DNA of 64,000 nt, taken from NCBI RefSeq assembly GCF_000379445.1, contig NZ_KB902240.1, forward strand, positions 186,001 to 250,000. Direction: 5' to 3'. Below, one piece after another: positions 1 through 64,000 of the stretch. Source of the DNA: Fangia hongkongensis FSC776 = DSM 21703 (GTDB lineage Bacteria; Pseudomonadota; Gammaproteobacteria; Francisellales; Francisellaceae). How positions within the stretch are numbered: the first letter of the stretch is position 1; the number at the start of each line of letters is the position of its first letter. The translations under genes and the position numbers were made by a program. A model generated the notes under the pieces. That model made no database searches, was not told where the DNA came from, and worked only from the letters and a program-made list of their open reading frames with translations.

Positions 1-941
1 TTATTGTGACCCAAATCCTTAATTTGCATAGCGGTTCAAGTAATGGACTTTTAACCATGTCCTATATGGCGCTTAAAGTTTTTATTACACTTTGCATCGT
101 CTGGGTGTTAATGTCCTTTGCTCGAGGCGTGAAGAATCACTTTATTGAGAAAAACACACGCACAGATGGCGGCTATAACGACTTTAGTATGATAGAAACA
201 AGCTATAAAGCCTCTCAAGCAGTTATTCTTGTCATTGCTTTTTTTACCATTTTAAGTTCCCTTGATATCCCGCTTGGCGCGCTAGCAGGACTCTCTGGAA
301 TTGTTGCGGGCTTCATTGCTATCTCACAAAGAGAGCTTATTGCAGATGTCTTTGGCGGCGTTATCCTTTATATTGACAGACCTTTTTCTGTTGGTGATTG
401 GATTTATACCGTTGATGGCAAAATTGAAGGAACCGTTGAAAAGATAAGCTTTCGTCTAACATTAATTCGCGCCTTTGATAAACGCCCGATCTATGTGCCT
501 AATGCGCTATTTTTGAATACAGCAGTGGTGAATGCCTCTAGAATGACAAATCGAAGAATTCTTCAATATATTGGTGTTCGTTATCAGGACTTTGATAAAC
601 TGCCTGCTATTTTATCAGGTGTTAAACAGATGCTAAAAGAGCATAAGGCAATTGATCAAAAGTGTACCACTTTAGTTTGTATCGTCAATGGGAATACGAA
701 TATGGGCTCAAGTATAGAAGGTGTGTTTGGCTCCTATTCAATTAACTTTATGATTTACACTTTCACCAAAACAACGAACTGGGTTCGATTTCAAGCGCTT
801 CAAGATGAAATTATGCTCAAAATTGGACAAATCATCAAAGACAATGGTGCAGAAATTGCTTTCCCTACAACGACATTGGATTTACCTAATGATGCAATCG
901 ATGCCCTTTCAAAGCACACATCTCCACAAAGTAATAGTTAA
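1..941 (+). CDS. MscS-family mechanosensitive channel (5' end probably outside window)
   Basis: Small-conductance mechanosensitive channel of the MscS superfamily, an inner-membrane protein that releases solutes on hypo-osmotic shock. Visible: hydrophobic segments around residues 22-40 and 70-110 (counted from the GTG at 6), the pore-lining Gly/Ala-rich helix LAGLSGIVAGF, then the beta domain with DRPFSVGDWI and the motif YVPNALF. The C-terminal half (MTNRRI, FTKTTNW, AFPTTTLDL) resembles the YnaI branch. A GTG at position 6 could start the protein, but the frame stays open to the window edge and relatives carry extra N-terminal membrane helices, so the gene is probably truncated here. It lies 18 bp upstream of gpsA in the same direction. 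Confidence 0.85.
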   Translation, partial: IVTQILNLHSGSSNGLLTMSYMALKVFITLCIVWVLMSFARGVKNHFIEKNTRTDGGYNDFSMIETSYKASQAVILVIAFFTILSSLDIPLGALAGLSGIVAGFIAISQRELIADVFGGVILYIDRPFSVGDWIYTVDGKIEGTVEKISFRLTLIRAFDKRPIYVPNALFLNTAVVNASRMTNRRILQYIGVRYQDFDKLPAILSGVKQMLKEHKAIDQKCTTLVCIVNGNTNMGSSIEGVFGSYSINFMIYTFTKTTNWVRFQALQDEIMLKIGQIIKDNGAEIAFPTTTLDLPNDAIDALSKHTSPQSNS

Positions 942-959
942 TCGAGGGTTGTTATCAAT

Positions 960-1943
960 ATGAAACATATTCTTGTATTTGGTTCAGGATCTTGGGGAAG
1001 CGCTCTGACCATCCATTTGGCTCAATCTCACCATGTATACCTTTATGTTAGAGACAATAACAGCTATCAAAAGATGCTTGAAAGCCGCTGTAATGAAAAG
1101 TACTTGCCCGGAATTCCTTTCCCGGAAAAGCTAAAGGTTATTGATAACTGGTTAGAAGTTATTAAAAGCTGTCAGTATATCCTTATCAGCACACCAAGCA
1201 TTGCCTTTGAAAACACGCTAAAATCGATTGCACCTTATATTCACCAGCAAAAACTCATCTCAGCAACAAAAGGCTTTTGTCACTCAAGTTATAAGCTACT
1301 TGATCAAATTGCTTGTGAATATCTGCCAGATACGCCTTATGCACTTATTACGGGCCCAAGCTTTGCTAAAGAAGTTGCAAGCAATTTGCCCACAGCTGTG
1401 GTAGCGGCTTCATCTGATCTTAACTATGCAAAGGAAGTTCAGCATCTATTCAATCATCGTGCTTTTCGCTGCTATAGCTCAGATGATATTACTGGTGCTG
1501 AAGTTGGTGGCGCAGTTAAAAATGCACTTGCTATTGCTTGTGGCATCTCAGATGGCTTGGGCTTTGGCGCAAATGCCAGAGCTGGATTAATAACTCGCGG
1601 ATTAAAGGAAATGATCCGGCTTGGCTTGTCACTTGGCGCTAAAGTAGAGACATTCAGCGGATTAAGTGGACTTGGAGATTTGGTGCTTACCTGCACAGAT
1701 AATCAATCAAGAAACAGACGCTTTGGGCTATTAGTAGGTCAAGGCAAAACACAAAAAGAGGCAACGGATACGGTTCAACAGGTTGTAGAAGGTATTGCAA
1801 CAACCAAAGCAATTTACCATTTGGCACAAAAGCAGCATATTGACATGCCCATTGTTGAGGTTATTTATCAAGTGTTACATGAAAACTACCCTGCTAAAAA
1901 GGCAGTGGAAAAGCTTTTATCTAGAACGCTAAAAAGCGAGTAG
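960..1943 (+). CDS. gpsA: NAD(P)H-dependent glycerol-3-phosphate dehydrogenase
   Basis: Reduces dihydroxyacetone phosphate to sn-glycerol-3-phosphate in the cytoplasm, supplying the backbone for phospholipids. The N-terminal Rossmann motif is GSGSWGSAL (residues 8-16), the family's GxGxxG variant with the usual Trp. The catalytic Lys lies in GGAVKNALAIACGI (about residue 187), followed by GLGFGANARAGLITRGL and the conserved LSGLGDLVLTC. At 327 aa it has normal family length. It starts 18 bp after the channel gene and converges with nadC (7 bp between the stops). Confidence 0.95.
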   Translation: MKHILVFGSGSWGSALTIHLAQSHHVYLYVRDNNSYQKMLESRCNEKYLPGIPFPEKLKVIDNWLEVIKSCQYILISTPSIAFENTLKSIAPYIHQQKLISATKGFCHSSYKLLDQIACEYLPDTPYALITGPSFAKEVASNLPTAVVAASSDLNYAKEVQHLFNHRAFRCYSSDDITGAEVGGAVKNALAIACGISDGLGFGANARAGLITRGLKEMIRLGLSLGAKVETFSGLSGLGDLVLTCTDNQSRNRRFGLLVGQGKTQKEATDTVQQVVEGIATTKAIYHLAQKQHIDMPIVEVIYQVLHENYPAKKAVEKLLSRTLKSE

Positions 1944-1950
1944 AGGTGCT

Positions 1951-2808
1951 TTAGATAAAGCGCATAGATAGATCAATTGCTTGAATATGTTTAGTCAGTC
2001 CACCAGTAGAAATATAATCAACGCCTGTCTTTGCCACATCTTCTAACTGTTCAAATGTCATATTACCAGATGCTTCTAACTCAGCCTTTCCATCTACAAG
2101 CTTCACAGCTTTAGCCATATCTTGAAGTGAGAAATTATCCAACATAATCACATCACATTTAGCCTCTATTGCCTCATTAAGCTCATCAAAGTTTTCAACT
2201 TCAACCTCAATGAGTTTATCTTTGCCAATCGCTCTTGCTTTCGCTACAGCTTGAGAAATAGAGTGACCACAAGCAGCAATATGATTTTCTTTTATTAAAA
2301 ATGCATCAAATAGCCCGATTCTATGATTAACACCACCACCACAGCTTACCGCATATTTCTCGGCCAATCTAAAGCCAGGGATTGTCTTTCTGGTATCCAA
2401 TATTTTTGTTTTATAGTTTTTGAGCGCTGCCACATAATGCTGTGTTTTGGTGGCGACTGCCGATAACATTTGCAAAAAATTAAGCGCTGTTCTCTCTGCA
2501 GTGAGAATCCCTCTGGCTAAGCCTTCCACTTCAAATAAAGTTTCATTCGCTTTAACCTGATCACCATCTTGGTAGTGCCAATGTAGCGTGACTTCAGGGT
2601 CAACCTGTCGATACACCTCTAAAACCCACTCTTTTCCACAAAGCACCATATCCTCACGTGTAATCACCTTCGCCTGTACCTGTTCATCCTCATCAATTAA
2701 AAGTGCGTTAATATCACCTGATTCAATATCTTCCAAAAGTGCTTGATCTACCATGTCTTCAATGACATCTTGGTCTATCTCGGTAATCTGTAATGTATTT
2801 AAATGCAT
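1951..2808 (-). CDS. nadC: Nicotinate-nucleotide pyrophosphorylase (carboxylating)
   Basis: Quinolinate phosphoribosyltransferase: converts quinolinate and PRPP to nicotinate mononucleotide in de novo NAD synthesis. Family blocks seen: LTAERTALNFLQMLSAVAT, LDTRKTIPGFRLAEKYAVSC, GGVNHRIGLFDAFLIKENHI, VEVEN, DVIMLDN, LEASGN, and ISTGGLTKH near the C terminus. A TTG codon 12 bp further upstream is possible, but the ATG at 2808 with GGA about 10 bases before it is the better start (285 aa). It follows nadA by 24 bp on the same strand, so the two are almost certainly co-transcribed. nadB is not in this window. Confidence 0.94.
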   Translation of the reverse strand: MHLNTLQITEIDQDVIEDMVDQALLEDIESGDINALLIDEDEQVQAKVITREDMVLCGKEWVLEVYRQVDPEVTLHWHYQDGDQVKANETLFEVEGLARGILTAERTALNFLQMLSAVATKTQHYVAALKNYKTKILDTRKTIPGFRLAEKYAVSCGGGVNHRIGLFDAFLIKENHIAACGHSISQAVAKARAIGKDKLIEVEVENFDELNEAIEAKCDVIMLDNFSLQDMAKAVKLVDGKAELEASGNMTFEQLEDVAKTGVDYISTGGLTKHIQAIDLSMRFI

Positions 2809-2832
2809 CTCTGTTTCCAATTATGATAAGTA

Positions 2833-3876
2833 TTATCTTTGTTGATTTTGAAAGTTCACCATGCGCTCAAGCGGAATCAGCGCCCTTTCTCTGATTTCAT
2901 CTGGCACGATAATCTCATTTGCTTCAGACTCTAATACCTCGGCTAAATTCTTTAAGGAATTCATTCCCATCCACGGACATTGTGCACATGATTTACAGGT
3001 TGCACCTTTGCCCATCGTTGGCGCTTCAATAAAGGTTTTATCCGGTGAGGATTGTTTCATTTTATAGAAGATACCTGTCTCTGTAGCGACAATGAATACT
3101 TTATTTGGCAGGCGCTTTGATGCCTCAAGTAATTGTGAAGTTGAACCAGCCACATCAGCCAATGCCACAACTTCAGCTGGAGATTCAGGGTGCACCAAAA
3201 TAGCCGCCTCTGGATAGGTTGCTTTTAAATCATATAAAGCCTTTGCTTTAAACTCCTCATGAACAATACACGCGCCATTATAATGAACCATGTCAGCACC
3301 TGTTTTGTTTTCAATCCAACGACCAAGGTACTTATCTGGCGCCCAGAGGATTTTCTCGCCCTTTTGATCCAAGTATTCACAAATTTCAAGTGCACTTGAG
3401 GAGGTGACTGTCCAGTCAGCAAGTGCTTTAATACGAGCAGATGTATTGACATAAACCACCACTGTTCTATCTGGATGCGCTGCAATAAATGCTTTAAATT
3501 CATCTTCTTGGCAGCTCACATCCAATGAACACTCTGCCTCTAAAGTTGGCATCAAGACTTTTTTGTTTGGACTTAAGATTTTAGCACTTTCACCCATAAA
3601 GCGCACACCGGCAACCACCAGTGTTTGCGCTGGATGTTTATGACCGAATCTTGCCATTGCAAGCGAATCACCGAGCATCCCGCCTGTTTCTTCTGCAAGC
3701 GCTTGGATCTCAGCATCAACATAATAATGTGCAATCAAGCAGGCATTTTTCTCTTTTAGCAATCTTTTGATTTTCTCGCGATAAAATGCTTTGTCTTTTT
3801 CAGTTTGCACTTGCATGGCCTCTGCTTTGGGCCATACTTTTTCCACACGTGAGTGGAACTCTTTTTCACTAATCAT
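2833..3876 (-). CDS. nadA: Quinolinate synthase A
   Basis: A [4Fe-4S] enzyme condensing iminoaspartate with dihydroxyacetone phosphate to quinolinate, the step before NadC. Cluster-ligand cysteines are recognisable: C116 in EAECSL, C203 in [11 protein letters not shown] and the C294-x2-C297-x2-C300 group in [12 protein letters not shown], the usual C-terminal motif of the long NadA type. [13 protein letters not shown] and GDSLAMA near the N terminus bind substrate. 347 aa matches proteobacterial NadA. It is the first gene of the nadA-nadC pair, with a separate upstream region of about 200 bp shared divergently with the MFS gene. Confidence 0.95.
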
Positions 3877-4075
3877 ATGCTACTCTTAATCTCTTTATAT
3901 ATACTGCTCATATAGCAACATCAAGCTGGCAAAAATTCTAACATAATCTCACCACAATTCAATTTCACCCAAGCGTAAAGCACTATATATTTATCAAAAA
4001 CCATATCTCTAAATTGTCTTTTGCTTAGAATTTAGCTAGATTGACTGAACACTTTTAGTTACAAGGAACAGGAAA

Positions 4076-5266
4076 TTGCATAAAAAGTATTTATTGCTGG
4101 TGAACTTTATGATGCCCGCTATGCTTCTAAATAGTGTCGGGGTTGTTATTCTAATGCTCAATAGCCAAGGTGGCGTAGATCTAAGCTCAGTGGGCTGGAT
4201 TCAGCCTTTTAAAGATGGCGCGGTTTTAATTGGCTCTTTATTGCTCATTTCATTTATTACACGATTTGGATATAAAATAGCCATGCAGGTTGGCTGTTTA
4301 TTGGAAATTCTAGCTTGTCTCTTAATGGGCACATTTGATGGTGTTTTCTCTGCTTATCTTTTCTTTGTTATGGCAGGCGTCGCTTTTGCACTTTTAAAAA
4401 TAGCTATTTACTCTGCTGTCTCTTTAATCACAGATGATAAAGATGAACATGCAGGGATTATCTCTTTATATGAAGGCGGCTTTATGGTGTCTATTTTTAT
4501 CGCCAATGGCTTATTTGCATGGATGATACATCTTCAAAGCTGGAATAGCACTTTTTATATTTTTGCATTCTTTGCAGCCATTTCTCTGATATGTACCTTC
4601 TTCATACACTTTGATATGCCTCAATTAAAAAAAGGGAAAAGCGACTCTAGTCAATATAGAAAAGTATTAACGCTGTTTAGTAAACCAGCTGTGTTATTAT
4701 TTTTACTTTTGATCCTCTGCTACCCGCTTATTGAACAAGGTGTTATCGACTTTTTGCCAACTTTTCAGGCAACAGTCCTTGATCTGTCTCATGCCAAAAG
4801 TGTACTCATTGCCTCACTACTGCCTGTTATGATTGCAGCTGGGCGAATTTGTTTTGGCTTTATTGCCAAATACATCGAGCTTAAAAAAGCATTAATCGGA
4901 ACAACGATACTGGCAATTTTACTTCTAATCGTCTCGCTAGTAAGTGCACAAATGACACATATTCATCCCTCTTTTTCCTATATTGCCATGTGGCTTTTAC
5001 CTTGTCTTGGCTTTTTTATTGCCCCTATTTACCCAAGTTTAAACTCCTCATTATTATCCAGCCAACCTAAAGATTATCAAAGCGCTGTAACGCTCCTTAT
5101 TATGATATTCTCAGCAATTGGTGGCAGCATTGGTAGTGTTGCAATGGGTTATTTATTTCATTATATTGGCGGCATTGAAGCTTTTAGTCTTTATATCGTT
5201 GTACTGATTATCATCCTCTTGCTGCTAGTGCCTTATTTTAAACTGTTGCAAAGGAGCAGGGTATGA
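4076..5266 (+). CDS. MFS transporter paired with trehalase
   Basis: Twelve-helix major facilitator superfamily carrier (396 aa) of the inner membrane. The segments are strongly hydrophobic throughout, with a charged central loop (about residues 182-200, QLKKGKSDSSQYRK) separating two six-helix halves, and FITRFGY in the helix 2-3 loop. The start is a TTG at 4076 with AAGGAAC just upstream; no ATG gives an equally good ribosome site. The stop overlaps the trehalase start by 4 bp (ATGA), so translation is coupled. From this pairing I infer uptake of trehalose or a related sugar, but no motif fixes the substrate; the fold is closer to FucP/DHA-like MFS than to known trehalose permeases. Confidence 0.8.
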   Translation: MHKKYLLLVNFMMPAMLLNSVGVVILMLNSQGGVDLSSVGWIQPFKDGAVLIGSLLLISFITRFGYKIAMQVGCLLEILACLLMGTFDGVFSAYLFFVMAGVAFALLKIAIYSAVSLITDDKDEHAGIISLYEGGFMVSIFIANGLFAWMIHLQSWNSTFYIFAFFAAISLICTFFIHFDMPQLKKGKSDSSQYRKVLTLFSKPAVLLFLLLILCYPLIEQGVIDFLPTFQATVLDLSHAKSVLIASLLPVMIAAGRICFGFIAKYIELKKALIGTTILAILLLIVSLVSAQMTHIHPSFSYIAMWLLPCLGFFIAPIYPSLNSSLLSSQPKDYQSAVTLLIMIFSAIGGSIGSVAMGYLFHYIGGIEAFSLYIVVLIIILLLLVPYFKLLQRSRV

Positions 5267-6729
5267 TTCAAATCAAAGGCGATTTTTTTGAGTGCGTACA
5301 GACTCTTGGGATATTCCCTGATTCCAAGAGCTTTGTTGACAGCATCGCACTTAAGAGTGAAGATGAAATTCTGTCTCTTTTTTCATCCATTGATAAAACA
5401 TCACCAAAAGCAGTTAGTCATTTTTTTAATACACACTTTCATACTTATGAAACCCATTTCCCAACACATAGCACTAATGATACAAAGCCAAAAGATCTTA
5501 AAGCCTATATTCATCAAACTTGGAAAACACTTTTAAGATCTGATAGCACTCTCCCTAAATACCCACAAAGTAAGATTTTTCTCCCTGAGCCTTATATTGT
5601 TCCTGGGGGACGCTTTCGCGAGATTTACTATTGGGATAGTTATTTCACTGCACTTGGTCTTGCCTGTGAGCATAATTATCCTTTGATAAAATCACTTGTT
5701 CACAACTTTATTTTCCTACAAAAAACACTTGGAATAATTCCAAATGGCGCACGCAGTTATTATACAACACGCTCTCAACCTCCTATCTTGGTGCTTCTAG
5801 TTGATCTAATCTATCAGCAATATGGGATTGATGAAATTGCACCTTATCTCCCAGCATTAGAACAAGAGTATCAGTTCTGGATAACCAAGCGCACCTATAA
5901 GTTGAATGAGCAAAACTACTTTCACTATTGTGACCCAGAGAGAACACCAAGGCCAGAGTCTTATATTGAAGATATTAATCTCGCCAATACACTTTCAACA
6001 GATGAAAAGCCAAAACTCTATCAAGCCATTCGAAGTGCCGCTGAGAGTGGCTGGGACTTCTCTTCTCGCTGGATGGATGAAACAAATGCCTTTAACACCC
6101 TTTGCACACATGAGATTTTACCCATTGATCTTAATGCCATTTTATATCTATTAACTGACAAGCTTGCCTCGTATTATAAAGCGCTACAAGATACCAATAA
6201 AGCTACAATTTATCATCAATATGCCACAGAACATAAGCATAACTATCAGCTTTTTTGGCACAAACAGCACCAGTGTTTTTATGATTATAATGTAAAGCAA
6301 AATGCACATAGTCATAAAATTACGGCAGCTATCGGCTGGCCGCTTTTTGCCAAAATTGCAACAAAAGAGCAAGCGCTCGCCATTGCCAATATCATTGAAT
6401 CTCAGCTGCTAAAATCAGGCGGTCTTGTTACCAGTACAATTAATTCAAATCAACAATGGGATGCGCCAAATGGCTGGGCACCTCTTCAATACATTGCAGT
6501 TATTGGCCTTAAAAATTATGGCTTTACTGACTTAGCACAGAAAATTATGACAAGATGGTGTTACACGATGGAAAACTATTATGCTAAACATAAAGTTATT
6601 CTAGAGAAATATGATGTATGCCAGATTGAAAAAACCCCACATCAGGGCGAATATGAGGTTCAAGAAGGTTTTGGTTGGAGTAACGGCGTTTATCTTGCCT
6701 TTAGTGAGGCGCTTGGGAAGCAAACTTAA
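5263..6729 (+). CDS. treF: Cytoplasmic trehalase (GH37)
   Basis: Hydrolyses alpha,alpha-trehalose to two glucose molecules. Both family signatures are present: [15 protein letters not shown] (about residues 115-129) and [12 protein letters not shown] (about 397-408). The catalytic acid Asp sits in [10 protein letters not shown], and the Glu base region EKYDV follows. The first 100 residues form a helical lead-in without a signal peptide, so this is the cytoplasmic TreF type, not the periplasmic TreA type. It has coupled translation with the preceding MFS gene. Its 3' end overlaps the convergent lipoprotein gene by 29 bp. Confidence 0.92.
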
Positions 6730-9700
6730 TCGTGCTATAACTTACCCCGCCGACACCTGAGAGATATACTCTATAAGTGTCACGCCCATCAAAGTGTACT
6801 TCAATATCTGTCATTTGATCACTTGGCACATTGTTATAGTGATCCGTTGATTGTGTCTGTGTATCATATCTCAACATACCGCCTTTTTCAGTTGCGACAA
6901 GAAGTACTTCTGAAAGGACATCTAAAGCCTTAATCTTCATACCAGAGAATGCTTCTATCGAACTAAAGCGCACTTTTTCACTGTGACTGGCATGATATAA
7001 CCCACTATTTGTACCGACATAAATGCCACTTTGATCTACATATAATGCATTGAGTTTATTCACACTGGACAAATCAAACACATCTATTTTCTTTTTCCAG
7101 CCACCTTCAGCTTCTTTATGCCATAGCGAGAACAAATCAATAAATAAGCCATCATAAGAGATAGAGGTCGCATACAGCTCATTGTTGTATGCATATACAT
7201 TTCTAAATGCGCCTTTTGTTACACTTGGCTTAAATTGCATATCCTCGGCCTGTGCTTCAAATAAACCCATATCTGTCGTGAGATAAATCACACCATTTTT
7301 AATCACAAAATCATAAATAGCATTTTCTTTGTCACTTAATGTAACATGCTGCCAATTACGCTCACCTGCTTTGGCCTTAGCTATACCATAATTGGTAATA
7401 AGGTACACATAACCATCTACAATATATAGCTTCTTGCGAGGCTTAAAGTGTGTCTCATTCTCTTGAGAAGCAATCGCCATCGCTTGCCAAGTCTGCCCTT
7501 TATCATTTGAGTAATAGAGTGTATTATCTTGGTTCTTCTCTGTGGCAATAGCGTAAATCTGGTTGTAACTTTCAGGGTTTACTGCCAATTTCTTTGTCTT
7601 ATAACTACTTAATCCTGTTTGTTTTGTTGCATGATACTGCCCATCTTTATAGATTGCCAAACCTGACTCAGTTCCTATAATATACCCGCCATTGTAAGGC
7701 GCAGAAGCCCTTGCATTCATTGATAAATTAGCACCACTCATATAATCAACTTGCTGCCAAGTATTGCCATCTTCACTATAGTACAAACCTTTCTCAGTGG
7801 CTAAGTGTAATTTATTATTCTCTACAGTAACTTTATTTGCTTTGTACTCACCTGAAAGCGCATCAAAGTTTACTCTTGTATGATCAAAGTATCTTATGCC
7901 CAAGATTCCTCTTTTCTCTTCTATACGATAGAGGCCAGTTTCAGTCGCTGCATAATACTTACCATTAAATACCGTAACATCAAAAGCGCTGCCGTGACCT
8001 TTATCTCCAAGCAATTCACCAAGCTCACCAAACTTGCTATTACTATTTAGGATATTGCTCCAGCTCTTACCATGGTCTTTAGATAACAACACCCCTTCTT
8101 CAGTTGCTGCTAAAAATGCATCCTGAGATTGATACAAGCCATAAATAGCCCCACCTTTAGTAATTTGAACTGGATCTGTTGATTCAAAAAGACCAATAAT
8201 TGCCCCTGATTTTGTTGCCAACATTGTGCCAAAATCACCATCAGAAACTGCGCTTATTTCATAATCTTGATAATCTACTGAGCGAATTTCAGCTGTGTTT
8301 GCATCCACTTTTACAAGACCTTTATCAGTTGCAACATAGACTTCACCCTCACTTTCCAAAAGTGCATAGATAATATTACCAGGAAGCCCATTTGCTATCG
8401 TTAGATTTTTCCAGCTCGTCCCACCATCAAATGATACAGATAGGCCACCAACGGTTGCAACATACAAATACCCATCTTGGCTCACTAGAACATCATTCAC
8501 ATAATTGCCTGCTAGAGAAGCTGTATCAAAGCTGGTATTTTGCGGCATCATATATCCATACGGGAATGCTCTTACTTCAATATTTTTTTCATCAACGCTT
8601 GTTATTGCATTATTATGTGCCCCATTTTTGGCTCGTGCCACAAAGCTTAGCGTGTTTGTATTAGGCAATAAGCCTACCTTTTGATCTAATTGCACTGAAT
8701 AAGACATTCTACAACTTGCCCCTGCAGCCAATATATCAGCACAATTATAATCATCTGATTTTTCAACCATAAAGATGCCCGTATGAGAGGCGAAGCTTCC
8801 TTGTAGCGCGGTTAATGATAAGATGCTATTGAGATTTGTAATATCATAATGAAACTCTGCTGTTTCATCATAGGTTAATACCACTTTATTTTGTACAGCA
8901 TGCATTGCTAAACCATTAGCATAAAATGCATTAAATGTAAGCTCTTTACTATCGAAGTTAGCGCCTTTAACTCGTACTACTTGCTTACCCTCTTGGAAAT
9001 TATCCGCACTTTCAAGCATAAAATTGCAACTACCTTTTGCAGGAATCACACTACACTCGCCAGATACTTTTACACCGTTAGGTACTTCAAATTCTAGGGA
9101 CTTTAAAGCAACTGGAGCATTATTATTCACCGTAAAACTACGTTTTTGATTTTGATATATTACCATTTCATCAAGGCTTATACTGGCCTCAGGTTTTAAA
9201 GACTGAAATGTACTTGTCGCAATGAGTTTCTCTCCATTAAATAAAGAAACCGTATATACCTTTGCAGCTGTAGCATCTTTCGCACTTAATGATACCTCAC
9301 AGCGCTCACCATGATGCAGCTTGTCTGTGCATCCTGTTATTGCAGCAAAGATATTATCATCCAAGCCTTGAATAGAAAGACTATCTAACCCAACACTCAC
9401 TCCGGTGTTATTACGAACAACTAGTGTTTTTTGTTGCCCTGCATAAATGGCGCCGGTAGGCTCAATAGTCACCTCTAATGCATTAACCACAACTTCATGC
9501 TGAGCGCCTTTTACATTCTTTCCATCTTGTGTCATTGCGCTAACTCTATATTTGACTGTCTTGCCCAAAATAGCGCTTGCTTTTTCATTTGGAACAAGTT
9601 GAAATTCACAGCGCCCTGATTGAGTTAATAAATCACACTGCCCAAGTTTAACCACGTCAAAATAAGCTTTGTTCGACATATCTTCAAACTCAAGTGCGAT

Positions 9701-10093
9701 AGCTTTTAAATAACGTGTGGGGGTTCCTATTTCTAAAGTTGCACTGCCACCAGTTGCCATTACGCCCACTTTATACACTTCTCCTAGTGCTGCTTTACCT
9801 TGAGTATAATCGCTGCTTGTTATGCTAAGCGGTTGTTGAGTGATCTCAGTTTGCCCACTGTTATCACTATCCTTGTCAGATGTATTATCAGTACTATCAC
9901 CGCTTTGTGACTCTGTTGTTGTATCTGAAGTATCTGAGTTATCGTTTTCAGTACTTGTGTTACTCGTATCACTAGTGTCTGTAGTTGAGCTGTCGCTACC
10001 ACCACCGCCACCACAGCCACTTAACACAAGTGCCGCCATTAACACCGCCAACGGTAATGTTTTTCTTTTAAGCTCATTTAATGATTGTTTCAT
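6701..10093 (-). CDS. Very large lipoprotein with beta-propeller repeats
   Basis: A protein of about 1130 aa beginning with a lipoprotein signal: a KRK-containing n-region, the hydrophobic [14 protein letters not shown] and the lipobox cysteine C27. A Gly run after the Cys, with no Asp at +2, suggests the outer membrane. Next comes an Asp/Ser/Thr-rich linker of about 60 residues, then all-beta Ig-like stretches to about residue 500. The C-terminal half repeats a blade motif of the type [61 protein letters not shown], often with SxDxGxxW (BNR/sialidase-like) between. This predicts one or two beta-propellers, as in reg-prop and Ycf48-like proteins. The start is taken at the third Met codon because the first in-frame start is a TTG with no ribosome site. 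Function unknown; surface display or ligand binding is inference. Confidence 0.8.
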
Positions 10094-10679
10094 TTTAGCC
10101 CCCATCTTTCGTGTTATACCCAATAAACCTAAGGTTAAATGAAGATAAACTTCTCTTTAATCAGGTTATATTTTCACTATAGAAAGCTTTTGATATTTAT
10201 TTGTTTTTCAACTGTATATGCAAGATACATTCCACAAGAATAAAGTGCTTTTTTAACAGCAAAATCACTTCCTTGAAGCTAAGTTATTCTCTCTTATCTA
10301 CATGGTATACATTTAATGGCGCTTATAACGCGCTATCCTTTAGAGAACCTATATTGTAGACATTTACAACTAAGCATAATTATGGTTATTTAGTAGTGAC
10401 ATCATCAACCAAAACAGACAATACGAATATAAAATGTGCATTTAAAGACAAAAAAATATACGCTTATACAAGATCAAAAGAATCGATTGGCTTCAAATCG
10501 ATTGGCAGGATATACCACAAAAACAAGGGATTACTTTTTGATCAAAAAATGGTAGAATTTCCAAGCTTTGGGGTATAAAACTTAAGATTACATGACCGTC
10601 ATAACACATTTTTGCTATGAAAATGCAGCAGAGCACGATGTTTTATGATGAAAATAATATTACTTTTGGGGGTTACATA
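10094..10679. other. 586-bp non-coding region upstream of the two-component operon
   Basis: Separates the divergent lipoprotein and histidine-kinase genes. It contains two 11-bp direct repeats (10481-10491 and 10496-10506) and a 14-bp AT-rich palindrome around GATC (10535-10548). A TATAAA at 10574-10579 could be a -10 element for the kinase gene. A 60-codon reading frame at 10396-10578 has no ribosome site and no recognisable protein character, so I do not call it a gene. Confidence 0.5.
10481..10506. repeat. Tandem AATCGATTGGC direct repeats
   Basis: Two identical copies of AATCGATTGGC start 15 bp apart (10481-10491 and 10496-10506), about 180 bp upstream of the histidine-kinase start. Paired direct repeats are the usual form of OmpR-family operators, so they could bind the regulator encoded by this operon. 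That role is inference; the spacing differs from the classical 10-11 bp. Confidence 0.4.
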
Positions 10680-11921
10680 ATGACTAAATCAATAGTCAAA
10701 AAGATACTGGCTATTGTTGTGATTATCATACTTGTGATACTGTTTATTGCACAGGCAATACTGAACTTAATAGCGTTACACAAAGAGACTATTAATAAGA
10801 GTGAGTATCAAAATGCTATTTCCTATGTTATCCGGACACAGGAGATGCTAAAACAATTCGATCATCAACAATTGACGCATTTTGCACAAGAGTATAATAC
10901 AATGACTCGAAGTGCACTTGCCATTAAGCTTTTTGATCAAAAGCCTCTTGAAAACATTAAAACTTTAAATCTTGAGCAAGCACTTAAAATGTTTGAAAAA
11001 AGAAACTATGTAAAAAGTGTGCTCTATTTGCCTAAGTCGCACCGTTGGGCAACGCTTCAATTTGTCCCACAAAAATCAAAAATCAACTTGATACTTTTAA
11101 GTGTTCTCGCACTTGAAATATTGACAAGTTTATTATTGATTTTCATGGTTATTTTTTATGGCAGACACATCGTTACTGATGCACTTTATAATGCCAGAAA
11201 AGACAGTGCAAAACGTAAAAAACCCTTTTTTATGCGCAAAAGCGCCATACAACTTCAAAATCAGATGGAATCACTTATTGCTGAGCGGACACTCTTATTG
11301 TCCACTTTGTTTCATGATATTAAAACCCCAATGACTCGGGCACTTCTATATCTACAAATCATCCCTAAATCTACCGATGAGCATCAAAGAATTGCCGCTG
11401 AATTAATGCAAATGAATGAGATTTTAAACTCAACGATACAGTATTATCAAAATAATCTTGATCACTCTGAAGTGAATTTATCGAATTTACTAACGAAACT
11501 CTATCAGATATCTTGCCAACATATTCGTTTGATTTATCAGCCTGAAACAATTACCACCCCTCTTATTCCAGGCAATGAAGGGCTTTTATACCGAGCGCTG
11601 TCAAATATTGTTTTCAATGCATTAAAGTACGCGACAACTTGTTATCTTAATGTAGAGCAAACTCATGAAACAACTACTATTACTATCTATGATTTTGGGC
11701 CAGGAGTGCCTGAGAAGAAGCTGCTACAGCTTTTTCAACCTCATGTTAAAAACCTTCACCAAGGCGAGAAAAGTGAAGGCCATGGGCTTGGCTTGGCAAT
11801 CGCTAAGAAGATTATTGAGCTACATCATGGAAATATTTTTGCCAAAAATCTACACTCTGGGTTAGAATTCACTATTACTTTACCGAATAAAAAAATACAA
11901 CTTGGTGGTGAGCATGACTAA
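10680..11921 (+). CDS. Membrane sensor histidine kinase
   Basis: Transmembrane sensor kinase partnered with the OmpR-type regulator that follows. Two membrane helices flank a sensor loop of about 110 residues: residues 7-31 (KILAIVVIIILVILFIAQ) and about 133-157. The H box is LFHDIKTPMTRALLYL (phospho-His about residue 211), the N box NIVFNALKYA, the G1 box YDFGPGVP and the G2 box GHGLGLAIAKKI. The ATG at 10680 is preferred over an in-frame ATG at 10617 because GGGGG precedes it and the membrane helix starts at once. No family-specific sensor domain is recognisable, so the signal is unknown. The gene overlaps the regulator by 8 bp. Confidence 0.88.
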   Translation: MTKSIVKKILAIVVIIILVILFIAQAILNLIALHKETINKSEYQNAISYVIRTQEMLKQFDHQQLTHFAQEYNTMTRSALAIKLFDQKPLENIKTLNLEQALKMFEKRNYVKSVLYLPKSHRWATLQFVPQKSKINLILLSVLALEILTSLLLIFMVIFYGRHIVTDALYNARKDSAKRKKPFFMRKSAIQLQNQMESLIAERTLLLSTLFHDIKTPMTRALLYLQIIPKSTDEHQRIAAELMQMNEILNSTIQYYQNNLDHSEVNLSNLLTKLYQISCQHIRLIYQPETITTPLIPGNEGLLYRALSNIVFNALKYATTCYLNVEQTHETTTITIYDFGPGVPEKKLLQLFQPHVKNLHQGEKSEGHGLGLAIAKKIIELHHGNIFAKNLHSGLEFTITLPNKKIQLGGEHD

Positions 11922-12633
11922 ACTTAGCGTACTGTTGGTAGAAGATGATGAGAGCATCGCTGAGATTATAGGAAACTTTATGCATGCAAGGCTGATTGAT
12001 CTTGAACATCATGCCTTAGCAGCGAACGCACTAAAGCGCGTTAAAACACATGAATATCAATGCATTATTCTAGATTTGAATCTCCCTGATATGTATGGCA
12101 TCGATCTTTGCAAACAAATACGGCAATTTAATACACATACCCCTATTTTAATTCTCTCTGCCAACGTTGGCGAGACCAATAGAATCATTGGACTTGAGGC
12201 CGGTGCCAATGATTATTTAGAAAAGCCATTTAACCTGCATGAGCTCTATGCGCGAATTAAAAGCCTTGCACATATCGCCCACTCAAGCCCACCTTCAAAT
12301 AAAGAAAGCACAAAAACCACTCACTATAAAGCACTCTTTAATGGTTTCTCATTTGATATTTCACAAAAAGCACTTTTTGATAATAGTAATAAAGAAGTGA
12401 GTTTATCCAAAACAGAAAGTGATATTCTCGCCATCTTTATCACACGCTATAATCAACTAATTACAAAATATGATATTGCTGAAGCTTTAGGACTTGCCGA
12501 CCAGTCACAAAGTAGAAGTGTTGAACAGATGATTGGACGCATTCGCCAGAAAATAAACGACCCTTCCGGGCAAGTACTTCGCACAATTAGAGGGTATGGT
12601 TATATCTTTCTAGGGAGTGTTACGTTTAAATAG
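11914..12633 (+). CDS. OmpR-family response regulator
   Basis: DNA-binding response regulator. The receiver domain has the acidic pocket VEDDE (residues 9-13), phospho-acceptor Asp near 53 in LDLNLPD, the Ser in LILSAN and the Lys in YLEKPF. The C-terminal winged helix (about 145-239) has LSKTESDILAIF and the recognition region SVEQMIGRIRQKI, ending in the wing RTIRGYGYIF. The ATG at 11914 lies within the last codons of the kinase gene behind GGTGGTGAG, so the pair is translationally coupled. It converges with the type I secretion genes with 3 bp between stops. Its targets may include the direct repeats at 10481-10506 (inference). Confidence 0.9.
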   Translation: MTKLSVLLVEDDESIAEIIGNFMHARLIDLEHHALAANALKRVKTHEYQCIILDLNLPDMYGIDLCKQIRQFNTHTPILILSANVGETNRIIGLEAGANDYLEKPFNLHELYARIKSLAHIAHSSPPSNKESTKTTHYKALFNGFSFDISQKALFDNSNKEVSLSKTESDILAIFITRYNQLITKYDIAEALGLADQSQSRSVEQMIGRIRQKINDPSGQVLRTIRGYGYIFLGSVTFK

Positions 12634-12636
12634 ACC

Positions 12637-14037
12637 TCAGCGCTCTTTAAAACTCTCTTTTAAACCACGAATAATGGGAGAGAAAAAGTAGCTTATCAGC
12701 CGTCTTGTTCCAATTTTAATATCTACTTGAGCAGTCATACCAGAAGATATGCGCACCTGAACGCCATCCTTAAATCTATTTAAATATGGGCTTTCTATAG
12801 AGGATTTCACCGTAAAAATCATCCCTGTTTTCTCGTTCAAAACGGCATCATCTGAAATATGGACAATTTCACCTTGTAGCATGCCATATTCATGAAATGG
12901 ATATGTATTCACTTTAATAAGCGTCTTTTGCATTCGTTTAACATAACCAATATCCTCATTTGACACTTCTGCTACCACTTCAAATGTGCTTGTTTTTGGA
13001 ATAATCTGCATCAAGGTTTCACCTGATTTAACTACCCGGCCAATCGTGTGTACTTTCAAATCATGCACATACCCTGTGACAGGTGATTTTAATATTTGCT
13101 TATTTTGCATAACCCTTTGTTGGCTCAATGTCTTTCTAATCGCACTAAGTTTTACCTCATCATCTTCTATTTGGTTGATCGCATCAATTTCATAATTTGC
13201 CTTTTTAAGCGCTACTTTGGCATGCAAATGCTTTAGCTCTTCCTTAAACTCACTGAGCTTAGCCTTAGCAATATTAAGCTCTAAGGCCTTTTCCCATTTA
13301 TATTCTTGAGTGTTTAGATACTCAAGCTTAGAGGCATAGTTTTTTGCATGCAGCATCTCAAGCATTTGATTTTTCTCTTCTATGATCAAAAGCCCTTCTT
13401 GTAAAATGACAATCTGCTCATCAAGTGCGCTAATAGCTGTGGCCACTTTTTCAATTTCCGTTGTTAAGGCGATCATATCTGTCAAATACACGCGCCATCT
13501 CTGGGCAAATAATCGATACCACTTTGTCTTTTTTATATCTGTCAATTTCTCGGGTTTCGCTTTCTTAAGCCAATGATTTATCTCTATTTTCTCAGGATTT
13601 TCCTCCGTACTAATGAGATGATAAAATAGCATCCCTGCCTCAAGATTATTTTCATAAAAGCTTTTCTCATTTAAAAGATGATTAATCTCTGCCTTTTGAA
13701 CACTTTGATCAAGCTCAATAAGTGGCTGGCCTTTCTCTACCAACTGACCATTTTTTACAAACAACTCTAAAACCGATGCCGTTGCAATTGGCTGCACTTG
13801 CTTTGCCTTTTCAAGCGGCACAATCTTTCCATTGGCTTTAATCACGATATCTGCTTTACTCACACTTGCCCAAACAATAAAGATGACAATCAATAAAATC
13901 ACAAGGTATAAAAACCTACGCGCAAAGGGATGTGGGGGCTTTTGCTGAATTTCCACACTCTGTGCTAAAAAGCCACTGCTTTCTTTATTTGCTTTTTGCG
14001 TTTTATGTTTTTTTATTCTACTAAGGAGGAATCTCAT
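12637..14037 (-). CDS. HlyD-family membrane fusion protein of a type I secretion system
   Basis: Periplasmic adaptor that links the inner-membrane ABC exporter to an outer-membrane channel. One N-terminal membrane helix (about residues 42-62, FLYLVILLIVIFIVWASV) follows a basic cytoplasmic segment. Then come a barrel/lipoyl half (VIKANGKIVPLEKAKQVQP, GQLVEKGQPLIEL), a long alpha-helical hairpin (about 110-300), the second lipoyl half (ILKSPVTGYVHDLKVHTIGRVV) and a C-terminal barrel ending SSGMTAQVDIKIGTRRL. The start is set at the ATG lying 1 bp beyond the ABC gene's stop; an ATG 18 bp further upstream would overlap that gene. It is operonic with the ABC exporter. Confidence 0.88.
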   Translation of the reverse strand: MRFLLSRIKKHKTQKANKESSGFLAQSVEIQQKPPHPFARRFLYLVILLIVIFIVWASVSKADIVIKANGKIVPLEKAKQVQPIATASVLELFVKNGQLVEKGQPLIELDQSVQKAEINHLLNEKSFYENNLEAGMLFYHLISTEENPEKIEINHWLKKAKPEKLTDIKKTKWYRLFAQRWRVYLTDMIALTTEIEKVATAISALDEQIVILQEGLLIIEEKNQMLEMLHAKNYASKLEYLNTQEYKWEKALELNIAKAKLSEFKEELKHLHAKVALKKANYEIDAINQIEDDEVKLSAIRKTLSQQRVMQNKQILKSPVTGYVHDLKVHTIGRVVKSGETLMQIIPKTSTFEVVAEVSNEDIGYVKRMQKTLIKVNTYPFHEYGMLQGEIVHISDDAVLNEKTGMIFTVKSSIESPYLNRFKDGVQVRISSGMTAQVDIKIGTRRLISYFFSPIIRGLKESFKER

Positions 14038-14038
14038 T

Positions 14039-16171
14039 TTAATGCTCACAAACATTCTTATCAGCGAACTGTGCAGAGAAAAGCCTTGCATAGTGCCCTT
14101 TTAATGCCAAAAGCTCATCGTGAGTGCCCGACTCAACAACACTACCCTCTTCCATATAAACAAGTTTATCTACATGCATAACTGTGGTTAAACGATGAGC
14201 GATGAAGATGCAGGTTCTATTTTGTGTAATCTCTGCCATATTCTTTTGAATAATTCGCTCTGATGCATAATCAAGCGCTGAGGTCGCTTCGTCAAATATC
14301 AAAATTTTCGGGTCGTTCATTAATGCTCTGGCAATTGCAAGGCGTTGTTTTTGACCGCCTGATAAATTAACCCCCTGCTCTTCTATCAAGGTATCATAAC
14401 CATATTTTAATGACGAAATAAACTCATGCGCGCCAGAGAGTTTACACATCTTAATGACTTTATCTAAACTTGCCCCGGGGCAATTAATTGCAACATTATC
14501 ACGGATACTTCGATTAAATAAAAAACTCTCCTGCAAAACAACGCCTATTTTTTGCCTAAGGACACTTGGGTTTAAGCTAAATATATCCAGCTGATCAATT
14601 AAAATCTTACCCGATTCAGGCATATATAAACGCTGAATTAGCTGTGCGAGTGTACTTTTCCCAGAGCCAGAGAGCCCAACAATCCCAATTTGCTGATTTG
14701 CTTTGATATGTAAGTTAATGTCTTTTAACACCAATGGACTATTGGGCGTGTAACGGAAGCTCAAATGACAAAAATGAATTTCTCCACCTATTTGTTGTAA
14801 GCTATTTTGATTTGTATGTGGAATATATTCAGTTTTAGCATTAAAAATATCACCTAATTTTTTCACAGATATCAGCGCTTGCTGAAAATCCTGCCATAAT
14901 TGGATTAATTTTAATATCGGCGCACTTAAGCGTGAGGCAAACATATTAAATGCAATCAACTGGCCAATTGTCAGCTGCCCATTTAGCACATATTTAACAC
15001 CAAGATACAAAATAAGCACAGTTGTAAGCTTACTGATAAATTGAGCGATCTGAGAGGAGATATTTGCTAATTTCTGAGCATTAAAGTTGCTGGTGATATA
15101 AGTGCTTAGATTCCTTTCCCAGTCTTTTTGCATGCTCGGTTCAAGTGTCAGAGATTTAATTGTCCTTATCCCACTTATCGATTCAGTTAAAAACGACTGA
15201 TTTTTTGCCCCATGACTAAATGCCTCTTCCAGTCTTCTTCTTAAAAGAGGAATGGTGCTGAGCGATAAAATCACATATGCTGGAATACTTGCAAGCACAA
15301 TTAAAGTGAGCGTTGATGAATACAGCCACATGATAACCAAAAACACCAAAGCAAATACGCTGTCAATCAACAACAAAAGTGCACTACTGGTTAGAAAACT
15401 TCGCATCTTATCAAGCTCTTTGATACGTGCCACACTTTGACCTACTTGTCGCTTTTCAAAATAAGATAACGGCAAATGCATCAGATGCTTATAAAGCCTT
15501 GTGCTTAGCTCCACATCGATTCTGGCACTTGTGTGAATAAGAAGATAATTACGAATAGCCGTAAAGACAACATCAAATATGCAGATAACAATAAAACCTA
15601 TTGCTAGTATTTGTAGTGTTTCCAAGGCATTATTTGAGATCACCTTGTCCATCACCACTTGAAAGAAAAGTGGGGTAACAAGCGCAAAAATCTGCAAGAA
15701 TAATGAGGCAATTAACACATCTCTAAAGATATGTTTATACTTCCAAAATGTTGGAATAAACCAGCTAAAGCCAAATGCTTTTTCCTTTGTAGTGTGCTTT
15801 TTCGGCTTTGCATAAATGACTGTATATAGATGCTCTTTTGTTAACTTTGATTTTTCTAACACTTCGAGCTTTTGAGTGGATGTATTTAACAACAAATATT
15901 CTTTTTTCTCATTGATGCCAATAAGAATAAAATACCTTGCATCATCCTTCAAAAGACAAGGAAGCACACTTTGGTCAATATTGTCTAATGTTAAGGACAC
16001 TGCTTTTGCTTTAAAGTGATAGGATTTCATTGCACGCAAAAGCTGTGGCAATGTTAATGGTGTCATACCATCAGCATAATCATGCTGTATTTGTTCCGCA
16101 TTGAGAGAAATTTGATGTAAGCTTGCCAATTTTACAAATGCGTATATACCTGAATCTTCTGAAAAGTGCAT
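14039..16171 (-). CDS. Type I secretion ABC exporter (HlyB-like)
   Basis: Inner-membrane ATP-driven protein exporter of 710 aa. An N-terminal C39-peptidase-like domain (1-130) lacks the catalytic Cys, as in the HlyB group whose domain only binds substrate. Then follow a six-helix membrane domain (about 150-430) and an ATPase domain with Walker A GLSGSGKST, Q-loop VVLQESFL, signature LSGGQKQRLAIARAL, Walker B ILIFDEATSALD and H-loop IAHRLTT. A good ribosome site (AGGGGAG) precedes the ATG. The architecture predicts secretion of an RTX-type or similar large protein, but no such substrate and no TolC-like gene is adjacent. Confidence 0.9.
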   Translation of the reverse strand: MHFSEDSGIYAFVKLASLHQISLNAEQIQHDYADGMTPLTLPQLLRAMKSYHFKAKAVSLTLDNIDQSVLPCLLKDDARYFILIGINEKKEYLLLNTSTQKLEVLEKSKLTKEHLYTVIYAKPKKHTTKEKAFGFSWFIPTFWKYKHIFRDVLIASLFLQIFALVTPLFFQVVMDKVISNNALETLQILAIGFIVICIFDVVFTAIRNYLLIHTSARIDVELSTRLYKHLMHLPLSYFEKRQVGQSVARIKELDKMRSFLTSSALLLLIDSVFALVFLVIMWLYSSTLTLIVLASIPAYVILSLSTIPLLRRRLEEAFSHGAKNQSFLTESISGIRTIKSLTLEPSMQKDWERNLSTYITSNFNAQKLANISSQIAQFISKLTTVLILYLGVKYVLNGQLTIGQLIAFNMFASRLSAPILKLIQLWQDFQQALISVKKLGDIFNAKTEYIPHTNQNSLQQIGGEIHFCHLSFRYTPNSPLVLKDINLHIKANQQIGIVGLSGSGKSTLAQLIQRLYMPESGKILIDQLDIFSLNPSVLRQKIGVVLQESFLFNRSIRDNVAINCPGASLDKVIKMCKLSGAHEFISSLKYGYDTLIEEQGVNLSGGQKQRLAIARALMNDPKILIFDEATSALDYASERIIQKNMAEITQNRTCIFIAHRLTTVMHVDKLVYMEEGSVVESGTHDELLALKGHYARLFSAQFADKNVCEH

Positions 16172-16241
16172 GCACTCTCCCCTTGTCGCTCCCTGTATAT
16201 TGAGTATAGATAATTTTTTCTATCTACAAGTGAGAATTTAT

Positions 16242-18077
16242 TTATCTAAATGCATGCCAAATGTCATCGGCAAGTTTTTTGCTAATCCCTTGAACTTTTG
16301 CAATTTCATCCACCGATGCTGAAGCAAGCATTTGCCAACCACCAAAGTGCATAAGAAGCGCCTTTCTGCGCTTGCTACCCACTCCGGATATAGACTCAAG
16401 CACCGACTGAGTTTGTTTTTTTCTCAGTTTTTTTCGCTGTGATTTGATGGCAAAATCATGCGCACTATCTCGAATTTGCCTTAACAATAAGAAGCGCTCA
16501 TCATATTCACTTAAATGCTCTTCTTTTCTTGTAAATCCATGATAAATACTTTCCTGACCACTTATCCTCTCTACCCCTTTACCTAAGCTTAAAAGATACA
16601 CCTGATCTTCAACCGCTAAAGATTTAATCACTTTTTCAACTACACCAAGCTGACCTTTTCCGCCATCGATAATGATGACATCAGGAAAACTATTTTGCTC
16701 TATTGCTGATTTGACTCTTCGTTCGATCGCTTGCGCCATAGCAGCATAATCATCCCCTGGGGTAATATGATTAATATTATAATGTCGATAGGCCGATTTC
16801 AGCGTCCCCTCCGGGGTATAAACAACACATGATGCCACCGTTCCTTCACCTTGGTGATGACTAATATCAAAACACTCAATTCTAGTGAGTTTATCCAGTG
16901 ACAACCATGATTGAATTTTTGCAAATCCACTTTTAAAACGCTTTGATGTGCTTAAAGCCGTTAATAGCTTTTCCTTGGCATTTTGCTCGGCAAGGTTTTG
17001 CCATTTTTGCTTCAGCTTAATCGCATTAATTGTCCATTTAATATGAACACCGGCTTGCTTCTCAATACTTTTTTTCAACGCAGCGTCAATACCATAATTT
17101 TTTGGCAAAATAATCTCTTTGGGCCACAGGTTTCGCATTTCATTGGCTAAATAATAATGTGCTAAAAATGCCTGCAAAATATCATGTTCTGTTTCTTCTT
17201 CTGCCACATCTATCACCCAGTGTTTATCCGCTTGGATTTTACCTTGTTGCAGCTCTAAAAGTACAATACTCGCCTTAGCCTGCACCTTTAAAAGCGCGAT
17301 AATATGAAAGCTCTCTACAAAGGGTTGATCAACAATTTGCTGTTGCTGAAGCTTTGTGAGCAAAACAAGCTGATCTCTTAGCTTTGCAGCTTCCTCATAA
17401 CATTCACTATCAGCATACTCATGCATTTGTTTCGACACTTCATCTAACACCAAGGTAAATTTTCCTTGAATAAATGATGCAAGCAAACTTACTTGCAAAG
17501 CGTAATCTTCTTTAGAGATCTTATCCACACAAGGCGCACTACAGCGCCCAATTTGATATTGTAGGCATGGGCGAGTACGCGAAGAGAAATAATTATCAGT
17601 ACATTGGCGAACTGGAAACAGCTTCTGTAACAACATTAAACTATCACGCATGGAAGCAAGTGAGACATAAGGTCCAAAGTATCTTTCTTGTTTTTTAAGC
17701 TTACCACGGTGACCATATAATCTTGGAAACCGGTGGTGACTTAATGCTAAATATGGATAGCTTTTGCTGTCTTTAAAAAGAATATTATAACGTGGCTTAT
17801 AGCGTTTTATCAGCGTGCTTTCTAATAGATATGCCTCATACTCACTTGGCGTTATCGTCACTTCAATATAGGAAATACGATCGACAAGCGTTTGTGTTTT
17901 AATATCTTTTATCGATTTACTATAATAACTATTCAGCCGCTTATGTAAGTTTTTCGCTTTCCCTATATAGATAATTTCTTTAGTGTCATCATACATTCGA
18001 TAGACACCAGGATGGGTTGATACATTCTTTAAAAAATCACTAATGTCAAAGGTATCATCACCCGAAAAAGCATTCAT
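16242..18077 (-). CDS. uvrC: Excinuclease ABC subunit C
   Basis: Nuclease subunit of UvrABC nucleotide-excision repair; it makes both cuts around a lesion. The N-terminal GIY-YIG domain (GVYRMYDDTKEIIYIGKAKNLHKRL, shown by its parts GVYRMYD and YIGKAKNLHKR) makes the 3' cut. A Cys-rich CLQYQIGRCSAPC segment, a UVR motif near residues 205-240 (YEEAAKLRDQL) and an RNase H-like domain (ECFDISHHQG, IIDGGKGQL) for the 5' cut follow. Paired helix-hairpin-helix motifs are at the C terminus (ISGVGSKRRKALL, VQGISKKLADDI). 611 aa is normal. It lies 2 bp after the uvrY-type regulator, the same arrangement as in enterobacteria. Confidence 0.95.
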   Translation of the reverse strand: MNAFSGDDTFDISDFLKNVSTHPGVYRMYDDTKEIIYIGKAKNLHKRLNSYYSKSIKDIKTQTLVDRISYIEVTITPSEYEAYLLESTLIKRYKPRYNILFKDSKSYPYLALSHHRFPRLYGHRGKLKKQERYFGPYVSLASMRDSLMLLQKLFPVRQCTDNYFSSRTRPCLQYQIGRCSAPCVDKISKEDYALQVSLLASFIQGKFTLVLDEVSKQMHEYADSECYEEAAKLRDQLVLLTKLQQQQIVDQPFVESFHIIALLKVQAKASIVLLELQQGKIQADKHWVIDVAEEETEHDILQAFLAHYYLANEMRNLWPKEIILPKNYGIDAALKKSIEKQAGVHIKWTINAIKLKQKWQNLAEQNAKEKLLTALSTSKRFKSGFAKIQSWLSLDKLTRIECFDISHHQGEGTVASCVVYTPEGTLKSAYRHYNINHITPGDDYAAMAQAIERRVKSAIEQNSFPDVIIIDGGKGQLGVVEKVIKSLAVEDQVYLLSLGKGVERISGQESIYHGFTRKEEHLSEYDERFLLLRQIRDSAHDFAIKSQRKKLRKKQTQSVLESISGVGSKRRKALLMHFGGWQMLASASVDEIAKVQGISKKLADDIWHAFR

Positions 18078-18079
18078 CC

Positions 18080-18730
18080 TTAAACTTTATCTTCTTCCAC
18101 ATCAATCAGTTTATGGCGAATAGCCAAATGTGTTAACTCAACATCACTATCGATCCCAAGCTTATCAAATAACCGATAACGGTAGCTGTTGACTGTTTTT
18201 GGGCTTAAGCACAATTGATCGGCAACCTCATTGACCTTTTGACCACTTGTAATCATAATCAACACCTGCATTTCACGCTCAGACAATGAATCAAAAGGAG
18301 ACTCATCATCATGTGTTAGGTGCTTTAGCGCCAGCTGCTGTGCGACTTCTGGAGAAAGATAGCGACGACCTGAGTAGACCGTTTTTATCGCTTGGATCAT
18401 TTCATCAAGCCCCACCCCTTTTGTCATATAACCAGAGGCTCCAGCTTGTAAGACTCTTGTTGGATACGGTTCATCACCATACACAGTAACCACCAGAATT
18501 TTGATATGAGGGTGCGCTTTAACAATACGCTTTGTTGCTTCTAACCCTCCCATTCCAGGCATTTTCACATCCATTAAAATCACATCAGGCTTAACTTGAG
18601 GTACCAGCTTAATCGCTTCTTCACCGCTACTTGCCTCGCCTACAATATTGATATTGCCAACATCCCCAAGTAACTTCTTTATACCCAATCGCACCAGATC
18701 ATGATCATCAACAAGTAATATTTTAATCAT
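18080..18730 (-). CDS. uvrY: UvrY/GacA-type response regulator
   Basis: NarL/LuxR-class response regulator. The receiver domain has D8-D9, phospho-acceptor D54 in ILMDVKMPG, the Thr in VVTVYGDE and the Lys in YMTKG. The C-terminal HTH (about 148-205) reads LSEREMQVLIMI, VADQLCLSPKTVNSYRYRLFDKLGI. Position next to uvrC and sequence both match UvrY/GacA/LetA, which in other gammaproteobacteria work with BarA/GacS and control CsrA-binding small RNAs; no such kinase is in this window. The start is the ATG at 18730, which has GGAGG seven bases upstream; the longer frame from 18751 lacks a site. Confidence 0.9.
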   Translation of the reverse strand: MIKILLVDDHDLVRLGIKKLLGDVGNINIVGEASSGEEAIKLVPQVKPDVILMDVKMPGMGGLEATKRIVKAHPHIKILVVTVYGDEPYPTRVLQAGASGYMTKGVGLDEMIQAIKTVYSGRRYLSPEVAQQLALKHLTHDDESPFDSLSEREMQVLIMITSGQKVNEVADQLCLSPKTVNSYRYRLFDKLGIDSDVELTHLAIRHKLIDVEEDKV

Positions 18731-18896
18731 AATGCGCCTCCTAAAATTCATCTATTTGCGAATAAAGCTTCGCATAAATCGCTATCTTTCTGAGATTTTA
18801 ACCATAGTATAGCGTAAAATGTTGCAATATGTCTTAGTCATTTTTGATTATTTTGCTTGAATTTGTTCTATCAATTTGTAACATAAGCTCAACTTT

Positions 18897-20045
18897 ATGG
18901 CATTTATAGAAAGCATGATTTCTACTACTGAAGATTTACAAGCTGTGATTCAGGTTCTTAGCCGATGCGATGCAATTGCAGTTGATACAGAGTTCTACTG
19001 GCGTCATAGCTATTATCCTGAGCTGTGTCTCATTCAAATTGCAACGCAAACACAAGCTTATTTGATTGATGCTTTATCAGAGAAAATGGATCTGACACTT
19101 CTAGGAGCGATTTTCTCCAGCGCTGATATTTGTAAAATCATGCATGCGGCTGATAATGATATCAAGATTCTTAAACATGCGCTTAAAGCTCACTTTTGTA
19201 ATATATTTGACACACAACTTGCAACCGCATTTACCAGTACCCAACATCAAATTTCACTACAAAGTTTACTATTTGATTTAAGTATTGTGCAAATGGATAA
19301 GCAAGAGAAGCTCTCTGACTGGCGAGATCGGCCATTAACTCAAGAGCAAATAGATTATGCTACTTCAGATGTTATCTATCTATATGAAGCCTATCAACAG
19401 CTGACAAAAGCGCTTGAAACTCAAAACAAACTCCCTGCATTTAATGAAGAGATGCAGATGCTTTGTGAGACATCTAATTTTCCAAATAATCAGAGGATTC
19501 TTGAGAGTAATCAAAACCTGCTAAGAAGCGCGCATGGGAAAAAGCGCAAAAACCTTATTGCTTTGATTTTATGGCGTGAACAATACGCACAACAAAAAGA
19601 CTGGGTTGTACGCCATATCTTAGATAATCGCGAGCTCACGGCACTAGCTGATCTTAGACCAAAATCATCACAAGATATTCTCAATAGCCATATTCTTTCT
19701 AGCAAAAAAGCAAAACGCTTTAGTTCGCTTATTATTGATGCATTAGATTACACAGATGCTGAGATCACCCCTTTTTTAACGTTGATTAATACGCTTTTAC
19801 GCTATACTTATGCTTCATTTAATAAAGATGCTATTAATGATTGCTACGATGCGATGAGCGAGTTTTGTCGTGAGAAAAATCTTGCTATTGAAATTGTCAC
19901 CTCGAAAAGTGACCTTCGCATCTTTATTAAAAGTTATTTAACTAACCCATTACAACCTAAAGGCAAACTTGCTAGCGGCTGGCGTTTTGACTATTTTGGC
20001 AAATCACTTATTCAATGGATTGGCGTCAACGAAAATCGTTTATAA
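18897..20045 (+). CDS. rnd: Ribonuclease D
   Basis: 3'-to-5' exoribonuclease trimming tRNA and other structured RNA ends. DEDDy catalytic motifs: D30 and E32 in AVDTEFYW, the Asp in MHAADNDIKIL, and the Tyr/Asp motif DYATSDVIYLYEAY. The helical HRDC-type region follows (RNLIALILWREQYAQQKDWVVRHILDNREL, seen in parts such as LILWREQYAQ and RHILDN). 382 aa matches E. coli RNase D. Start at ATG 18897; an in-frame ATG six codons later cannot be excluded because neither has a strong ribosome site. Confidence 0.92.
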   Translation: MAFIESMISTTEDLQAVIQVLSRCDAIAVDTEFYWRHSYYPELCLIQIATQTQAYLIDALSEKMDLTLLGAIFSSADICKIMHAADNDIKILKHALKAHFCNIFDTQLATAFTSTQHQISLQSLLFDLSIVQMDKQEKLSDWRDRPLTQEQIDYATSDVIYLYEAYQQLTKALETQNKLPAFNEEMQMLCETSNFPNNQRILESNQNLLRSAHGKKRKNLIALILWREQYAQQKDWVVRHILDNRELTALADLRPKSSQDILNSHILSSKKAKRFSSLIIDALDYTDAEITPFLTLINTLLRYTYASFNKDAINDCYDAMSEFCREKNLAIEIVTSKSDLRIFIKSYLTNPLQPKGKLASGWRFDYFGKSLIQWIGVNENRL

Positions 20046-20139
20046 GCAAAAAGCGGCTCATTTGCCAAGTGGCTTACTAGCCAACAGGTTATCTTTATAA
20101 TACCATCAGATTTACATCAATATAATATTAGGATAATCA

Positions 20140-20565
20140 ATGGCAACTTTATCACCATTTCATCTTGCTATGCCTGTTAACGACATAGAAAAAGCTAAAC
20201 ACTTTTATAAAAATGTACTTGGCCTTACTGAAGGCCGATCAGATACAAGCTGGGTGGATTTTGATTTTTTTGGCCATCAAGTGGTTTTTCATCTTGACAA
20301 TACAAAGACACATCAAGCTATCAAAAACCCTGTAGATGGTCATGGCGTTCCTGTGCCACACTTTGGCGTTGTGCTTGAGTGGAGCCAATGGGAGCACTTA
20401 GCTGAAAATCTGCAAAAACATGAAGTTGAGTTTATTATCGAGCCTTATATTCGCTTTGAAGGTCAACCAGGTGAGCAAGGCACCTTTTTCTTTGCTGATC
20501 CAAATGGCCTACACCTTGAATTTAAAACATTCAAAGACCGTTCAAAATTATTTGCCACTGACTAA
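20140..20565 (+). CDS. VOC-family (glyoxalase/dioxygenase fold) protein
   Basis: 141-aa vicinal-oxygen-chelate protein with two beta-alpha-beta-beta-beta units. Putative metal ligands fit the fold: H8 in FHLAMPVND, a His in the middle (VPHFGVVLEW) and the Glu in LHLEFKTF; DPNGLHLEF is the typical VOC ending. The start has AGGA nearby. Enzymes of this fold range from glyoxalase I to ring-cleaving dioxygenases and antibiotic-resistance proteins; the sequence does not say which. No operon partner is evident. Confidence 0.8.
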   Translation: MATLSPFHLAMPVNDIEKAKHFYKNVLGLTEGRSDTSWVDFDFFGHQVVFHLDNTKTHQAIKNPVDGHGVPVPHFGVVLEWSQWEHLAENLQKHEVEFIIEPYIRFEGQPGEQGTFFFADPNGLHLEFKTFKDRSKLFATD

Positions 20566-20645
20566 ACAAAAAGCTTACTTTTCTACTAGACATTTAAATA
20601 AACAGCGTGTATTGTTACAGTAATACAAGCGTAATATGATGTAAT

Positions 20646-20909
20646 ATGGAACCAAGCTGGCAAAAACTAAACACATTACTGACTGAAGTTTCCTCAGTTA
20701 AAGAAATGACAACGATTTTAGATTTCCTTCTTACTGCGGAGGAAAAGGTGCAAATTGCCAATCGTATTTCTTTAACCAATATGATGATCTATTCAGGGAA
20801 ACCACAACGTGAAATAGCCAAAGAGCTTGGTGTCAGTATTAGTACGGTAACCCGCTGTTCCAATGCGCTAAAAACATTACCTGATACGGTAAAAGAAAAG
20901 TTCAAATAA
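20646..20909 (+). CDS. TrpR-like repressor (YerC/YecD family)
   Basis: 87-aa all-helical DNA-binding protein of the Trp repressor superfamily. The helix-turn-helix is QREIAKELGVSISTVTRCSNALK (given in part: REIAKELGVSISTVTR, residues 60-75). LLTAEEKVQIANRISLTNMM in the first half matches the YerC/YecD branch rather than TrpR itself. The ligand is unknown. The acetyltransferase gene begins 23 bp downstream on the same strand, so the two may share a transcript. Confidence 0.85.
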   Translation: MEPSWQKLNTLLTEVSSVKEMTTILDFLLTAEEKVQIANRISLTNMMIYSGKPQREIAKELGVSISTVTRCSNALKTLPDTVKEKFK

Positions 20910-20932
20910 ACCAACCAAAACTGGAGAAAACG

Positions 20933-21448
20933 ATGACAATTACTGCATTAAACAAAGTTCACCTTCCTCAAATGACTCAACTATTTGCTGAAGCTAACTT
21001 TTTTAGTGCTGATCTGTTTTTTCGTTTTAACCAGCGATTTTTTGGCTTTTGGCAAGAGGGCAAACTCGTTGCTGTGATTGGTGCAGAGCTTAATGGCCAT
21101 CACGGTGTTTTGCGCTCGCTTGTTGTAAGCAAAGCGCATCGTGGCGCTGGCATTGCAAAAGCATTAATCAAGCACATTGAAGCCTATCTTGTACAACAAG
21201 GCGTACACACCCTTTATGCTTTCACACAATATGGTGCAAACTATTTAACCGCTTGCAACTATCGTCAGATTTTAGCAAAACATGTACCAAGTGAAATTAA
21301 TCTTCTGGAGTATCGCCTTTCTACAGCTAAAGCGAATGATGTTATTATGTCTAAGGAACTGCCATATATAAAAAAGCAACGAGCGCAGCAGCCATCCAAC
21401 TATCAAAACAGGCTTAATCCTATTAAGCTTATTACGGTTGCTGCGTAG
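20933..21448 (+). CDS. GNAT acetyltransferase, ArsN2-like
   Basis: Acetyl-CoA-dependent N-acetyltransferase of 171 aa. The GNAT core is LRSLVVSKAHRGAGIAKALI (residues 59-78), where RGAGIA is the acetyl-CoA pyrophosphate loop. The next helix HIEAYLVQQGVHTLYAFT and YLTACNYRQI complete the fold. The LRSL-V-RG-G pattern with a short N terminus resembles ArsN2 proteins, which often accompany ars operons and can acetylate arsinothricin-type toxins. The gene converges on acr3-arsR with 16 bp between stops, which supports but does not prove an arsenic-related role. About 40 residues beyond the GNAT fold look disordered and basic. Confidence 0.7.
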   Translation: MTITALNKVHLPQMTQLFAEANFFSADLFFRFNQRFFGFWQEGKLVAVIGAELNGHHGVLRSLVVSKAHRGAGIAKALIKHIEAYLVQQGVHTLYAFTQYGANYLTACNYRQILAKHVPSEINLLEYRLSTAKANDVIMSKELPYIKKQRAQQPSNYQNRLNPIKLITVAA

Positions 21449-21464
21449 ATATCAAATATTATCC

Positions 21465-22523
21465 TTACACGCCTTTATTACCTTCTAGCGCAAAGTATTT
21501 CTTTTTAATCCATAGTGCCACATTGACAAGACTAATCAACACAGGGACTTCTACAAGTGGCCCAATAACACCAACAAATGCCTCGATGGAGTGAATACCA
21601 AACACAGCGATCGCAACAGCAATAGCAAGCTCAAAATTATTTGATGCTGCTGTAAAACTCACTGACACGGACTCCTCATAGCGTGCTTTTAATTTGTATG
21701 CCAGAAAAAAGGCAATGAAAAAGATAATCATAAAGTAAATCGCCAACGGAATGATCACTTTAACTGCCTGCAAGGGTAAGTGAACAACATCATCTCCTTT
21801 GGTGGCAAACATCACCAAGATGGTAAATAGTAGCGCAATTAGCGTCAAGGGTGATAATTTTGCCATAAATTGACCTGTATACCACTTCTCACCTTTAAGC
21901 GGAATCAAAATCATCCGTGTCAATATACCAAGCACAAAAGGAATACCTAAATAGATACCAACACTTTTTGCAATTTCCAGCATTGAAATATTCACTACAC
22001 TACTTTGTAATCCCAATAGATCAGGCAAAACCGTAATAAAAATATATGCATATGCTGAATAGAAAATAATTTGAAAAATAGAATTAAAGGCAATGAGCCC
22101 GGCACAATACTCCGTGCTGCCTTTTGCTAAATCATTCCATACAATCACCATTGCGATACATCTAGCTATACCAATTAATATCAAACCAACCATATAATGT
22201 GGCTCATTATGGAAAAAGATAATCGCCAACACAAACATGAGCACAGGGCCAATCAGCCAGTTTAATAGAAATGATAATAGTAAAATCCGTGTATTTTTAA
22301 ACACCTTTGGCATGCTTTTATAGCGTACTTTTGCAAGTGGTGGATACATCATCACTATAAGACCAAGCCCAATCAGCCAATTACCTGATGTTGTATCAAA
22401 CGACCCAATAACCTCTTTTACACTTGGCATCCATACACTTAAAAGCACCCCAACTAGCATCGCCAAAAAAATCCATAGTGTTAAATAGCGATCTAAAAAG
22501 TGTAATTTCTTCGCTTGTCCCAT
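21465..22523 (-). CDS. acr3: Arsenite efflux permease, ACR3 family
   Basis: Ten-helix inner-membrane carrier (352 aa) exporting arsenite (and possibly antimonite). The diagnostic ACR3 motif with its essential cysteine is present: [18 protein letters not shown], Cys at residue 122. The conserved [15 protein letters not shown] in helix 2 and [18 protein letters not shown] in helix 9 also fit. It lies 23 bp downstream of arsR on the same strand, so expression should be released when arsenite binds ArsR. No arsenate reductase (arsC) gene is nearby. Confidence 0.93.
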
Positions 22524-22546
22524 TGTCTTATCCTTTCTTTATTTCT

Positions 22547-22894
22547 TTATTTTTTAATTGCTTCACTATCACGACACTTTGTGTAGCACTTCAAATGTTT
22601 CATTTGTGCCTGTACCTCTTTCTCCTGATCCATCTGCTGGAAAACTTCTTGAAGAATATTGCCATAGCTTCGCGGGATGTCTTTTTTTAACTCATAAAAA
22701 ACCCACTTCCCGTCTTTGTATGACTGCAAAAGCCCGATAACACTCAACGATTTTAATTGGATAGATAGCGCCCCTTGTGTTAAAGGAATCACTTTTTGAA
22801 TATCACAAACACAAAGCGATTTGTCTCGTACTAAGTACAAAATGAGTAAACGCTTATAATCTGCAATTGCTTTTAAAAACTGAACCATTTCCAT
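22547..22894 (-). CDS. arsR: ArsR-type arsenite-responsive repressor
   Basis: Winged-helix metalloregulator of 115 aa. The metal site is C28-V-C30 in LCVCDIQ at the start of the DNA-binding region, as in classical ArsR (ELCVCDL). The recognition helix is TQGALSIQLKSLSVIGLL and the wing is KDGKWVFYEL. Two further cysteines near the C terminus (LKCYTKC) could add ligands. It is the first gene of arsR-acr3. The proposed promoter places the transcription start almost on the ATG, so the mRNA may be leaderless or translation may begin at the second ATG (22888). Confidence 0.9.
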   Translation of the reverse strand: MEMVQFLKAIADYKRLLILYLVRDKSLCVCDIQKVIPLTQGALSIQLKSLSVIGLLQSYKDGKWVFYELKKDIPRSYGNILQEVFQQMDQEKEVQAQMKHLKCYTKCRDSEAIKK

Positions 22895-22896
22895 TG

Positions 22897-22926
22897 TTTA
22901 TATATTTTCATATTTAAATTTGTAAA
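22897..22926 (-). promoter_or_regulatory. Putative arsR-acr3 promoter/operator
   Basis: On the minus strand, TTTACA (22926-22921) and TATAAA (22902-22897) are 18 bp apart, each 5 of 6 to sigma-70 consensus. The interval contains an AT-rich palindromic core ATTTAAAT flanked by ATATTT/AAATAT, a plausible ArsR operator. The -10 lies only 2 bp upstream of the annotated ATG. Seen by eye only. Confidence 0.5.
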
Positions 22927-23038
22927 TATAATATCACAAAAATAAGCCCTAACAAACAAAATTAAAAGCTTTCGAAATCAATCTTCTTGAATGTGTTTTA
23001 AAAATAACAGTAGAAACGTCTAATATTGGAGGCGTATC

Positions 23039-24055
23039 TCAATTGATAGACTGTAATAAACGCTCTACTTTCTGATAAACACTTAAGGCTGAGATAGAGA
23101 CCTCACAAGGGGCAAATTCCTCTTTGGTAATCGGACAGATGCGCTTTAAACAAGGTGAGCAAGTTAAAGTCGATGCGATATGCTCGGCATGTTTTCCTTT
23201 TGCTCCGGTTAATTTTGCTGAGGTTGCGCCATAAATCCCAACTGTCGGCACTTCACAGGCAGCGGCCAGATGAGATAACCCTGTATCAACAGCAACAACA
23301 GCCTTAGAGTTTGCAAAAAGCTCTGCAAGCTCTGTCAAAGATAGCTTTGGTAATACTTCTGCATATTGAAGATTTTGTGCGATTTTCTGAGCTCTTTCTT
23401 TCTCCTTGTCATTACCCCATGGTAATAGTACACGCACTCCATTATCATCAAAGTGCTTGGCAAGCTCCTGCCAATGTGAGAGGCACCAGAACTTGCTTGG
23501 CCAGGTTGTACTGTGTAAAAAAATCACTTGGTTTTGGCATGTATCTTTCTGCCAGCGATACTTAATCCCATAGTCAAACTGTGTACACTCTGGCTGATAG
23601 CTAAACACTGAGGCCATAAGCTTTTTCAAGCGTACAAGCGCATGGATACCCTTCTCAACGTGAATTTTCCGCTTGTAAACCCAAGATGCCATAGGCTCTC
23701 TTGCTGAGCTTCGATCAAACCCATACTTCACCCCTTTTGCCCCAAGGGTGACCCATGCACTTTTTAACAATCCCTGCGCGTCAATCACATAATCATAGCG
23801 ATGCGCTTTTAAACGTCGCTTAAATGCCCTTATTTCACGAAAAGATTTAAAGATATTTTTACGCCACTTACGTATCTCAACAGGGATAACATTCTCTACG
23901 GCACTGTGCCAAGAGGCAATTTCAGCAAAGTTTTTCTCAACCACCCAATCAAAAGACAGCTCGGGAATGTGTTTTTTCGCCTCTGTAATAGCAGGCAGCA
24001 TATGAATGACATCCCCCAAGGACGAAGTCTTCACAATTAAACATCGTTTTTTCAT
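23039..24055 (-). CDS. waaC: LPS heptosyltransferase I
   Basis: GT9-family transferase adding the first heptose to Kdo in the lipopolysaccharide inner core. It acts at the cytoplasmic face of the inner membrane. N-terminal VKTSSLGDVIHMLPAI is the family signature. YDYVIDAQGLLKSAW, YGFDRSSAREPMAS and the C-terminal donor-binding VAVDTGLSHLAAACEVPTVGIYG (in part: DTGLSHLAAA) match WaaC rather than WaaF. 338 aa is standard. It is transcribed divergently from the BCCT carrier. Confidence 0.9.
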   Translation of the reverse strand: MKKRCLIVKTSSLGDVIHMLPAITEAKKHIPELSFDWVVEKNFAEIASWHSAVENVIPVEIRKWRKNIFKSFREIRAFKRRLKAHRYDYVIDAQGLLKSAWVTLGAKGVKYGFDRSSAREPMASWVYKRKIHVEKGIHALVRLKKLMASVFSYQPECTQFDYGIKYRWQKDTCQNQVIFLHSTTWPSKFWCLSHWQELAKHFDDNGVRVLLPWGNDKEKERAQKIAQNLQYAEVLPKLSLTELAELFANSKAVVAVDTGLSHLAAACEVPTVGIYGATSAKLTGAKGKHAEHIASTLTCSPCLKRICPITKEEFAPCEVSISALSVYQKVERLLQSIN

Positions 24056-24235
24056 TTACCTAAACTGTACATTAAAAGTTTTTCAACTTGTTTATTTTAA
24101 CCATTTTTTCAATAAATAATAGAGTTGACTTATTTAAAAACATCTTCTCTCTTTCATGATCGAGAGTCACTTAATTTTATTTGTGGCTAGAAGTATGTTA
24201 GGGTTAAAAAGATCAAAAAAGAAATGGGGAGGGTT

Positions 24236-26194
24236 ATGAACCGCAAAAGTGGCGCCTATGCGCCTGTATTTTATCCATCAATTATACTTATTCTATTGTT
24301 TGCCGTAGCTGGAATTATGTGGCCCAAAGAGGCAAAAGTGTTGTTTGATATTATTCAAAATTGGCTACTGACGCAAGTTGGCTGGTTATATATCTTAGGC
24401 ATGGCTATCTTTGTCTGTATTTGTATCTTTTTAATGTTTAGCCGCCTCGGTGATATCAAACTAGGGCCTGATCACTCCTCCCCCGAGCATAGCAACTTAT
24501 CTTGGTTTTCAATGTTATTTGCAGCAGGAATGGGAATCGGTTTAATGTTCTTTAGCGTTGCTGAACCCTTGCAACACTACCTATCTCCGCCAGATGTTCA
24601 AAATGGCAATCAGATTGCGGCTGCCAAAGACGCTATGGGAATTACATTGTTTCACTGGGGGCTACAAGCTTGGTCAGTCTATGCAATTGTTGGCCTGTCA
24701 CTTGCTTATTTTTCCTATAGAAAAGACTTGCCACTATTACCAAGATCCGCGCTTTATCCACTGATCGGTGAGAGGATTTATGGGCCTATTGGACATCTTA
24801 TTGATATATTTGCCATTCTTGGCACAATGTTTGGAATCGCAACCTCTCTAGGACTCGGTGCAACACAGGTTAATGCGGGGCTTCATTATCTTTTTTCTGT
24901 ACCGACTAATACAACCGTTGAAACGATATTAATTATTATCATTACGTTATTTGCAACAACCTCTGTCGCCCTTGGACTTGAAAAAGGCATCAAAGTTGTC
25001 AGCAATTTTAATATTATTGTTGCGCTTGTTTTGCTTTTATTTATCCTGATCACAGGGAGCACCACCTTACTTTTACAGTCTTTTGTGCAAAATACCGGCA
25101 ATTATTTTAGCAGCATTATCTCAAAGACATTTAACTTATATGCTTATGAAAACAAACAAGGTTGGTTAAGTGGTTGGACACTTTTTTACTGGGGCTGGTG
25201 GATCGCTTGGTCACCTTTTGTTGGCATGTTTATTGCGAAAGTATCAAAGGGCAGAAGCATCCGAGAGTTTATTATTGGCGTGCTTTTTATTCCGACAGGC
25301 TTCACCTTTTTATGGTTAAGCGTATTTGGTAACTCGGCAATTTCCCTTGCCTTATCAAATCATGGACATGCACTTGTTGAAGCCGTTCAAACCAATGTGC
25401 CTGTTGCTCTATTTAGCTTTTTGCAATACTTCCCATTCAGTACAATTATCTCCATTATTGCGCTTGTACTAGTTGTCACTTTCTTTGTTACTTCATCGGA
25501 CTCAGGGTCACTTGTAATTGATATTATTGCTACAGGAAATGCCAAAAAATCCATCACTTGGCAGCGCATTTTTTGGTCGTTGTTAGAGGGACTTTTGGCA
25601 ATATCACTTTTATACTCAGGTGGACTCCTTGCACTTCAGACAGCTACTATTGCCAGCGCTTTCCCATTTCTAATCATCTTATTTTTCATGTGTATCGCGC
25701 TCATTAAAGCACTTAGAGAAGACTTTTTAAAATTAAGCAGCATTCAAACACACACAACCTCGGTGCAATACATAAAAGCAAATGCAACGTGGCAAAAACG
25801 CTTAGATTCTCTTTTGCAAATACCTACTAAAAATGAGGCTGATGTGTTTTTACAAACAACCATTATTCCTGCTATCAAAGAGGTGAAATCTGAATTCGAT
25901 CGCCATCATGTCAGCGCCAAAGTGAAGTTTTCTGCTCAAGCTGCACGTTTATCTGTTGATAAATTTGATGAGGATGACTTTGTCTACAGTGTACGACTGT
26001 GTCAGTCTCCAACCCCTGAATACCTAAGTGATGATGACACCACAGCTCAAGACCAGTATTATCGTGCTGAGGTGTTTTTAGAACACGGTGGTCAGCATTA
26101 TGATGTCATGGGCTACACCAAAGAGCAGCTTATTGCTGATGTTATTACACAATATGAAAAGCACCTTCATTACCTGCACTTATCTGGCAGCTAG
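24236..26194 (+). CDS. betT: BCCT-family betaine/choline transporter
   Basis: Twelve-helix secondary transporter for quaternary ammonium compatible solutes. The BCCT hallmark in helix 8 is WTLFYWGWWIAWSPFVGMFIAK (seen as WTLFYWGWWIAWSPF), with its aromatic box. GMGIGLMFFSVAEPLQHY in helix 3 is also typical. After the last helix (about residue 495) comes a cytoplasmic tail of about 155 residues, as in BetT-type choline carriers where the tail senses osmolarity. The ATG at 24236 immediately follows GGGGAGGG; an ATG four codons earlier is also possible. No choline-oxidation genes are nearby, so betaine, choline or carnitine cannot be told apart. Confidence 0.88.
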   Translation: MNRKSGAYAPVFYPSIILILLFAVAGIMWPKEAKVLFDIIQNWLLTQVGWLYILGMAIFVCICIFLMFSRLGDIKLGPDHSSPEHSNLSWFSMLFAAGMGIGLMFFSVAEPLQHYLSPPDVQNGNQIAAAKDAMGITLFHWGLQAWSVYAIVGLSLAYFSYRKDLPLLPRSALYPLIGERIYGPIGHLIDIFAILGTMFGIATSLGLGATQVNAGLHYLFSVPTNTTVETILIIIITLFATTSVALGLEKGIKVVSNFNIIVALVLLLFILITGSTTLLLQSFVQNTGNYFSSIISKTFNLYAYENKQGWLSGWTLFYWGWWIAWSPFVGMFIAKVSKGRSIREFIIGVLFIPTGFTFLWLSVFGNSAISLALSNHGHALVEAVQTNVPVALFSFLQYFPFSTIISIIALVLVVTFFVTSSDSGSLVIDIIATGNAKKSITWQRIFWSLLEGLLAISLLYSGGLLALQTATIASAFPFLIILFFMCIALIKALREDFLKLSSIQTHTTSVQYIKANATWQKRLDSLLQIPTKNEADVFLQTTIIPAIKEVKSEFDRHHVSAKVKFSAQAARLSVDKFDEDDFVYSVRLCQSPTPEYLSDDDTTAQDQYYRAEVFLEHGGQHYDVMGYTKEQLIADVITQYEKHLHYLHLSGS

Positions 26195-26294
26195 CGTGTG
26201 ATAGGCTCTTGCAAAGATAGACAAAACTCAATATTTTCTATATGATGCGCATTAGGTCATTTTTACAACAATTTAACACAAAAAATATAAACCT

Positions 26295-28217
26295 ATGAAC
26301 CATATGAACTACCCTGAAACCTATGATGTCATCGTGATTGGCGGAGGACATGCCGGCACCGAGGCTGCCAGTGCTGCGGCGAGGATGGGCGCAAAAACTT
26401 TGCTTCTCACCCACAACATCGACACCCTTGGGCAGATGTCTTGTAACCCTGCTATTGGAGGCATTGGGAAAGGGCACCTTGTCAAAGAAATTGATGCCCT
26501 TGGCGGTATTATGGCCAAAGCAATCGATAAAGCTGGCATTCAGTTTCGCACTTTAAATGCACGAAAAGGTCCTGCTGTTCGCGCGACAAGAGCACAAGCA
26601 GATCGAGCATTATACAAACAAGCTGTGCGTTCAATGTTAGAGGGTCAAGAAAATCTCTCTATTTTTCAACAAAATGTTGAAGATTTAATCATTGAAAATG
26701 GCGTCATATCTGGCGTTATCACCCAAATGGGACTTGGTTTTAAAGCCAAGAGTGTTATTCTTACAGTCGGCACATTTTTAGGTGGAAAAATTCATATTGG
26801 TTTTAATAACTTTCAAGGAGGACGCGCAGGCGACCCTCCGGCAAATGCTCTAGCCCAAAAGCTTCGCGCTCTGCCATTTAATGTCGCAAGACTCAAAACA
26901 GGCACACCACCTAGAATTGACAAACGCACCGTCAACTTTGAGGTGATGGGCGTTCAGCCGGGAGATGACAACCCTAATTATTTTTCTTTTTTCTCAAATG
27001 GTGATGAACATCCAACACAAGTGCCATGCCATATCACTTATACCAATCAAAAAACACATGATATTATTGTTAACAATCTCAAGCGCTCAGCCATGTATGG
27101 CGGAATGATTGATGGTATTGGTCCGAGATACTGCCCATCTATTGAAGATAAAATTGTGCGTTTTGCTGATAAAGATCGTCATCAAATTTTTGTTGAACCT
27201 GAAGGGCTTGATAATATTGAGCTTTACCCAAATGGCATTTCTACTTCCTTGCCATTTGATGTACAAATTGCGCTTATTCAGAGTATTGAAGGCTTTGAAA
27301 ATGCCTTTATTACGCGTCCTGGCTACGCAATTGAATATGATTTTTTTGACCCTAGAGAGCTCAAATCAACGCTCGAAACAAAACATGTTGAAAATTTATA
27401 TTTTGCCGGGCAAATTAATGGCACAACAGGTTATGAAGAAGCTGGTGCTCAAGGGCTTATCGCAGGGATTAATGCAAGTTTGAAAGTGCAAAACAAACCT
27501 GCTTGGTCGCCTAAACGCTCTGAGGCATACATTGGTGTATTAATTGATGATTTAATCACAAAAGGCACGCAAGAGCCCTATCGCATGTTTACCTCACGCG
27601 CTGAATATCGCCTTATTTTACGAGAAGACAACGCTGATGCACGCCTCACCCCAAAAGCAATTGAGCTTGGCTTACTAAAGGCACATGATAAAGCGCGCTT
27701 TTTGCAAAAACAACAACTCATAGAGATGGAAACAAAACGCTTACAAGCAAAATGGGTGAGCCCAAAATCAGACAATGCTGAAAACATAAAAACATTACTT
27801 GAGCAAGAGATTAGCCGTGAAAATTCACTTTTTGATCTTTTAAAACGCCCAAATGTGAATTATCAATCACTGTCAGATATCGAAGCGCTTGGTCCATTTA
27901 TTACACATAAAGAAGCCATTGAGCAAATTGAAATTTCAGCAAAGTACTCAGGTTATATTGCCCGCCAAGAAGAGGAAATCAAAGCCATGCATGAAATGGA
28001 ATCAAAAGTAATTCCAGAGAGCTTTGACTATGAGAAAGTCTCAGGTTTATCAAATGAAGTTAAGCAGAAGCTTATTTTTCATAAACCTGCAACCTTAGGT
28101 GAGGCCTCAAGAATCTCAGGCATTACACCTGCTGCTATTTCGCTATTGACTATTTATATGAAAAAACTAGGATTTATTAAAAAGCAAGGTGCGAGCTCAC
28201 TCGCTAAAACAGAGTAA
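26295..28217 (+). CDS. mnmG: tRNA uridine-5-carboxymethylaminomethyl synthesis enzyme MnmG
   Basis: FAD-dependent partner of MnmE that installs the (carboxymethyl)aminomethyl group on wobble U34 of certain tRNAs. The FAD-binding motif is [12 protein letters not shown] (residues 14-25). The family signatures [20 protein letters not shown] and [15 protein letters not shown] are intact, the latter with the catalytic Cys, and [11 protein letters not shown] closes the FAD site. A helical C-terminal tRNA/MnmE-binding region ends near residue 630. 640 aa is normal. The small lipoprotein gene starts 4 bp after the stop. Confidence 0.96.
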
Positions 28218-28221
28218 CGCT

Positions 28222-28638
28222 ATGAAAATAACATTTAAACGATCAGTCAAAATAGTAGCCGTACTCTTTGTACTTATGTTCATTGCTGGCTGCGCGACCT
28301 CTGAGAAATACCGAGCGATATTAAACCAATGGCATGGCCACTCTATTGATGAATTTACCCAAATGTGGGGCTATCCAGATAAGACCTTGAAACTTGAGAA
28401 CGATCAAACTGCCTATGTCTACAGTGATAAAGAGATTGTAAGCACGCCACTGACACAAATGCCTAGTAATATCACAACGGTTAAAAATGGAGATAAAACC
28501 ACGGTGATTTCAACTCCTGGGACTATCGTTGGCGGACAAACTTACTCTCTTTCTTGTACCACTTGGGTTGTTTTCAATAACAAGACAAAACAAATCATCA
28601 ATACCACATTTCGTGGGAACAATTGTGTTGCTTATTAA
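28222..28638 (+). CDS. Small lipoprotein of unknown function
   Basis: 138 aa with a lipoprotein signal: KITFKRSVKIVAVLFVLMF followed by IAGC (lipid Cys about residue 24), then ATSEKY. The mature part has GHSIDEFTQMWGYPD, a helix-turn found in many small periplasmic lipoproteins of BamE/OmlA-like shape. A beta-rich remainder follows with two cysteines (LSCTTW and NNCVAY) that could form a disulfide. It starts 4 bp after mnmG and is probably co-transcribed with it, though a functional link is not apparent. A longer frame from 28189 would overlap mnmG and spoil the signal peptide. Confidence 0.78.
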   Translation: MKITFKRSVKIVAVLFVLMFIAGCATSEKYRAILNQWHGHSIDEFTQMWGYPDKTLKLENDQTAYVYSDKEIVSTPLTQMPSNITTVKNGDKTTVISTPGTIVGGQTYSLSCTTWVVFNNKTKQIINTTFRGNNCVAY

Positions 28639-28652
28639 GCCATATCCCCATC

Positions 28653-28676
28653 TATACCACCCGAAAACCATTTTAC
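28653..28676 (+). repeat. Dispersed TATACCAC repeat, short copy
   Basis: A 24-bp intergenic copy beginning TATACCACCC and ending CCATTTTAC, matching the ends of the MITE-like element at 49944-50110. It lies 15 bp after the small lipoprotein gene. Confidence 0.55.
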
Positions 28677-28922
28677 AAATTCTTACCATAAATACATAAT
28701 TAAATCATATCCATGCCTTATTCTGATACCCAGACAGATACACTTTGATCACTTTTTAGCCTTAAAAGTTATACAGCTTGCTAACGTATAGTGATATGGA
28801 ATCAATGTATGAGATGCCTCTTATACACTTAGCAATGATCGCTAACTATACCAGCTACATCTAAAGATCAATATCATCGTTATCTGATAGTTATTTTAAA
28901 CTCTAAAAGGGGAGAATGTTTT

Positions 28923-30470
28923 ATGGGTATGAATACAGAGAATGTGAAATCACCTGCTTTATTTTCTGCTATTGCTATTGGTGTTGGCTGCATTATTGGC
29001 AGCGGTTGGCTTTTTGCCTCTTATAATGCAGCTAAAGCTGTGGGATCAATGGCATTTGTATCTTGGATTATTGGTGCAATACTCGCTTTAGTATTAGCAT
29101 TATTACTTGCCGAAACCGCAACGATGTTTAAAGAGCGTGCTTTTTTCGCAAGAATTTTGACACTTTCGCACAAAAACACAGATTATGGTTTTGTGGTTGC
29201 CATCTCAAACCTTATGGGACTTATTTTAGTTATTCCCTCTGAAGCATCAGCAACAATACAATATCTAAGTGGAATATACCCAAGTCTAATGGCAGGCAAT
29301 GACCTATCCTTAACTGGAGAGTTATATGTTATTGCTCTTATCATCGTTTACGGGCTGATTAATTTTTGGGGATTACAAGTGCTTGCCAAAGTGAATAACT
29401 TTATTACCCTGATCAAACTTATTGTGCCACTTGCCACCGGCTTGATTATTATTATTTATGCCGGATGGCATGGAGAGTTTCATGCTGCTAATTTTTCACT
29501 TAGTGGCTTTCATCAATCAATTGGAGGTATGATTGGTGGCGCTATTGCAACAGTGGTGACCGGTGGAATTTTCTACTCTTTTTATGGCTTTGGCATGATT
29601 GCCGTATTTGGCGCTGAATTAAAAAATCCAAAACGCAATATCCCCTTAGCACTTATTGGGTGTGTATTAATCTGCCTTGTTGTCTATCTTATTTTACAAT
29701 TTGCATTTATCGGCGCTATGCCAACTGAGTATCTTGCCCACGGCTGGCAAAATCTAGAAGTATTCTCTTCACCTTTAGCACAGTTACTTGGGCTTATTGG
29801 CGTCAATGCTGCTATGATTTGGGTGCTGTATGCCGACTCAGCCATTAGTCCTTCAGGCACAGGTGCACTCTATATGGGATCAAGCTCTCGCATGATTACT
29901 GGGATGGCTCAAGATGGGCAGCTTCCCTCATTCTTTGATCGGATTATTGCAAAGTATAACCTATCAAGACGTTCACTTATCACCGTATTTATTATTGGTG
30001 TTGTGATGGTATTTTTCTCTAAAAACTGGCAAAACATCATGATTATGGTCACCGTGTTTCAGCTAATCTCATGTATTGCAATCCCCGTGGCACTTGCACG
30101 ATTAAGAAAAAGTGAGCCAAATACTGCACGCGCGTTTAAAGTTCCTTTTGGACTATCACTCAGCTATATCATTTTCTTGGTTGTCTCATATCTTATGATT
30201 CAAGCTTCAATGAAAGCTGTGCTACTGGCATTAATCGCACACCTTATTCTTTTTATTGTCTATGCATTTAGCTACTACAAAAATGATCTAAAGAAAATTG
30301 CGAAATCACTCTGTTCTTCATGGTCAATTTTCTTATATTTGGTGATAAGCGTCCCTTTTAGTCACCTTATCGATATTAAGGCATTTAGCAACTTCTACGC
30401 TATTATTGCATTTATCATTGCATACACTGGTGTTTATATCGCAATGGTTCAGCAAAAGAACTATCAATAA
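28923..30470 (+). CDS. APC-superfamily amino acid permease
   Basis: Inner-membrane amino-acid/polyamine/organocation carrier (515 aa, about 12-14 helices). Helix 1 carries the substrate-binding GVGCIIGSGWLF (residues 20-31), with the unwound Gly-rich turn of the family. Helix 6 reads GGIFYSFYGFGMIAVFGAELKNPKRNIPLA (given in part: FGAELKNPKRNIP). AGGGGAG eight bases upstream supports the start. A clear paralogue lies at 59279-60781 with the same GSGWLFS and SEIKNPKRNVP blocks. The substrate is unknown. It converges with the methyltransferase gene, 8 bp between stops. Confidence 0.87.
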   Translation: MGMNTENVKSPALFSAIAIGVGCIIGSGWLFASYNAAKAVGSMAFVSWIIGAILALVLALLLAETATMFKERAFFARILTLSHKNTDYGFVVAISNLMGLILVIPSEASATIQYLSGIYPSLMAGNDLSLTGELYVIALIIVYGLINFWGLQVLAKVNNFITLIKLIVPLATGLIIIIYAGWHGEFHAANFSLSGFHQSIGGMIGGAIATVVTGGIFYSFYGFGMIAVFGAELKNPKRNIPLALIGCVLICLVVYLILQFAFIGAMPTEYLAHGWQNLEVFSSPLAQLLGLIGVNAAMIWVLYADSAISPSGTGALYMGSSSRMITGMAQDGQLPSFFDRIIAKYNLSRRSLITVFIIGVVMVFFSKNWQNIMIMVTVFQLISCIAIPVALARLRKSEPNTARAFKVPFGLSLSYIIFLVVSYLMIQASMKAVLLALIAHLILFIVYAFSYYKNDLKKIAKSLCSSWSIFLYLVISVPFSHLIDIKAFSNFYAIIAFIIAYTGVYIAMVQQKNYQ

Positions 30471-30478
30471 TCAAACGA

Positions 30479-31360
30479 CTATTTTTTAGCAACAACGGTC
30501 GGAAATATCCTTTGTTTGTCCCATATAACCTGAATATTGCTAAATCCAACGTCCTTTAACAAAGCAATAAACTCACCTTCTGTCATATAACAATTCCATG
30601 CAACATCAAGAATGTCTTTAAATACCGTCTTTTGCTTCATAAGCCACTCAAAATCAATCTCATTCATATCCCATGGACTCTCAGCACTAAAAATAGGCGG
30701 CGGCGTTAAAAAGCTTGTTAATAACACACCTTCATCCTTCATGGCCGTGTGAAAAATTTGGTATAATTCCTTCACCTTATCCGCAGATTGAATATAAATG
30801 TTCAGGCCATTACTCACCACAAGATCATATTTATCTTTGACCGCAAAGCTAAAAATATCCTGTTCAATAAATTGATAAGCTTTCTCTAGTACATGATGAT
30901 GATACTTCTTGGAAATTTCAGCCTTCACTTTGCGATCAAGATCAAGTGCATCAATTTTTATCGCCGCATTAGATGGATATCGAATATCAAAAAACTCTGG
31001 AAGCAAGCCACACGGTGCAGCGAGAATATTTAATGCTTCTTTATCAATTTCATCTTGAACGACTTTTTTAAAAAAACCAAAACGCTCTTGTGTTGCTTTA
31101 GCTGTTGGAAAGTTCTCTAAAAGAAGCTGATCATAGCGATCTAGCTCTTCTTTCTCTCCTGATTGGTAAAGTGGGTAGTTTACCATGACATCAGTCCAGT
31201 AGGCATTTAGCCCTCTATGTTCAATTAAAAACTTTCCAAGTGCACTTTCTTTTAACTCATTAAATATATCAAGCAAAGCACTTTCTTGACCAATGCGCGA
31301 TTGAATTTCATCACACGCTTTATCAAAATTTGTATAATGTTGATGCGACAGACTTGTCAT
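30479..31360 (-). CDS. Class I SAM-dependent methyltransferase-like protein
   Basis: 293-aa protein with a Rossmann methyltransferase core. Motif I is degenerate (NILAAPCGLLPEFFDI, about residue 112), then IDALDLDRK (acidic ribose-binding loop), EQDIFSFAVKDKYDLVVSNGLNIYI and LLTSFLTPPP. A helical cap occupies the first 100 residues. AGGAGAG precedes the ATG. The substrate cannot be deduced. It is the last gene of the tal-ispG-pgeF run (46-bp gap). Confidence 0.72.
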   Translation of the reverse strand: MTSLSHQHYTNFDKACDEIQSRIGQESALLDIFNELKESALGKFLIEHRGLNAYWTDVMVNYPLYQSGEKEELDRYDQLLLENFPTAKATQERFGFFKKVVQDEIDKEALNILAAPCGLLPEFFDIRYPSNAAIKIDALDLDRKVKAEISKKYHHHVLEKAYQFIEQDIFSFAVKDKYDLVVSNGLNIYIQSADKVKELYQIFHTAMKDEGVLLTSFLTPPPIFSAESPWDMNEIDFEWLMKQKTVFKDILDVAWNCYMTEGEFIALLKDVGFSNIQVIWDKQRIFPTVVAKK

Positions 31361-31406
31361 ATTTCTCTCCTAGTTACCATTATTCATTTATATCATCATA
31401 AATACG

Positions 31407-32129
31407 TTACACTTTCATAATCGCTGTAATCTGCCTGCCTGTTTCGCCCTCTTTTCGGTAGGAAAAAAAGGCCGATGTATCACAGCAAGTACACAGCTGA
31501 CTATCTAATATTTCAATATTGTGCTTTTTCAAAATTTCTCTTGCCACCAACTTATAATCAAACTGATAGTGTTGCGCTCTTTTAGAGGCAATAAATGCCT
31601 TTGTATAGTTCGGTGCTTTGGCAATAAAAAGATCTCTCACCTCTTCGCCGACTTCAAAGCATTTTTGACAAATGCCAGCGCCAATGTAGGCAATAGAAGG
31701 CTTATTAAAATAATCCAGTGTATTTTCAATTACGCCAGCTAACAGTCCTCGCCAACCGGCATGAATGGCAGCAACTTTTGAAGCATCTTGGCTTGCCAAT
31801 AAAATAGCTAAACAATCTGCCGTTTGAACGAGACAAATCGCTTGTGCTTGAGTCGTAACAACAGCATCTGCGGCAATTTGATCCGGCTTTTGATAAACCC
31901 GCTCAAAATCACAAACACTACTGCCGTGAACTTGCTTTGGCCAAGCAGTTTTGGCATTTTGACAATGCTGTGAAATCAATGCGCGGTTTTGCGCAACCTG
32001 CTTTTTATCATCAGCAACATGCTTGGCAAAATTCAGCGCATCGTAAGGCGCATCTGAAAAACCACCCGTCCTTGTTGTGTAAAAGGCTTTTACACCCTTT
32101 ACGCCAAGATCAATATCAACAAAAGCCAT
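31407..32129 (-). CDS. pgeF: Peptidoglycan editing factor PgeF (YfiH, laccase-domain)
   Basis: Multicopper-oxidase-fold protein, now known in E. coli to remove mis-incorporated L-Ser-containing muropeptides. Metal and active-site motifs: VHGSSV, QTADCLAILLA, AAIHAGWRGLLAGVIE and GAGICQKCFEVGEEV, the standard set of His and Cys residues. 240 aa is the family length. It lies 17 bp after ispG on the same strand and is probably co-transcribed with it. Confidence 0.92.
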   Translation of the reverse strand: MAFVDIDLGVKGVKAFYTTRTGGFSDAPYDALNFAKHVADDKKQVAQNRALISQHCQNAKTAWPKQVHGSSVCDFERVYQKPDQIAADAVVTTQAQAICLVQTADCLAILLASQDASKVAAIHAGWRGLLAGVIENTLDYFNKPSIAYIGAGICQKCFEVGEEVRDLFIAKAPNYTKAFIASKRAQHYQFDYKLVAREILKKHNIEILDSQLCTCCDTSAFFSYRKEGETGRQITAIMKV

Positions 32130-32146
32130 CTTGTCTTATCACATTT

Positions 32147-33358
32147 TTATGTTTCTAACGCCTTATAGGTTCTATCAACATAGTCATTCACGATATCAAT
32201 AAACTCAGAGGCAATTTCCTCTCCACGCAAGGTATGTGCTTTTTTGCCATCAATAAACACTGGCGCCACAGGCACTTCCCCTGTCCCGGGCAGTGAAATA
32301 CCAATATTAGCATGCTTACTCTCACCCGGCCCATTGACCACACAGCCCATTACCGCAACCTTCATGTTTTCAACGCCCTGATAACGGGTTTTCCAGTCAT
32401 GCATTTTAACGGTTAAATGTTGATCGATTGTATCGGCTAATTCTCGGAAAAAACTGCTGGTGGTTCTACCACAACCCGGGCAAGATGACACCGTTGGCGT
32501 AAATGCGCGAAGTCCCATCGATTGCAAAATTTCACGGCATACCTTCACTTCATTGGTTCTTGGCGCACCCGGTTCAGGGGTCAATGAGACACGAATAGTG
32601 TCTCCAATGCCTTGCTGGAGTAAAATACCAAGACTCACACTGCTTGCAACAATACCCTTGATGCCCATGCCAGCTTCGGTTAATCCTAGATGAAGTGGAT
32701 ATTTACATCGCTCTGCTAATTGCTGATAAACAATTACCAAATCCTGCACTTCACTGACCTTGCAAGAGATAATAATTTTATCTTCTGACAGTCCAAGCTC
32801 CTCAGCATAGCGAGCACTTTGAAGTGCTGATTCAATCAAAGCTTTGTGCATAATCTCACGTGCTGATAAGGGTGAGCCATTTTGGTTATTCTCATCCATT
32901 AATTTAGCTAAAAGCTCCTGATCAAGTGATCCCCAATTCACTCCAATGCGAACCGGTTTGTTATATTGCACTGCACAGGCAATAATCTCAGCAAACTGGG
33001 TGTCTTTCTTTTTGCCAAAACCGACATTTCCAGGGTTAATTCGATATTTATCGAGTGCCTTGGCGCACTCTGGGTAAGCCTTAAGAAGCCTATGCCCATT
33101 GTAGTGAAAATCCCCCACAAGTGGCACATGAGAGCCTTTCTCTGCCAGAGCTTGCTTGATGATAGGGACCGCCTTAGCTGCAGCTTCATCATTCACGGTT
33201 ATCCGAACAATCTCACTCCCAGCGCGCTCAAGCGCCAAGATTTGATTAATCGTTTTATCAATATCAGCTGTTGCTGTATCTGTCATTGACTGAACAACAA
33301 CGGGCGAACCGCCGCCGATGGTGATATTACCCACTTTTACTTTTATTGCACTTCGCAT
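32147..33358 (-). CDS. ispG: 4-hydroxy-3-methylbut-2-enyl-diphosphate synthase
   Basis: [4Fe-4S] enzyme of the MEP pathway converting MEcPP to HMBPP for isoprenoids. N-terminal TIM barrel: [39 protein letters not shown]. The C-terminal iron-sulfur part has cysteines in [10 protein letters not shown] and [16 protein letters not shown]. 403 aa is the short bacterial form. It is 25 bp downstream of the transaldolase gene. Confidence 0.96.
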
Positions 33359-33383
33359 GATTATCTCTCAATAGGCCTTGGGA

Positions 33384-34346
33384 TTAATTGCCCGATATTT
33401 TATCTTCAAGCAATGCTTCAAGCTTTTCCGTATCTTCGGCAAATTTTCGAATCCCTTCAGCAAGTTTTTCTGTTGCCATCGGACTTTGATTCATCTGCCA
33501 TCTAAATTCAGTTTCTGTCATTTTTGACGTAGGGGCAGTTTGCGGTTTGATTTTATCCCCATCCAACACTTGCTCAAGCTCACCTGTTGTTGTCTCTAAT
33601 ACTTTTAATAAATCAGGCGCAATGGTCAACGCATCACAACCTGCCAGCGCCGTTATTTGACCTACATGTCTGAAGCTTGCACCCATGACAACTGTTTTAT
33701 AGCCGTAGGTTTTATAATATTCATAAATGGCTTTTACCGAAAGAACGCCTTGGTCTTTTTCAACTGCTGGGAAATCGCTCAGGCCATCGCTCTTTTTATA
33801 CCAGTCAGTAATGCGACCAACAAATGGAGAGATAAGAAATACCCCCGCCTCAGCACAAGCAATTGCTTGGGCAATATCAAACATTAAGGTCAGATTACAT
33901 AACACCCCTTCTTTCTCAAGAATCTCAGCGGCTTTAATCCCTTCCCATGTTGAGGCAATTTTAATTAGTACGCGCGAGCGGTCTATACCTGCCTCTTTGT
34001 ACTTTTCAATTACTTTACGTGCAAATTTTACCGTTGCATCAGTATCAAAGGATAGCCTTGCATCCACCTCTGTTGAAACTTTCCCCGGCACAACCTTCAA
34101 GATTTCCAAACCAAAGGCAACAGCAATATCAATCATCGCCTCAGATAAACGAGCAGCACCTTGCAAATGGGCGGATTTCGACAATGCTTCTTTGACCACA
34201 AAGTCATACTCACTCATTAACACTGCCTTTAAAAGCAGGCTTGGATTGGTGGTAGCATCTATCGGTTGATAACGCTTAATTTGTGCAAAATCCCCTGTAT
34301 CGGCAACCACTTTGGTCATACTTTTAAGTGAAGCTAATTCATTCAT
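33384..34346 (-). CDS. tal: Transaldolase
   Basis: Pentose-phosphate enzyme exchanging a dihydroxyacetone unit between sedoheptulose-7-P and glyceraldehyde-3-P. Signatures: [12 protein letters not shown] near the N terminus, the Schiff-base Lys in [13 protein letters not shown] (about residue 132) and [13 protein letters not shown]. The ATG at 34346 gives an N terminus like TalB ([14 protein letters not shown]); a GTG four codons upstream is the alternative. First gene of the tal-ispG-pgeF-methyltransferase run, and close to the divergent ribose genes. Confidence 0.95.
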
Positions 34347-34449
34347 AAACTTATTCACCCTTTAAACTAATTTTACTTATTGATCTAGACTTGCCACATA
34401 GCATATAATTGATCGACAATACTCTCAACCTTTATTGTAAGTTTTGATT

Positions 34450-34474
34450 TATACCAATCACAAACCAATTTACG
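34450..34474 (+). repeat. Dispersed TATACC repeat, diverged copy
   Basis: TATACCAATCACAAACCAAT followed by TTTACGG, a diverged version of the end of the 49944-50110 element. It lies in the tal / sugar-carrier divergent intergenic region. Confidence 0.45.
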
Positions 34475-34519
34475 GTATTTAAAGCTCGCTTATTATAACA
34501 AACCTATTGGAGCATTTTG

Positions 34520-35530
34520 ATGTTTTTTGCACAATCTTATTCACTGGCGATTATTTTTTGTATTATTACCATGCTTTGCTGGGGCTCATGGGCAAATATG
34601 CAAAAAGCCACAGGAAAAATTGAAAAGAAATGGGCTTTTCAATATTTCTACTGGGATTACGCTATCGGTGTCTTACTTGTCAGCTTTATTTTAGCAATCA
34701 CCCTTGGCAGTCACGGTGAGCTTGGTAGAGGATTTTTTACTGATCTCACTCAAGCGCACTTTAGCATGATCGCACTGGCTTTTATTGGTGGGATTGTGTT
34801 TAATCTTGCCAATATTCTCTTAGTGGCGGCGATTGACATTGCAGGCATGGCTGTTGCCTTTCCAGTTGCCATCGGCATTGCTCTGGTGCTTGGAGTGATT
34901 TTAAATTATATTGTTCACCCAATAGGCAGCCCTTATTTTCTATCTGTTGGTGTTGTGGCCATTGCCGTTGCCATCTTCTTAGATGCAAAAGCCTATAAAG
35001 CACTGGGGCAAAACATCTCTGATTCACAAGTTCAAAAAGGTCTTTTAATCGCCCTTATCTCAGGCATATTAATGGGCTTATTTTACTATTTTGTTGCCGC
35101 TTCCATGGCAACGAATATCGCCCATCCTGAAACAGGGAAACTCACCCCTTATAGCGCAGGATTTATCTTTGCTCTTGGCCTTTTTATCTCCAATTTCATT
35201 ATCAACACTTGGATGATGAAAAAACCTTTAAACGGAGCTGCTGTAGCACCATCTGGGTATTTTAAAGGCAAAGCTTTAACCCATGTTTTTGGCATTATTG
35301 CCGGCATCATATGGGGACTTGGCACGGGGCTTAATTTTATTGCAGCGGGAACAGCAGGTCCTGCTATCTCTTATGGGCTTGGACAAGGCGCAACGATGAT
35401 CGCAGCACTTTGGGGTGTTCTTATCTGGCGCGAGTTTAAATCTGCACCTAAAGAAACCAACAAAGCACTCATTGCCATGTTTATCTTTTATATCATTGGC
35501 CTTTGCTTTTTAATTGCAGCAAAAGTGTAA
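34520..35530 (+). CDS. GRP-family sugar (ribose/glucose) transporter
   Basis: Ten-helix DMT-superfamily carrier, 336 aa, like RbsU/GlcU of the glucose/ribose porter family. N-terminal ITMLCWGSWANMQKATGK is typical; GIVFNLANILLVAAIDIAGMAVAFPVAIG (in part: NLANILLVAAIDIAGMAV) covers helix 4. GGAG lies seven bases before the ATG at 34520. Ribokinase begins 13 bp after its stop, so ribose is the most likely substrate (inference from context). Confidence 0.85.
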   Translation: MFFAQSYSLAIIFCIITMLCWGSWANMQKATGKIEKKWAFQYFYWDYAIGVLLVSFILAITLGSHGELGRGFFTDLTQAHFSMIALAFIGGIVFNLANILLVAAIDIAGMAVAFPVAIGIALVLGVILNYIVHPIGSPYFLSVGVVAIAVAIFLDAKAYKALGQNISDSQVQKGLLIALISGILMGLFYYFVAASMATNIAHPETGKLTPYSAGFIFALGLFISNFIINTWMMKKPLNGAAVAPSGYFKGKALTHVFGIIAGIIWGLGTGLNFIAAGTAGPAISYGLGQGATMIAALWGVLIWREFKSAPKETNKALIAMFIFYIIGLCFLIAAKV

Positions 35531-35543
35531 ACAAGGAGCATCT

Positions 35544-36443
35544 ATGTCTGTTGTTGTTATTGGTAGCGCAAATACCGATTTAATTATTCAAACCCCTCAT
35601 ATCCCCGCCCCCGGTGAAACCATATTAGGCAGCGAGTACCATATTGCCTCTGGTGGTAAGGGAGCTAATCAAGCAGTTGCTGCAAAGCGACTCGGCGCCG
35701 AGGTCAGTTTTATCGCGAATATTGGTAAAGATAATTTCGGTGATGAGCTCATTCAAAACTACCAAAATGAAGGGATAAATATCGATCATATTACTCGATC
35801 AAATGTTCACTCTGGTATTGCAATGATTCATGTGGCTGAAGATGGTGAAAATGCCATCGCGGTTGCCTCTGGCTCTAACGCTCAGCTGTTGCCAAATGAT
35901 ATTCTGAGTAACGAGGCTCTCTTTAGACAATCTAACTATGTTATCTGCCAGCTTGAAACCCCGCTTGAGACAGTGCTATCTGCGGCAAAGCTTGCTAAGA
36001 AAACAGGAAATATTTTCATCCTGAACCCTGCCCCTGCTACTACATTACCCGATGAGTTATATCCACTTATTGATATCATCAGCCCCAATGAAACCGAAGC
36101 CAAAATGCTCACAGGTATTACAGTCACCTCTGAAGAAAGTGCAAGAGAAGCCGCCCAAGTGTTTAAAGAAAAAGGTGTTAAAAACAGCATTATCACACTG
36201 GGTGAAAAAGGCGCCTTTCTCTATAATGAGGCAGGCTTCGCACTTATCCCTGCTCATAAAGTTAAAGCGCTTGATACCACAGCTGCAGGGGATACTTTTA
36301 ACGGTGCTCTTGTTGCATCGCTTGCAAGTGGAAAAACGCTGTCTCAGTCTGTTGCATTTGCAAACCTTGCGGCAAGTTTATCTGTGATGAAATTGGGAGC
36401 ACAGCCTTCTATTCCTTATTTGAAGGAGCTGACCTCGAGCTAG
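35544..36443 (+). CDS. rbsK: Ribokinase
   Basis: PfkB-family sugar kinase phosphorylating D-ribose. N-terminal VVIGSANTDLI and signature 1 GGKGANQAVAAKRLGA (residues 38-53); signature 2 with the catalytic Asp is DTTAAGDTFNGAL (about 245-257). ILNPAPA and SPNETEAKMLTG are usual RbsK blocks. The ATG at 35544 has AAGGAG eight bases upstream. It forms a two-gene unit with the GRP carrier: uptake, then phosphorylation feeding the pentose-phosphate route that includes the neighbouring tal. Confidence 0.93.
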   Translation: MSVVVIGSANTDLIIQTPHIPAPGETILGSEYHIASGGKGANQAVAAKRLGAEVSFIANIGKDNFGDELIQNYQNEGINIDHITRSNVHSGIAMIHVAEDGENAIAVASGSNAQLLPNDILSNEALFRQSNYVICQLETPLETVLSAAKLAKKTGNIFILNPAPATTLPDELYPLIDIISPNETEAKMLTGITVTSEESAREAAQVFKEKGVKNSIITLGEKGAFLYNEAGFALIPAHKVKALDTTAAGDTFNGALVASLASGKTLSQSVAFANLAASLSVMKLGAQPSIPYLKELTSS

Positions 36444-36507
36444 CTTATTTTATCACTGCTATAAATACGATAAGATGAATAAATCAATGATCTAACAGGA
36501 TGATAAA

Positions 36508-37266
36508 ATGATGAAACGGAACGAACTACAAAACTACTTAACGGCCCTTTTAGACCCTGATGCAATAAAAGACTACTGTCCAAATGGGCTACAAATTGAA
36601 GGCAAAAATGATATTGAGCATATTGTCACAGGTGTCACTGCCAATCAGAAGTTGATTAATGCTGCAATCGAAAGAAAAGCCAATGCCATTTTAGTGCATC
36701 ATGGCTATTTCTGGAAGTCTGAACCCTACCCTATTGTTGGAATGAGATACCAGCGCATCTCTCGGCTAATAAAACATGATATCAATCTTTTTGCCTATCA
36801 TTTACCGCTCGATATTCACCCGACACTGGGAAATAATGTCATGCTTGCCAAGCTTCTGGGTTTAAAAGTGCTCTCAGAGTTCAATACCAATACTTCACCG
36901 AATTACGGTATACTTTGCCAGCCTCAATCATCTCTTAGTATTGATCAATTACAAGCGCACATTCAAAGCGCGCTTAAGCGCACCCCACTTGTGATTAACC
37001 CAACGAATAAACCTATTAGCAAAATTGCAATTTGCACAGGTGGCGCGCAGGATTTTATCGAACATGCCTATGAAGCGGGCGCTGAGGTATATATCTCAGG
37101 AGAAGCCTCAGAGCGCACCACACATTTTGCCGAAGAGCTTGGCATCAGCTATATCGCAGCAGGACACCATGCGAGCGAGCGCTACGGCATCCAAGCACTA
37201 GGCGAGCATTTAGCACAACACTTTAATCTACAGCATACTTTTATCGATATTGATAATCCTGTTTGA
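36508..37266 (+). CDS. Nif3-like dinuclear metal-centre protein (YbgI)
   Basis: 252-aa member of the Nif3/YbgI (GTP cyclohydrolase I type 2 homologue) family, which forms hexamers with two metals per subunit; the physiological role is unsettled. Putative ligands: HH in ILVHHGYFWK, the Asp/His in FAYHLPLDIHPTLGNN, and H-x-x-x-E in AAGHHASERYGIQALG. AGGA precedes the ATG. It stands alone just upstream of the cas locus and gives no sign of belonging to it. Confidence 0.88.
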   Translation: MMKRNELQNYLTALLDPDAIKDYCPNGLQIEGKNDIEHIVTGVTANQKLINAAIERKANAILVHHGYFWKSEPYPIVGMRYQRISRLIKHDINLFAYHLPLDIHPTLGNNVMLAKLLGLKVLSEFNTNTSPNYGILCQPQSSLSIDQLQAHIQSALKRTPLVINPTNKPISKIAICTGGAQDFIEHAYEAGAEVYISGEASERTTHFAEELGISYIAAGHHASERYGIQALGEHLAQHFNLQHTFIDIDNPV

Positions 37267-37345
37267 GTTTTATAATCTTTTTGCCCTTCTTTTACACCAC
37301 TTTTACCTGTTTTACTTTTTTCCCCCATCTCAAGTGTGACAGTAC

Positions 37346-37374
37346 TTGCCAAGTAATTTTGTATTGTAAATAAT
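37346..37374 (+). promoter_or_regulatory. Putative cas1-cas2-3 promoter
   Basis: TTGCCA (37346-37351, 5 of 6) and AATAAT (37369-37374, 5 of 6) are separated by exactly 17 bp, 27 bp before the cas1 ATG. An inverted repeat CAAGT/ACTTG (37331-37348) overlaps the -35 and could be an operator. Confidence 0.55.
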
Positions 37375-37401
37375 TAAGTACAATTCAAGGGCGGATATCA
37401 A

Positions 37402-38361
37402 ATGGAAATACTCAATAATTTAAAAGCGATACTGCACTCCAAACGCGCTAATATTTATTATCTTGAAAAATGTAGAGTCATGCAAAAAGATGGACGAGTA
37501 TTATATTTAAGTGAGGACAAAGCCGAAAATAAATATTGGAATATTCCAATTGCCAATACCACAGTTATTTTACTCGGCACGGGAACTTCAATTACTCAAG
37601 CTGCCATGCGTATGCTTGCACAAGCAGGCGTACTGGTTGGTTTTTCAGGCGGTGGTGCAACTCCTCTTTTAATGTCAACTGAAATAGAATGGATGACACC
37701 TCAAAGTGAGTATCGCCCCACAGAGTATGTTCAAGGTTGGATGCGTTTTTGGTTTAATGAACATTGTCGTCTTGATGTTGCAAAACACTTTCAAAATTGT
37801 CGCTTAAAGTTTATTCAAAAAACATGGTCCAATAATCGAGACTTTTCAGCCTACGGGTTTGATGCTCAGAATCAAGCGCTTAATGAACTTATCATACAAA
37901 CCAAAAATAAAGTTGATCATGCTGAAAATGTCACTGAGCTTCTCACCATCGAAGCTTATCTTACCAAAAAACTGTATAAATTTGCTGCAAGTAACACAAA
38001 GTATGGTCAATTTTCTCGCCAACATGATGCTCAGGATCTTGCCAATACTTTCTTAAATCATGGTAATTATTTGGCATATGGTTTAGCAGCCTCCACATTA
38101 TGGGTGTTGGGCATTCCTCACGGCTTTGCAGTAATGCATGGGAAGACAAGGCGCGGCGCTCTTATTTTCGATGTTGCAGATCTTATCAAAGATGCTGTAA
38201 TTTTGCCGTTAGCTTTTATTTGTGCACATGAGAAAGCGACTGAACAAGAATTCAGACAACAGTGTCTACAGGCTTTTACTGATTATAAATGTCTTGATTT
38301 TATGTTTAATACTGTCAAGGATGTCGCGCTTAATACCGTCCATGAGGACCTACCATCATGA
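37402..38361 (+). CDS. cas1: Cas1, type I-F
   Basis: Metal-dependent integrase that, with Cas2, inserts new spacers at the leader end of the array. 319 aa. The N-terminal beta domain includes VILLGTGTSITQAAMRMLAQAGVLVGFSGGG (in part: LGTGTSITQAAMRMLA), typical of I-F Cas1. The helical catalytic domain contains the conserved Glu in LLTIEAYLTKKLYKFAA, the His in FAVMHGKTRRGALIFDVADLIKD, and the Asp in the same block. AAGGGCGGA precedes the ATG. It overlaps the cas2-3 start by 4 bp. Confidence 0.95.
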   Translation: MEILNNLKAILHSKRANIYYLEKCRVMQKDGRVLYLSEDKAENKYWNIPIANTTVILLGTGTSITQAAMRMLAQAGVLVGFSGGGATPLLMSTEIEWMTPQSEYRPTEYVQGWMRFWFNEHCRLDVAKHFQNCRLKFIQKTWSNNRDFSAYGFDAQNQALNELIIQTKNKVDHAENVTELLTIEAYLTKKLYKFAASNTKYGQFSRQHDAQDLANTFLNHGNYLAYGLAASTLWVLGIPHGFAVMHGKTRRGALIFDVADLIKDAVILPLAFICAHEKATEQEFRQQCLQAFTDYKCLDFMFNTVKDVALNTVHEDLPS

Positions 38362-41300
38362 TGGTTATTTTTGTGTCTGAGTGTGAGAAAAAAGCATTAA
38401 AACGCACAAGACGTGTACTTGATGCCTTTGCTAATCGCATTGGCAATAACACTTGGCAAACAGTGATTACACAAGAAGGCTTGCTTGCAGTTCAAACACT
38501 TCTTCGGAAAACAGCCAGTAAAAATACTGCCGTCAGCTGTCATTGGATACGTAGTCGCTCAAGAAGTCAGTTTTTATGGGTGGTTGGAAACAAATCAAAA
38601 TTTAATACTGAAGGGGTTGTTGCTGTTAATTCAACAAAAAAAAATCCATTTGATACTTATATTGAGAGTGACTGGCAATATTTACCCTTAATAAAAGCGC
38701 TCGTTGCGCTATCCGCTTTATTGCATGATTGGGGTAAAGCTTCTGAACTATTTCAAAAGAAGCTTGCACCAACAAGCAAAAACAAATATAAAGCCGACCC
38801 TTTAAGGCATGAGTGGGTTTCAATCCTATTACTTAAAGCCTTAATCGGAAATAATGACAATAGTGATAAAGCTTGGTTATCTTGCTTAAGTGATGGAGAT
38901 ATACCTGAAAACGAATTAAAAGAGAACATTATAAACGAGAAAAAGCCACTTTCTCAACTACCACCTGCAGCTAAACTTATTGCCTGGCTGATTGTCTCAC
39001 ATCATAGATTGCCTCAAACCAAAGAAGATTACCGTGGAGAGGCATCAGCAACTATTGATAGCCTTTTAAATCGCATTACAAAAGAATGGGGATATTGCAA
39101 TAACCAATATAAGCAAGAGGATAACAGGAATGAAAATGATTGTTTAAAATTTCCAGAAGGTCTTTTAACAAAATCACGTAAGTGGTTAAAGCAGCTTAAA
39201 CGCTGGGCAAAAAACTTGAGCGATATGTTACCCTTGATTGACTCTGCCATGCAAGATGGTAGTTATCGCGTTATCTTACACCATGCTCGCCTGTGTTTAA
39301 TGCTGGGAGATCACTATTACTCATCACAAGATGCTGCAAAAAATTGGCAAGGTGAAATAGAGTTATATGCAAATTCAGATAGAAAAACCAATGAGTATAA
39401 ACAAAGATTAGATGAACATTTGCTTGGTGTTGCTGAAAATGCCTTAAGAACAGCTCATCTTCTGCCTGCTTTCGAGCAAGAACCTCCTGTTGTTAAAAAT
39501 ACTCATGAGCTGAAAAAACCAAGTCCAAACGGCTATAAATGGCAAGATAAAGCAACGGAAGAAATTCATCAGTGGAAACAGCAGGTGGATATAAATAAAG
39601 TAGGTTTTTTTGCTGTTAATATGGCAAGTACTGGGTGTGGGAAAACCTTTGCAAATGCTAAAATCATGCATACATTGTCTCTTGACGGCGAGAGCTTACG
39701 CTATATTTTAGCATTAGGTTTACGAACATTGACTTTACAAACAGGTGATGAGTACCGCAAGCGTGTTAAACTAACTAAAAAAGAGCTTGCCGTGCTTATT
39801 GGTTCAAAAGCAATTGCTGAGCTGCATGCTAATAACTCATCATTTGATGAAGATAAATCCGAAGAAGAGCTGGGCTCAGAGTCCAAAGAAAGTTTATTAG
39901 ATGAATATGTGGACTATGAGTGTGATCTTCCAACTGATGGGCTAACGACCGTTTTAACAACAAATAAAGCGAAACAGTTTTTATATGCCCCTGTGTTAAC
40001 TTGCACTATAGACCATATTATAGCAGCAACCGAAACTAAGCGTGGTGGCCGTTATATATTACCTTCTTTGCGCTTGATGTCATCAGATTTAGTAATCGAT
40101 GAGATTGATGACTTTACAGGGTCTGACTTGGTTGCCATTGGTCGATTAATACATTTGGCAGGAATGTTGGGTCGCAAGGTAATGATTTCTTCTGCAACCA
40201 TCCCACCACACTTAGCTCAAGGATACTTTAACGCCTATCAAGAAGGTTGGCAGCTTTACTGTTTGACGCGTAGTAGCGCAAAACCTTTCATCGGTTGCGC
40301 TTGGATAGATGAGAATAATACAAAAATCTCTAGCTTAACTCATTCACAAAATAAAGGTTCTTTAATTGATTATTTAGATACGCATAATCAATTCATTAAG
40401 AAAAGAGTATTAAAGCTCAGTAAACAAATTGCGAGACGCAAGGCTGAAATTATTGCTTGCCCTCTAAATAATGCTGAGAATTTAAAAAACTCAATAGAAA
40501 ACAGAGAAACTAAAGAACGAGAATATTTTGCAAAGATAAAAGAAGCATTAATGCTTAAACATCAACAACATCATAGTATTGATCGAGTGACAAACAAAAA
40601 AGTTTCTTTTGGCGTGGTGCGTATGGCAAATATTACCCCTTGTGTTGCTTTGACTCGATATCTATTGCAAGAGCAGTACCCAAAAAATATACAAATAAAA
40701 GCTATGGCATATCATAGCCAACAGGCTTTATTATTGCGCCATGAGCAAGAGAAGCACTTGGATACTGTGTTAACAAGAAAAGAGCAATCAAATGAGCAGC
40801 CACAAGCATTTTCTAATGCGCTCATTCGTGAGCATCTTGATTCTTGTGTAGCTCAAAATGTTATATTTATTCTGGTTGCAACGCCTGTGGAGGAAGTTGG
40901 TCGTGATCATGATTTTGATTGGGCAATTGTTGAACCATCATCATATCGCTCAATTGTTCAGTTAGCTGGCCGTGTGCTAAGGCACCGACTTAAAGAAATT
41001 GATGCGCCCAACATTGGCATAATGCAGTATAATTTTAAGGCTTTTCAAGCAAATGATAAAACAGATTGTAAATACTTCATTCAACCCGGGTATGAGAATG
41101 GTATAAACAAAGCTTTATCAACCCATGATTTAGAAAGACTCGTAGATAAGCAGATGTTAATGCATAGTATTACGGCAATCCCTAGAATACAAATTCCCCC
41201 AGTTCCAAAAGAACAGCAACTTGCTGCACTAGAGCATTACGTGACTAAAAACATATTAGCCCAGTTTAACGCTAAAGGACCTAATACGCTTCAAGGTTAT

Positions 41301-41708
41301 TTAACAGAAACTTGGTATTTAACAGCTTTACCACAGGTTTTACAGCCATTTAGACTTAGCGAGAAAAGTCAAAACTTGTTTTTAGTTTATAACGAAAATC
41401 TATCTTGCTGTTATTTCACTGAGAAGGATAAATGGGGAGAGATATTAAGCGATATAAATAATAATCCAGTTAATCGGGAAAAAATCTTGGATATCTCTCA
41501 TGCTACACTTTCTGCTGAAGCGTTGCAAAATCTATGGTTAGTTCGTGATTATTCAAACTTGTTATCCCAATATATTGATGTCTCTGGAGCATCACTTGCA
41601 ACAAGAGCAGCAGTTTCGCTACGTTACGGTGAATTAAATATAGTTAAACGGGAAAACACAAAGTATGAATACAGTGACCAACTTGGATTAGTAGAAAAGA
41701 AAGCATGA
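38358..41708 (+). CDS. cas3: Cas2-Cas3 fusion, type I-F
   Basis: 1116-aa fusion specific to type I-F. Residues 1-95 form a Cas2 domain (MVIFVSECEKKALKRTRRVLDAFANRIG). An HD nuclease follows with H-D about residues 123-124 in SALLHDWGKASELF. The SF2 helicase has Walker A ASTGCGKTFANA (about 424-435), motif II DEID (about 581), motif III SSATIPP and motif VI QLAGRVLRH. A C-terminal accessory domain ends the protein. It is recruited by target-bound Csy complex to unwind and degrade DNA, and with Cas1 acquires spacers. No inactivating change is visible. Confidence 0.95.
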   Translation: MMVIFVSECEKKALKRTRRVLDAFANRIGNNTWQTVITQEGLLAVQTLLRKTASKNTAVSCHWIRSRSRSQFLWVVGNKSKFNTEGVVAVNSTKKNPFDTYIESDWQYLPLIKALVALSALLHDWGKASELFQKKLAPTSKNKYKADPLRHEWVSILLLKALIGNNDNSDKAWLSCLSDGDIPENELKENIINEKKPLSQLPPAAKLIAWLIVSHHRLPQTKEDYRGEASATIDSLLNRITKEWGYCNNQYKQEDNRNENDCLKFPEGLLTKSRKWLKQLKRWAKNLSDMLPLIDSAMQDGSYRVILHHARLCLMLGDHYYSSQDAAKNWQGEIELYANSDRKTNEYKQRLDEHLLGVAENALRTAHLLPAFEQEPPVVKNTHELKKPSPNGYKWQDKATEEIHQWKQQVDINKVGFFAVNMASTGCGKTFANAKIMHTLSLDGESLRYILALGLRTLTLQTGDEYRKRVKLTKKELAVLIGSKAIAELHANNSSFDEDKSEEELGSESKESLLDEYVDYECDLPTDGLTTVLTTNKAKQFLYAPVLTCTIDHIIAATETKRGGRYILPSLRLMSSDLVIDEIDDFTGSDLVAIGRLIHLAGMLGRKVMISSATIPPHLAQGYFNAYQEGWQLYCLTRSSAKPFIGCAWIDENNTKISSLTHSQNKGSLIDYLDTHNQFIKKRVLKLSKQIARRKAEIIACPLNNAENLKNSIENRETKEREYFAKIKEALMLKHQQHHSIDRVTNKKVSFGVVRMANITPCVALTRYLLQEQYPKNIQIKAMAYHSQQALLLRHEQEKHLDTVLTRKEQSNEQPQAFSNALIREHLDSCVAQNVIFILVATPVEEVGRDHDFDWAIVEPSSYRSIVQLAGRVLRHRLKEIDAPNIGIMQYNFKAFQANDKTDCKYFIQPGYENGINKALSTHDLERLVDKQMLMHSITAIPRIQIPPVPKEQQLAALEHYVTKNILAQFNAKGPNTLQGYLTETWYLTALPQVLQPFRLSEKSQNLFLVYNENLSCCYFTEKDKWGEILSDINNNPVNREKILDISHATLSAEALQNLWLVRDYSNLLSQYIDVSGASLATRAAVSLRYGELNIVKRENTKYEYSDQLGLVEKKA

Positions 41709-41718
41709 GCATAATGAG

Positions 41719-41793
41719 GAGGCAAGCTGCCTATACGGCAGTATTATCATTATATAAAATGACATTTTCTAAGCTGCTTGTTCAGCAGTTGAC
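41719..41793 (-). ncRNA. Degenerate mini-CRISPR encoding a putative crRNA-like regulator (CreR-like)
   Basis: Read on the minus strand: pseudo-repeat 1 (41793-41766) matches the array repeat at 23 of 28 positions. It keeps an exact CTTAGAAA handle and the Cas6f stem as CTGCT/AGCAG, a paired change from CTGCC/GGCAG. A 19-nt guide follows, ATGTCATTTTATATAATGA (41765-41747). Pseudo-repeat 2 (41746-41719) contains an uninterrupted 19-nt match, ACTGCCGTATAGGCAGCTT (41742-41724), which holds the whole hairpin. What has decayed is mainly the two ends of pseudo-repeat 2, outside the hairpin. A weak promoter (TTGTTA 41835-41830, TACATT 41810-41805, 19-bp gap) would start transcription just before pseudo-repeat 1. 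Processing by Cas6f would give a crRNA with a short guide. The guide matches the region upstream of csy1 (see 41901-41921). Structure is seen; expression and function are inferred from CreA/CreR-type crRNA-like regulators. Confidence 0.75.
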
Positions 41794-41816
41794 AGACTCA
41801 GTCTAATGTAAAAAAG

Positions 41817-41864
41817 ATGAGAAGAAAAGTAACAAATACGATGAGACAAAAAACTATTAGATAA
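41817..41864 (+). other. 15-codon frame ATG-AGA-AGA between mini-CRISPR and csy1
   Basis: A short frame begins ATG AGA AGA AAA and ends TAA; all four of its Arg codons are AGA. CreT-type RNA toxins linked to mini-CRISPRs have tandem minor Arg codons after the start. However, AGA is not visibly rare in this AT-rich genome, there is only a weak A-rich ribosome site, and the guide target lies downstream of it rather than in front. Recorded as a position of interest, not as a gene. Confidence 0.15.
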
Positions 41865-41900
41865 ACCTGAAACTTGCTTGTTTATCACATAAGAAATTAT

Positions 41901-41921
41901 TTATTATTTAAAATGACATGG
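41901..41921 (-). promoter_or_regulatory. Putative target site of the crRNA-like guide, with CC PAM, upstream of csy1
   Basis: The minus strand reads CC followed by ATGTCATTTTAAATAATAA (41919-41901). It matches the mini-CRISPR guide at 17 of 19 positions, including an unbroken 11-nt seed. The mismatches are at guide positions 12 and 18, where type I crRNA bases are flipped out and do not pair. 5'-CC is the type I-F PAM. The site is 63-81 bp upstream of the csy1 ATG and overlaps or abuts the likely promoter. Confidence 0.75.
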
Positions 41922-41950
41922 ATTTCAAATAATTATATTTGATATATACT
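41913..41950 (+). promoter_or_regulatory. Putative csy1-csy4 operon promoter
   Basis: Two readings are possible. ATGACA (41913-41918, 5 of 6 to the -35 consensus) with TATATT (41934-41939) at a 15-bp gap would lie inside the guide target. TTTCAA (41923-41928) with TATACT (41945-41950) at a 16-bp gap would begin 2 bp beyond the PAM. Either way a complex bound at 41901-41921 would block RNA polymerase. Confidence 0.45.
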
Positions 41951-41981
41951 CCTTTGTAAGAAATAAAAAGGGCTTATTTTT

Positions 41982-43235
41982 ATGAATAAAATAATTACAG
42001 CATTTTTTACGGAAAAAAAAGAGGCGTGGTTAAAGAAAAACCTCAAAGCTTCTATGACTGACAATGAAATGGCAGTGCTCAAATCAGAATGTGAGCATAC
42101 TTTTTCATTAAATGTGTGGCTGCCTAGTGCAGCAAAAAGAGCGGGACAAATATCTATAGCAACACACCCATGTACTTTTAGTCACCCAAGTGCCAGAAAA
42201 AACAAAAATGGCTATGTCACTTCAATAATAGCAAATATAGAACAAGCAAATGATGGATTTTTGAAAACAGGTAATGTGTCTGTTATGAGTGATGCTTTGG
42301 GGAATGCTGCAGCATTAGATGTATATAAGTTTCTTTCGCTTGTTATGGAAGATGGGAGAAGCCTTCTGAGTCATATCCAACAAGACTCTAAACTTGCAAA
42401 GGAGTTGCTAAATCTCGATGCTGCAAATTATGAAGAACTGAAAAGTGGTTTCTTAACCATGATAGCAAGCTCGACAGAAAATATAACCAGTTCAAAAATA
42501 AAGCAAGTCTATTTCCCTGTTGGTGATGACTATCACCAACTATCTTTATTAACCAACTCAGGAATAGTATATGAGCTTAGAAATCGCCTTGATTCTTTGC
42601 GGTTTTCAGATAGTGTAAAAGAGCTGCGAGCTAAAAAGTATAATAATGAATATAGCGAACAAGGTTATAGCGAAATTTATAATTTAACAACAATAGGTTA
42701 TGGTGGAACTAAACCGCAAAACATAAGTGTGTTAAATAATCAACATGGTGGTAAGGCACACTTGTTATTATCTGTGCCCCCAAGCATAGAAAAACGTAAT
42801 ACTTATTTCCCAAAGCGTGACTTTTTTATTGAATCCATGCAAAAAGCTCACTATATCGGGACATTCAAAGCATTACATAAAATTTTTCAATTAGATTATA
42901 ACAATATCAAAATTCGAAATGCTCGAGACTATCATTTACAAGAGCTGATGAACATGATAGTTGAGAATATGTGGGCAGTGCGTTTAGTTTCAGTCGCTCA
43001 ATATCACGAAGAAACCTCAACCTTGGAAAAATGGCAACTTATTTGGTTACATGAGAACTTTGAAAAAGAACGAGAGGACTCAGAACAGTGGTTAGAACAG
43101 CTAGTTAAAAACATTTCTCATTGGATTTCTCAAACCTACGAAAAAATAATGGAAAAACAAGCAATAAAACTAGGTGAGGCTGAATATAAGCACATATCAA
43201 ATATTGTGGAACAAAATAAGGAGGCATTACGATGA
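41982..43235 (+). CDS. csy1: Csy1 (Cas8f), large subunit of the type I-F complex
   Basis: Subunit at the 5'-handle end of the Csy surveillance complex that, with Cas5f, recognises the CC PAM. 417 aa. Recognisable I-F blocks: the N-terminal LKKNLKASMTDNEMAVLKSECEHTF (in part), WLPSAAKRAGQISIATHPCTFSHPSARKN (in part: AAKRAGQISIATHPCTFSHP), and YGGTKPQNISVLNNQHGGKAHLLLS (in part: GGTKPQNISVLNNQ), which is diagnostic for Csy1. It is preceded by a 273-bp gap holding the mini-CRISPR and its target. It is the first gene of csy1-csy2-csy3-cas6f and overlaps csy2 by 4 bp. Confidence 0.93.
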   Translation: MNKIITAFFTEKKEAWLKKNLKASMTDNEMAVLKSECEHTFSLNVWLPSAAKRAGQISIATHPCTFSHPSARKNKNGYVTSIIANIEQANDGFLKTGNVSVMSDALGNAAALDVYKFLSLVMEDGRSLLSHIQQDSKLAKELLNLDAANYEELKSGFLTMIASSTENITSSKIKQVYFPVGDDYHQLSLLTNSGIVYELRNRLDSLRFSDSVKELRAKKYNNEYSEQGYSEIYNLTTIGYGGTKPQNISVLNNQHGGKAHLLLSVPPSIEKRNTYFPKRDFFIESMQKAHYIGTFKALHKIFQLDYNNIKIRNARDYHLQELMNMIVENMWAVRLVSVAQYHEETSTLEKWQLIWLHENFEKEREDSEQWLEQLVKNISHWISQTYEKIMEKQAIKLGEAEYKHISNIVEQNKEALR

Positions 43236-44158
43236 GCGAAATAAAAAAGTTACTGTTGTTGCCACATATCAACATCCAAAATGCTAATGCACTCTCTAGT
43301 CCTTTAACAATTGGTTTTCCTGCTATAACTGCCTGGCTCGGTGCAGTGCATGCCTTACAACGTAAACTTAATGCTTTAGGTTATGAAGACTTGAAGTTCA
43401 TTGCAACAGGTATAGTCAGCCATCGTTGTGATATACAAACATATAAAAATGAAGGTGATTATGTTCATTCTATTATTGGCACGGCTAATCCACTAGATAA
43501 ATCAGGTGCTCGTAGTGCATTTATTGAGGAAGCACGCTGTCACTTAGATGTATCTCTTTTAATTGAATATAATGGAATTACAAAAGATGATGAAAACGAA
43601 TTAATAGAAAAAATAAAACATATACTACATGCCAAGATGAAATTAGCAGGGGGCGATATTCTCTCTTTTAAGCCCCCTGCCTTTTTCAAAGTAGAAACAG
43701 GAAATGGTAAGGATATGCATACACTGAGGCGTAAACTTATGCCCGGCTATGCATTAATTGAGCGTCGTGATTTAATGGTCGCAGCAATGGAAAACGGTCA
43801 AGATGCCATTGACGGGTTGTTGGAGTATTTATGTATTCATCACACTTGTGAGTATGATGATAAGGATAAGGTTATCTGGTCAAGTGCGCGTAAAGCCAAA
43901 GGCTGGATTGTGCCTATTGCTATTGGTTTTCATGGCATTTCTGCGTTAGGCACAGCTAAAAATCAGCGAGATCCTGATACGCCACACAGGTTTGCTGAGA
44001 GTGTTGTGACATTAGGCGAATATAAAATGCCCCATCGAATAGAGTCAATAAATGAGATTATGTGGCACTACAAGACAACTGAACAAGACAACTTATATCT
44101 ATGTACTCAGTCCAAAAGCCAACCAGAATTAGATGAATTGTTTGATTTGTTTAATTAA
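43232..44158 (+). CDS. csy2: Csy2 (Cas5f)
   Basis: RAMP-fold subunit that pairs with Csy1 and caps the crRNA 5' handle. 308 aa. Characteristic blocks: LLLLPHINIQNANALSSPLTIGFPAITAWLGAVHALQR (seen in part as INIQNANALSSPLTIGFPA) and GYALIERRDLM. The C-terminal AIGFHGISALGTAKNQRDPDTPHRFAESVVTLGEY (in part: QRDPDTPHRFAESVV) is also typical. GGAG precedes the ATG inside the csy1 end, with a 4-bp overlap, so translation is coupled. Confidence 0.94.
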   Translation: MSEIKKLLLLPHINIQNANALSSPLTIGFPAITAWLGAVHALQRKLNALGYEDLKFIATGIVSHRCDIQTYKNEGDYVHSIIGTANPLDKSGARSAFIEEARCHLDVSLLIEYNGITKDDENELIEKIKHILHAKMKLAGGDILSFKPPAFFKVETGNGKDMHTLRRKLMPGYALIERRDLMVAAMENGQDAIDGLLEYLCIHHTCEYDDKDKVIWSSARKAKGWIVPIAIGFHGISALGTAKNQRDPDTPHRFAESVVTLGEYKMPHRIESINEIMWHYKTTEQDNLYLCTQSKSQPELDELFDLFN

Positions 44159-44185
44159 AGATAATTAATAAGAGGAAGCAAAAAT

Positions 44186-45217
44186 ATGGCAAAAAATAAT
44201 AATACTGTATCTGTTCTAGCGTTTGAGAAAAAATTAGTCCCATCCGATGGCTATATGTATGGTACTAATTGGCATGATAGATCAAAACAAGTGCCATTGA
44301 AGTTAACGGAAAAATCTGTGCGTGGAACCATCTCGAATCGTTTAAAACCCGCAATTAAAAATGACCCAGTTAAACTCAATGCAGAGGTAGAAAAGGCAAA
44401 CTTACAAACGGTCGATACCTGTGCGCTTTCTCCTGAACATGATACGTTGCAACTGCGTTTTACGTTAAAAATTCTTGGTGGGCTTCAGGAGCCATCAGCC
44501 TGTAATAATGTAGAGTTTAAGCAAAGCTATGCTAAAGCGGTGAGTGATTATATTGAAAGAGAGGCTTTTACTGAACTCGGTAAACGTTATGCACAAAACC
44601 TTGCCAATGCTCGTTTTTTGTGGAGAAACCGTGTTGGTGCTGAAAATATTGAGGTACAAATCCATATTTTAAATAACAATATTGATCAAAAATGGACGTT
44701 TGATGCAACCAAATTTAGTACACGTAACTTTGATTGTAATGATGACAATGTGATTGCTTTGGGTAAATACATAGCCAAGGCGTTGGCAAGTAAAGATGAT
44801 TTTCTAATGCTTAAGATAAATTGTTTTGTGAAAGTTGGCAGCGGGCAAGAGGTATATCCTAGTGAAGAATTAGTGTTAGATAAAGGAAACAGTAAAACTA
44901 AGAAAAGCAAGATACTATACTCAGTCAATGGAATTGCAGGCATGCATTCACAAAAAATAGGTAATGCACTAAGAAGTATTGATACATGGTACGCCGAGTT
45001 TCATGACCCTGAGAAGACGGCAGGTGTGATTGCTATCGAGCCTTATGGCGCAGTAACTAATTTGGGCAAAGCCTACCGAACACCTAAAGAAAAACAAGAC
45101 TTTTATACTTTTTTTGATCAATGGGCTAGAGGTACTAACCTTAAGCGCATTGAGGATGAGCACTATGTTATGGCTGTACTTGTTCGTGGCGGTGTTTTTG
45201 GTGAGAGCGATAAGTAA
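44186..45217 (+). CDS. csy3: Csy3 (Cas7f), backbone subunit
   Basis: Forms the helical backbone of the Csy complex along the crRNA spacer; each copy holds six nucleotides and flips one out, and copy number scales with spacer length. 343 aa. Family blocks: LAFEKKLVPSDGYMYGTNW, PLKLTEKSVRGTISNR, LSPEHDTLQLRFTLKILGG (in part), NARFLWRNRVGAENIEV, EPYGAVTNLGKAYR and the C-terminal VLVRGGVFGESDK. AGAGGAAG lies upstream of the ATG. This protein would also coat the 19-nt guide of the mini-CRISPR RNA, in a shorter complex. Confidence 0.95.
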   Translation: MAKNNNTVSVLAFEKKLVPSDGYMYGTNWHDRSKQVPLKLTEKSVRGTISNRLKPAIKNDPVKLNAEVEKANLQTVDTCALSPEHDTLQLRFTLKILGGLQEPSACNNVEFKQSYAKAVSDYIEREAFTELGKRYAQNLANARFLWRNRVGAENIEVQIHILNNNIDQKWTFDATKFSTRNFDCNDDNVIALGKYIAKALASKDDFLMLKINCFVKVGSGQEVYPSEELVLDKGNSKTKKSKILYSVNGIAGMHSQKIGNALRSIDTWYAEFHDPEKTAGVIAIEPYGAVTNLGKAYRTPKEKQDFYTFFDQWARGTNLKRIEDEHYVMAVLVRGGVFGESDK

Positions 45218-45225
45218 GGTAAGAT

Positions 45226-45819
45226 ATGAAATATTATATTGATATAACAATACTGCCAGATGCAGAGGCAAGTTTAGATTTTCTTTGGCGCAAAATATTT
45301 CAACAAATTCATTTAGCGCTGGTTGAAAATAAAAACAAGGATAACAGCTCATCCATTGCTATTAGCTTCCCACTCTACTGTAAGGCTACGTTTCCATTGG
45401 GAAATAAACTAAGGCTATTTGCACTATCAGAGAGCCCATTGAAAACAGCAAACATTGATTATTGGCTGAAGAGATTAAAAGACTACTGTCATATCACATC
45501 AGTTAAAGCTGTTCCTATTCAACATACATTTGCTTGCTTTAGTAGGAAACAGGTGAAATCCATAGAAAATAAAGCTAGACGACGAGCTAAAAAATTGAAC
45601 GTTGACTATAAAGAAGCTCTTAAGTTTTTTAAGCATAAAGAATCAGAATTATCATGTACACTCCCTTTCATTCAAGCAGTCAGCCAGTCTACATCTACCC
45701 CGCAAAAGCACCAAAACACTTTTCCTTTATTTATTGAAAAAAAAGAAAGTGATGTAGTAATAAATGGATCATATGATTGCTATGGTCTAAGCAAAACTGC
45801 AACGGTCCCAATATTTTAA
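45226..45819 (+). CDS. cas6f: Cas6f (Csy4) crRNA endoribonuclease
   Basis: Cuts pre-crRNA at the base of each repeat hairpin, leaving an 8-nt 5' handle, and stays bound to the 3' hairpin. 197 aa. The catalytic His is exactly at residue 29 (FQQIHLAL), as in the Pseudomonas enzyme. An Arg-rich helix, VKSIENKARRRAKKLNVD, reads the hairpin major groove, and LPFIQAVSQSTST supplies the Ser/Thr region. It ends 131 bp before the array. A weak stem-loop AACCTT/AAGGTT (45818-45838) overlaps its stop. Confidence 0.94.
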   Translation: MKYYIDITILPDAEASLDFLWRKIFQQIHLALVENKNKDNSSSIAISFPLYCKATFPLGNKLRLFALSESPLKTANIDYWLKRLKDYCHITSVKAVPIQHTFACFSRKQVKSIENKARRRAKKLNVDYKEALKFFKHKESELSCTLPFIQAVSQSTSTPQKHQNTFPLFIEKKESDVVINGSYDCYGLSKTATVPIF

Positions 45820-45915
45820 CCTTTATTTTTGGAAGGTTGAATCAGCTCTTTAAAAATCAAGCATCTAGAGTTTAAGTAAAATTATTGGTGTTTTTATACA
45901 AATCGCCCTTAAACG

Positions 45916-45944
45916 CTGACTATTACTGTATTTATGGGTATAAT
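45916..45944 (+). promoter_or_regulatory. Putative pre-crRNA promoter in the CRISPR leader
   Basis: CTGACT (45916-45921, 4 of 6) and a perfect TATAAT (45939-45944) are 17 bp apart. The predicted transcription start falls at or next to the first base of repeat 1 (45951). The leader, 45820-45950, is AT-rich and lies between cas6f and the array. Confidence 0.65.
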
Positions 45945-45950
45945 TTTACT

Positions 45951-47899
45951 GTTCACTGCCGCACAGGCAGCTTAGAAACTTCATACGTAAAATAATCTCT
46001 AAGATCATCTGTTCACTGCCGCACAGGCAGCTTAGAAAGTCAATGATACCCTTGCAGTAGGTTGTCAACAGTTCACTGCCGCACAGGCAGCTTAGAAAGT
46101 CTGAAAAAGGGAAGTTAGCTACAATTACGTGTTCACTGCCGCACAGGCAGCTTAGAAACTTAACAATTAAATCCATCAACGAGGCGTTGAGTTCACTGCC
46201 GCACAGGCAGCTTAGAAAGCATCACTTAAGATACACTTTAAAAAGCCCCCGTTCACTGCCGCACAGGCAGCTTAGAAACACCGAGGGCTGACTTTATCTA
46301 ATGGGAATTTGTTCACTGCCGCACAGGCAGCTTAGAAATTATTGTTAAAGGGCTCAGCCAGTATCTCTTAGTTCACTGCCGCACAGGCAGCTTAGAAATC
46401 ATGATCTTCTTATTAACGTTGATTATATTGGTTCACTGCCGCACAGGCAGCTTAGAAAAATCTGAGTAAGGAGATAGACATGAGATTCAAGTTCACTGCC
46501 GCACAGGCAGCTTAGAAACAAAGGACGGGGGATTGTCAGACGTGGTGGAAGTTCACTGCCGCACAGGCAGCTTAGAAATAGTCAAGAAGAAGCTATTGCG
46601 TAATTGATTAGTTCACTGCCGCACAGGCAGCTTAGAAAATTGTATGTAAAGTTATCTTTAATTAAATCGTGTTCACTGCCGCACAGGCAGCTTAGAAAAT
46701 ATACTTCTTTAGCTGCGTCAAGATATGATCGTTCACTGCCGCACAGGCAGCTTAGAAAAGATTCTTGGTTATACGGAACTATACTTATATGTTCACTGCC
46801 GCACAGGCAGCTTAGAAAATTATATACATAGATACCACTGTGTCAACAAAGTTCACTGCCGCACAGGCAGCTTAGAAATACCAGTTGAAGTATCTCCGGT
46901 ATGTCCTCCAGTTCACTGCCGCACAGGCAGCTTAGAAAAGCTTATTGCGCTTAGGCATAATGACGGTTTCGTTCACTGCCGCACAGGCAGCTTAGAAAAT
47001 ATCAGCAGCAATTAGCAGCTTAATAGCGTAGTTCACTGCCGCACAGGCAGCTTAGAAAACTCATTTTTATCTAGATCTGCTAAAGCTCTTGTTCACTGCC
47101 GCACAGGCAGCTTAGAAATCAATTAAAAAGTCAATATCCTGCTCACCATCGTTCACTGCCGCACAGGCAGCTTAGAAATCAAAGACATTAGTTGAAGCCC
47201 AGTTGCTACCGTTCACTGCCGCACAGGCAGCTTAGAAATCTATCTTTTCATGAGACTTCTTTGCGATTTTGTTCACTGCCGCACAGGCAGCTTAGAAATC
47301 ATCATAGGATCGAGTAACCGTTTGATTGGCTGTTCACTGCCGCACAGGCAGCTTAGAAATTCACCCACATCTTCTTTTTCGCCCACCCAGTGTTCACTGC
47401 CGTATAGGCAGCTTAGAAATTTAAAAGACATCAAGGCTCCGCAAGGATTGCGTTCACTGCCGTATAGGCAGCTTAGAAACAACTGACATAGCCCTCTACC
47501 TCTGGCGCAAAGTTCACTGCCGTATAGGCAGCTTAGAAATCTTCTTTGTACTTTTCGCTGTGTTTTCTCTAGTTCACTGCCGTATAGGCAGCTTAGAAAT
47601 CGCCATCATGATATTTGACGTTGAGTGATTCGTTCACTGCCGTATAGGCAGCTTAGAAAATGCCCTTTAAGCTTGTGGTCATATTAAGATAGTTCACTGC
47701 CGTATAGGCAGCTTAGAAATAAAGTAGGAAGGCCATCAGCAGCATTATAAAGTTCACTGCCGTATAGGCAGCTTAGAAATCGATAAAGAAATCAGGCGAG
47801 CTAAAAGTGCCGTTCACTGCCGTATAGGCAGCTTAGAAATGCAATTAATACAGGGGTATTGACTGGAAAGAGTTCACTGCCGCACAGACAGCTTAGAAA
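45951..47899 (+). CRISPR. Type I-F CRISPR array, 33 repeats and 32 spacers
   Basis: 28-bp repeats with stem CTGCC/GGCAG around a 5-nt loop and 3' handle CTTAGAAA. Spacers are 32 bp except the 23rd (47299-47331), which is 33 bp. Repeats 1-24 (45951-47359) have loop GCACA. Repeats 25-32 (47392-47839) have GTATA. The last (47872-47899) has GCACA plus a G-to-A change that breaks one stem pair. Repeat polarity, adjacency to cas6f, the leader promoter and terminal-repeat decay all give transcription on the plus strand. I did not recognise any spacer source; spacer 9 (46459-46490) contains an AGGAG-then-ATG arrangement, as at a phage gene start. Confidence 0.98.
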
Positions 47900-47930
47900 G
47901 GTTGTAGAAATCATATAATATTCATGAGTT

Positions 47931-48068
47931 TTTCACCACCGCATAGAGTGAAAACGACTAATGCATTGCGCTAAAGCAATGCGCGTTTGAGGGCCATTTG
48001 TTATGGATTTTCAAATTGAGTGCTTCCCCTTTAAGGCATGGATAACCGAAAAGGGAAAGGCTTAGAAA
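47931..48068 (+). other. Decayed array end and hairpin after the CRISPR
   Basis: At 47931-47958, about one spacer length after the last repeat, TTCAC, CC, G and ATAG of a repeat survive (15 of 28). A hairpin GCATTGC/GCAATGC (47963-47982, 6-nt loop) follows and may end the pre-crRNA, though it has no long T-tract. GGCTTAGAAA at 48059-48068 repeats the repeat's 3' end and may be another remnant. Confidence 0.4.
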
Positions 48069-48070
48069 TA

Positions 48071-48865
48071 TCAGCTCTCTTTTTGAGTCACCAACATCCC
48101 CTTTTGCACCGCTTCTCTTTGCGCTACTTCATTTGCCCATCTGATAAGCGATGGATAGCTTTTCACATCTAAAAACCTCGCTGCTTCATAGACTTTATTC
48201 AGCACAACACCGCCATACCATGGGAAAATAGCAATATCGGCAATGGTGTATTGATCCCCACAAATATACTGATTGTTTTTAAAATGCTGATTTAACACAT
48301 CCAGCTGCCTTTTTGCCTCCATGGTAAAGCGATCAATACAATACTCGATTGGCATCGGTGCATATTTATAAAAATGACCAAAACCTCCGCCTAAATAAGG
48401 CGCACTCCCCACCTGCCAAAATAGCCAAGATAAACACTTTGTTCTATTTGTTATATCCTCCGGCAGTAGCGTGCCAAATTTCTCAGCCAAATACAGCAAA
48501 ATGGCGCCTGATTCAAAAATAGAGATATGTGGCGTGAGTGATTGATCAACCAATGCTGGAATTTTAGAATTTGGATTAATCTCAACAAAGCCACTTGAGA
48601 ACTGATCCCCTTTTCCTATATCAATGAGATGTGCATCATACTTTGCGCCTTGATAACCTAATGCTAAAAGCTCCTCCAACATAATCCCAACCTTGACACC
48701 ATTGGGTGTTGCTAGTGAATAAAGCTGAAGTGGGTTACCCCCAACTGGCAGCTTCTGTTGATATCTTGCACCAGCTGTTGGCTGATTAATTGAGCCCCAT
48801 GTGCCGCCTAAATCTTCTTTTTGTTGCCAAACCTCTGGCACAACATAGTCTTTTTCAGTTGTCAT
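48071..48865 (-). CDS. yghU: YghU-type glutathione S-transferase
   Basis: Nu-class GST-fold disulfide-bond reductase, soluble, 264 aa. An N-terminal extension (YVVPEVWQQKEDLGGTWGSINQPTAG, seen as VPEVWQ and GSINQPTAG) precedes the thioredoxin-like domain with NGVKVGIMLEELL, INPNSKIPALVD and the glutathione-binding FESGAILLYLAEKFG. The all-helical C-terminal domain ends with FPWYGGVVLNKVYEAARFLDVKSYP (in part). The ATG at 48865 has AAGGTGG nine bases upstream; a GTG four codons earlier is less likely. It lies 13 bp downstream of the MDR reductase gene, so both may act on reactive or electrophilic compounds. Confidence 0.9.
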   Translation of the reverse strand: MTTEKDYVVPEVWQQKEDLGGTWGSINQPTAGARYQQKLPVGGNPLQLYSLATPNGVKVGIMLEELLALGYQGAKYDAHLIDIGKGDQFSSGFVEINPNSKIPALVDQSLTPHISIFESGAILLYLAEKFGTLLPEDITNRTKCLSWLFWQVGSAPYLGGGFGHFYKYAPMPIEYCIDRFTMEAKRQLDVLNQHFKNNQYICGDQYTIADIAIFPWYGGVVLNKVYEAARFLDVKSYPSLIRWANEVAQREAVQKGMLVTQKES

Positions 48866-48878
48866 ATTTGCTTCCACC

Positions 48879-49871
48879 TTATAGTTTAACCAACATTTTG
48901 CCTATATTTTCACCCTTGAATAAGTTAATAAATGCTTCAGGGGCCTTATCAATTCCTTGATAAACATGTGTTTTATAATGAACTTTCCCCGTTTCAAGCC
49001 ATTTATCCATCTGAGTATAAAACTCAGGCTTCACATCATCATAATCAGAAACGATAAAGCCTTTAAGTAACAATCTTTTACCAATAATTTGTGCTAAGTT
49101 AGTGGGTCCTGGCTCTGGGTGATCTAGATTATATTGTGAAATCATCCCACATACGACAATACGCCCATGAGCATTCATATGATTAATCGCAGCCTCAAGG
49201 TGTTTGCCCCCAACATTTTCAAAATAAACATCAATACCATTTGCTGCCACCTTCTTTAATATACTATTCAAATCAGGGTGCTTTTTGTAATTAAATGCTT
49301 CATCAACACCAAGCACTTCTTTTAACCACTTGACCTTTTCATCACTGCCAACACTGGCAATCACCTTGCAGCCTTTTAGTTTTGCAATTTGACAGACAAG
49401 CGAGCCCACAGCGCCTGAAGCCGCAGAGACAAAAACACACTCACCTTCTTTTGGTTTACCAATTTTCAAAAGACCGGTATAAGCGGTCATCCCCGGCATC
49501 CCCATCACGCCAAGATAGTCCTCCTCATGCGCCCTTGCTGGCAGTTTAATTAACTCTCGCTCATTAGCAATAAACGCCTCTCGCCAGCCTTTCATGCTAA
49601 GCACCATATCCCCTTTTTGATAGCGTTGACTTTTTGACTCTTGAACAATACCAACAGCTGAACCCTCCAGTGCTTGTTTAAGCTGAAAAGGTGGAATATA
49701 GGATTTTCGATCAATCATTCTGCCGCGCATATACGGATCAACCGACATCCAGTTATTTTTCACTAAAACTTCACTTTCCTGAAGCGCAGACAGCGTTTTA
49801 TCAACAATCGCAAAATCGCTTAATTTGACCTCGCCTTGAATATAATGCTTAAGTGTTACTTCTTTTGTCAT
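48879..49871 (-). CDS. NADP-dependent MDR reductase (CurA/YncB-like)
   Basis: Zinc-independent medium-chain reductase of the leukotriene B4 12-hydroxydehydrogenase/CurA group, 330 aa, reducing alkenals or enones with NADPH. Blocks: NNWMSVDPYMRGRM, GMPGMTAYTGLLKIG, the nucleotide-binding VSAASGAVGSLVCQIAKLKGC (in part: AASGAVGSLVCQIAK) and FENVGGKHLEAAINHM. The Cys/His zinc ligands of alcohol dehydrogenases are absent. It is first in a two-gene unit with the GST; the MITE-like element lies just upstream. Confidence 0.88.
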   Translation of the reverse strand: MTKEVTLKHYIQGEVKLSDFAIVDKTLSALQESEVLVKNNWMSVDPYMRGRMIDRKSYIPPFQLKQALEGSAVGIVQESKSQRYQKGDMVLSMKGWREAFIANERELIKLPARAHEEDYLGVMGMPGMTAYTGLLKIGKPKEGECVFVSAASGAVGSLVCQIAKLKGCKVIASVGSDEKVKWLKEVLGVDEAFNYKKHPDLNSILKKVAANGIDVYFENVGGKHLEAAINHMNAHGRIVVCGMISQYNLDHPEPGPTNLAQIIGKRLLLKGFIVSDYDDVKPEFYTQMDKWLETGKVHYKTHVYQGIDKAPEAFINLFKGENIGKMLVKL

Positions 49872-49943
49872 ATTTTCACCTTTGAGAATATTTCCATCGC
49901 GTAAACTAAAGATATGTCAAAGTGACAGGCAAAACAAATGGTT

Positions 49944-50110
49944 TATACCACTCACGAATCATTTTACGGTGTTTAATGTTGAAGAAGTTTTTGATAGTTT
50001 TGAGTCATTGGGTTGCAGGTAATAGCTTGGACTATTAGCAATATCTGATGACTTAAAAGAACAAGAAATTCAATGGCAGAAATAGGGTAAAGTGGTTTGC
50101 GGGTGGTATA
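49944..50110. mobile_element. MITE-like element with TATACCAC terminal inverted repeats
   Basis: A 167-bp intergenic unit beginning TATACCACTCACGAATCATT (49944) and ending, in inverted form, with TATACCACCCGCAAACCACT (50110 back to 50091). Over 24 bp the ends match at 19 positions and all five differences are transitions. The outer TA at both ends fits a TA target duplication, as made by IS630/mariner-type transposases; no transposase is present. Related copies: 58377-58442 (about 60 bp of left-end sequence), 28653-28676 and 34450-34474. Confidence 0.6.
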
Positions 50111-50140
50111 CCCCCCTAATGGGATCTTAAGGGATATCAG

Positions 50141-50434
50141 TTAACTCTCTTTGGAGCAGCAATCCTTTTCAAGATAGTCTATTACCGAACGAATAACGTT
50201 AAAATCAGCGCTACAAAAAAGCGTTTGTTTTTCTCTAGATTGATGAATCAAACCCACTTTAACCATCCGACTAATATGATGAGATAAAGTTGATGCTGGG
50301 ATATTTAACTCAGCCTGAATCTCGCCGACAGACACACCTGTTTTGCCATATTCAATGGCACAGCGTAGTATTTGTAATCTTGCAGGATGCCCAAGCTCAG
50401 CAAAGATAGCTGCCGCTTTATTTGTCGTTAGCAT
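50141..50434 (-). CDS. ArsR-family winged-helix regulator
   Basis: 97-aa repressor-like protein. N-terminal AAAIFAELGHPARLQILRCAIEYG, then HTH VGEIQAELNIPASTLSHHISRMVKVGLI (in part: NIPASTLSHHISRM) and wing REKQTLFCSAD. It lacks the CVC metal site of the arsR at 22547 but ends in KDCCSKES, a Cys pair also seen in some metal- or thiol-sensing relatives. It lies downstream of the MFS gene on the same strand and upstream of the MDR-GST pair with the MITE-like element between. Which of these it controls is not evident. Confidence 0.85.
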   Translation of the reverse strand: MLTTNKAAAIFAELGHPARLQILRCAIEYGKTGVSVGEIQAELNIPASTLSHHISRMVKVGLIHQSREKQTLFCSADFNVIRSVIDYLEKDCCSKES

Positions 50435-50533
50435 TTATTGATCTATTGTCATTGACATTACTCTCTAGTCTAGCTGAATTCTTTATTTGATAGCTAGCAT
50501 ATCTTTTAGGTTTTCACTCTATTTTCTCTAGGA

Positions 50534-51730
50534 TTAATTTGCTCTGCCTCTTTGCAAGATAAGCAAAAACACCCCTCCGATGCACACCAAAACACCTTCT
50601 AAATAATAATGGTGAATGGATATATAAGACTCGACAAATACAATCACTCCAAAGGCGAAATATTGAATGAGCGAGAATAAACCGGATGCTGCATTAAAGG
50701 CTGTTTTCACATGTGTGAACACTTTGGTGCTGGCAATTGCAAATGCCATGGCAGAGGCAAGATTTAACAATACCCCTGGAATAATATAGATCACTGCACT
50801 ATCCCATAGTTTCACCCCTAAAAATATCGCCAAAACCCCAGCTATTAAGAAAATAATCACACTTAATTTCATAATGGCTTCTTTACTCATAAAACGCTCA
50901 AGAAAGCTGACAATAATGGGACATAAAAGCCCCGGAAGCGCCAAGGGAAACAAGTATAAAGCAAGGTATTTAGAGCCGATAGTAAAGATGCTTGCCAACC
51001 AAAATGGCAGCGCAATAATATACGTCCATGCCAAGCCGTTTAAAATGGCGACAAATAGTGCATAACGCAAAAAACCTTTGGTTCTCATATGCATAAAAAT
51101 CATCATTGCATTTTTAAGAAAACCCACCTTTTCAATCGCGACTGGCTCAGTGTTGCTCTTTAGTCTATACATTGCAATAAAGACAATAAAAAGCCAAAGG
51201 AGCACAAGTGAATAACCAAACTCCCAGCCTAAATAAAACCCTATCCATCCTGAAAAAAGTGGAATCATAAATGAGCAAAAATAAACGCCCATAAATGTAA
51301 TGCCTATTGCTTTTTGCTTTTGCTCCAATTGATCAAAATAAATAAAGGGAAAGCTCCTTGAGCAGACGGATAAGGAGAAAATAATACTTGTTGCAATGAT
51401 ATAGGTAATGGTAAATATCGTTACACTTGTTGTAATCAACATCAATATTGTGATCACAAAACTGAGCACACTTGCAATGATAGCAAAGCGCTTGAGGCTT
51501 ATATAATCAATTAATGGCCCCCATAATAAAGGGGATAACGATGAGATGATTAAAGAGAGAGACAGTATCTGTTGAATACGCTGATGAGAGACAGCAAAAA
51601 ACTGACTCATCTCATCAACAAAAGGCAACCCTGCTTTTGTAATCACCCAATAGGCAATCATTAAAATCATTGGATAAAAAACTAATGATTTATTTGACTG
51701 CATGCTTTCACCTGTTTTTGTTTTTTCCAT
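50534..51730 (-). CDS. MFS drug-efflux-type transporter (Bcr/CflA-like)
   Basis: Twelve-helix DHA1-type MFS carrier of about 398 aa. YWVITKAGLPFVDEMSQFFAV at helix 1 and LWGPLIDYISLKRFAI at the helix 2-3 loop follow the Bcr/CflA pattern (G-P-x-D-x-G/S-R-like motif A). The start is taken at the ATG 51730 with GGAG upstream; the ATG at 51703 with AGGTGAAAGC before it is equally plausible. It follows the phosphorylase-esterase gene by 67 bp in the same direction and may export a product or toxin handled by that cluster (inference). Confidence 0.8.
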   Translation of the reverse strand: MEKTKTGESMQSNKSLVFYPMILMIAYWVITKAGLPFVDEMSQFFAVSHQRIQQILSLSLIISSLSPLLWGPLIDYISLKRFAIIASVLSFVITILMLITTSVTIFTITYIIATSIIFSLSVCSRSFPFIYFDQLEQKQKAIGITFMGVYFCSFMIPLFSGWIGFYLGWEFGYSLVLLWLFIVFIAMYRLKSNTEPVAIEKVGFLKNAMMIFMHMRTKGFLRYALFVAILNGLAWTYIIALPFWLASIFTIGSKYLALYLFPLALPGLLCPIIVSFLERFMSKEAIMKLSVIIFLIAGVLAIFLGVKLWDSAVIYIIPGVLLNLASAMAFAIASTKVFTHVKTAFNAASGLFSLIQYFAFGVIVFVESYISIHHYYLEGVLVCIGGVFLLILQRGRAN

Positions 51731-51797
51731 GTACGCCACTCCATTTACATACAGCTTAACGCAAACTATTTATATTAACGACTAAACAAGGGTTTTG

Positions 51798-53621
51798 TTA
51801 TTTCAACCTCAAGAACTTATCGATTCTCTCATAAAGCATCGCTGTCTCTTGTGGCACAATTTTCGCAAAGTTAATAAAGGCATGAATCATATTATCAAAA
51901 TGATAGTGATGCGTTTGCACCCCCGCTTTTAATAGCTTTTGCGCATATAAGAGCCCCTCATCTCTAAGTGGATCATACCCCGCAGTAAACACAAAGGTTC
52001 TTGGAATATTGCTCAAATTTTCCTCATAAAGTGGTGAGATATTTGCTGCACGTAAATCAGTCTTCTCAGGCAGATATTGTGTTTGATTCCATAGCACTTG
52101 TTTTGCTTCTAATAAATAGCCTTGGGCAAACTCTTCCATAGACGCTGTCTCATGCGATAAATCAGTAGTTGGGTAAATCAGCACCTGATCACTTACCACA
52201 AAATCTCCTGTTTTTGCCGCTTTATTGACACAAAGCGCGGTATAGTTTCCACCAGCACTATCTCCGATCATGGCAAATTTTTCATTTGTCGCTTTGATAT
52301 CAGCTGCATGTTCAAAAGCCCATTTTGCCACCGTGTACACATCATTAAATCCAGCTGGATATTGATGCTCTGGTGCTAATCGATAATCTACTGCAACCAC
52401 CACACAGTTTGTTGCCTTGGCCAAAGAGCGACATGGTGCATCAAAGCCATCTAAAGTGCCAGATACAAATCCGCCTCCATGTGTGTATACAATAATTGGC
52501 AGCCTCTTAGCTGGATTTGGATGATAAAGCCTGACTGGAATATCATGATCTGCCCCTTTGATGCTGAAATCTCTAACCGAAGCAATCTCTTCGACTTTTC
52601 CGGCATACAACATCAAAGATGCCGCGCTCTTACGAATAGAATCAAGCTTATAGTCAGTTCCTGTTCGGTATTTATTAACAAAACTTAAGAGGTTTTGCAG
52701 CTTTTCAGGAATGGCTTTTGTTCCATGATAAAGCGTCAGTTTCTCAGCTTTAAACGCTTTTGAATAAGTGCGCTTGGCATTAGATCGTGCCAAGACATCA
52801 AACCAGCTTGATTGGCGCGGTGTTAGCTTATCACTTAGACTACTGATACTCCCTGCAATTCCAAGATCATTACAATCTTCTTTTTCATATTGTGTAAGAT
52901 TTTCAAGCACCCACAAAATAAGATTTTTTGCTTTATCATAATTTTCAATGCGTGTTTGTAAAATACAATCGTTATTGGTAATTTCATCAGACCATGGGAC
53001 ATAGTCCACAATAAAGTTACATGGCAAATAGTGCATCCCTGCCTCTCTTGCCAAAGCGAACTCTGGAAAAGCGGTCATTCCCATCACGCCAGCGCCCATT
53101 GTTTGATAACATCTAGCATCAATCATAGTTGGAAACTGCGGTCCATCGATACATGTATAGGCTTGCCCAAAGTGCATTTTAAAGTCAAATTGATCTTTGT
53201 GCTTTTTAACGGTATCGGCAATTTCTTCACTTATTGGATGTGTCAGTGAGACATAAGCCAAAAGCCCATCATCACAAAAGGTAGATTGCCTCACACCCTT
53301 TGTTCGATCAATATATTGATAAGGGATTACCATATCCCCTGGCGCCAATGTTTTAAGTAAGCTTCGCACTGATGATAAGGCCAAAATAGCCGTTGCACCA
53401 TGTTTTTTAAGCGCATAGATATTTGCACGATAATTAATCTTATCAGGCAACAAGCTCTCGTTTTGCCCTGTACGGCACAAAAAAAGTGCCTCTTTGTCCG
53501 CTATTTTAATGCGATAAAAGCCATTTGAACACAAACCAAATGGTGTTTCTCTTGGTAATCTCTCAATGATTTCAAACTCGTCGAAATCTTCAAATCCACT
53601 ACTACCTGTAATTGCCCACAT
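51798..53621 (-). CDS. Fusion: MTA-phosphorylase-like domain plus HSL-type alpha/beta-hydrolase
   Basis: 607-aa two-domain protein. Residues 1-255 follow the S-methyl-5'-thioadenosine/purine phosphorylase fold: ITGSSGF, ETPFG, PDKINYRANIYALKKHGA, LAPGDMVIPYQYIDRTKG, CIDGPQFPT, MGMTAFPEFALAREA and VDYVPW. Several phosphorylase residues differ: the usual R-H phosphate pair is R50-T51, and the second Asp of the base-recognition D-Y-D is Val. Residues about 300-607 are a complete hormone-sensitive-lipase esterase: oxyanion HGGG 381-384, nucleophile S455 in GDSAGG, D554 and H580. AAAGGTAT precedes the ATG. I read no stop or frameshift between the domains. The combination suggests action on a nucleoside ester or related metabolite, but no function is established. 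Confidence 0.82.
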   Translation of the reverse strand: MWAITGSSGFEDFDEFEIIERLPRETPFGLCSNGFYRIKIADKEALFLCRTGQNESLLPDKINYRANIYALKKHGATAILALSSVRSLLKTLAPGDMVIPYQYIDRTKGVRQSTFCDDGLLAYVSLTHPISEEIADTVKKHKDQFDFKMHFGQAYTCIDGPQFPTMIDARCYQTMGAGVMGMTAFPEFALAREAGMHYLPCNFIVDYVPWSDEITNNDCILQTRIENYDKAKNLILWVLENLTQYEKEDCNDLGIAGSISSLSDKLTPRQSSWFDVLARSNAKRTYSKAFKAEKLTLYHGTKAIPEKLQNLLSFVNKYRTGTDYKLDSIRKSAASLMLYAGKVEEIASVRDFSIKGADHDIPVRLYHPNPAKRLPIIVYTHGGGFVSGTLDGFDAPCRSLAKATNCVVVAVDYRLAPEHQYPAGFNDVYTVAKWAFEHAADIKATNEKFAMIGDSAGGNYTALCVNKAAKTGDFVVSDQVLIYPTTDLSHETASMEEFAQGYLLEAKQVLWNQTQYLPEKTDLRAANISPLYEENLSNIPRTFVFTAGYDPLRDEGLLYAQKLLKAGVQTHHYHFDNMIHAFINFAKIVPQETAMLYERIDKFLRLK

Positions 53622-53664
53622 CGTTATACCTTTATTAGATATTTGTTATCATTGTAATCTAAAT

Positions 53665-54306
53665 TCAGATTAATTGTACCTGCCAGCTCCCTTTTAGCAC
53701 AACAGTTTCACCCAAATATAGCTGCCAAGAAAATACATCAAAAGCCCTAATCACACCGACACCTTCAGGTGTGCCTGTCATGAGGATATCATTCTCTTCA
53801 ATACTGAAATAATCTGTTATATCATCTATAAGCGATAAAGGCTTATGAATCATATATGGGGTGCTGCCATGTTGCACTAATTGATCATTAATCCACAATT
53901 TAAAGCTTAATTTATCAATATTCTCGACATTGAACTCGATAAACTCAGAAAAGACAGCAGAGCCATCAAATGCTTTGGCTTTCTCCCATGGCAAGCCTTT
54001 TTCTTTCAAGGAAGATTGAAGGTTTCTATCGGTAATATCAAGGCCAATTCCAACGCCTTTAATGCTTATTGTATTTGACTGATCTTTCTTATTTGAAAGC
54101 AAAAAGCAAAGCTCAGTCTCATAGTGATAATATTGATCTTTTTTAACCCTAAGCTCACTTGAAATGCTGGAGTTGGGTTTGATAAAAATAACAGCTGAAT
54201 CAGGCACTTCATTGCCAAGCTCTTCTATATGCTTTAAATAATTACGCCCAACACAAAGCACTTTTGAAGGCGTTAAATGTGCTGTCTTTAAAATAACTGA
54301 ATTCAT
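53665..54306 (-). CDS. Fumarylacetoacetate hydrolase-family protein
   Basis: 213-aa FAH-fold protein, the class that cleaves or decarboxylates beta-keto/acylpyruvate substrates with Mg2+. VLCVGRNYLKHIEELGNEVP opens the fold. Metal ligands are in YHYETELCFLL (E-x-E), GIGLDITDRNLQ (Asp) and LMTGTPEGVGVI marks the active-site loop; the Lys in KAKAFDGSAVF is also typical. A frame to 54429 exists but begins with TTG and adds 41 atypical residues, so the first ATG (54306) is chosen. It lies 43 bp upstream of the phosphorylase-esterase gene and divergent from panG. Confidence 0.85.
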   Translation of the reverse strand: MNSVILKTAHLTPSKVLCVGRNYLKHIEELGNEVPDSAVIFIKPNSSISSELRVKKDQYYHYETELCFLLSNKKDQSNTISIKGVGIGLDITDRNLQSSLKEKGLPWEKAKAFDGSAVFSEFIEFNVENIDKLSFKLWINDQLVQHGSTPYMIHKPLSLIDDITDYFSIEENDILMTGTPEGVGVIRAFDVFSWQLYLGETVVLKGSWQVQLI

Positions 54307-54501
54307 TATGCGTACATCAATGTGTGTTTTTCTCAGTCTAACAAGACCAAAGGGAAGTTCAATAGAAATAAGTACACTGTGTATCTTCTGCTTCTTTTTA
54401 GCTTCAGAAAGCGTTATAGTACATTCCAAGCGATAAGATCCGCTCTATCGACTTATATTTAATACAAAAAACAAATTTAACTTACATAAGGAACTTGATC
54501 C

Positions 54502-55284
54502 ATGCGACAGGTATCTAGCATCACCACCAATAACCCCTGTTATGGTATTATTGGCCAAGGGCGTTTAGCGCGCCATTTAATCCATTACTTTTCATTAGTG
54601 GACATCCCCTTTATATCCACATCATCACGCGATGATAAAGGCATTAAAACTGTTGCCACAAAATGCGATATTATCCTTTTGGCAATAGCTGACAAGGCAC
54701 TTTTAGATCTCTATCACACTCATAGCATCTTACAAATAAAGCCTTGCGTTCACTTTTCAGGGGCGCTTTATCTTGAGAATATTATCGGTTGTCATCCACT
54801 TATGACTTTCTCTTATGAGCTTTATCCACTTCAAACCTATCAAAGTATTTTATTCACACTGGATAGTGATAGTCATTTTAGTACCCTTTTTCCAAAGCTG
54901 AATAACCCACATATTCTCATTAATGCCAAGGATAAGCCTTACTATCATGCACTTTGCGTCATGGCAAATAATTTCACTACCTTGCTGTGGCAGCATTTTT
55001 TTGATCAGATGCAAAGCAAATTTGGCGCAGCACAAAAGGCGCTTTCCCCTTTTTTAATGCAAACACTTCAGAATATTAACCAAGATTATAAACATGCACT
55101 AACCGGTCCGCTTGCAAGAGGTGATCAAGACACCATAGAGAAAAATCTAAGCGCACTTAATAATGATGCATTTAAGCCTGTGTATGAGAGTTTTATCAAT
55201 GCTTATACCCAACAACAAGCCAGCGACAAGCTGCAACACACCCATAGAAGAGACCATATAACTGAAAAGGAAGTAATATTATGA
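54502..55284 (+). CDS. panG: PanG-type 2-dehydropantoate reductase
   Basis: Alternative ketopantoate reductase, unrelated in detail to PanE, known from Francisella and Coxiella. 260 aa with a Rossmann N terminus (YGIIGQGRLARHLIHYF, residues 14-30) and C-terminal helical domain (HALCVMANNFTTLLW, LTGPLARGDQDTI). It reduces ketopantoate made by PanB to pantoate for PanC. AAGGA precedes the ATG. First gene of panG-panB-panC-panD, each overlapping the next by 4 bp. Its place in the operon is the strongest evidence for the call. Confidence 0.9.
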   Translation: MRQVSSITTNNPCYGIIGQGRLARHLIHYFSLVDIPFISTSSRDDKGIKTVATKCDIILLAIADKALLDLYHTHSILQIKPCVHFSGALYLENIIGCHPLMTFSYELYPLQTYQSILFTLDSDSHFSTLFPKLNNPHILINAKDKPYYHALCVMANNFTTLLWQHFFDQMQSKFGAAQKALSPFLMQTLQNINQDYKHALTGPLARGDQDTIEKNLSALNNDAFKPVYESFINAYTQQQASDKLQHTHRRDHITEKEVIL

Positions 55285-56168
55285 GCGCACAAGGAAAGAC
55301 AAAACACCCCTCAAAGCTATCTGCTGGAATGCTGCAAAACTTAAAAAAAGAACATCGCAAAATCTCAATGCTGACTTGCTATGACTATAGCTTTGCCAAT
55401 ATTGCCAATCAAAGTGATATTGATATTCTCCTTGTCGGTGATAGTGGGATTATGACGCTTTTTGGTTACCCCGATACAACCTATGGCACTATTGAGCTTA
55501 TGGAGATGATGACAAAAGCAGTGGTTACCGGTGCGCCTGATAAATTCATTATTGCTGATATGCCCTTTCTATCGCACAGAAAAGGCATTCATCATGCTTT
55601 AGATTCTGCTGAAAGACTCATTAAATGTGGTGCACAAGCAGTTAAAATAGAGGGACTATCAGGTCATAAAGATGTTATTGCCTATCTCATTGAATCTGGC
55701 ATTCCTGTCATGGGACATTTAGGGCTCACACCGCAATCTGTCCATGCTACAGGTTACAAAGTCCAAGGAAGAAATACAGATGATTTTCAAGCAATTATTG
55801 CCGATGCGATGATGCTACAGGAACTGGGTGTTTTTGCAATGGTACTTGAGTGTGTGCCAACTGAGTTGACTGAGAAAATAACCCAAATGCTTGATATCCC
55901 TGTCATAGGCATTGGCGCTGGCAATGCAAGTGATGGACAAGTGCTTGTGCTTCAAGATATGCTTGGGATGACACAAAATATTAAACCTAAATTTGTGCGA
56001 CATTATCTAAATGGTTTTCACACGATTCAAACAGCGCTCAATCACTATCATCAAGATGTCAAAAACGCCAGCTATCCCGATGCAACAGAAAGCTATCATC
56101 TTAGAAATAATCAAGTTCAAGGGAATACTGCCACAAAAATCAAGCAATTAATGGAGCAACTATCATGA
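55281..56168 (+). CDS. panB: 3-methyl-2-oxobutanoate hydroxymethyltransferase
   Basis: Adds a hydroxymethyl group from methylene-THF to ketoisovalerate, giving ketopantoate. Decameric TIM-barrel enzyme, 295 aa. Blocks: MLTCYDYSFANIA, LLVGDSGIMTLFGY (metal-binding Asp), AVKIEGL, GHLGLTPQSVHATGYKVQGR (in part) and VIGIGAGNASDGQVLVLQDMLGM (in part: IGIGAGNASDGQVLV). The start overlaps panG by 4 bp. Confidence 0.96.
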   Translation: MSAQGKTKHPSKLSAGMLQNLKKEHRKISMLTCYDYSFANIANQSDIDILLVGDSGIMTLFGYPDTTYGTIELMEMMTKAVVTGAPDKFIIADMPFLSHRKGIHHALDSAERLIKCGAQAVKIEGLSGHKDVIAYLIESGIPVMGHLGLTPQSVHATGYKVQGRNTDDFQAIIADAMMLQELGVFAMVLECVPTELTEKITQMLDIPVIGIGAGNASDGQVLVLQDMLGMTQNIKPKFVRHYLNGFHTIQTALNHYHQDVKNASYPDATESYHLRNNQVQGNTATKIKQLMEQLS

Positions 56169-56959
56169 AAATTTGTCAAGAAATTGATGACTGGAAGGCA
56201 ATAAAAGAGACCCTTCCTAAAGATAAAACCCTAGGGGTCGTGATGACCATGGGCGCCCTTCATAGTGGGCATGCGAGCTTGATCAAACAAAGCCAAAAAG
56301 ACAATGATTACACTTTGGTCAGTATTTTTATCAATCCCACACAATTTAATGACAAAAAAGACTTCGATCACTACCCAAATACTTGGGAAAGTGACATTCA
56401 ATTATTAAAATCACTCAATGTTGATTTTGTGCTCTCACCTCATAAAGAAGCGCTTTATCATGATAACTATCATTATCAAATCAATGAAAAACACTTCAGT
56501 CATATCCTGTGCGGGCGTGCACGTCCTGGGCACTTTGATGGTGTATTAACCATTGTGATGAAACTGCTTCTTATCTCTGGAGCAACGCGTGCCTATTTTG
56601 GTGAGAAAGACTATCAGCAATACCAGTTGATTAAAAAAATGGCTGAAGCATTTTTTGTGCCAACCAAGATCATATCATGCCCCACTGTCCGTGAGAAGAC
56701 TGGCCTTGCCTTAAGCTCTAGAAACTTGCGCCTAAATAATCAAGCAAAAGAAAAAGCCATCCGCTTTGCTCATATTATACAAACGCATCATTGCCTTACT
56801 GATGCCATTACCCAACTTGAAAAAGAGAATATTCAAATTGATTATTTAGAGGAACATAATCAAAGGCGTTATGCTGCTGTATTTATTGATGGCATTCGCC
56901 TAATCGATAATTTCCCCATTTCAGAGATTCACATGACACAAGATAAGGAGCCTTCATGA
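56165..56959 (+). CDS. panC: Pantothenate synthetase
   Basis: Joins pantoate and beta-alanine using ATP, through a pantoyl adenylate. 264 aa. HIGH-like MTMGALHSGHASLI, VSIFINPTQFNDKKDFDHYP, LCGRARPGHFDGVLTIV, YFGEKDYQQYQLIKKM and the KMSKS-like LSSRN are present. GGAG lies in the panB end; 4-bp overlaps on both sides. The C terminus is shorter than in E. coli PanC but all catalytic blocks are there. Confidence 0.95.
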   Translation: MKICQEIDDWKAIKETLPKDKTLGVVMTMGALHSGHASLIKQSQKDNDYTLVSIFINPTQFNDKKDFDHYPNTWESDIQLLKSLNVDFVLSPHKEALYHDNYHYQINEKHFSHILCGRARPGHFDGVLTIVMKLLLISGATRAYFGEKDYQQYQLIKKMAEAFFVPTKIISCPTVREKTGLALSSRNLRLNNQAKEKAIRFAHIIQTHHCLTDAITQLEKENIQIDYLEEHNQRRYAAVFIDGIRLIDNFPISEIHMTQDKEPS

Positions 56960-57360
56960 AGCGCACATTACTTAAATCGAAAATTCACATGGCACATGTA
57001 ACCGAAGCCAATCTTACCTATTATGGCTCAATTAGTATTGATAAAAAACTATGTGATGCAGCGAACCTTGTCCCTTTTGAACGCGTTGAAATTTACAACT
57101 GCAATAATGGTGCACGCTTTGCAACTTATGTCATTCTTGGTGACGATGGCGAGATTTGTCTCAATGGTGCCGCTGCAAGGCATGTTCAAAAAAATGATGT
57201 TGTCATTATTGCCTCTTATGCAGAGTTTGAAGAAGAGGAGCTACAAACACACAATCCTGATTTAGTGTTTGTTAATCAAAGTAACTATATTCAAGAGATT
57301 CGAAAATATATTGATTCATCGATTAACAAGGCAGATGCCTTAGCTGAACCAACAGTTTAA
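56956..57360 (+). CDS. panD: Aspartate 1-decarboxylase proenzyme
   Basis: Makes beta-alanine for PanC. Pyruvoyl enzyme that self-cleaves at Gly24-Ser25, clearly visible in YYGSISID. KIHMAHVTEANLTY, ARFATYVI and NGAAARHVQKNDVVII (the Asn-Gly-Ala-Ala-Ala-Arg core) are standard. 134 aa. AAGGAG precedes the ATG. Last gene of the operon; its stop overlaps that of the convergent MerR-type gene. coaX, which follows panD in Francisella, is absent here. Confidence 0.96.
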   Translation: MKRTLLKSKIHMAHVTEANLTYYGSISIDKKLCDAANLVPFERVEIYNCNNGARFATYVILGDDGEICLNGAAARHVQKNDVVIIASYAEFEEEELQTHNPDLVFVNQSNYIQEIRKYIDSSINKADALAEPTV

Positions 57361-58313
57361 ACCAACTGCTCAAAGTATTTTTTTATCCAGTTTTTAGATT
57401 TATCTGGCACTTCTTCTAAGCTTAATACATGCTCTAAAAGCTCAGCTTTTAACTTAGACTCATTACCATACATCTCCATAAGCGCTGTCTGAAACTCATT
57501 TAATATTAGCTCATCGGCTTTTTCACCAATCTGCCTGAGAATATTGCGATTTCTATTTTGCCAATAAGCACCCATTGCTTGATCTAGCCATTCAACCATT
57601 TCAGGGGTTAGGCTCTTGCTGTCACTTTTTTGAGTAGCGCCAGATTTAAAGCCTTTTTCCCAAATACTATGCTTTAAACCCGCATATTTTTTGCCATAGA
57701 GATTATAAATAGCATGATGTGTTTTCTCAGCAATTTTAATGCCAATTTCACTTTTAGGGTCATCATCGATGTGCTCAGCAATTTGCTGACAAATCGCATA
57801 CCATCTTTTTTCAAAAGCCGCTTTTGTTGCAGGTCGCTTTTGACTCAAGTCATACTCAAGTTCAGCATATGATTTAAGCTCATCAGTATTGAGAACTTCT
57901 CCAGCCCATGTATTTTCTAATTTTGTTACCATTTGATACACCTCTATTAACGCTAATGTTGCTTGCCAGTCGATAGAGTTATCCTCTTTCAAGCCATTTA
58001 CTGTCTTTCTTAACACTTTAATAAGGTTGTTAAGCGCATTTGTCTTTTGTTCAAGAAAATCTAACTGTAATGGTAAAGATTGTGCCAAATTGGAGCGATT
58101 GGTTATCAAAAGCTTAATTTGGGATAACTTGAAGCCAAAAGACTTAAGCGCGATAATCTCTTGAAGTTTGGATAAATCCATCTCAGAGTACTTACGATAG
58201 CCATTTTGATGACGTATTGACGGACATAATAAATGAATTTTATCATAATAATGAAGGGTTCTTACTGTCACCCCTGTTAACTGACTGAATTCTTTTACAT
58301 ACCAGTGCATCAT
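57357..58313 (-). CDS. MerR-family regulator with TipA-like C-terminal domain
   Basis: 318-aa transcription activator. The N-terminal MerR winged helix reads VKEFSQLTGVTVRTLHYYDKIHLLCPS and YRKYSEMDLSKLQEIIALKSFGFKL (in parts: TGVTVRTLHYYDKI, YRKYSEMDLSKLQEI). A dimerisation helix follows (about 75-125). The remaining 190 residues form an all-helical region with AEHIDDDPKSEIG and MYGNESKLKAELLEHV, resembling duplicated TipAS-type ligand-binding domains. Its ligand and targets are unknown. The dispersed repeat lies in its upstream region. Confidence 0.85.
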   Translation of the reverse strand: MMHWYVKEFSQLTGVTVRTLHYYDKIHLLCPSIRHQNGYRKYSEMDLSKLQEIIALKSFGFKLSQIKLLITNRSNLAQSLPLQLDFLEQKTNALNNLIKVLRKTVNGLKEDNSIDWQATLALIEVYQMVTKLENTWAGEVLNTDELKSYAELEYDLSQKRPATKAAFEKRWYAICQQIAEHIDDDPKSEIGIKIAEKTHHAIYNLYGKKYAGLKHSIWEKGFKSGATQKSDSKSLTPEMVEWLDQAMGAYWQNRNRNILRQIGEKADELILNEFQTALMEMYGNESKLKAELLEHVLSLEEVPDKSKNWIKKYFEQLV

Positions 58314-58376
58314 CAGCGCCTTGTTTTCCTCTTAATTTGGCAGTTTATGGTATGACGTAGCGTTAGAGTCAAGCAG

Positions 58377-58442
58377 CATGACTAAAAACTATCAAAAACT
58401 TCTTCAACATTAAACACCACAAAATGATTCGCGGGTGGTATA
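58377..58442 (-). repeat. Dispersed repeat, 66-bp copy related to the MITE-like element
   Basis: On the minus strand it starts TATACCACCCGCGAATCATT and continues through GTGTTTAATGTTGAAGAAG to AGTCAT. It agrees with 49944-50009 at all but about five positions, so this is recent homology. The right half of the element is missing. It lies between the MerR-type gene and deoD. Confidence 0.65.
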
Positions 58443-58469
58443 GAAGTTAAATAATCGTTTGTGATTGAT

Positions 58470-59189
58470 TTACAGCTCAAGCGCTGTTTTTAGTGCAATT
58501 TCAATCATCTGTGTAAAGGAGTTTTGACGCTCTTCACTGGTAGTCACTTCATGTGTGACCAAATGATCTGAAACCGTTAATAAACAAAGCGCATTCTTGC
58601 CAGCGGCTTTTGCATTAGCAAAAAGCGCCGCAGATTCCATTTCAACCACTTTGCACCCATGCTCTTTTGATATCATTTTATAGTCATCAAAATTTTTGCG
58701 ATAAAACACATCTGTACAGTGAACTTTAACGCTGTGTAACGGAATCTCAAGTGTACTTGCCGCAGCTTTTGCCTTATCAACCAAAACTTCTGATGGGCGT
58801 GCTAAGCGTGTTTTCTCTCCTGTGACAATCTCAATAAAATCAGATTCCGAATAAGACTCTGTCGCCAAAATAACATCATAGACATTAATCTCTTTGACAT
58901 AAGCACCACAAGAGCCAATACGGATAATGCTCTTTACATCATAGTTTACAAAAAGCTCGTGCGAGTAAATCCCCATGCTTGGCATCCCCATGCCTGAGCC
59001 CATAATGGTCAGTTTTTTCCCTTTATATTCACCTGTGAAGCCCAGCATATTACGCACGTGGTTGACTTGTTGTATATTAGATAAATATTTCTCGGCAATT
59101 AACTTTGCACGAAGCGGGTCACCCGGCATGATAACCGTCTCAGCAATAAGTGATTTCTCTTTCGCTTCAATATGTGGTGTTGGAATCAT
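58470..59189 (-). CDS. deoD: Purine nucleoside phosphorylase, DeoD type
   Basis: Hexameric phosphorylase cleaving purine (deoxy)nucleosides to base and ribose-1-phosphate for salvage. 239 aa. TPHIEAKEKSLIAETVIMPGDPLRAKLIAEKYL (seen as VIMPGDPLRAKLIAE), MGMPSMGIYSHELF, RIGSCGAY, VVEMESAALFANA and the catalytic Asp in LLTVSDHLVT are all present. No neighbouring nucleoside genes; the next gene upstream is an APC permease. Confidence 0.95.
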   Translation of the reverse strand: MIPTPHIEAKEKSLIAETVIMPGDPLRAKLIAEKYLSNIQQVNHVRNMLGFTGEYKGKKLTIMGSGMGMPSMGIYSHELFVNYDVKSIIRIGSCGAYVKEINVYDVILATESYSESDFIEIVTGEKTRLARPSEVLVDKAKAAASTLEIPLHSVKVHCTDVFYRKNFDDYKMISKEHGCKVVEMESAALFANAKAAGKNALCLLTVSDHLVTHEVTTSEERQNSFTQMIEIALKTALEL

Positions 59190-59244
59190 ATGTTGTTCTA
59201 CTCTCTATTACTCCTATTAACAGAAGAGAAATAGTAACATATCC

Positions 59245-59267
59245 GCTGGCTACACACTATAGCCAGC
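59245..59267. terminator. Stem-loop between APC permease and deoD
   Basis: Perfect 8-bp stem GCTGGCTA/TAGCCAGC with a 7-nt loop, just past the permease stop on the minus strand. No T-tract follows, so termination is uncertain; it may instead stabilise the permease mRNA 3' end. Confidence 0.4.
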
Positions 59268-59278
59268 ATTTGAGAAAA

Positions 59279-60781
59279 TTAATCTTCAATCACCCTATCT
59301 GTATCACCATGCTCTTTACACATTGCAACATAACGCTTTGAGGTGATAAGGATGTAAAATACGATAGAGATAACAATAACAAACCAAATTTTAGGCACAA
59401 AATACAACAGCCATAAATAAAGAATAAATGGCAGAATAAACAATAGAAGCTTTTGTAAACCTACTTTGTGTTGGACACAGGCATAAATCACAAGAAGCAC
59501 GGTTAAAGTTGCATTCACCAGCATTAAATCATGAAGCGGAATTGTCATCATAATCAAACTTAAAATCACAAAGACGATCAAGCCAAAAATACGTGTTTTA
59601 GGTGAGATTGCCCCCATACTAATTGGTGCAGCCATATAACCGATGACATGATAACCTGTTACAACAACCATCAGCGCAGCCCAGCTATCTGCATTGAAAA
59701 GCACAATGGCTGCAAGCACCCAGTTAACAAGCATTGAACGCTTTGAGAAATTGTAAATTGGATCTAATTTTGCAATCCAACGCGGCATTTGCCCTTCTGC
59801 TGCCATTGCATAAAGCATGCGAGATGAAGCACCAAGATACGTATATCCTGTTGCTGATGGACTAATCACACTATCAGCAATCAGCAAAATGGCCACAAAG
59901 TTAAGTCCTAATAGCATCGCTAAGTTTAAAAGTGGAGAGGAAAAATTAAGCCCCTGCCAACCCCCTGATTTCACTAAAACATCGTGCGGCACTGCTGACA
60001 TAAATGCATATTGAAGCGCCATGTATAAAATCATAATCACAATCACCGATAGAATAATCGATAAAGGGACATTACGCTTTGGATTTTTAATTTCACTTGC
60101 AAACGATGCACTGACCTGAAAGCCATTAAATGAATAGACAAGACCTGCACCAATAATGGCCCAAATAGCACTTGTTGGCCCAAAGGCATCGTTGGTTTCA
60201 AGATGAAAATTATTTGTGATCCCTGTATGATCCAAGCCTGCTATCAAAAAGATAATCACGGTAAAGATAGGCACAAAAATCTTAAGTACCGTCACAACGT
60301 TATTCACTCTTGCTAACAGCTTGACGCCATAATAGTTAATCACAAGATAGATAAATAGAATAAAAAGCGCTAATAGCTTTCCTGTATAGGTTAAAGCACC
60401 ATGTTCCATTAATACAGCAGAGCCTGAAGCCGCTGATAAATACTGTGTTGTCGCCTGCGCCTCAGTTGCAATCACCACCATAATCCCAAACCAGTTTGCA
60501 AAAGCAAAAGGCATTCCAAATATACCGTTATGCGATAGCGAACTTGAACGCGTTGTCGCACCTCTAACAGGATATACTGCAACCACTTTTGATAAACACA
60601 TCCCCACTAAAAGCACTAAGATAGCAGCTAAAACCCAAGCTAGAAAGGCCCAGTTTCCTGCAATTTTCGCTGATAATTGTGCACTAAAGAGCCAACCTGA
60701 GCCCACCATACAAGTGGCACTTAGCATTGTGGCACTTAATAGTGACACATTCGATTTTTTTGGTGTATATTCAGCACCCAT
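59279..60781 (-). CDS. APC-superfamily amino acid permease (second copy)
   Basis: 500-aa inner-membrane carrier of about 12-13 helices, paralogous to the gene at 28923-30470. Shared blocks: MVGSGWLFSAQLSAKIAG (helix 1), ATEAQATTQYLS versus PSEASATIQYLS, and FASEIKNPKRNVPLSI (loop after helix 6). AGGGGAAAAA precedes the ATG. The substrate cannot be told from sequence; acidic or basic amino acids are both possible in this family. Confidence 0.87.
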   Translation of the reverse strand: MGAEYTPKKSNVSLLSATMLSATCMVGSGWLFSAQLSAKIAGNWAFLAWVLAAILVLLVGMCLSKVVAVYPVRGATTRSSSLSHNGIFGMPFAFANWFGIMVVIATEAQATTQYLSAASGSAVLMEHGALTYTGKLLALFILFIYLVINYYGVKLLARVNNVVTVLKIFVPIFTVIIFLIAGLDHTGITNNFHLETNDAFGPTSAIWAIIGAGLVYSFNGFQVSASFASEIKNPKRNVPLSIILSVIVIMILYMALQYAFMSAVPHDVLVKSGGWQGLNFSSPLLNLAMLLGLNFVAILLIADSVISPSATGYTYLGASSRMLYAMAAEGQMPRWIAKLDPIYNFSKRSMLVNWVLAAIVLFNADSWAALMVVVTGYHVIGYMAAPISMGAISPKTRIFGLIVFVILSLIMMTIPLHDLMLVNATLTVLLVIYACVQHKVGLQKLLLFILPFILYLWLLYFVPKIWFVIVISIVFYILITSKRYVAMCKEHGDTDRVIED

Positions 60782-60941
60782 TTTTTTCCCCTATTAGTTC
60801 CCGTTTGTAACTATCTTACTGATAGATACAACATTCTCGATTTACCCCTAGATGCTCGAGTGTATCTAAGTTAAATAATTTTGTAAATTGAGATTACATA
60901 GATTATTGTGAAAAAATCACACCAAATGTAGAAAACAAAAA

Positions 60942-62123
60942 TTAAAGCGCTTGCGCTGCAGCCCAGCCAGAAGCCCACGCCCACTGGAAATTATACCCTC
61001 CAAGCCAGCCTGTTACATCCAACACTTCACCAATAAAGTACAAGCCTTTAACCTTGTTACTTTCAAATGTTTTGGAGGAGATTTCATCTGTACTCACGCC
61101 ACCTAAAGTCACTTCAGCTGTACGATACCCCTCGGTTGAACAAGGCATAATTTGCCATTTTTGAAATAAATCTGAAATATTTTGGATATCAATCGCTTTT
61201 AACGCAGCAATTTTGCTACTAAGCAGCTTCTCATCAACAAAATGAGAGACTAAGCGCTTTGGAAACACGCTCTCCAAAATAGTTTTCAATTGCTGTTTAG
61301 AGCCCTCTTTTTGCTGCTTTAGGATATATTCCACTAGGGCAATATCTGGCCGTAAGGTGACAGTGATATGATCCTTTGGCTGCCAAAAGGAAGAAATTTG
61401 CAAAATAGCAGGTCCACTTAGCCCTCTATGAGTAAAAAGAATATTCTCCTCAAAACTCATTTGATTACAGCTGACATTGGCAAACACTGAAACACCTGCA
61501 AGTTCACTGTAAAGGCGCTTATCTTTCTCGGATAATACAAATGGCACAAGCGCCGCTCTTGTCGGAAGTACCTTCAAGCCAAATTCCCTAGCAATATCAT
61601 AGCCAAAACCGCTCGCACCCATCGTCGGAATCGACAAACCGCCTGTCGCAATGACAAGCTTATCGGCTAAATACTGACAATCATTTGTCGTAACAGAGAA
61701 GTTCTCTGTTTGAGCATTTTTATTGATCTTAGTGACTTTTGTATTCAGTTTAATGGTGATGTTATACGCTTTGCATTCATCAAGCAAGATATCCACAATC
61801 TCTTTTGATTTCCCATTACAAAAAAGCTGCCCCAAGGTCTTTTCATGATATTGAAGCTGATAGCGCTCAACGAGTGAAATAAAATCCCACTGCGTGTAAC
61901 GCGTCAATGCAGATTTACAAAAGTGCGCATTTTGTGAGAGAAATTTCTCTGGAGCAACATAGTAATTGGTAAAATTACAACGCCCACCGCCTGACATCAG
62001 GATTTTTTTGCCCACCTTATTGGCATGGTCAATCACAAGCACATTTTTCCCTCGTTTTGCTGCTTCTATTGCGCACATCAAACCCGAGGCTCCTGCACCG
62101 ATAATGATAACTTGTTGTTTCAT
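60942..62123 (-). CDS. YhiN/BaiN-family flavoprotein
   Basis: 393-aa NAD(P)/FAD-dependent oxidoreductase of the HI0933 family. The FAD-binding N terminus is VIIGAGASGLMCAIEAAKRG (residues 5-24), then the family motif GKKILMSGGGRCNFTN. KLVIATGGLSIPTMGASGFGY mid-way and the C-terminal KGLYFIGEVLDVTGWLGGYNFQWAWASG (in part: GEVLDVTGWLGGYNFQWA) complete the signature. The physiological reaction is unclear in most members. It is divergent from recN, with a palindrome TCACAAAGTTGTGA (62139-62152) between them. Confidence 0.9.
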   Translation of the reverse strand: MKQQVIIIGAGASGLMCAIEAAKRGKNVLVIDHANKVGKKILMSGGGRCNFTNYYVAPEKFLSQNAHFCKSALTRYTQWDFISLVERYQLQYHEKTLGQLFCNGKSKEIVDILLDECKAYNITIKLNTKVTKINKNAQTENFSVTTNDCQYLADKLVIATGGLSIPTMGASGFGYDIAREFGLKVLPTRAALVPFVLSEKDKRLYSELAGVSVFANVSCNQMSFEENILFTHRGLSGPAILQISSFWQPKDHITVTLRPDIALVEYILKQQKEGSKQQLKTILESVFPKRLVSHFVDEKLLSSKIAALKAIDIQNISDLFQKWQIMPCSTEGYRTAEVTLGGVSTDEISSKTFESNKVKGLYFIGEVLDVTGWLGGYNFQWAWASGWAAAQAL

Positions 62124-62138
62124 ACTAATAACTTTTCA

Positions 62139-62152
62139 TCACAAAGTTGTGA
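62139..62152. promoter_or_regulatory. Palindrome in the yhiN-recN divergent region
   Basis: TCACAAAGTTGTGA is a perfect 6+2+6 inverted repeat, 16 bp upstream of the YhiN-type start. It could be an operator; no known factor is assigned. No LexA-type CTGT-N8-ACAG box was seen before recN. Confidence 0.3.
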
Positions 62153-62246
62153 ATTTCATTTGCTTAATATCGTGCAAAACTATCATAATTAGCACAAGTT
62201 CCTAAGCATTTTTATTGTATTCATAGAAAATAAAAGAAAAAAGATT

Positions 62247-63908
62247 ATGTTAAACTACTTATCTATCAGCAACTTCACCATAATCAAACAAACTGAAGTA
62301 CATTTTAAAAAAGGCATGAGCACCATTACGGGTGAAACCGGTGCTGGAAAATCGATATTAATTGATGCTTTAATGATTGTGTTAGGCGCTCGCATAGACA
62401 AAACACTTATCCCAAAAGAGCTGCCCTCTGAAATCTCAGCAATTTTTGAAATCGCTAAAATCCCTAAAGCCAAAGCCTTTCTCAAAGAGCATGCCTTAGG
62501 TAGTGATCAGGAGTGTATCTTACGACGAGTGATCTACAAAGATGGTAAAACACGAGCTTTTATCAATGGCACACCCGTGACACTTACACAGTTAAAAGCT
62601 ATCTCTCAGCATATTATCAGTATTTATGGACAAAATGCGCATCACTCTTTGAAAGAAAACTCCACACAACTGGAACGCTTAGATAGCTATGCTGGCATTA
62701 CACTTGAGGTTCAAGCGCTTGCGACACTTTATCACAAAATCACACAGCTACAGAAAAAAATTGATCATGAAAAAAGCCACATTGAAAAAGAGGCTTTAGA
62801 GAAAGAATTACTTAGCTATCAACATGAGGAGCTAAATGAGCTTAGCCTAAAAGACGATGAGTTGGAAACGTTAGATCATGAGCATAGCGCATTGGCAAAT
62901 GCTGAAAATAAAACACAAACACTCTCTCAGATTATTGAACATTTGTATGAGAGCGATCAGAGTATTATCAACCAGATTTCTCAATTAACACAGCTTCTTA
63001 GTTCACACAATACACATGATGAGTTTAAAACATTAAAAGAGCTGTTTGAGCAAAGCATTTTATATCTAAATGAGACACATGATGAGGCCAAGCAACAGCT
63101 TGAATCGCTTGAAATTAACCCACAAAAGTTAGGAGAGATTGAATCTAGACTTGAGCAAATTTATGCTCTAGCACGCAAGCATAAGATTGAACCTTCAAGA
63201 CTATCAGAGCATTTGGCTCATATTGAAAAAAGATTAGCTCAAATGCATGATAGTCATTTGAAGTTACATACGCTTATTAAAGAGCAACAGGTAATTGCTG
63301 AGACATACCAAAAAGAAGCGCAAAGCATTTCAACAAAGCGCCATGCAGCAAGCAAAGGATTTGCCAAAGAAGTCCTTAAAATATTAAGAGAGCTTAATAT
63401 TAAAACGGGCAGTTTCAATGTTCAGCTTAAAACCTCAGCGCAAAAAGGCGTCACTGGAATAGATCACTGTGAATTTCTAATCAACTTCAATAATAATACT
63501 GAGGCTGGCAGTCTCGATAAAATCGCATCAGGTGGCGAGTTAAGTCGAATTGGTCTTGCTATTCATGTGGTAGCCTCCAAACGAATTGCACCACCAACAC
63601 TTATTTTTGATGAGGTGGATGTTGGGATCAGTGGTGCTACAGCTGAAATTGTCGGCAGTCTTTTAAAGGAAGTTTCCCAAAATGCACAAATTATCTGCAT
63701 CACCCACCAAGCACAAGTCTCCATTCAAGGAGATCAGCAATATCATATTAGAAAAAAACATCTTAAAAATGAAACCTACTCTGAAATTATTGAGCTGAAT
63801 CCACAAGAGCGCATAGAAGAAACCGCGCGCATTATTGGAGGCATTGATTTAACTGAAAAAACCCTTCAACATGCAAAAGAGATGTATGAGCGCTTTCACT
63901 CACACTAA
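62247..63908 (+). CDS. recN: DNA repair protein RecN
   Basis: SMC-like ATPase acting in double-strand-break repair, 553 aa. N-terminal LSISNFTIIKQTEVHF and Walker A GETGAGKSILIDAL (residues 30-43). A long coiled-coil section (about 150-360) carries a central turn. Then come the ABC signature ASGGELSRIGLAIHVV and Walker B LIFDEVDVGISGATAE, and the D/H region ICITHQAQV. Length is normal. The remaining 92 bp of the window after its stop show nothing. Confidence 0.95.
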   Translation: MLNYLSISNFTIIKQTEVHFKKGMSTITGETGAGKSILIDALMIVLGARIDKTLIPKELPSEISAIFEIAKIPKAKAFLKEHALGSDQECILRRVIYKDGKTRAFINGTPVTLTQLKAISQHIISIYGQNAHHSLKENSTQLERLDSYAGITLEVQALATLYHKITQLQKKIDHEKSHIEKEALEKELLSYQHEELNELSLKDDELETLDHEHSALANAENKTQTLSQIIEHLYESDQSIINQISQLTQLLSSHNTHDEFKTLKELFEQSILYLNETHDEAKQQLESLEINPQKLGEIESRLEQIYALARKHKIEPSRLSEHLAHIEKRLAQMHDSHLKLHTLIKEQQVIAETYQKEAQSISTKRHAASKGFAKEVLKILRELNIKTGSFNVQLKTSAQKGVTGIDHCEFLINFNNNTEAGSLDKIASGGELSRIGLAIHVVASKRIAPPTLIFDEVDVGISGATAEIVGSLLKEVSQNAQIICITHQAQVSIQGDQQYHIRKKHLKNETYSEIIELNPQERIEETARIIGGIDLTEKTLQHAKEMYERFHSH

Positions 63909-64000
63909 TGATTAATATTTACACTTAATAAGCACATTATTGGATGATTGAGTGGTCGTTGCGCGGCAATTTAATCCAGCAAATGAAAAGGCAGGCTTTT

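What the first reader, a model, noticed from the sequence alone, without database searches (positions are those of the whole stretch)
41719..41793. Reverse-oriented mini-CRISPR between cas2-3 and csy1, a candidate crRNA-like autoregulator of the type I-F system
Seen: two repeat-like units on the minus strand (23/28 match; and an uninterrupted 19-nt match containing the whole hairpin) flank a 19-nt guide. Retained are the parts a crRNA needs: an exact 8-nt CTTAGAAA handle before the guide and an intact Cas6f hairpin after it. Known: CreA/CreR-type crRNA-like RNAs in other CRISPR types guide their own Cas complex to cas or toxin promoters. Inference: Cas6f and Csy1-3 would use this RNA to repress the csy operon. 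A 19-nt guide, against 32 in the array, should build a shortened Csy complex that binds but is poorly suited to recruit Cas2-3, which would explain survival of the host.
Basis: partly seen in the sequence, partly recalled or inferred. Interest (0 to 1): 0.95.

Follow-up and report, generated by a model that had tools for sequence, protein, structure and literature searches.

The report
crRNA-like autorepressor of type I-F CRISPR
Between two genes of this bacterium's CRISPR immune system sits a tiny, backwards mini-CRISPR whose guide RNA matches the switch of the system's own effector genes, so the system very probably turns itself down; dozens of other bacteria carry the same device, and the kind is already known.

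Summary
On the minus strand at 41793-41719, in the cas2-3/csy1 gap of a complete type I-F1 locus, two repeat-like units flank a 19-nt guide. The guide matches a site just before csy1 (minus strand, 41919 downward) with a CC PAM; up to position 19 the only mismatches are at 12 and 18. It is the only perfect site in the 2.95-Mb genome and abuts the -35 region of the predicted csy1 promoter.

I found the same device in the same gap of about 40 other I-F loci. In 40 of 41 automatically found cases the best site has a CC PAM. Pairing is conserved at 1-5, 7-11 and 13-17 and at chance at 6, 12, 18 and beyond, whatever the guide length (15-33 nt). Guides differ, so guide and promoter co-vary.

Best reading: a CreR-type crRNA-like autorepressor whose short R-loop blocks RNA polymerase but cannot trigger Cas2/3. 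There are no expression data. It is a new member of a known kind: Acinetobacter I-F creTA occupies the same gap with a 20-nt guide and CC PAM (PMC10097628), and CreR regulators are described for type I systems. The window has no room for a toxin mini-ORF after the target.

The parts
41766..41793 (-). Upstream pseudo-repeat (unit 1) with 8-nt crRNA 5' handle CTTAGAAA at 41773-41766
   Evidence: 23/28 to array repeat; Rfam CRISPR-DR4 E=2.9e-6; hairpin co-varies across relatives
41747..41765 (-). 19-nt guide ATGTCATTTTATATAATGA
   Evidence: Sequence; match to csy1 upstream site
41719..41746 (-). Downstream pseudo-repeat (unit 2) with intact Cas6f hairpin; predicted RNA 3' end at 41727
   Evidence: Exact 19-nt match to array repeat, unique outside the array; Rfam CRISPR-DR4 E=0.02
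41903..41919 (-). Target protospacer ATGTCATTTTAAATAAT (positions 1-17)
   Evidence: Matches at 1-11 and 13-17, mismatch at 12; only perfect site in genome
41920..41921 (-). CC PAM of the target (GG on + strand)
   Evidence: CC in 40 of 41 loci
41922..41950 (+). Predicted csy1 promoter: -35 ATTTCA 41922-41927, 17 bp, -10 TATACT 41945-41950
   Evidence: Weak consensus in the window (8/12) but at the offset where relatives have a clear promoter
38358..41708 (+). cas2-3 (Cas3f)
   Evidence: TIGR02562 E=1.9e-282
41982..43235 (+). csy1 (cas8f), the regulated gene proposed
   Evidence: TIGR02564 E=4.9e-54
43232..45819 (+). csy2, csy3, csy4 (cas6f): rest of the effector operon and the processing enzyme
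   Evidence: TIGR02565, TIGR02566, TIGR02563
45947..47850 (+). Main CRISPR array, 28-nt repeats, 60-nt period (end approximate)
   Evidence: Direct repeats

Best explanation
A CreR-type, crRNA-like autorepressor of the type I-F1 system. The minus-strand mini-array is transcribed (inferred) and cut twice by Cas6f (inferred from intact, co-varying hairpins) into a 47-nt RNA, 41773 to 41727, with the normal 8-nt and 20-nt handles around a 19-nt guide. By the published relation L = 6N-4 it should load a short Csy complex with about four Cas7f subunits (inferred). The complex binds the CC-flanked site just upstream of csy1 (sequence match shown), pairing through three Cas7f segments (positions 1-5, 7-11, 13-17), with its PAM end against the -35 region of the csy1 promoter (geometry shown, promoter predicted), and blocks RNA polymerase (inferred). 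An R-loop of about 17 bp is too short to trigger Cas2/3, so the chromosome is not cut (inferred from published I-F1 biochemistry). Csy expression would rise when array crRNAs or anti-CRISPR proteins draw effectors away from the regulator (inferred from published CreR work).
For: Own-gap site is the best by far and the only perfect one in the genome. 26 mini-arrays in a discovery set and 15 in a validation set: best site has CC PAM in 40 of 41; swapped guide-gap pairs reach CC with >=13 matches in 3 of 477. Pairing near complete at 1-5, 7-11, 13-17, at chance at 6, 12, 18 and from 19 on, in both sets. Three further mini-arrays found by eye also fit. Hairpin co-variation 20 double-changed cells, 0/500 shuffles as high. 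-35/-10 pair starts 0-2 nt from the PAM: mean 7.88 against 5.00 sd 0.20 in shuffles. In I-F1, short spacers or a 26-bp R-loop bind without Cas2/3 cleavage (PMC7296934). A 20-nt I-F CreA in the same gap represses transcription about 7-fold, needing Csy4 (PMC10097628) and pairs 2-5, 7-9, 13-17.
Against: No RNA, binding or expression data. The window's own -35 and the mini-array's promoter are weak by consensus, and no clear terminator follows unit 2 on its strand. The same-family genome G015 lacks the gap and mini-array, so presence is patchy. One locus, L145, has a mini-array without a matching site. In Acinetobacter the regulated product of the same gap is a toxin RNA.
Confidence: 0.9

Rival explanations
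1. CreTA: the RNA is an antitoxin that guides Csy to repress a small toxic RNA (creT) in the gap, as in Acinetobacter WCHA45, rather than csy1 itself.
For: Same gap, same CC PAM and near-identical guide length in Acinetobacter, with a tested toxin (PMC10097628). Some related loci have mini-ORFs with Shine-Dalgarno between target and csy1.
Against: In the window the target starts 63 bp before csy1 and the predicted -10 ends at 41950, leaving about 30 bp; no mini-ORF with Shine-Dalgarno lies there, nor in the other loci of the 57-77-bp group. Mini-ORFs appear only in the far group (186-575 bp). An untranslated toxic RNA is not excluded.
Confidence: 0.06
2. A decaying remnant of an old array with no function.
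For: Both units differ from the array repeat and presence across relatives is patchy.
Against: Guide-target complementarity with CC PAM in 40 of 41 loci with different guides, paired hairpin changes, and fixed -35 geometry are not expected of a remnant.
Confidence: 0.02
3. A repeat decoy (Racr-like RNA anti-CRISPR) that sequesters Cas6f and Cas7f without DNA targeting.
For: Solitary I-F repeats can inhibit the system by binding Cas6f and Cas7f (PMC10651486).
Against: Two units with a guide whose DNA match and PAM are conserved; it lies inside the cas operon; no phage, plasmid or viral-contig match.
Confidence: 0.01

Closest known systems
CreR crRNA-like Cas regulators (Liu et al. 2023, Cell Host Microbe, known here only as cited and described in PMC12737573) and I-F1 regulatory mini-arrays (Shmakov et al. 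2023, NAR gkad495; not held, contents recalled from memory)
   Same: Two repeat-like units around a guide with partial complementarity to a cas promoter, using the system's own effector; no toxin gene.
   Different: Nothing essential. Particular to this locus: reversed in the cas2-3/csy1 gap, 19-nt guide, pairing in three Cas7f segments. Whether this genome is in the published lists could not be checked.
CreTA of Acinetobacter sp. WCHA45 type I-F (PMC10097628)
   Same: Same cas3-csy1 gap, divergent orientation, CC PAM, 20-nt guide unpaired at 6, 11 and 18, required pairs 2-5, 7-9, 13-17, crRNA-like handles.
   Different: WCHA45 has a toxic creT RNA with a 33-bp mini-ORF downstream of the target and a start site upstream of the target; the window has no such mini-ORF and a predicted promoter downstream of the target.
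Racr solitary-repeat RNA anti-CRISPRs (PMC10651486)
   Same: I-F repeat mimic outside the array.
   Different: Viral, single repeat, no guide; acts by sequestering Cas6f and Cas7f.
Delocalised crRNA of I-F3 CRISPR-associated transposons (PMC11656645)
   Same: Off-array guide with diverged repeats and a short target match.
   Different: Directs transposon homing; here cas1 and cas2-3 are present and the target lies upstream of the system's own csy1.

Membership tests
CreR (crRNA-like Cas autorepressor) | Repeat-like units able to give a crRNA (handle and processing hairpin) | tested here: met
   Exact handle, two hairpins, Rfam hits, co-variation
[quoted passage not shown]
   CC PAM, 15/15 non-6n positions, unique in genome, next to predicted -35
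CreR (crRNA-like Cas autorepressor) | RNA is made, bound by the effector, and represses cas transcription | not testable with these tools
   Needs RNA and reporter experiments
CreR (crRNA-like Cas autorepressor) | Not coupled to a toxin gene | tested here: met
   No mini-ORF with Shine-Dalgarno between target and csy1; an untranslated toxic RNA is not excluded
CreTA | Toxin gene creT downstream of the target, with a 33-bp mini-ORF and Shine-Dalgarno in the I-F case | tested here: not met
   None in the 62 bp between PAM and csy1
CreTA | crRNA-like antitoxin with CC PAM target in the same intergenic region | tested here: met
Racr | Solitary repeat on a mobile element, without guide | tested here: not met
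   Two units plus guide inside the cas operon; no phage, plasmid or viral-contig match
I-F3 CAST delocalised crRNA | Transposon-borne system lacking Cas1 and Cas2-3 | tested here: not met
   Cas1f and Cas3f present

The most novel reading that the evidence does not exclude
Type I-F mini-array regulators follow a fixed repression-only code found across classes: CC PAM with A or T as first base, exactly three Cas7f segments paired (17 nt) whatever the guide length, every sixth position and everything beyond 17 free, the PAM end placed 0-2 nt from the -35, guide lengths near 6N-4, and an unexplained preference for A at the unpaired target positions 6, 12 and 18. Such a code would let self-regulation be told from self-targeting by sequence alone.
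Probability: 0.35. Interest if true: 0.6.

Novelty: new member of a known kind. Interest (0 to 1): 0.45.

Why it matters
It shows an immune system using its own machinery to limit its own expression, and gives a simple sequence rule for recognising such regulators in type I-F genomes. The rule separates repression (17-nt pairing) from cleavage (32-nt pairing), and the distance from target to csy1 (57-77 bp, or 186 bp and more) separates probable autorepressors from probable CRISPR-guarded toxin modules. If the model holds, anti-CRISPR proteins that disarm Csy would raise csy expression in such hosts.

Tried and rejected
The key paper (NAR gkad495) is not held and later searches found no text describing its I-F1 case, so its claims could not be checked. 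Phage, plasmid and viral-contig searches with the gap or guide gave nothing. A decoy and a remnant were rejected on guide-target conservation. Selection against pairing at every sixth position was tested and rejected: matches there are at chance, 26/78 against 31% expected. A + strand mini-ORF ATGAGACAAAAAACTATTAGATAA (about 41844-41867), with AGA codons, lies between mini-array and target; by eye it has no well-placed Shine-Dalgarno and sits on the wrong side of the target for a creT.

Full report
Check of the observation. The gap between cas2-3 (ends 41708) and csy1 (starts 41982) holds on the minus strand GTCAACTGCTGAACAAGCAGCTTAGAAA - ATGTCATTTTATATAATGA - TAATACTGCCGTATAGGCAGCTTGCCTC. The first unit matches the main array repeat at 23 of 28; the second shares an exact 19-nt stretch found nowhere else in the genome outside the array. 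Rfam's CRISPR-DR4 model hits both units on the same strand, E=2.9e-6 (34.8 bits, just under the gathering score of 35) and 0.02. The locus is a complete I-F1 system with a 60-nt-period array. The description in the finding is accurate.

Target. The guide's best site in the gap begins at 41919 on the minus strand, is preceded by CC, and matches at positions 1-11, 13-17 and 19; the only mismatches to that point are at 12 and 18. In 4000 shuffled gaps the best score never reached the observed 15 of 15 at the non-6n positions of 1-17. Genome-wide it is the only perfect site; the mini-array itself is spared because AA, not CC, precedes the guide.

Comparative test. A Csy1 profile scan of public genomes gave 80 loci. 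The cas3-csy1 gap is bimodal: mostly about 0-75 bp or about 200-400 bp, with a few longer. A mechanical search of the larger gaps, together with loci from a class survey, found 26 mini-arrays including the window's: 21 on the minus strand and five on the plus strand, the latter all from genomes titled as campylobacterial. Fifteen more, from the class survey and two further genome searches, served as a validation set after removing duplicates. In 40 of 41 the guide's best site in its own gap has a CC PAM; among 477 guide-gap pairs swapped between loci only 3 reached CC with 13 or more matches. Three mini-arrays missed by the script but seen by eye (L033, L065, L077) also fit. L145 is the one exception.

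The pairing rule. Matches are nearly complete at positions 1-5, 7-11 and 13-17 and at chance at 6, 12, 18 and from 19 on, in both discovery and validation sets. This is the footprint expected of three Cas7f segments with every sixth base flipped out (established Csy structure, from general knowledge). It does not depend on guide length (15-33 nt). Guide lengths lie within one nucleotide of 6N-4 in 33 of 40, the published relation between spacer length and Cas7f number in I-F1 (PMC7296934). Lengths were measured by assuming 5 nt before the second hairpin, and relatives are not fully independent, so the p-value (2e-5) is indicative only.

Where it binds. In 32 loci with a minus-strand protospacer, a 17-bp-spaced -35/-10 pair begins 0-2 nt after the PAM complement: mean score 7.88 of 12 there, 5.00 (sd 0.20) in shuffles, and no comparable peak at other offsets. 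In the window the same geometry gives ATTTCA-17-TATACT, with a weak -35. The paired stretch lies upstream of the -35, and the PAM end of the complex would sit on the -35. This points to a block of RNA polymerase binding at csy1 (inferred). In the plus-strand group the site lies elsewhere in the promoter region, for example just after a -10 in L072.

Why it does not kill the cell. In a purified I-F1 system, complexes with spacers of 26, 20 or 14 nt, or with a 26-bp R-loop, form R-loops but do not trigger Cas2/3 (PMC7296934).

Toxin or not. In Acinetobacter WCHA45 the same gap holds a characterised CreTA with a 20-nt guide, CC PAM and required pairs at 2-5, 7-9 and 13-17 (PMC10097628). My survey shows two groups by distance from target to csy1. 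The window (63 bp) is in the close group (57-77 bp), none of whose minus-strand members has a mini-ORF with Shine-Dalgarno between site and csy1; several far-group loci (186 bp and more) do, including 33-nt ones. I therefore place the window with the autorepressors, not the toxin modules.

Pseudo-repeat constraint. Across 30 distinct upstream units the hairpin is paired in 99.3% of cells, with 20 double-changed cells (0 of 500 shuffles as high). The search pattern itself required at least four of five pairs and a handle-like sequence, so the percentage paired leans towards the structure; the number of double changes is the more telling measure.

Limits. No RNA, binding or expression data. The mini-array promoter in the window is weak by consensus, and no clear terminator was found on its strand. 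The same-family genome G015 has no gap and no mini-array, so presence is patchy. The most relevant paper (NAR gkad495) could not be read; I recall from its abstract that it tested an I-F1 mini-array, and CreR is reviewed in PMC12737573, so I rate this a new member of a known kind.

Noticed in passing
40 surveyed loci; in the window minus-strand target positions 6, 12, 18 = 41914, 41908, 41902: The protospacer base at the unpaired positions 6, 12, 18 is A in 75, 60 and 60% of loci, against about 34% at other paired-region positions (thinned set, Fisher p=1.5e-7, not corrected for relatedness), while the guide base there is nearly uniform. Position 1 is only ever A or T. Unexplained.
   Followed up: partly
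L161, L148, L154 (between target and csy1): Far-group loci carry short ORFs with Shine-Dalgarno, two of them 33 nt, starting GTG-N-TTGGCT, resembling the creT mini-ORF class described for Acinetobacter; candidate CreTA modules.
   Followed up: partly
L149 and L150 (67-aa ORF); L020 (74-aa ORF): Small protein genes lie between the target and csy1; the 67-aa protein has no Pfam match and the 74-aa one is DUF2188 (PF09954, E=2.1e-14). Possible CRISPR-repressed cargo.
   Followed up: partly
window 41932-41960, minus strand: The best minus-strand promoter-like site (CTTACA-17-TATAAT) overlaps the predicted csy1 promoter and would read through the target towards the mini-array; if real, the complex would also repress its own guide RNA.
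   Followed up: no
window 45947-47850: The array has two repeat forms: CACA-loop repeats first, TATA-loop repeats from 47388 on. Unit 2 of the mini-array carries the TATA form exactly.
   Followed up: no
window 34451-34478, 36884-36911, 49945-49972: A 28-nt element with ATACC...GGTAT-like ends occurs three times, possibly a small palindromic repeat.
   Followed up: no
L145: A mini-array (26-nt guide) whose guide has no good CC-flanked match in its own gap; it may act elsewhere.
   Followed up: no
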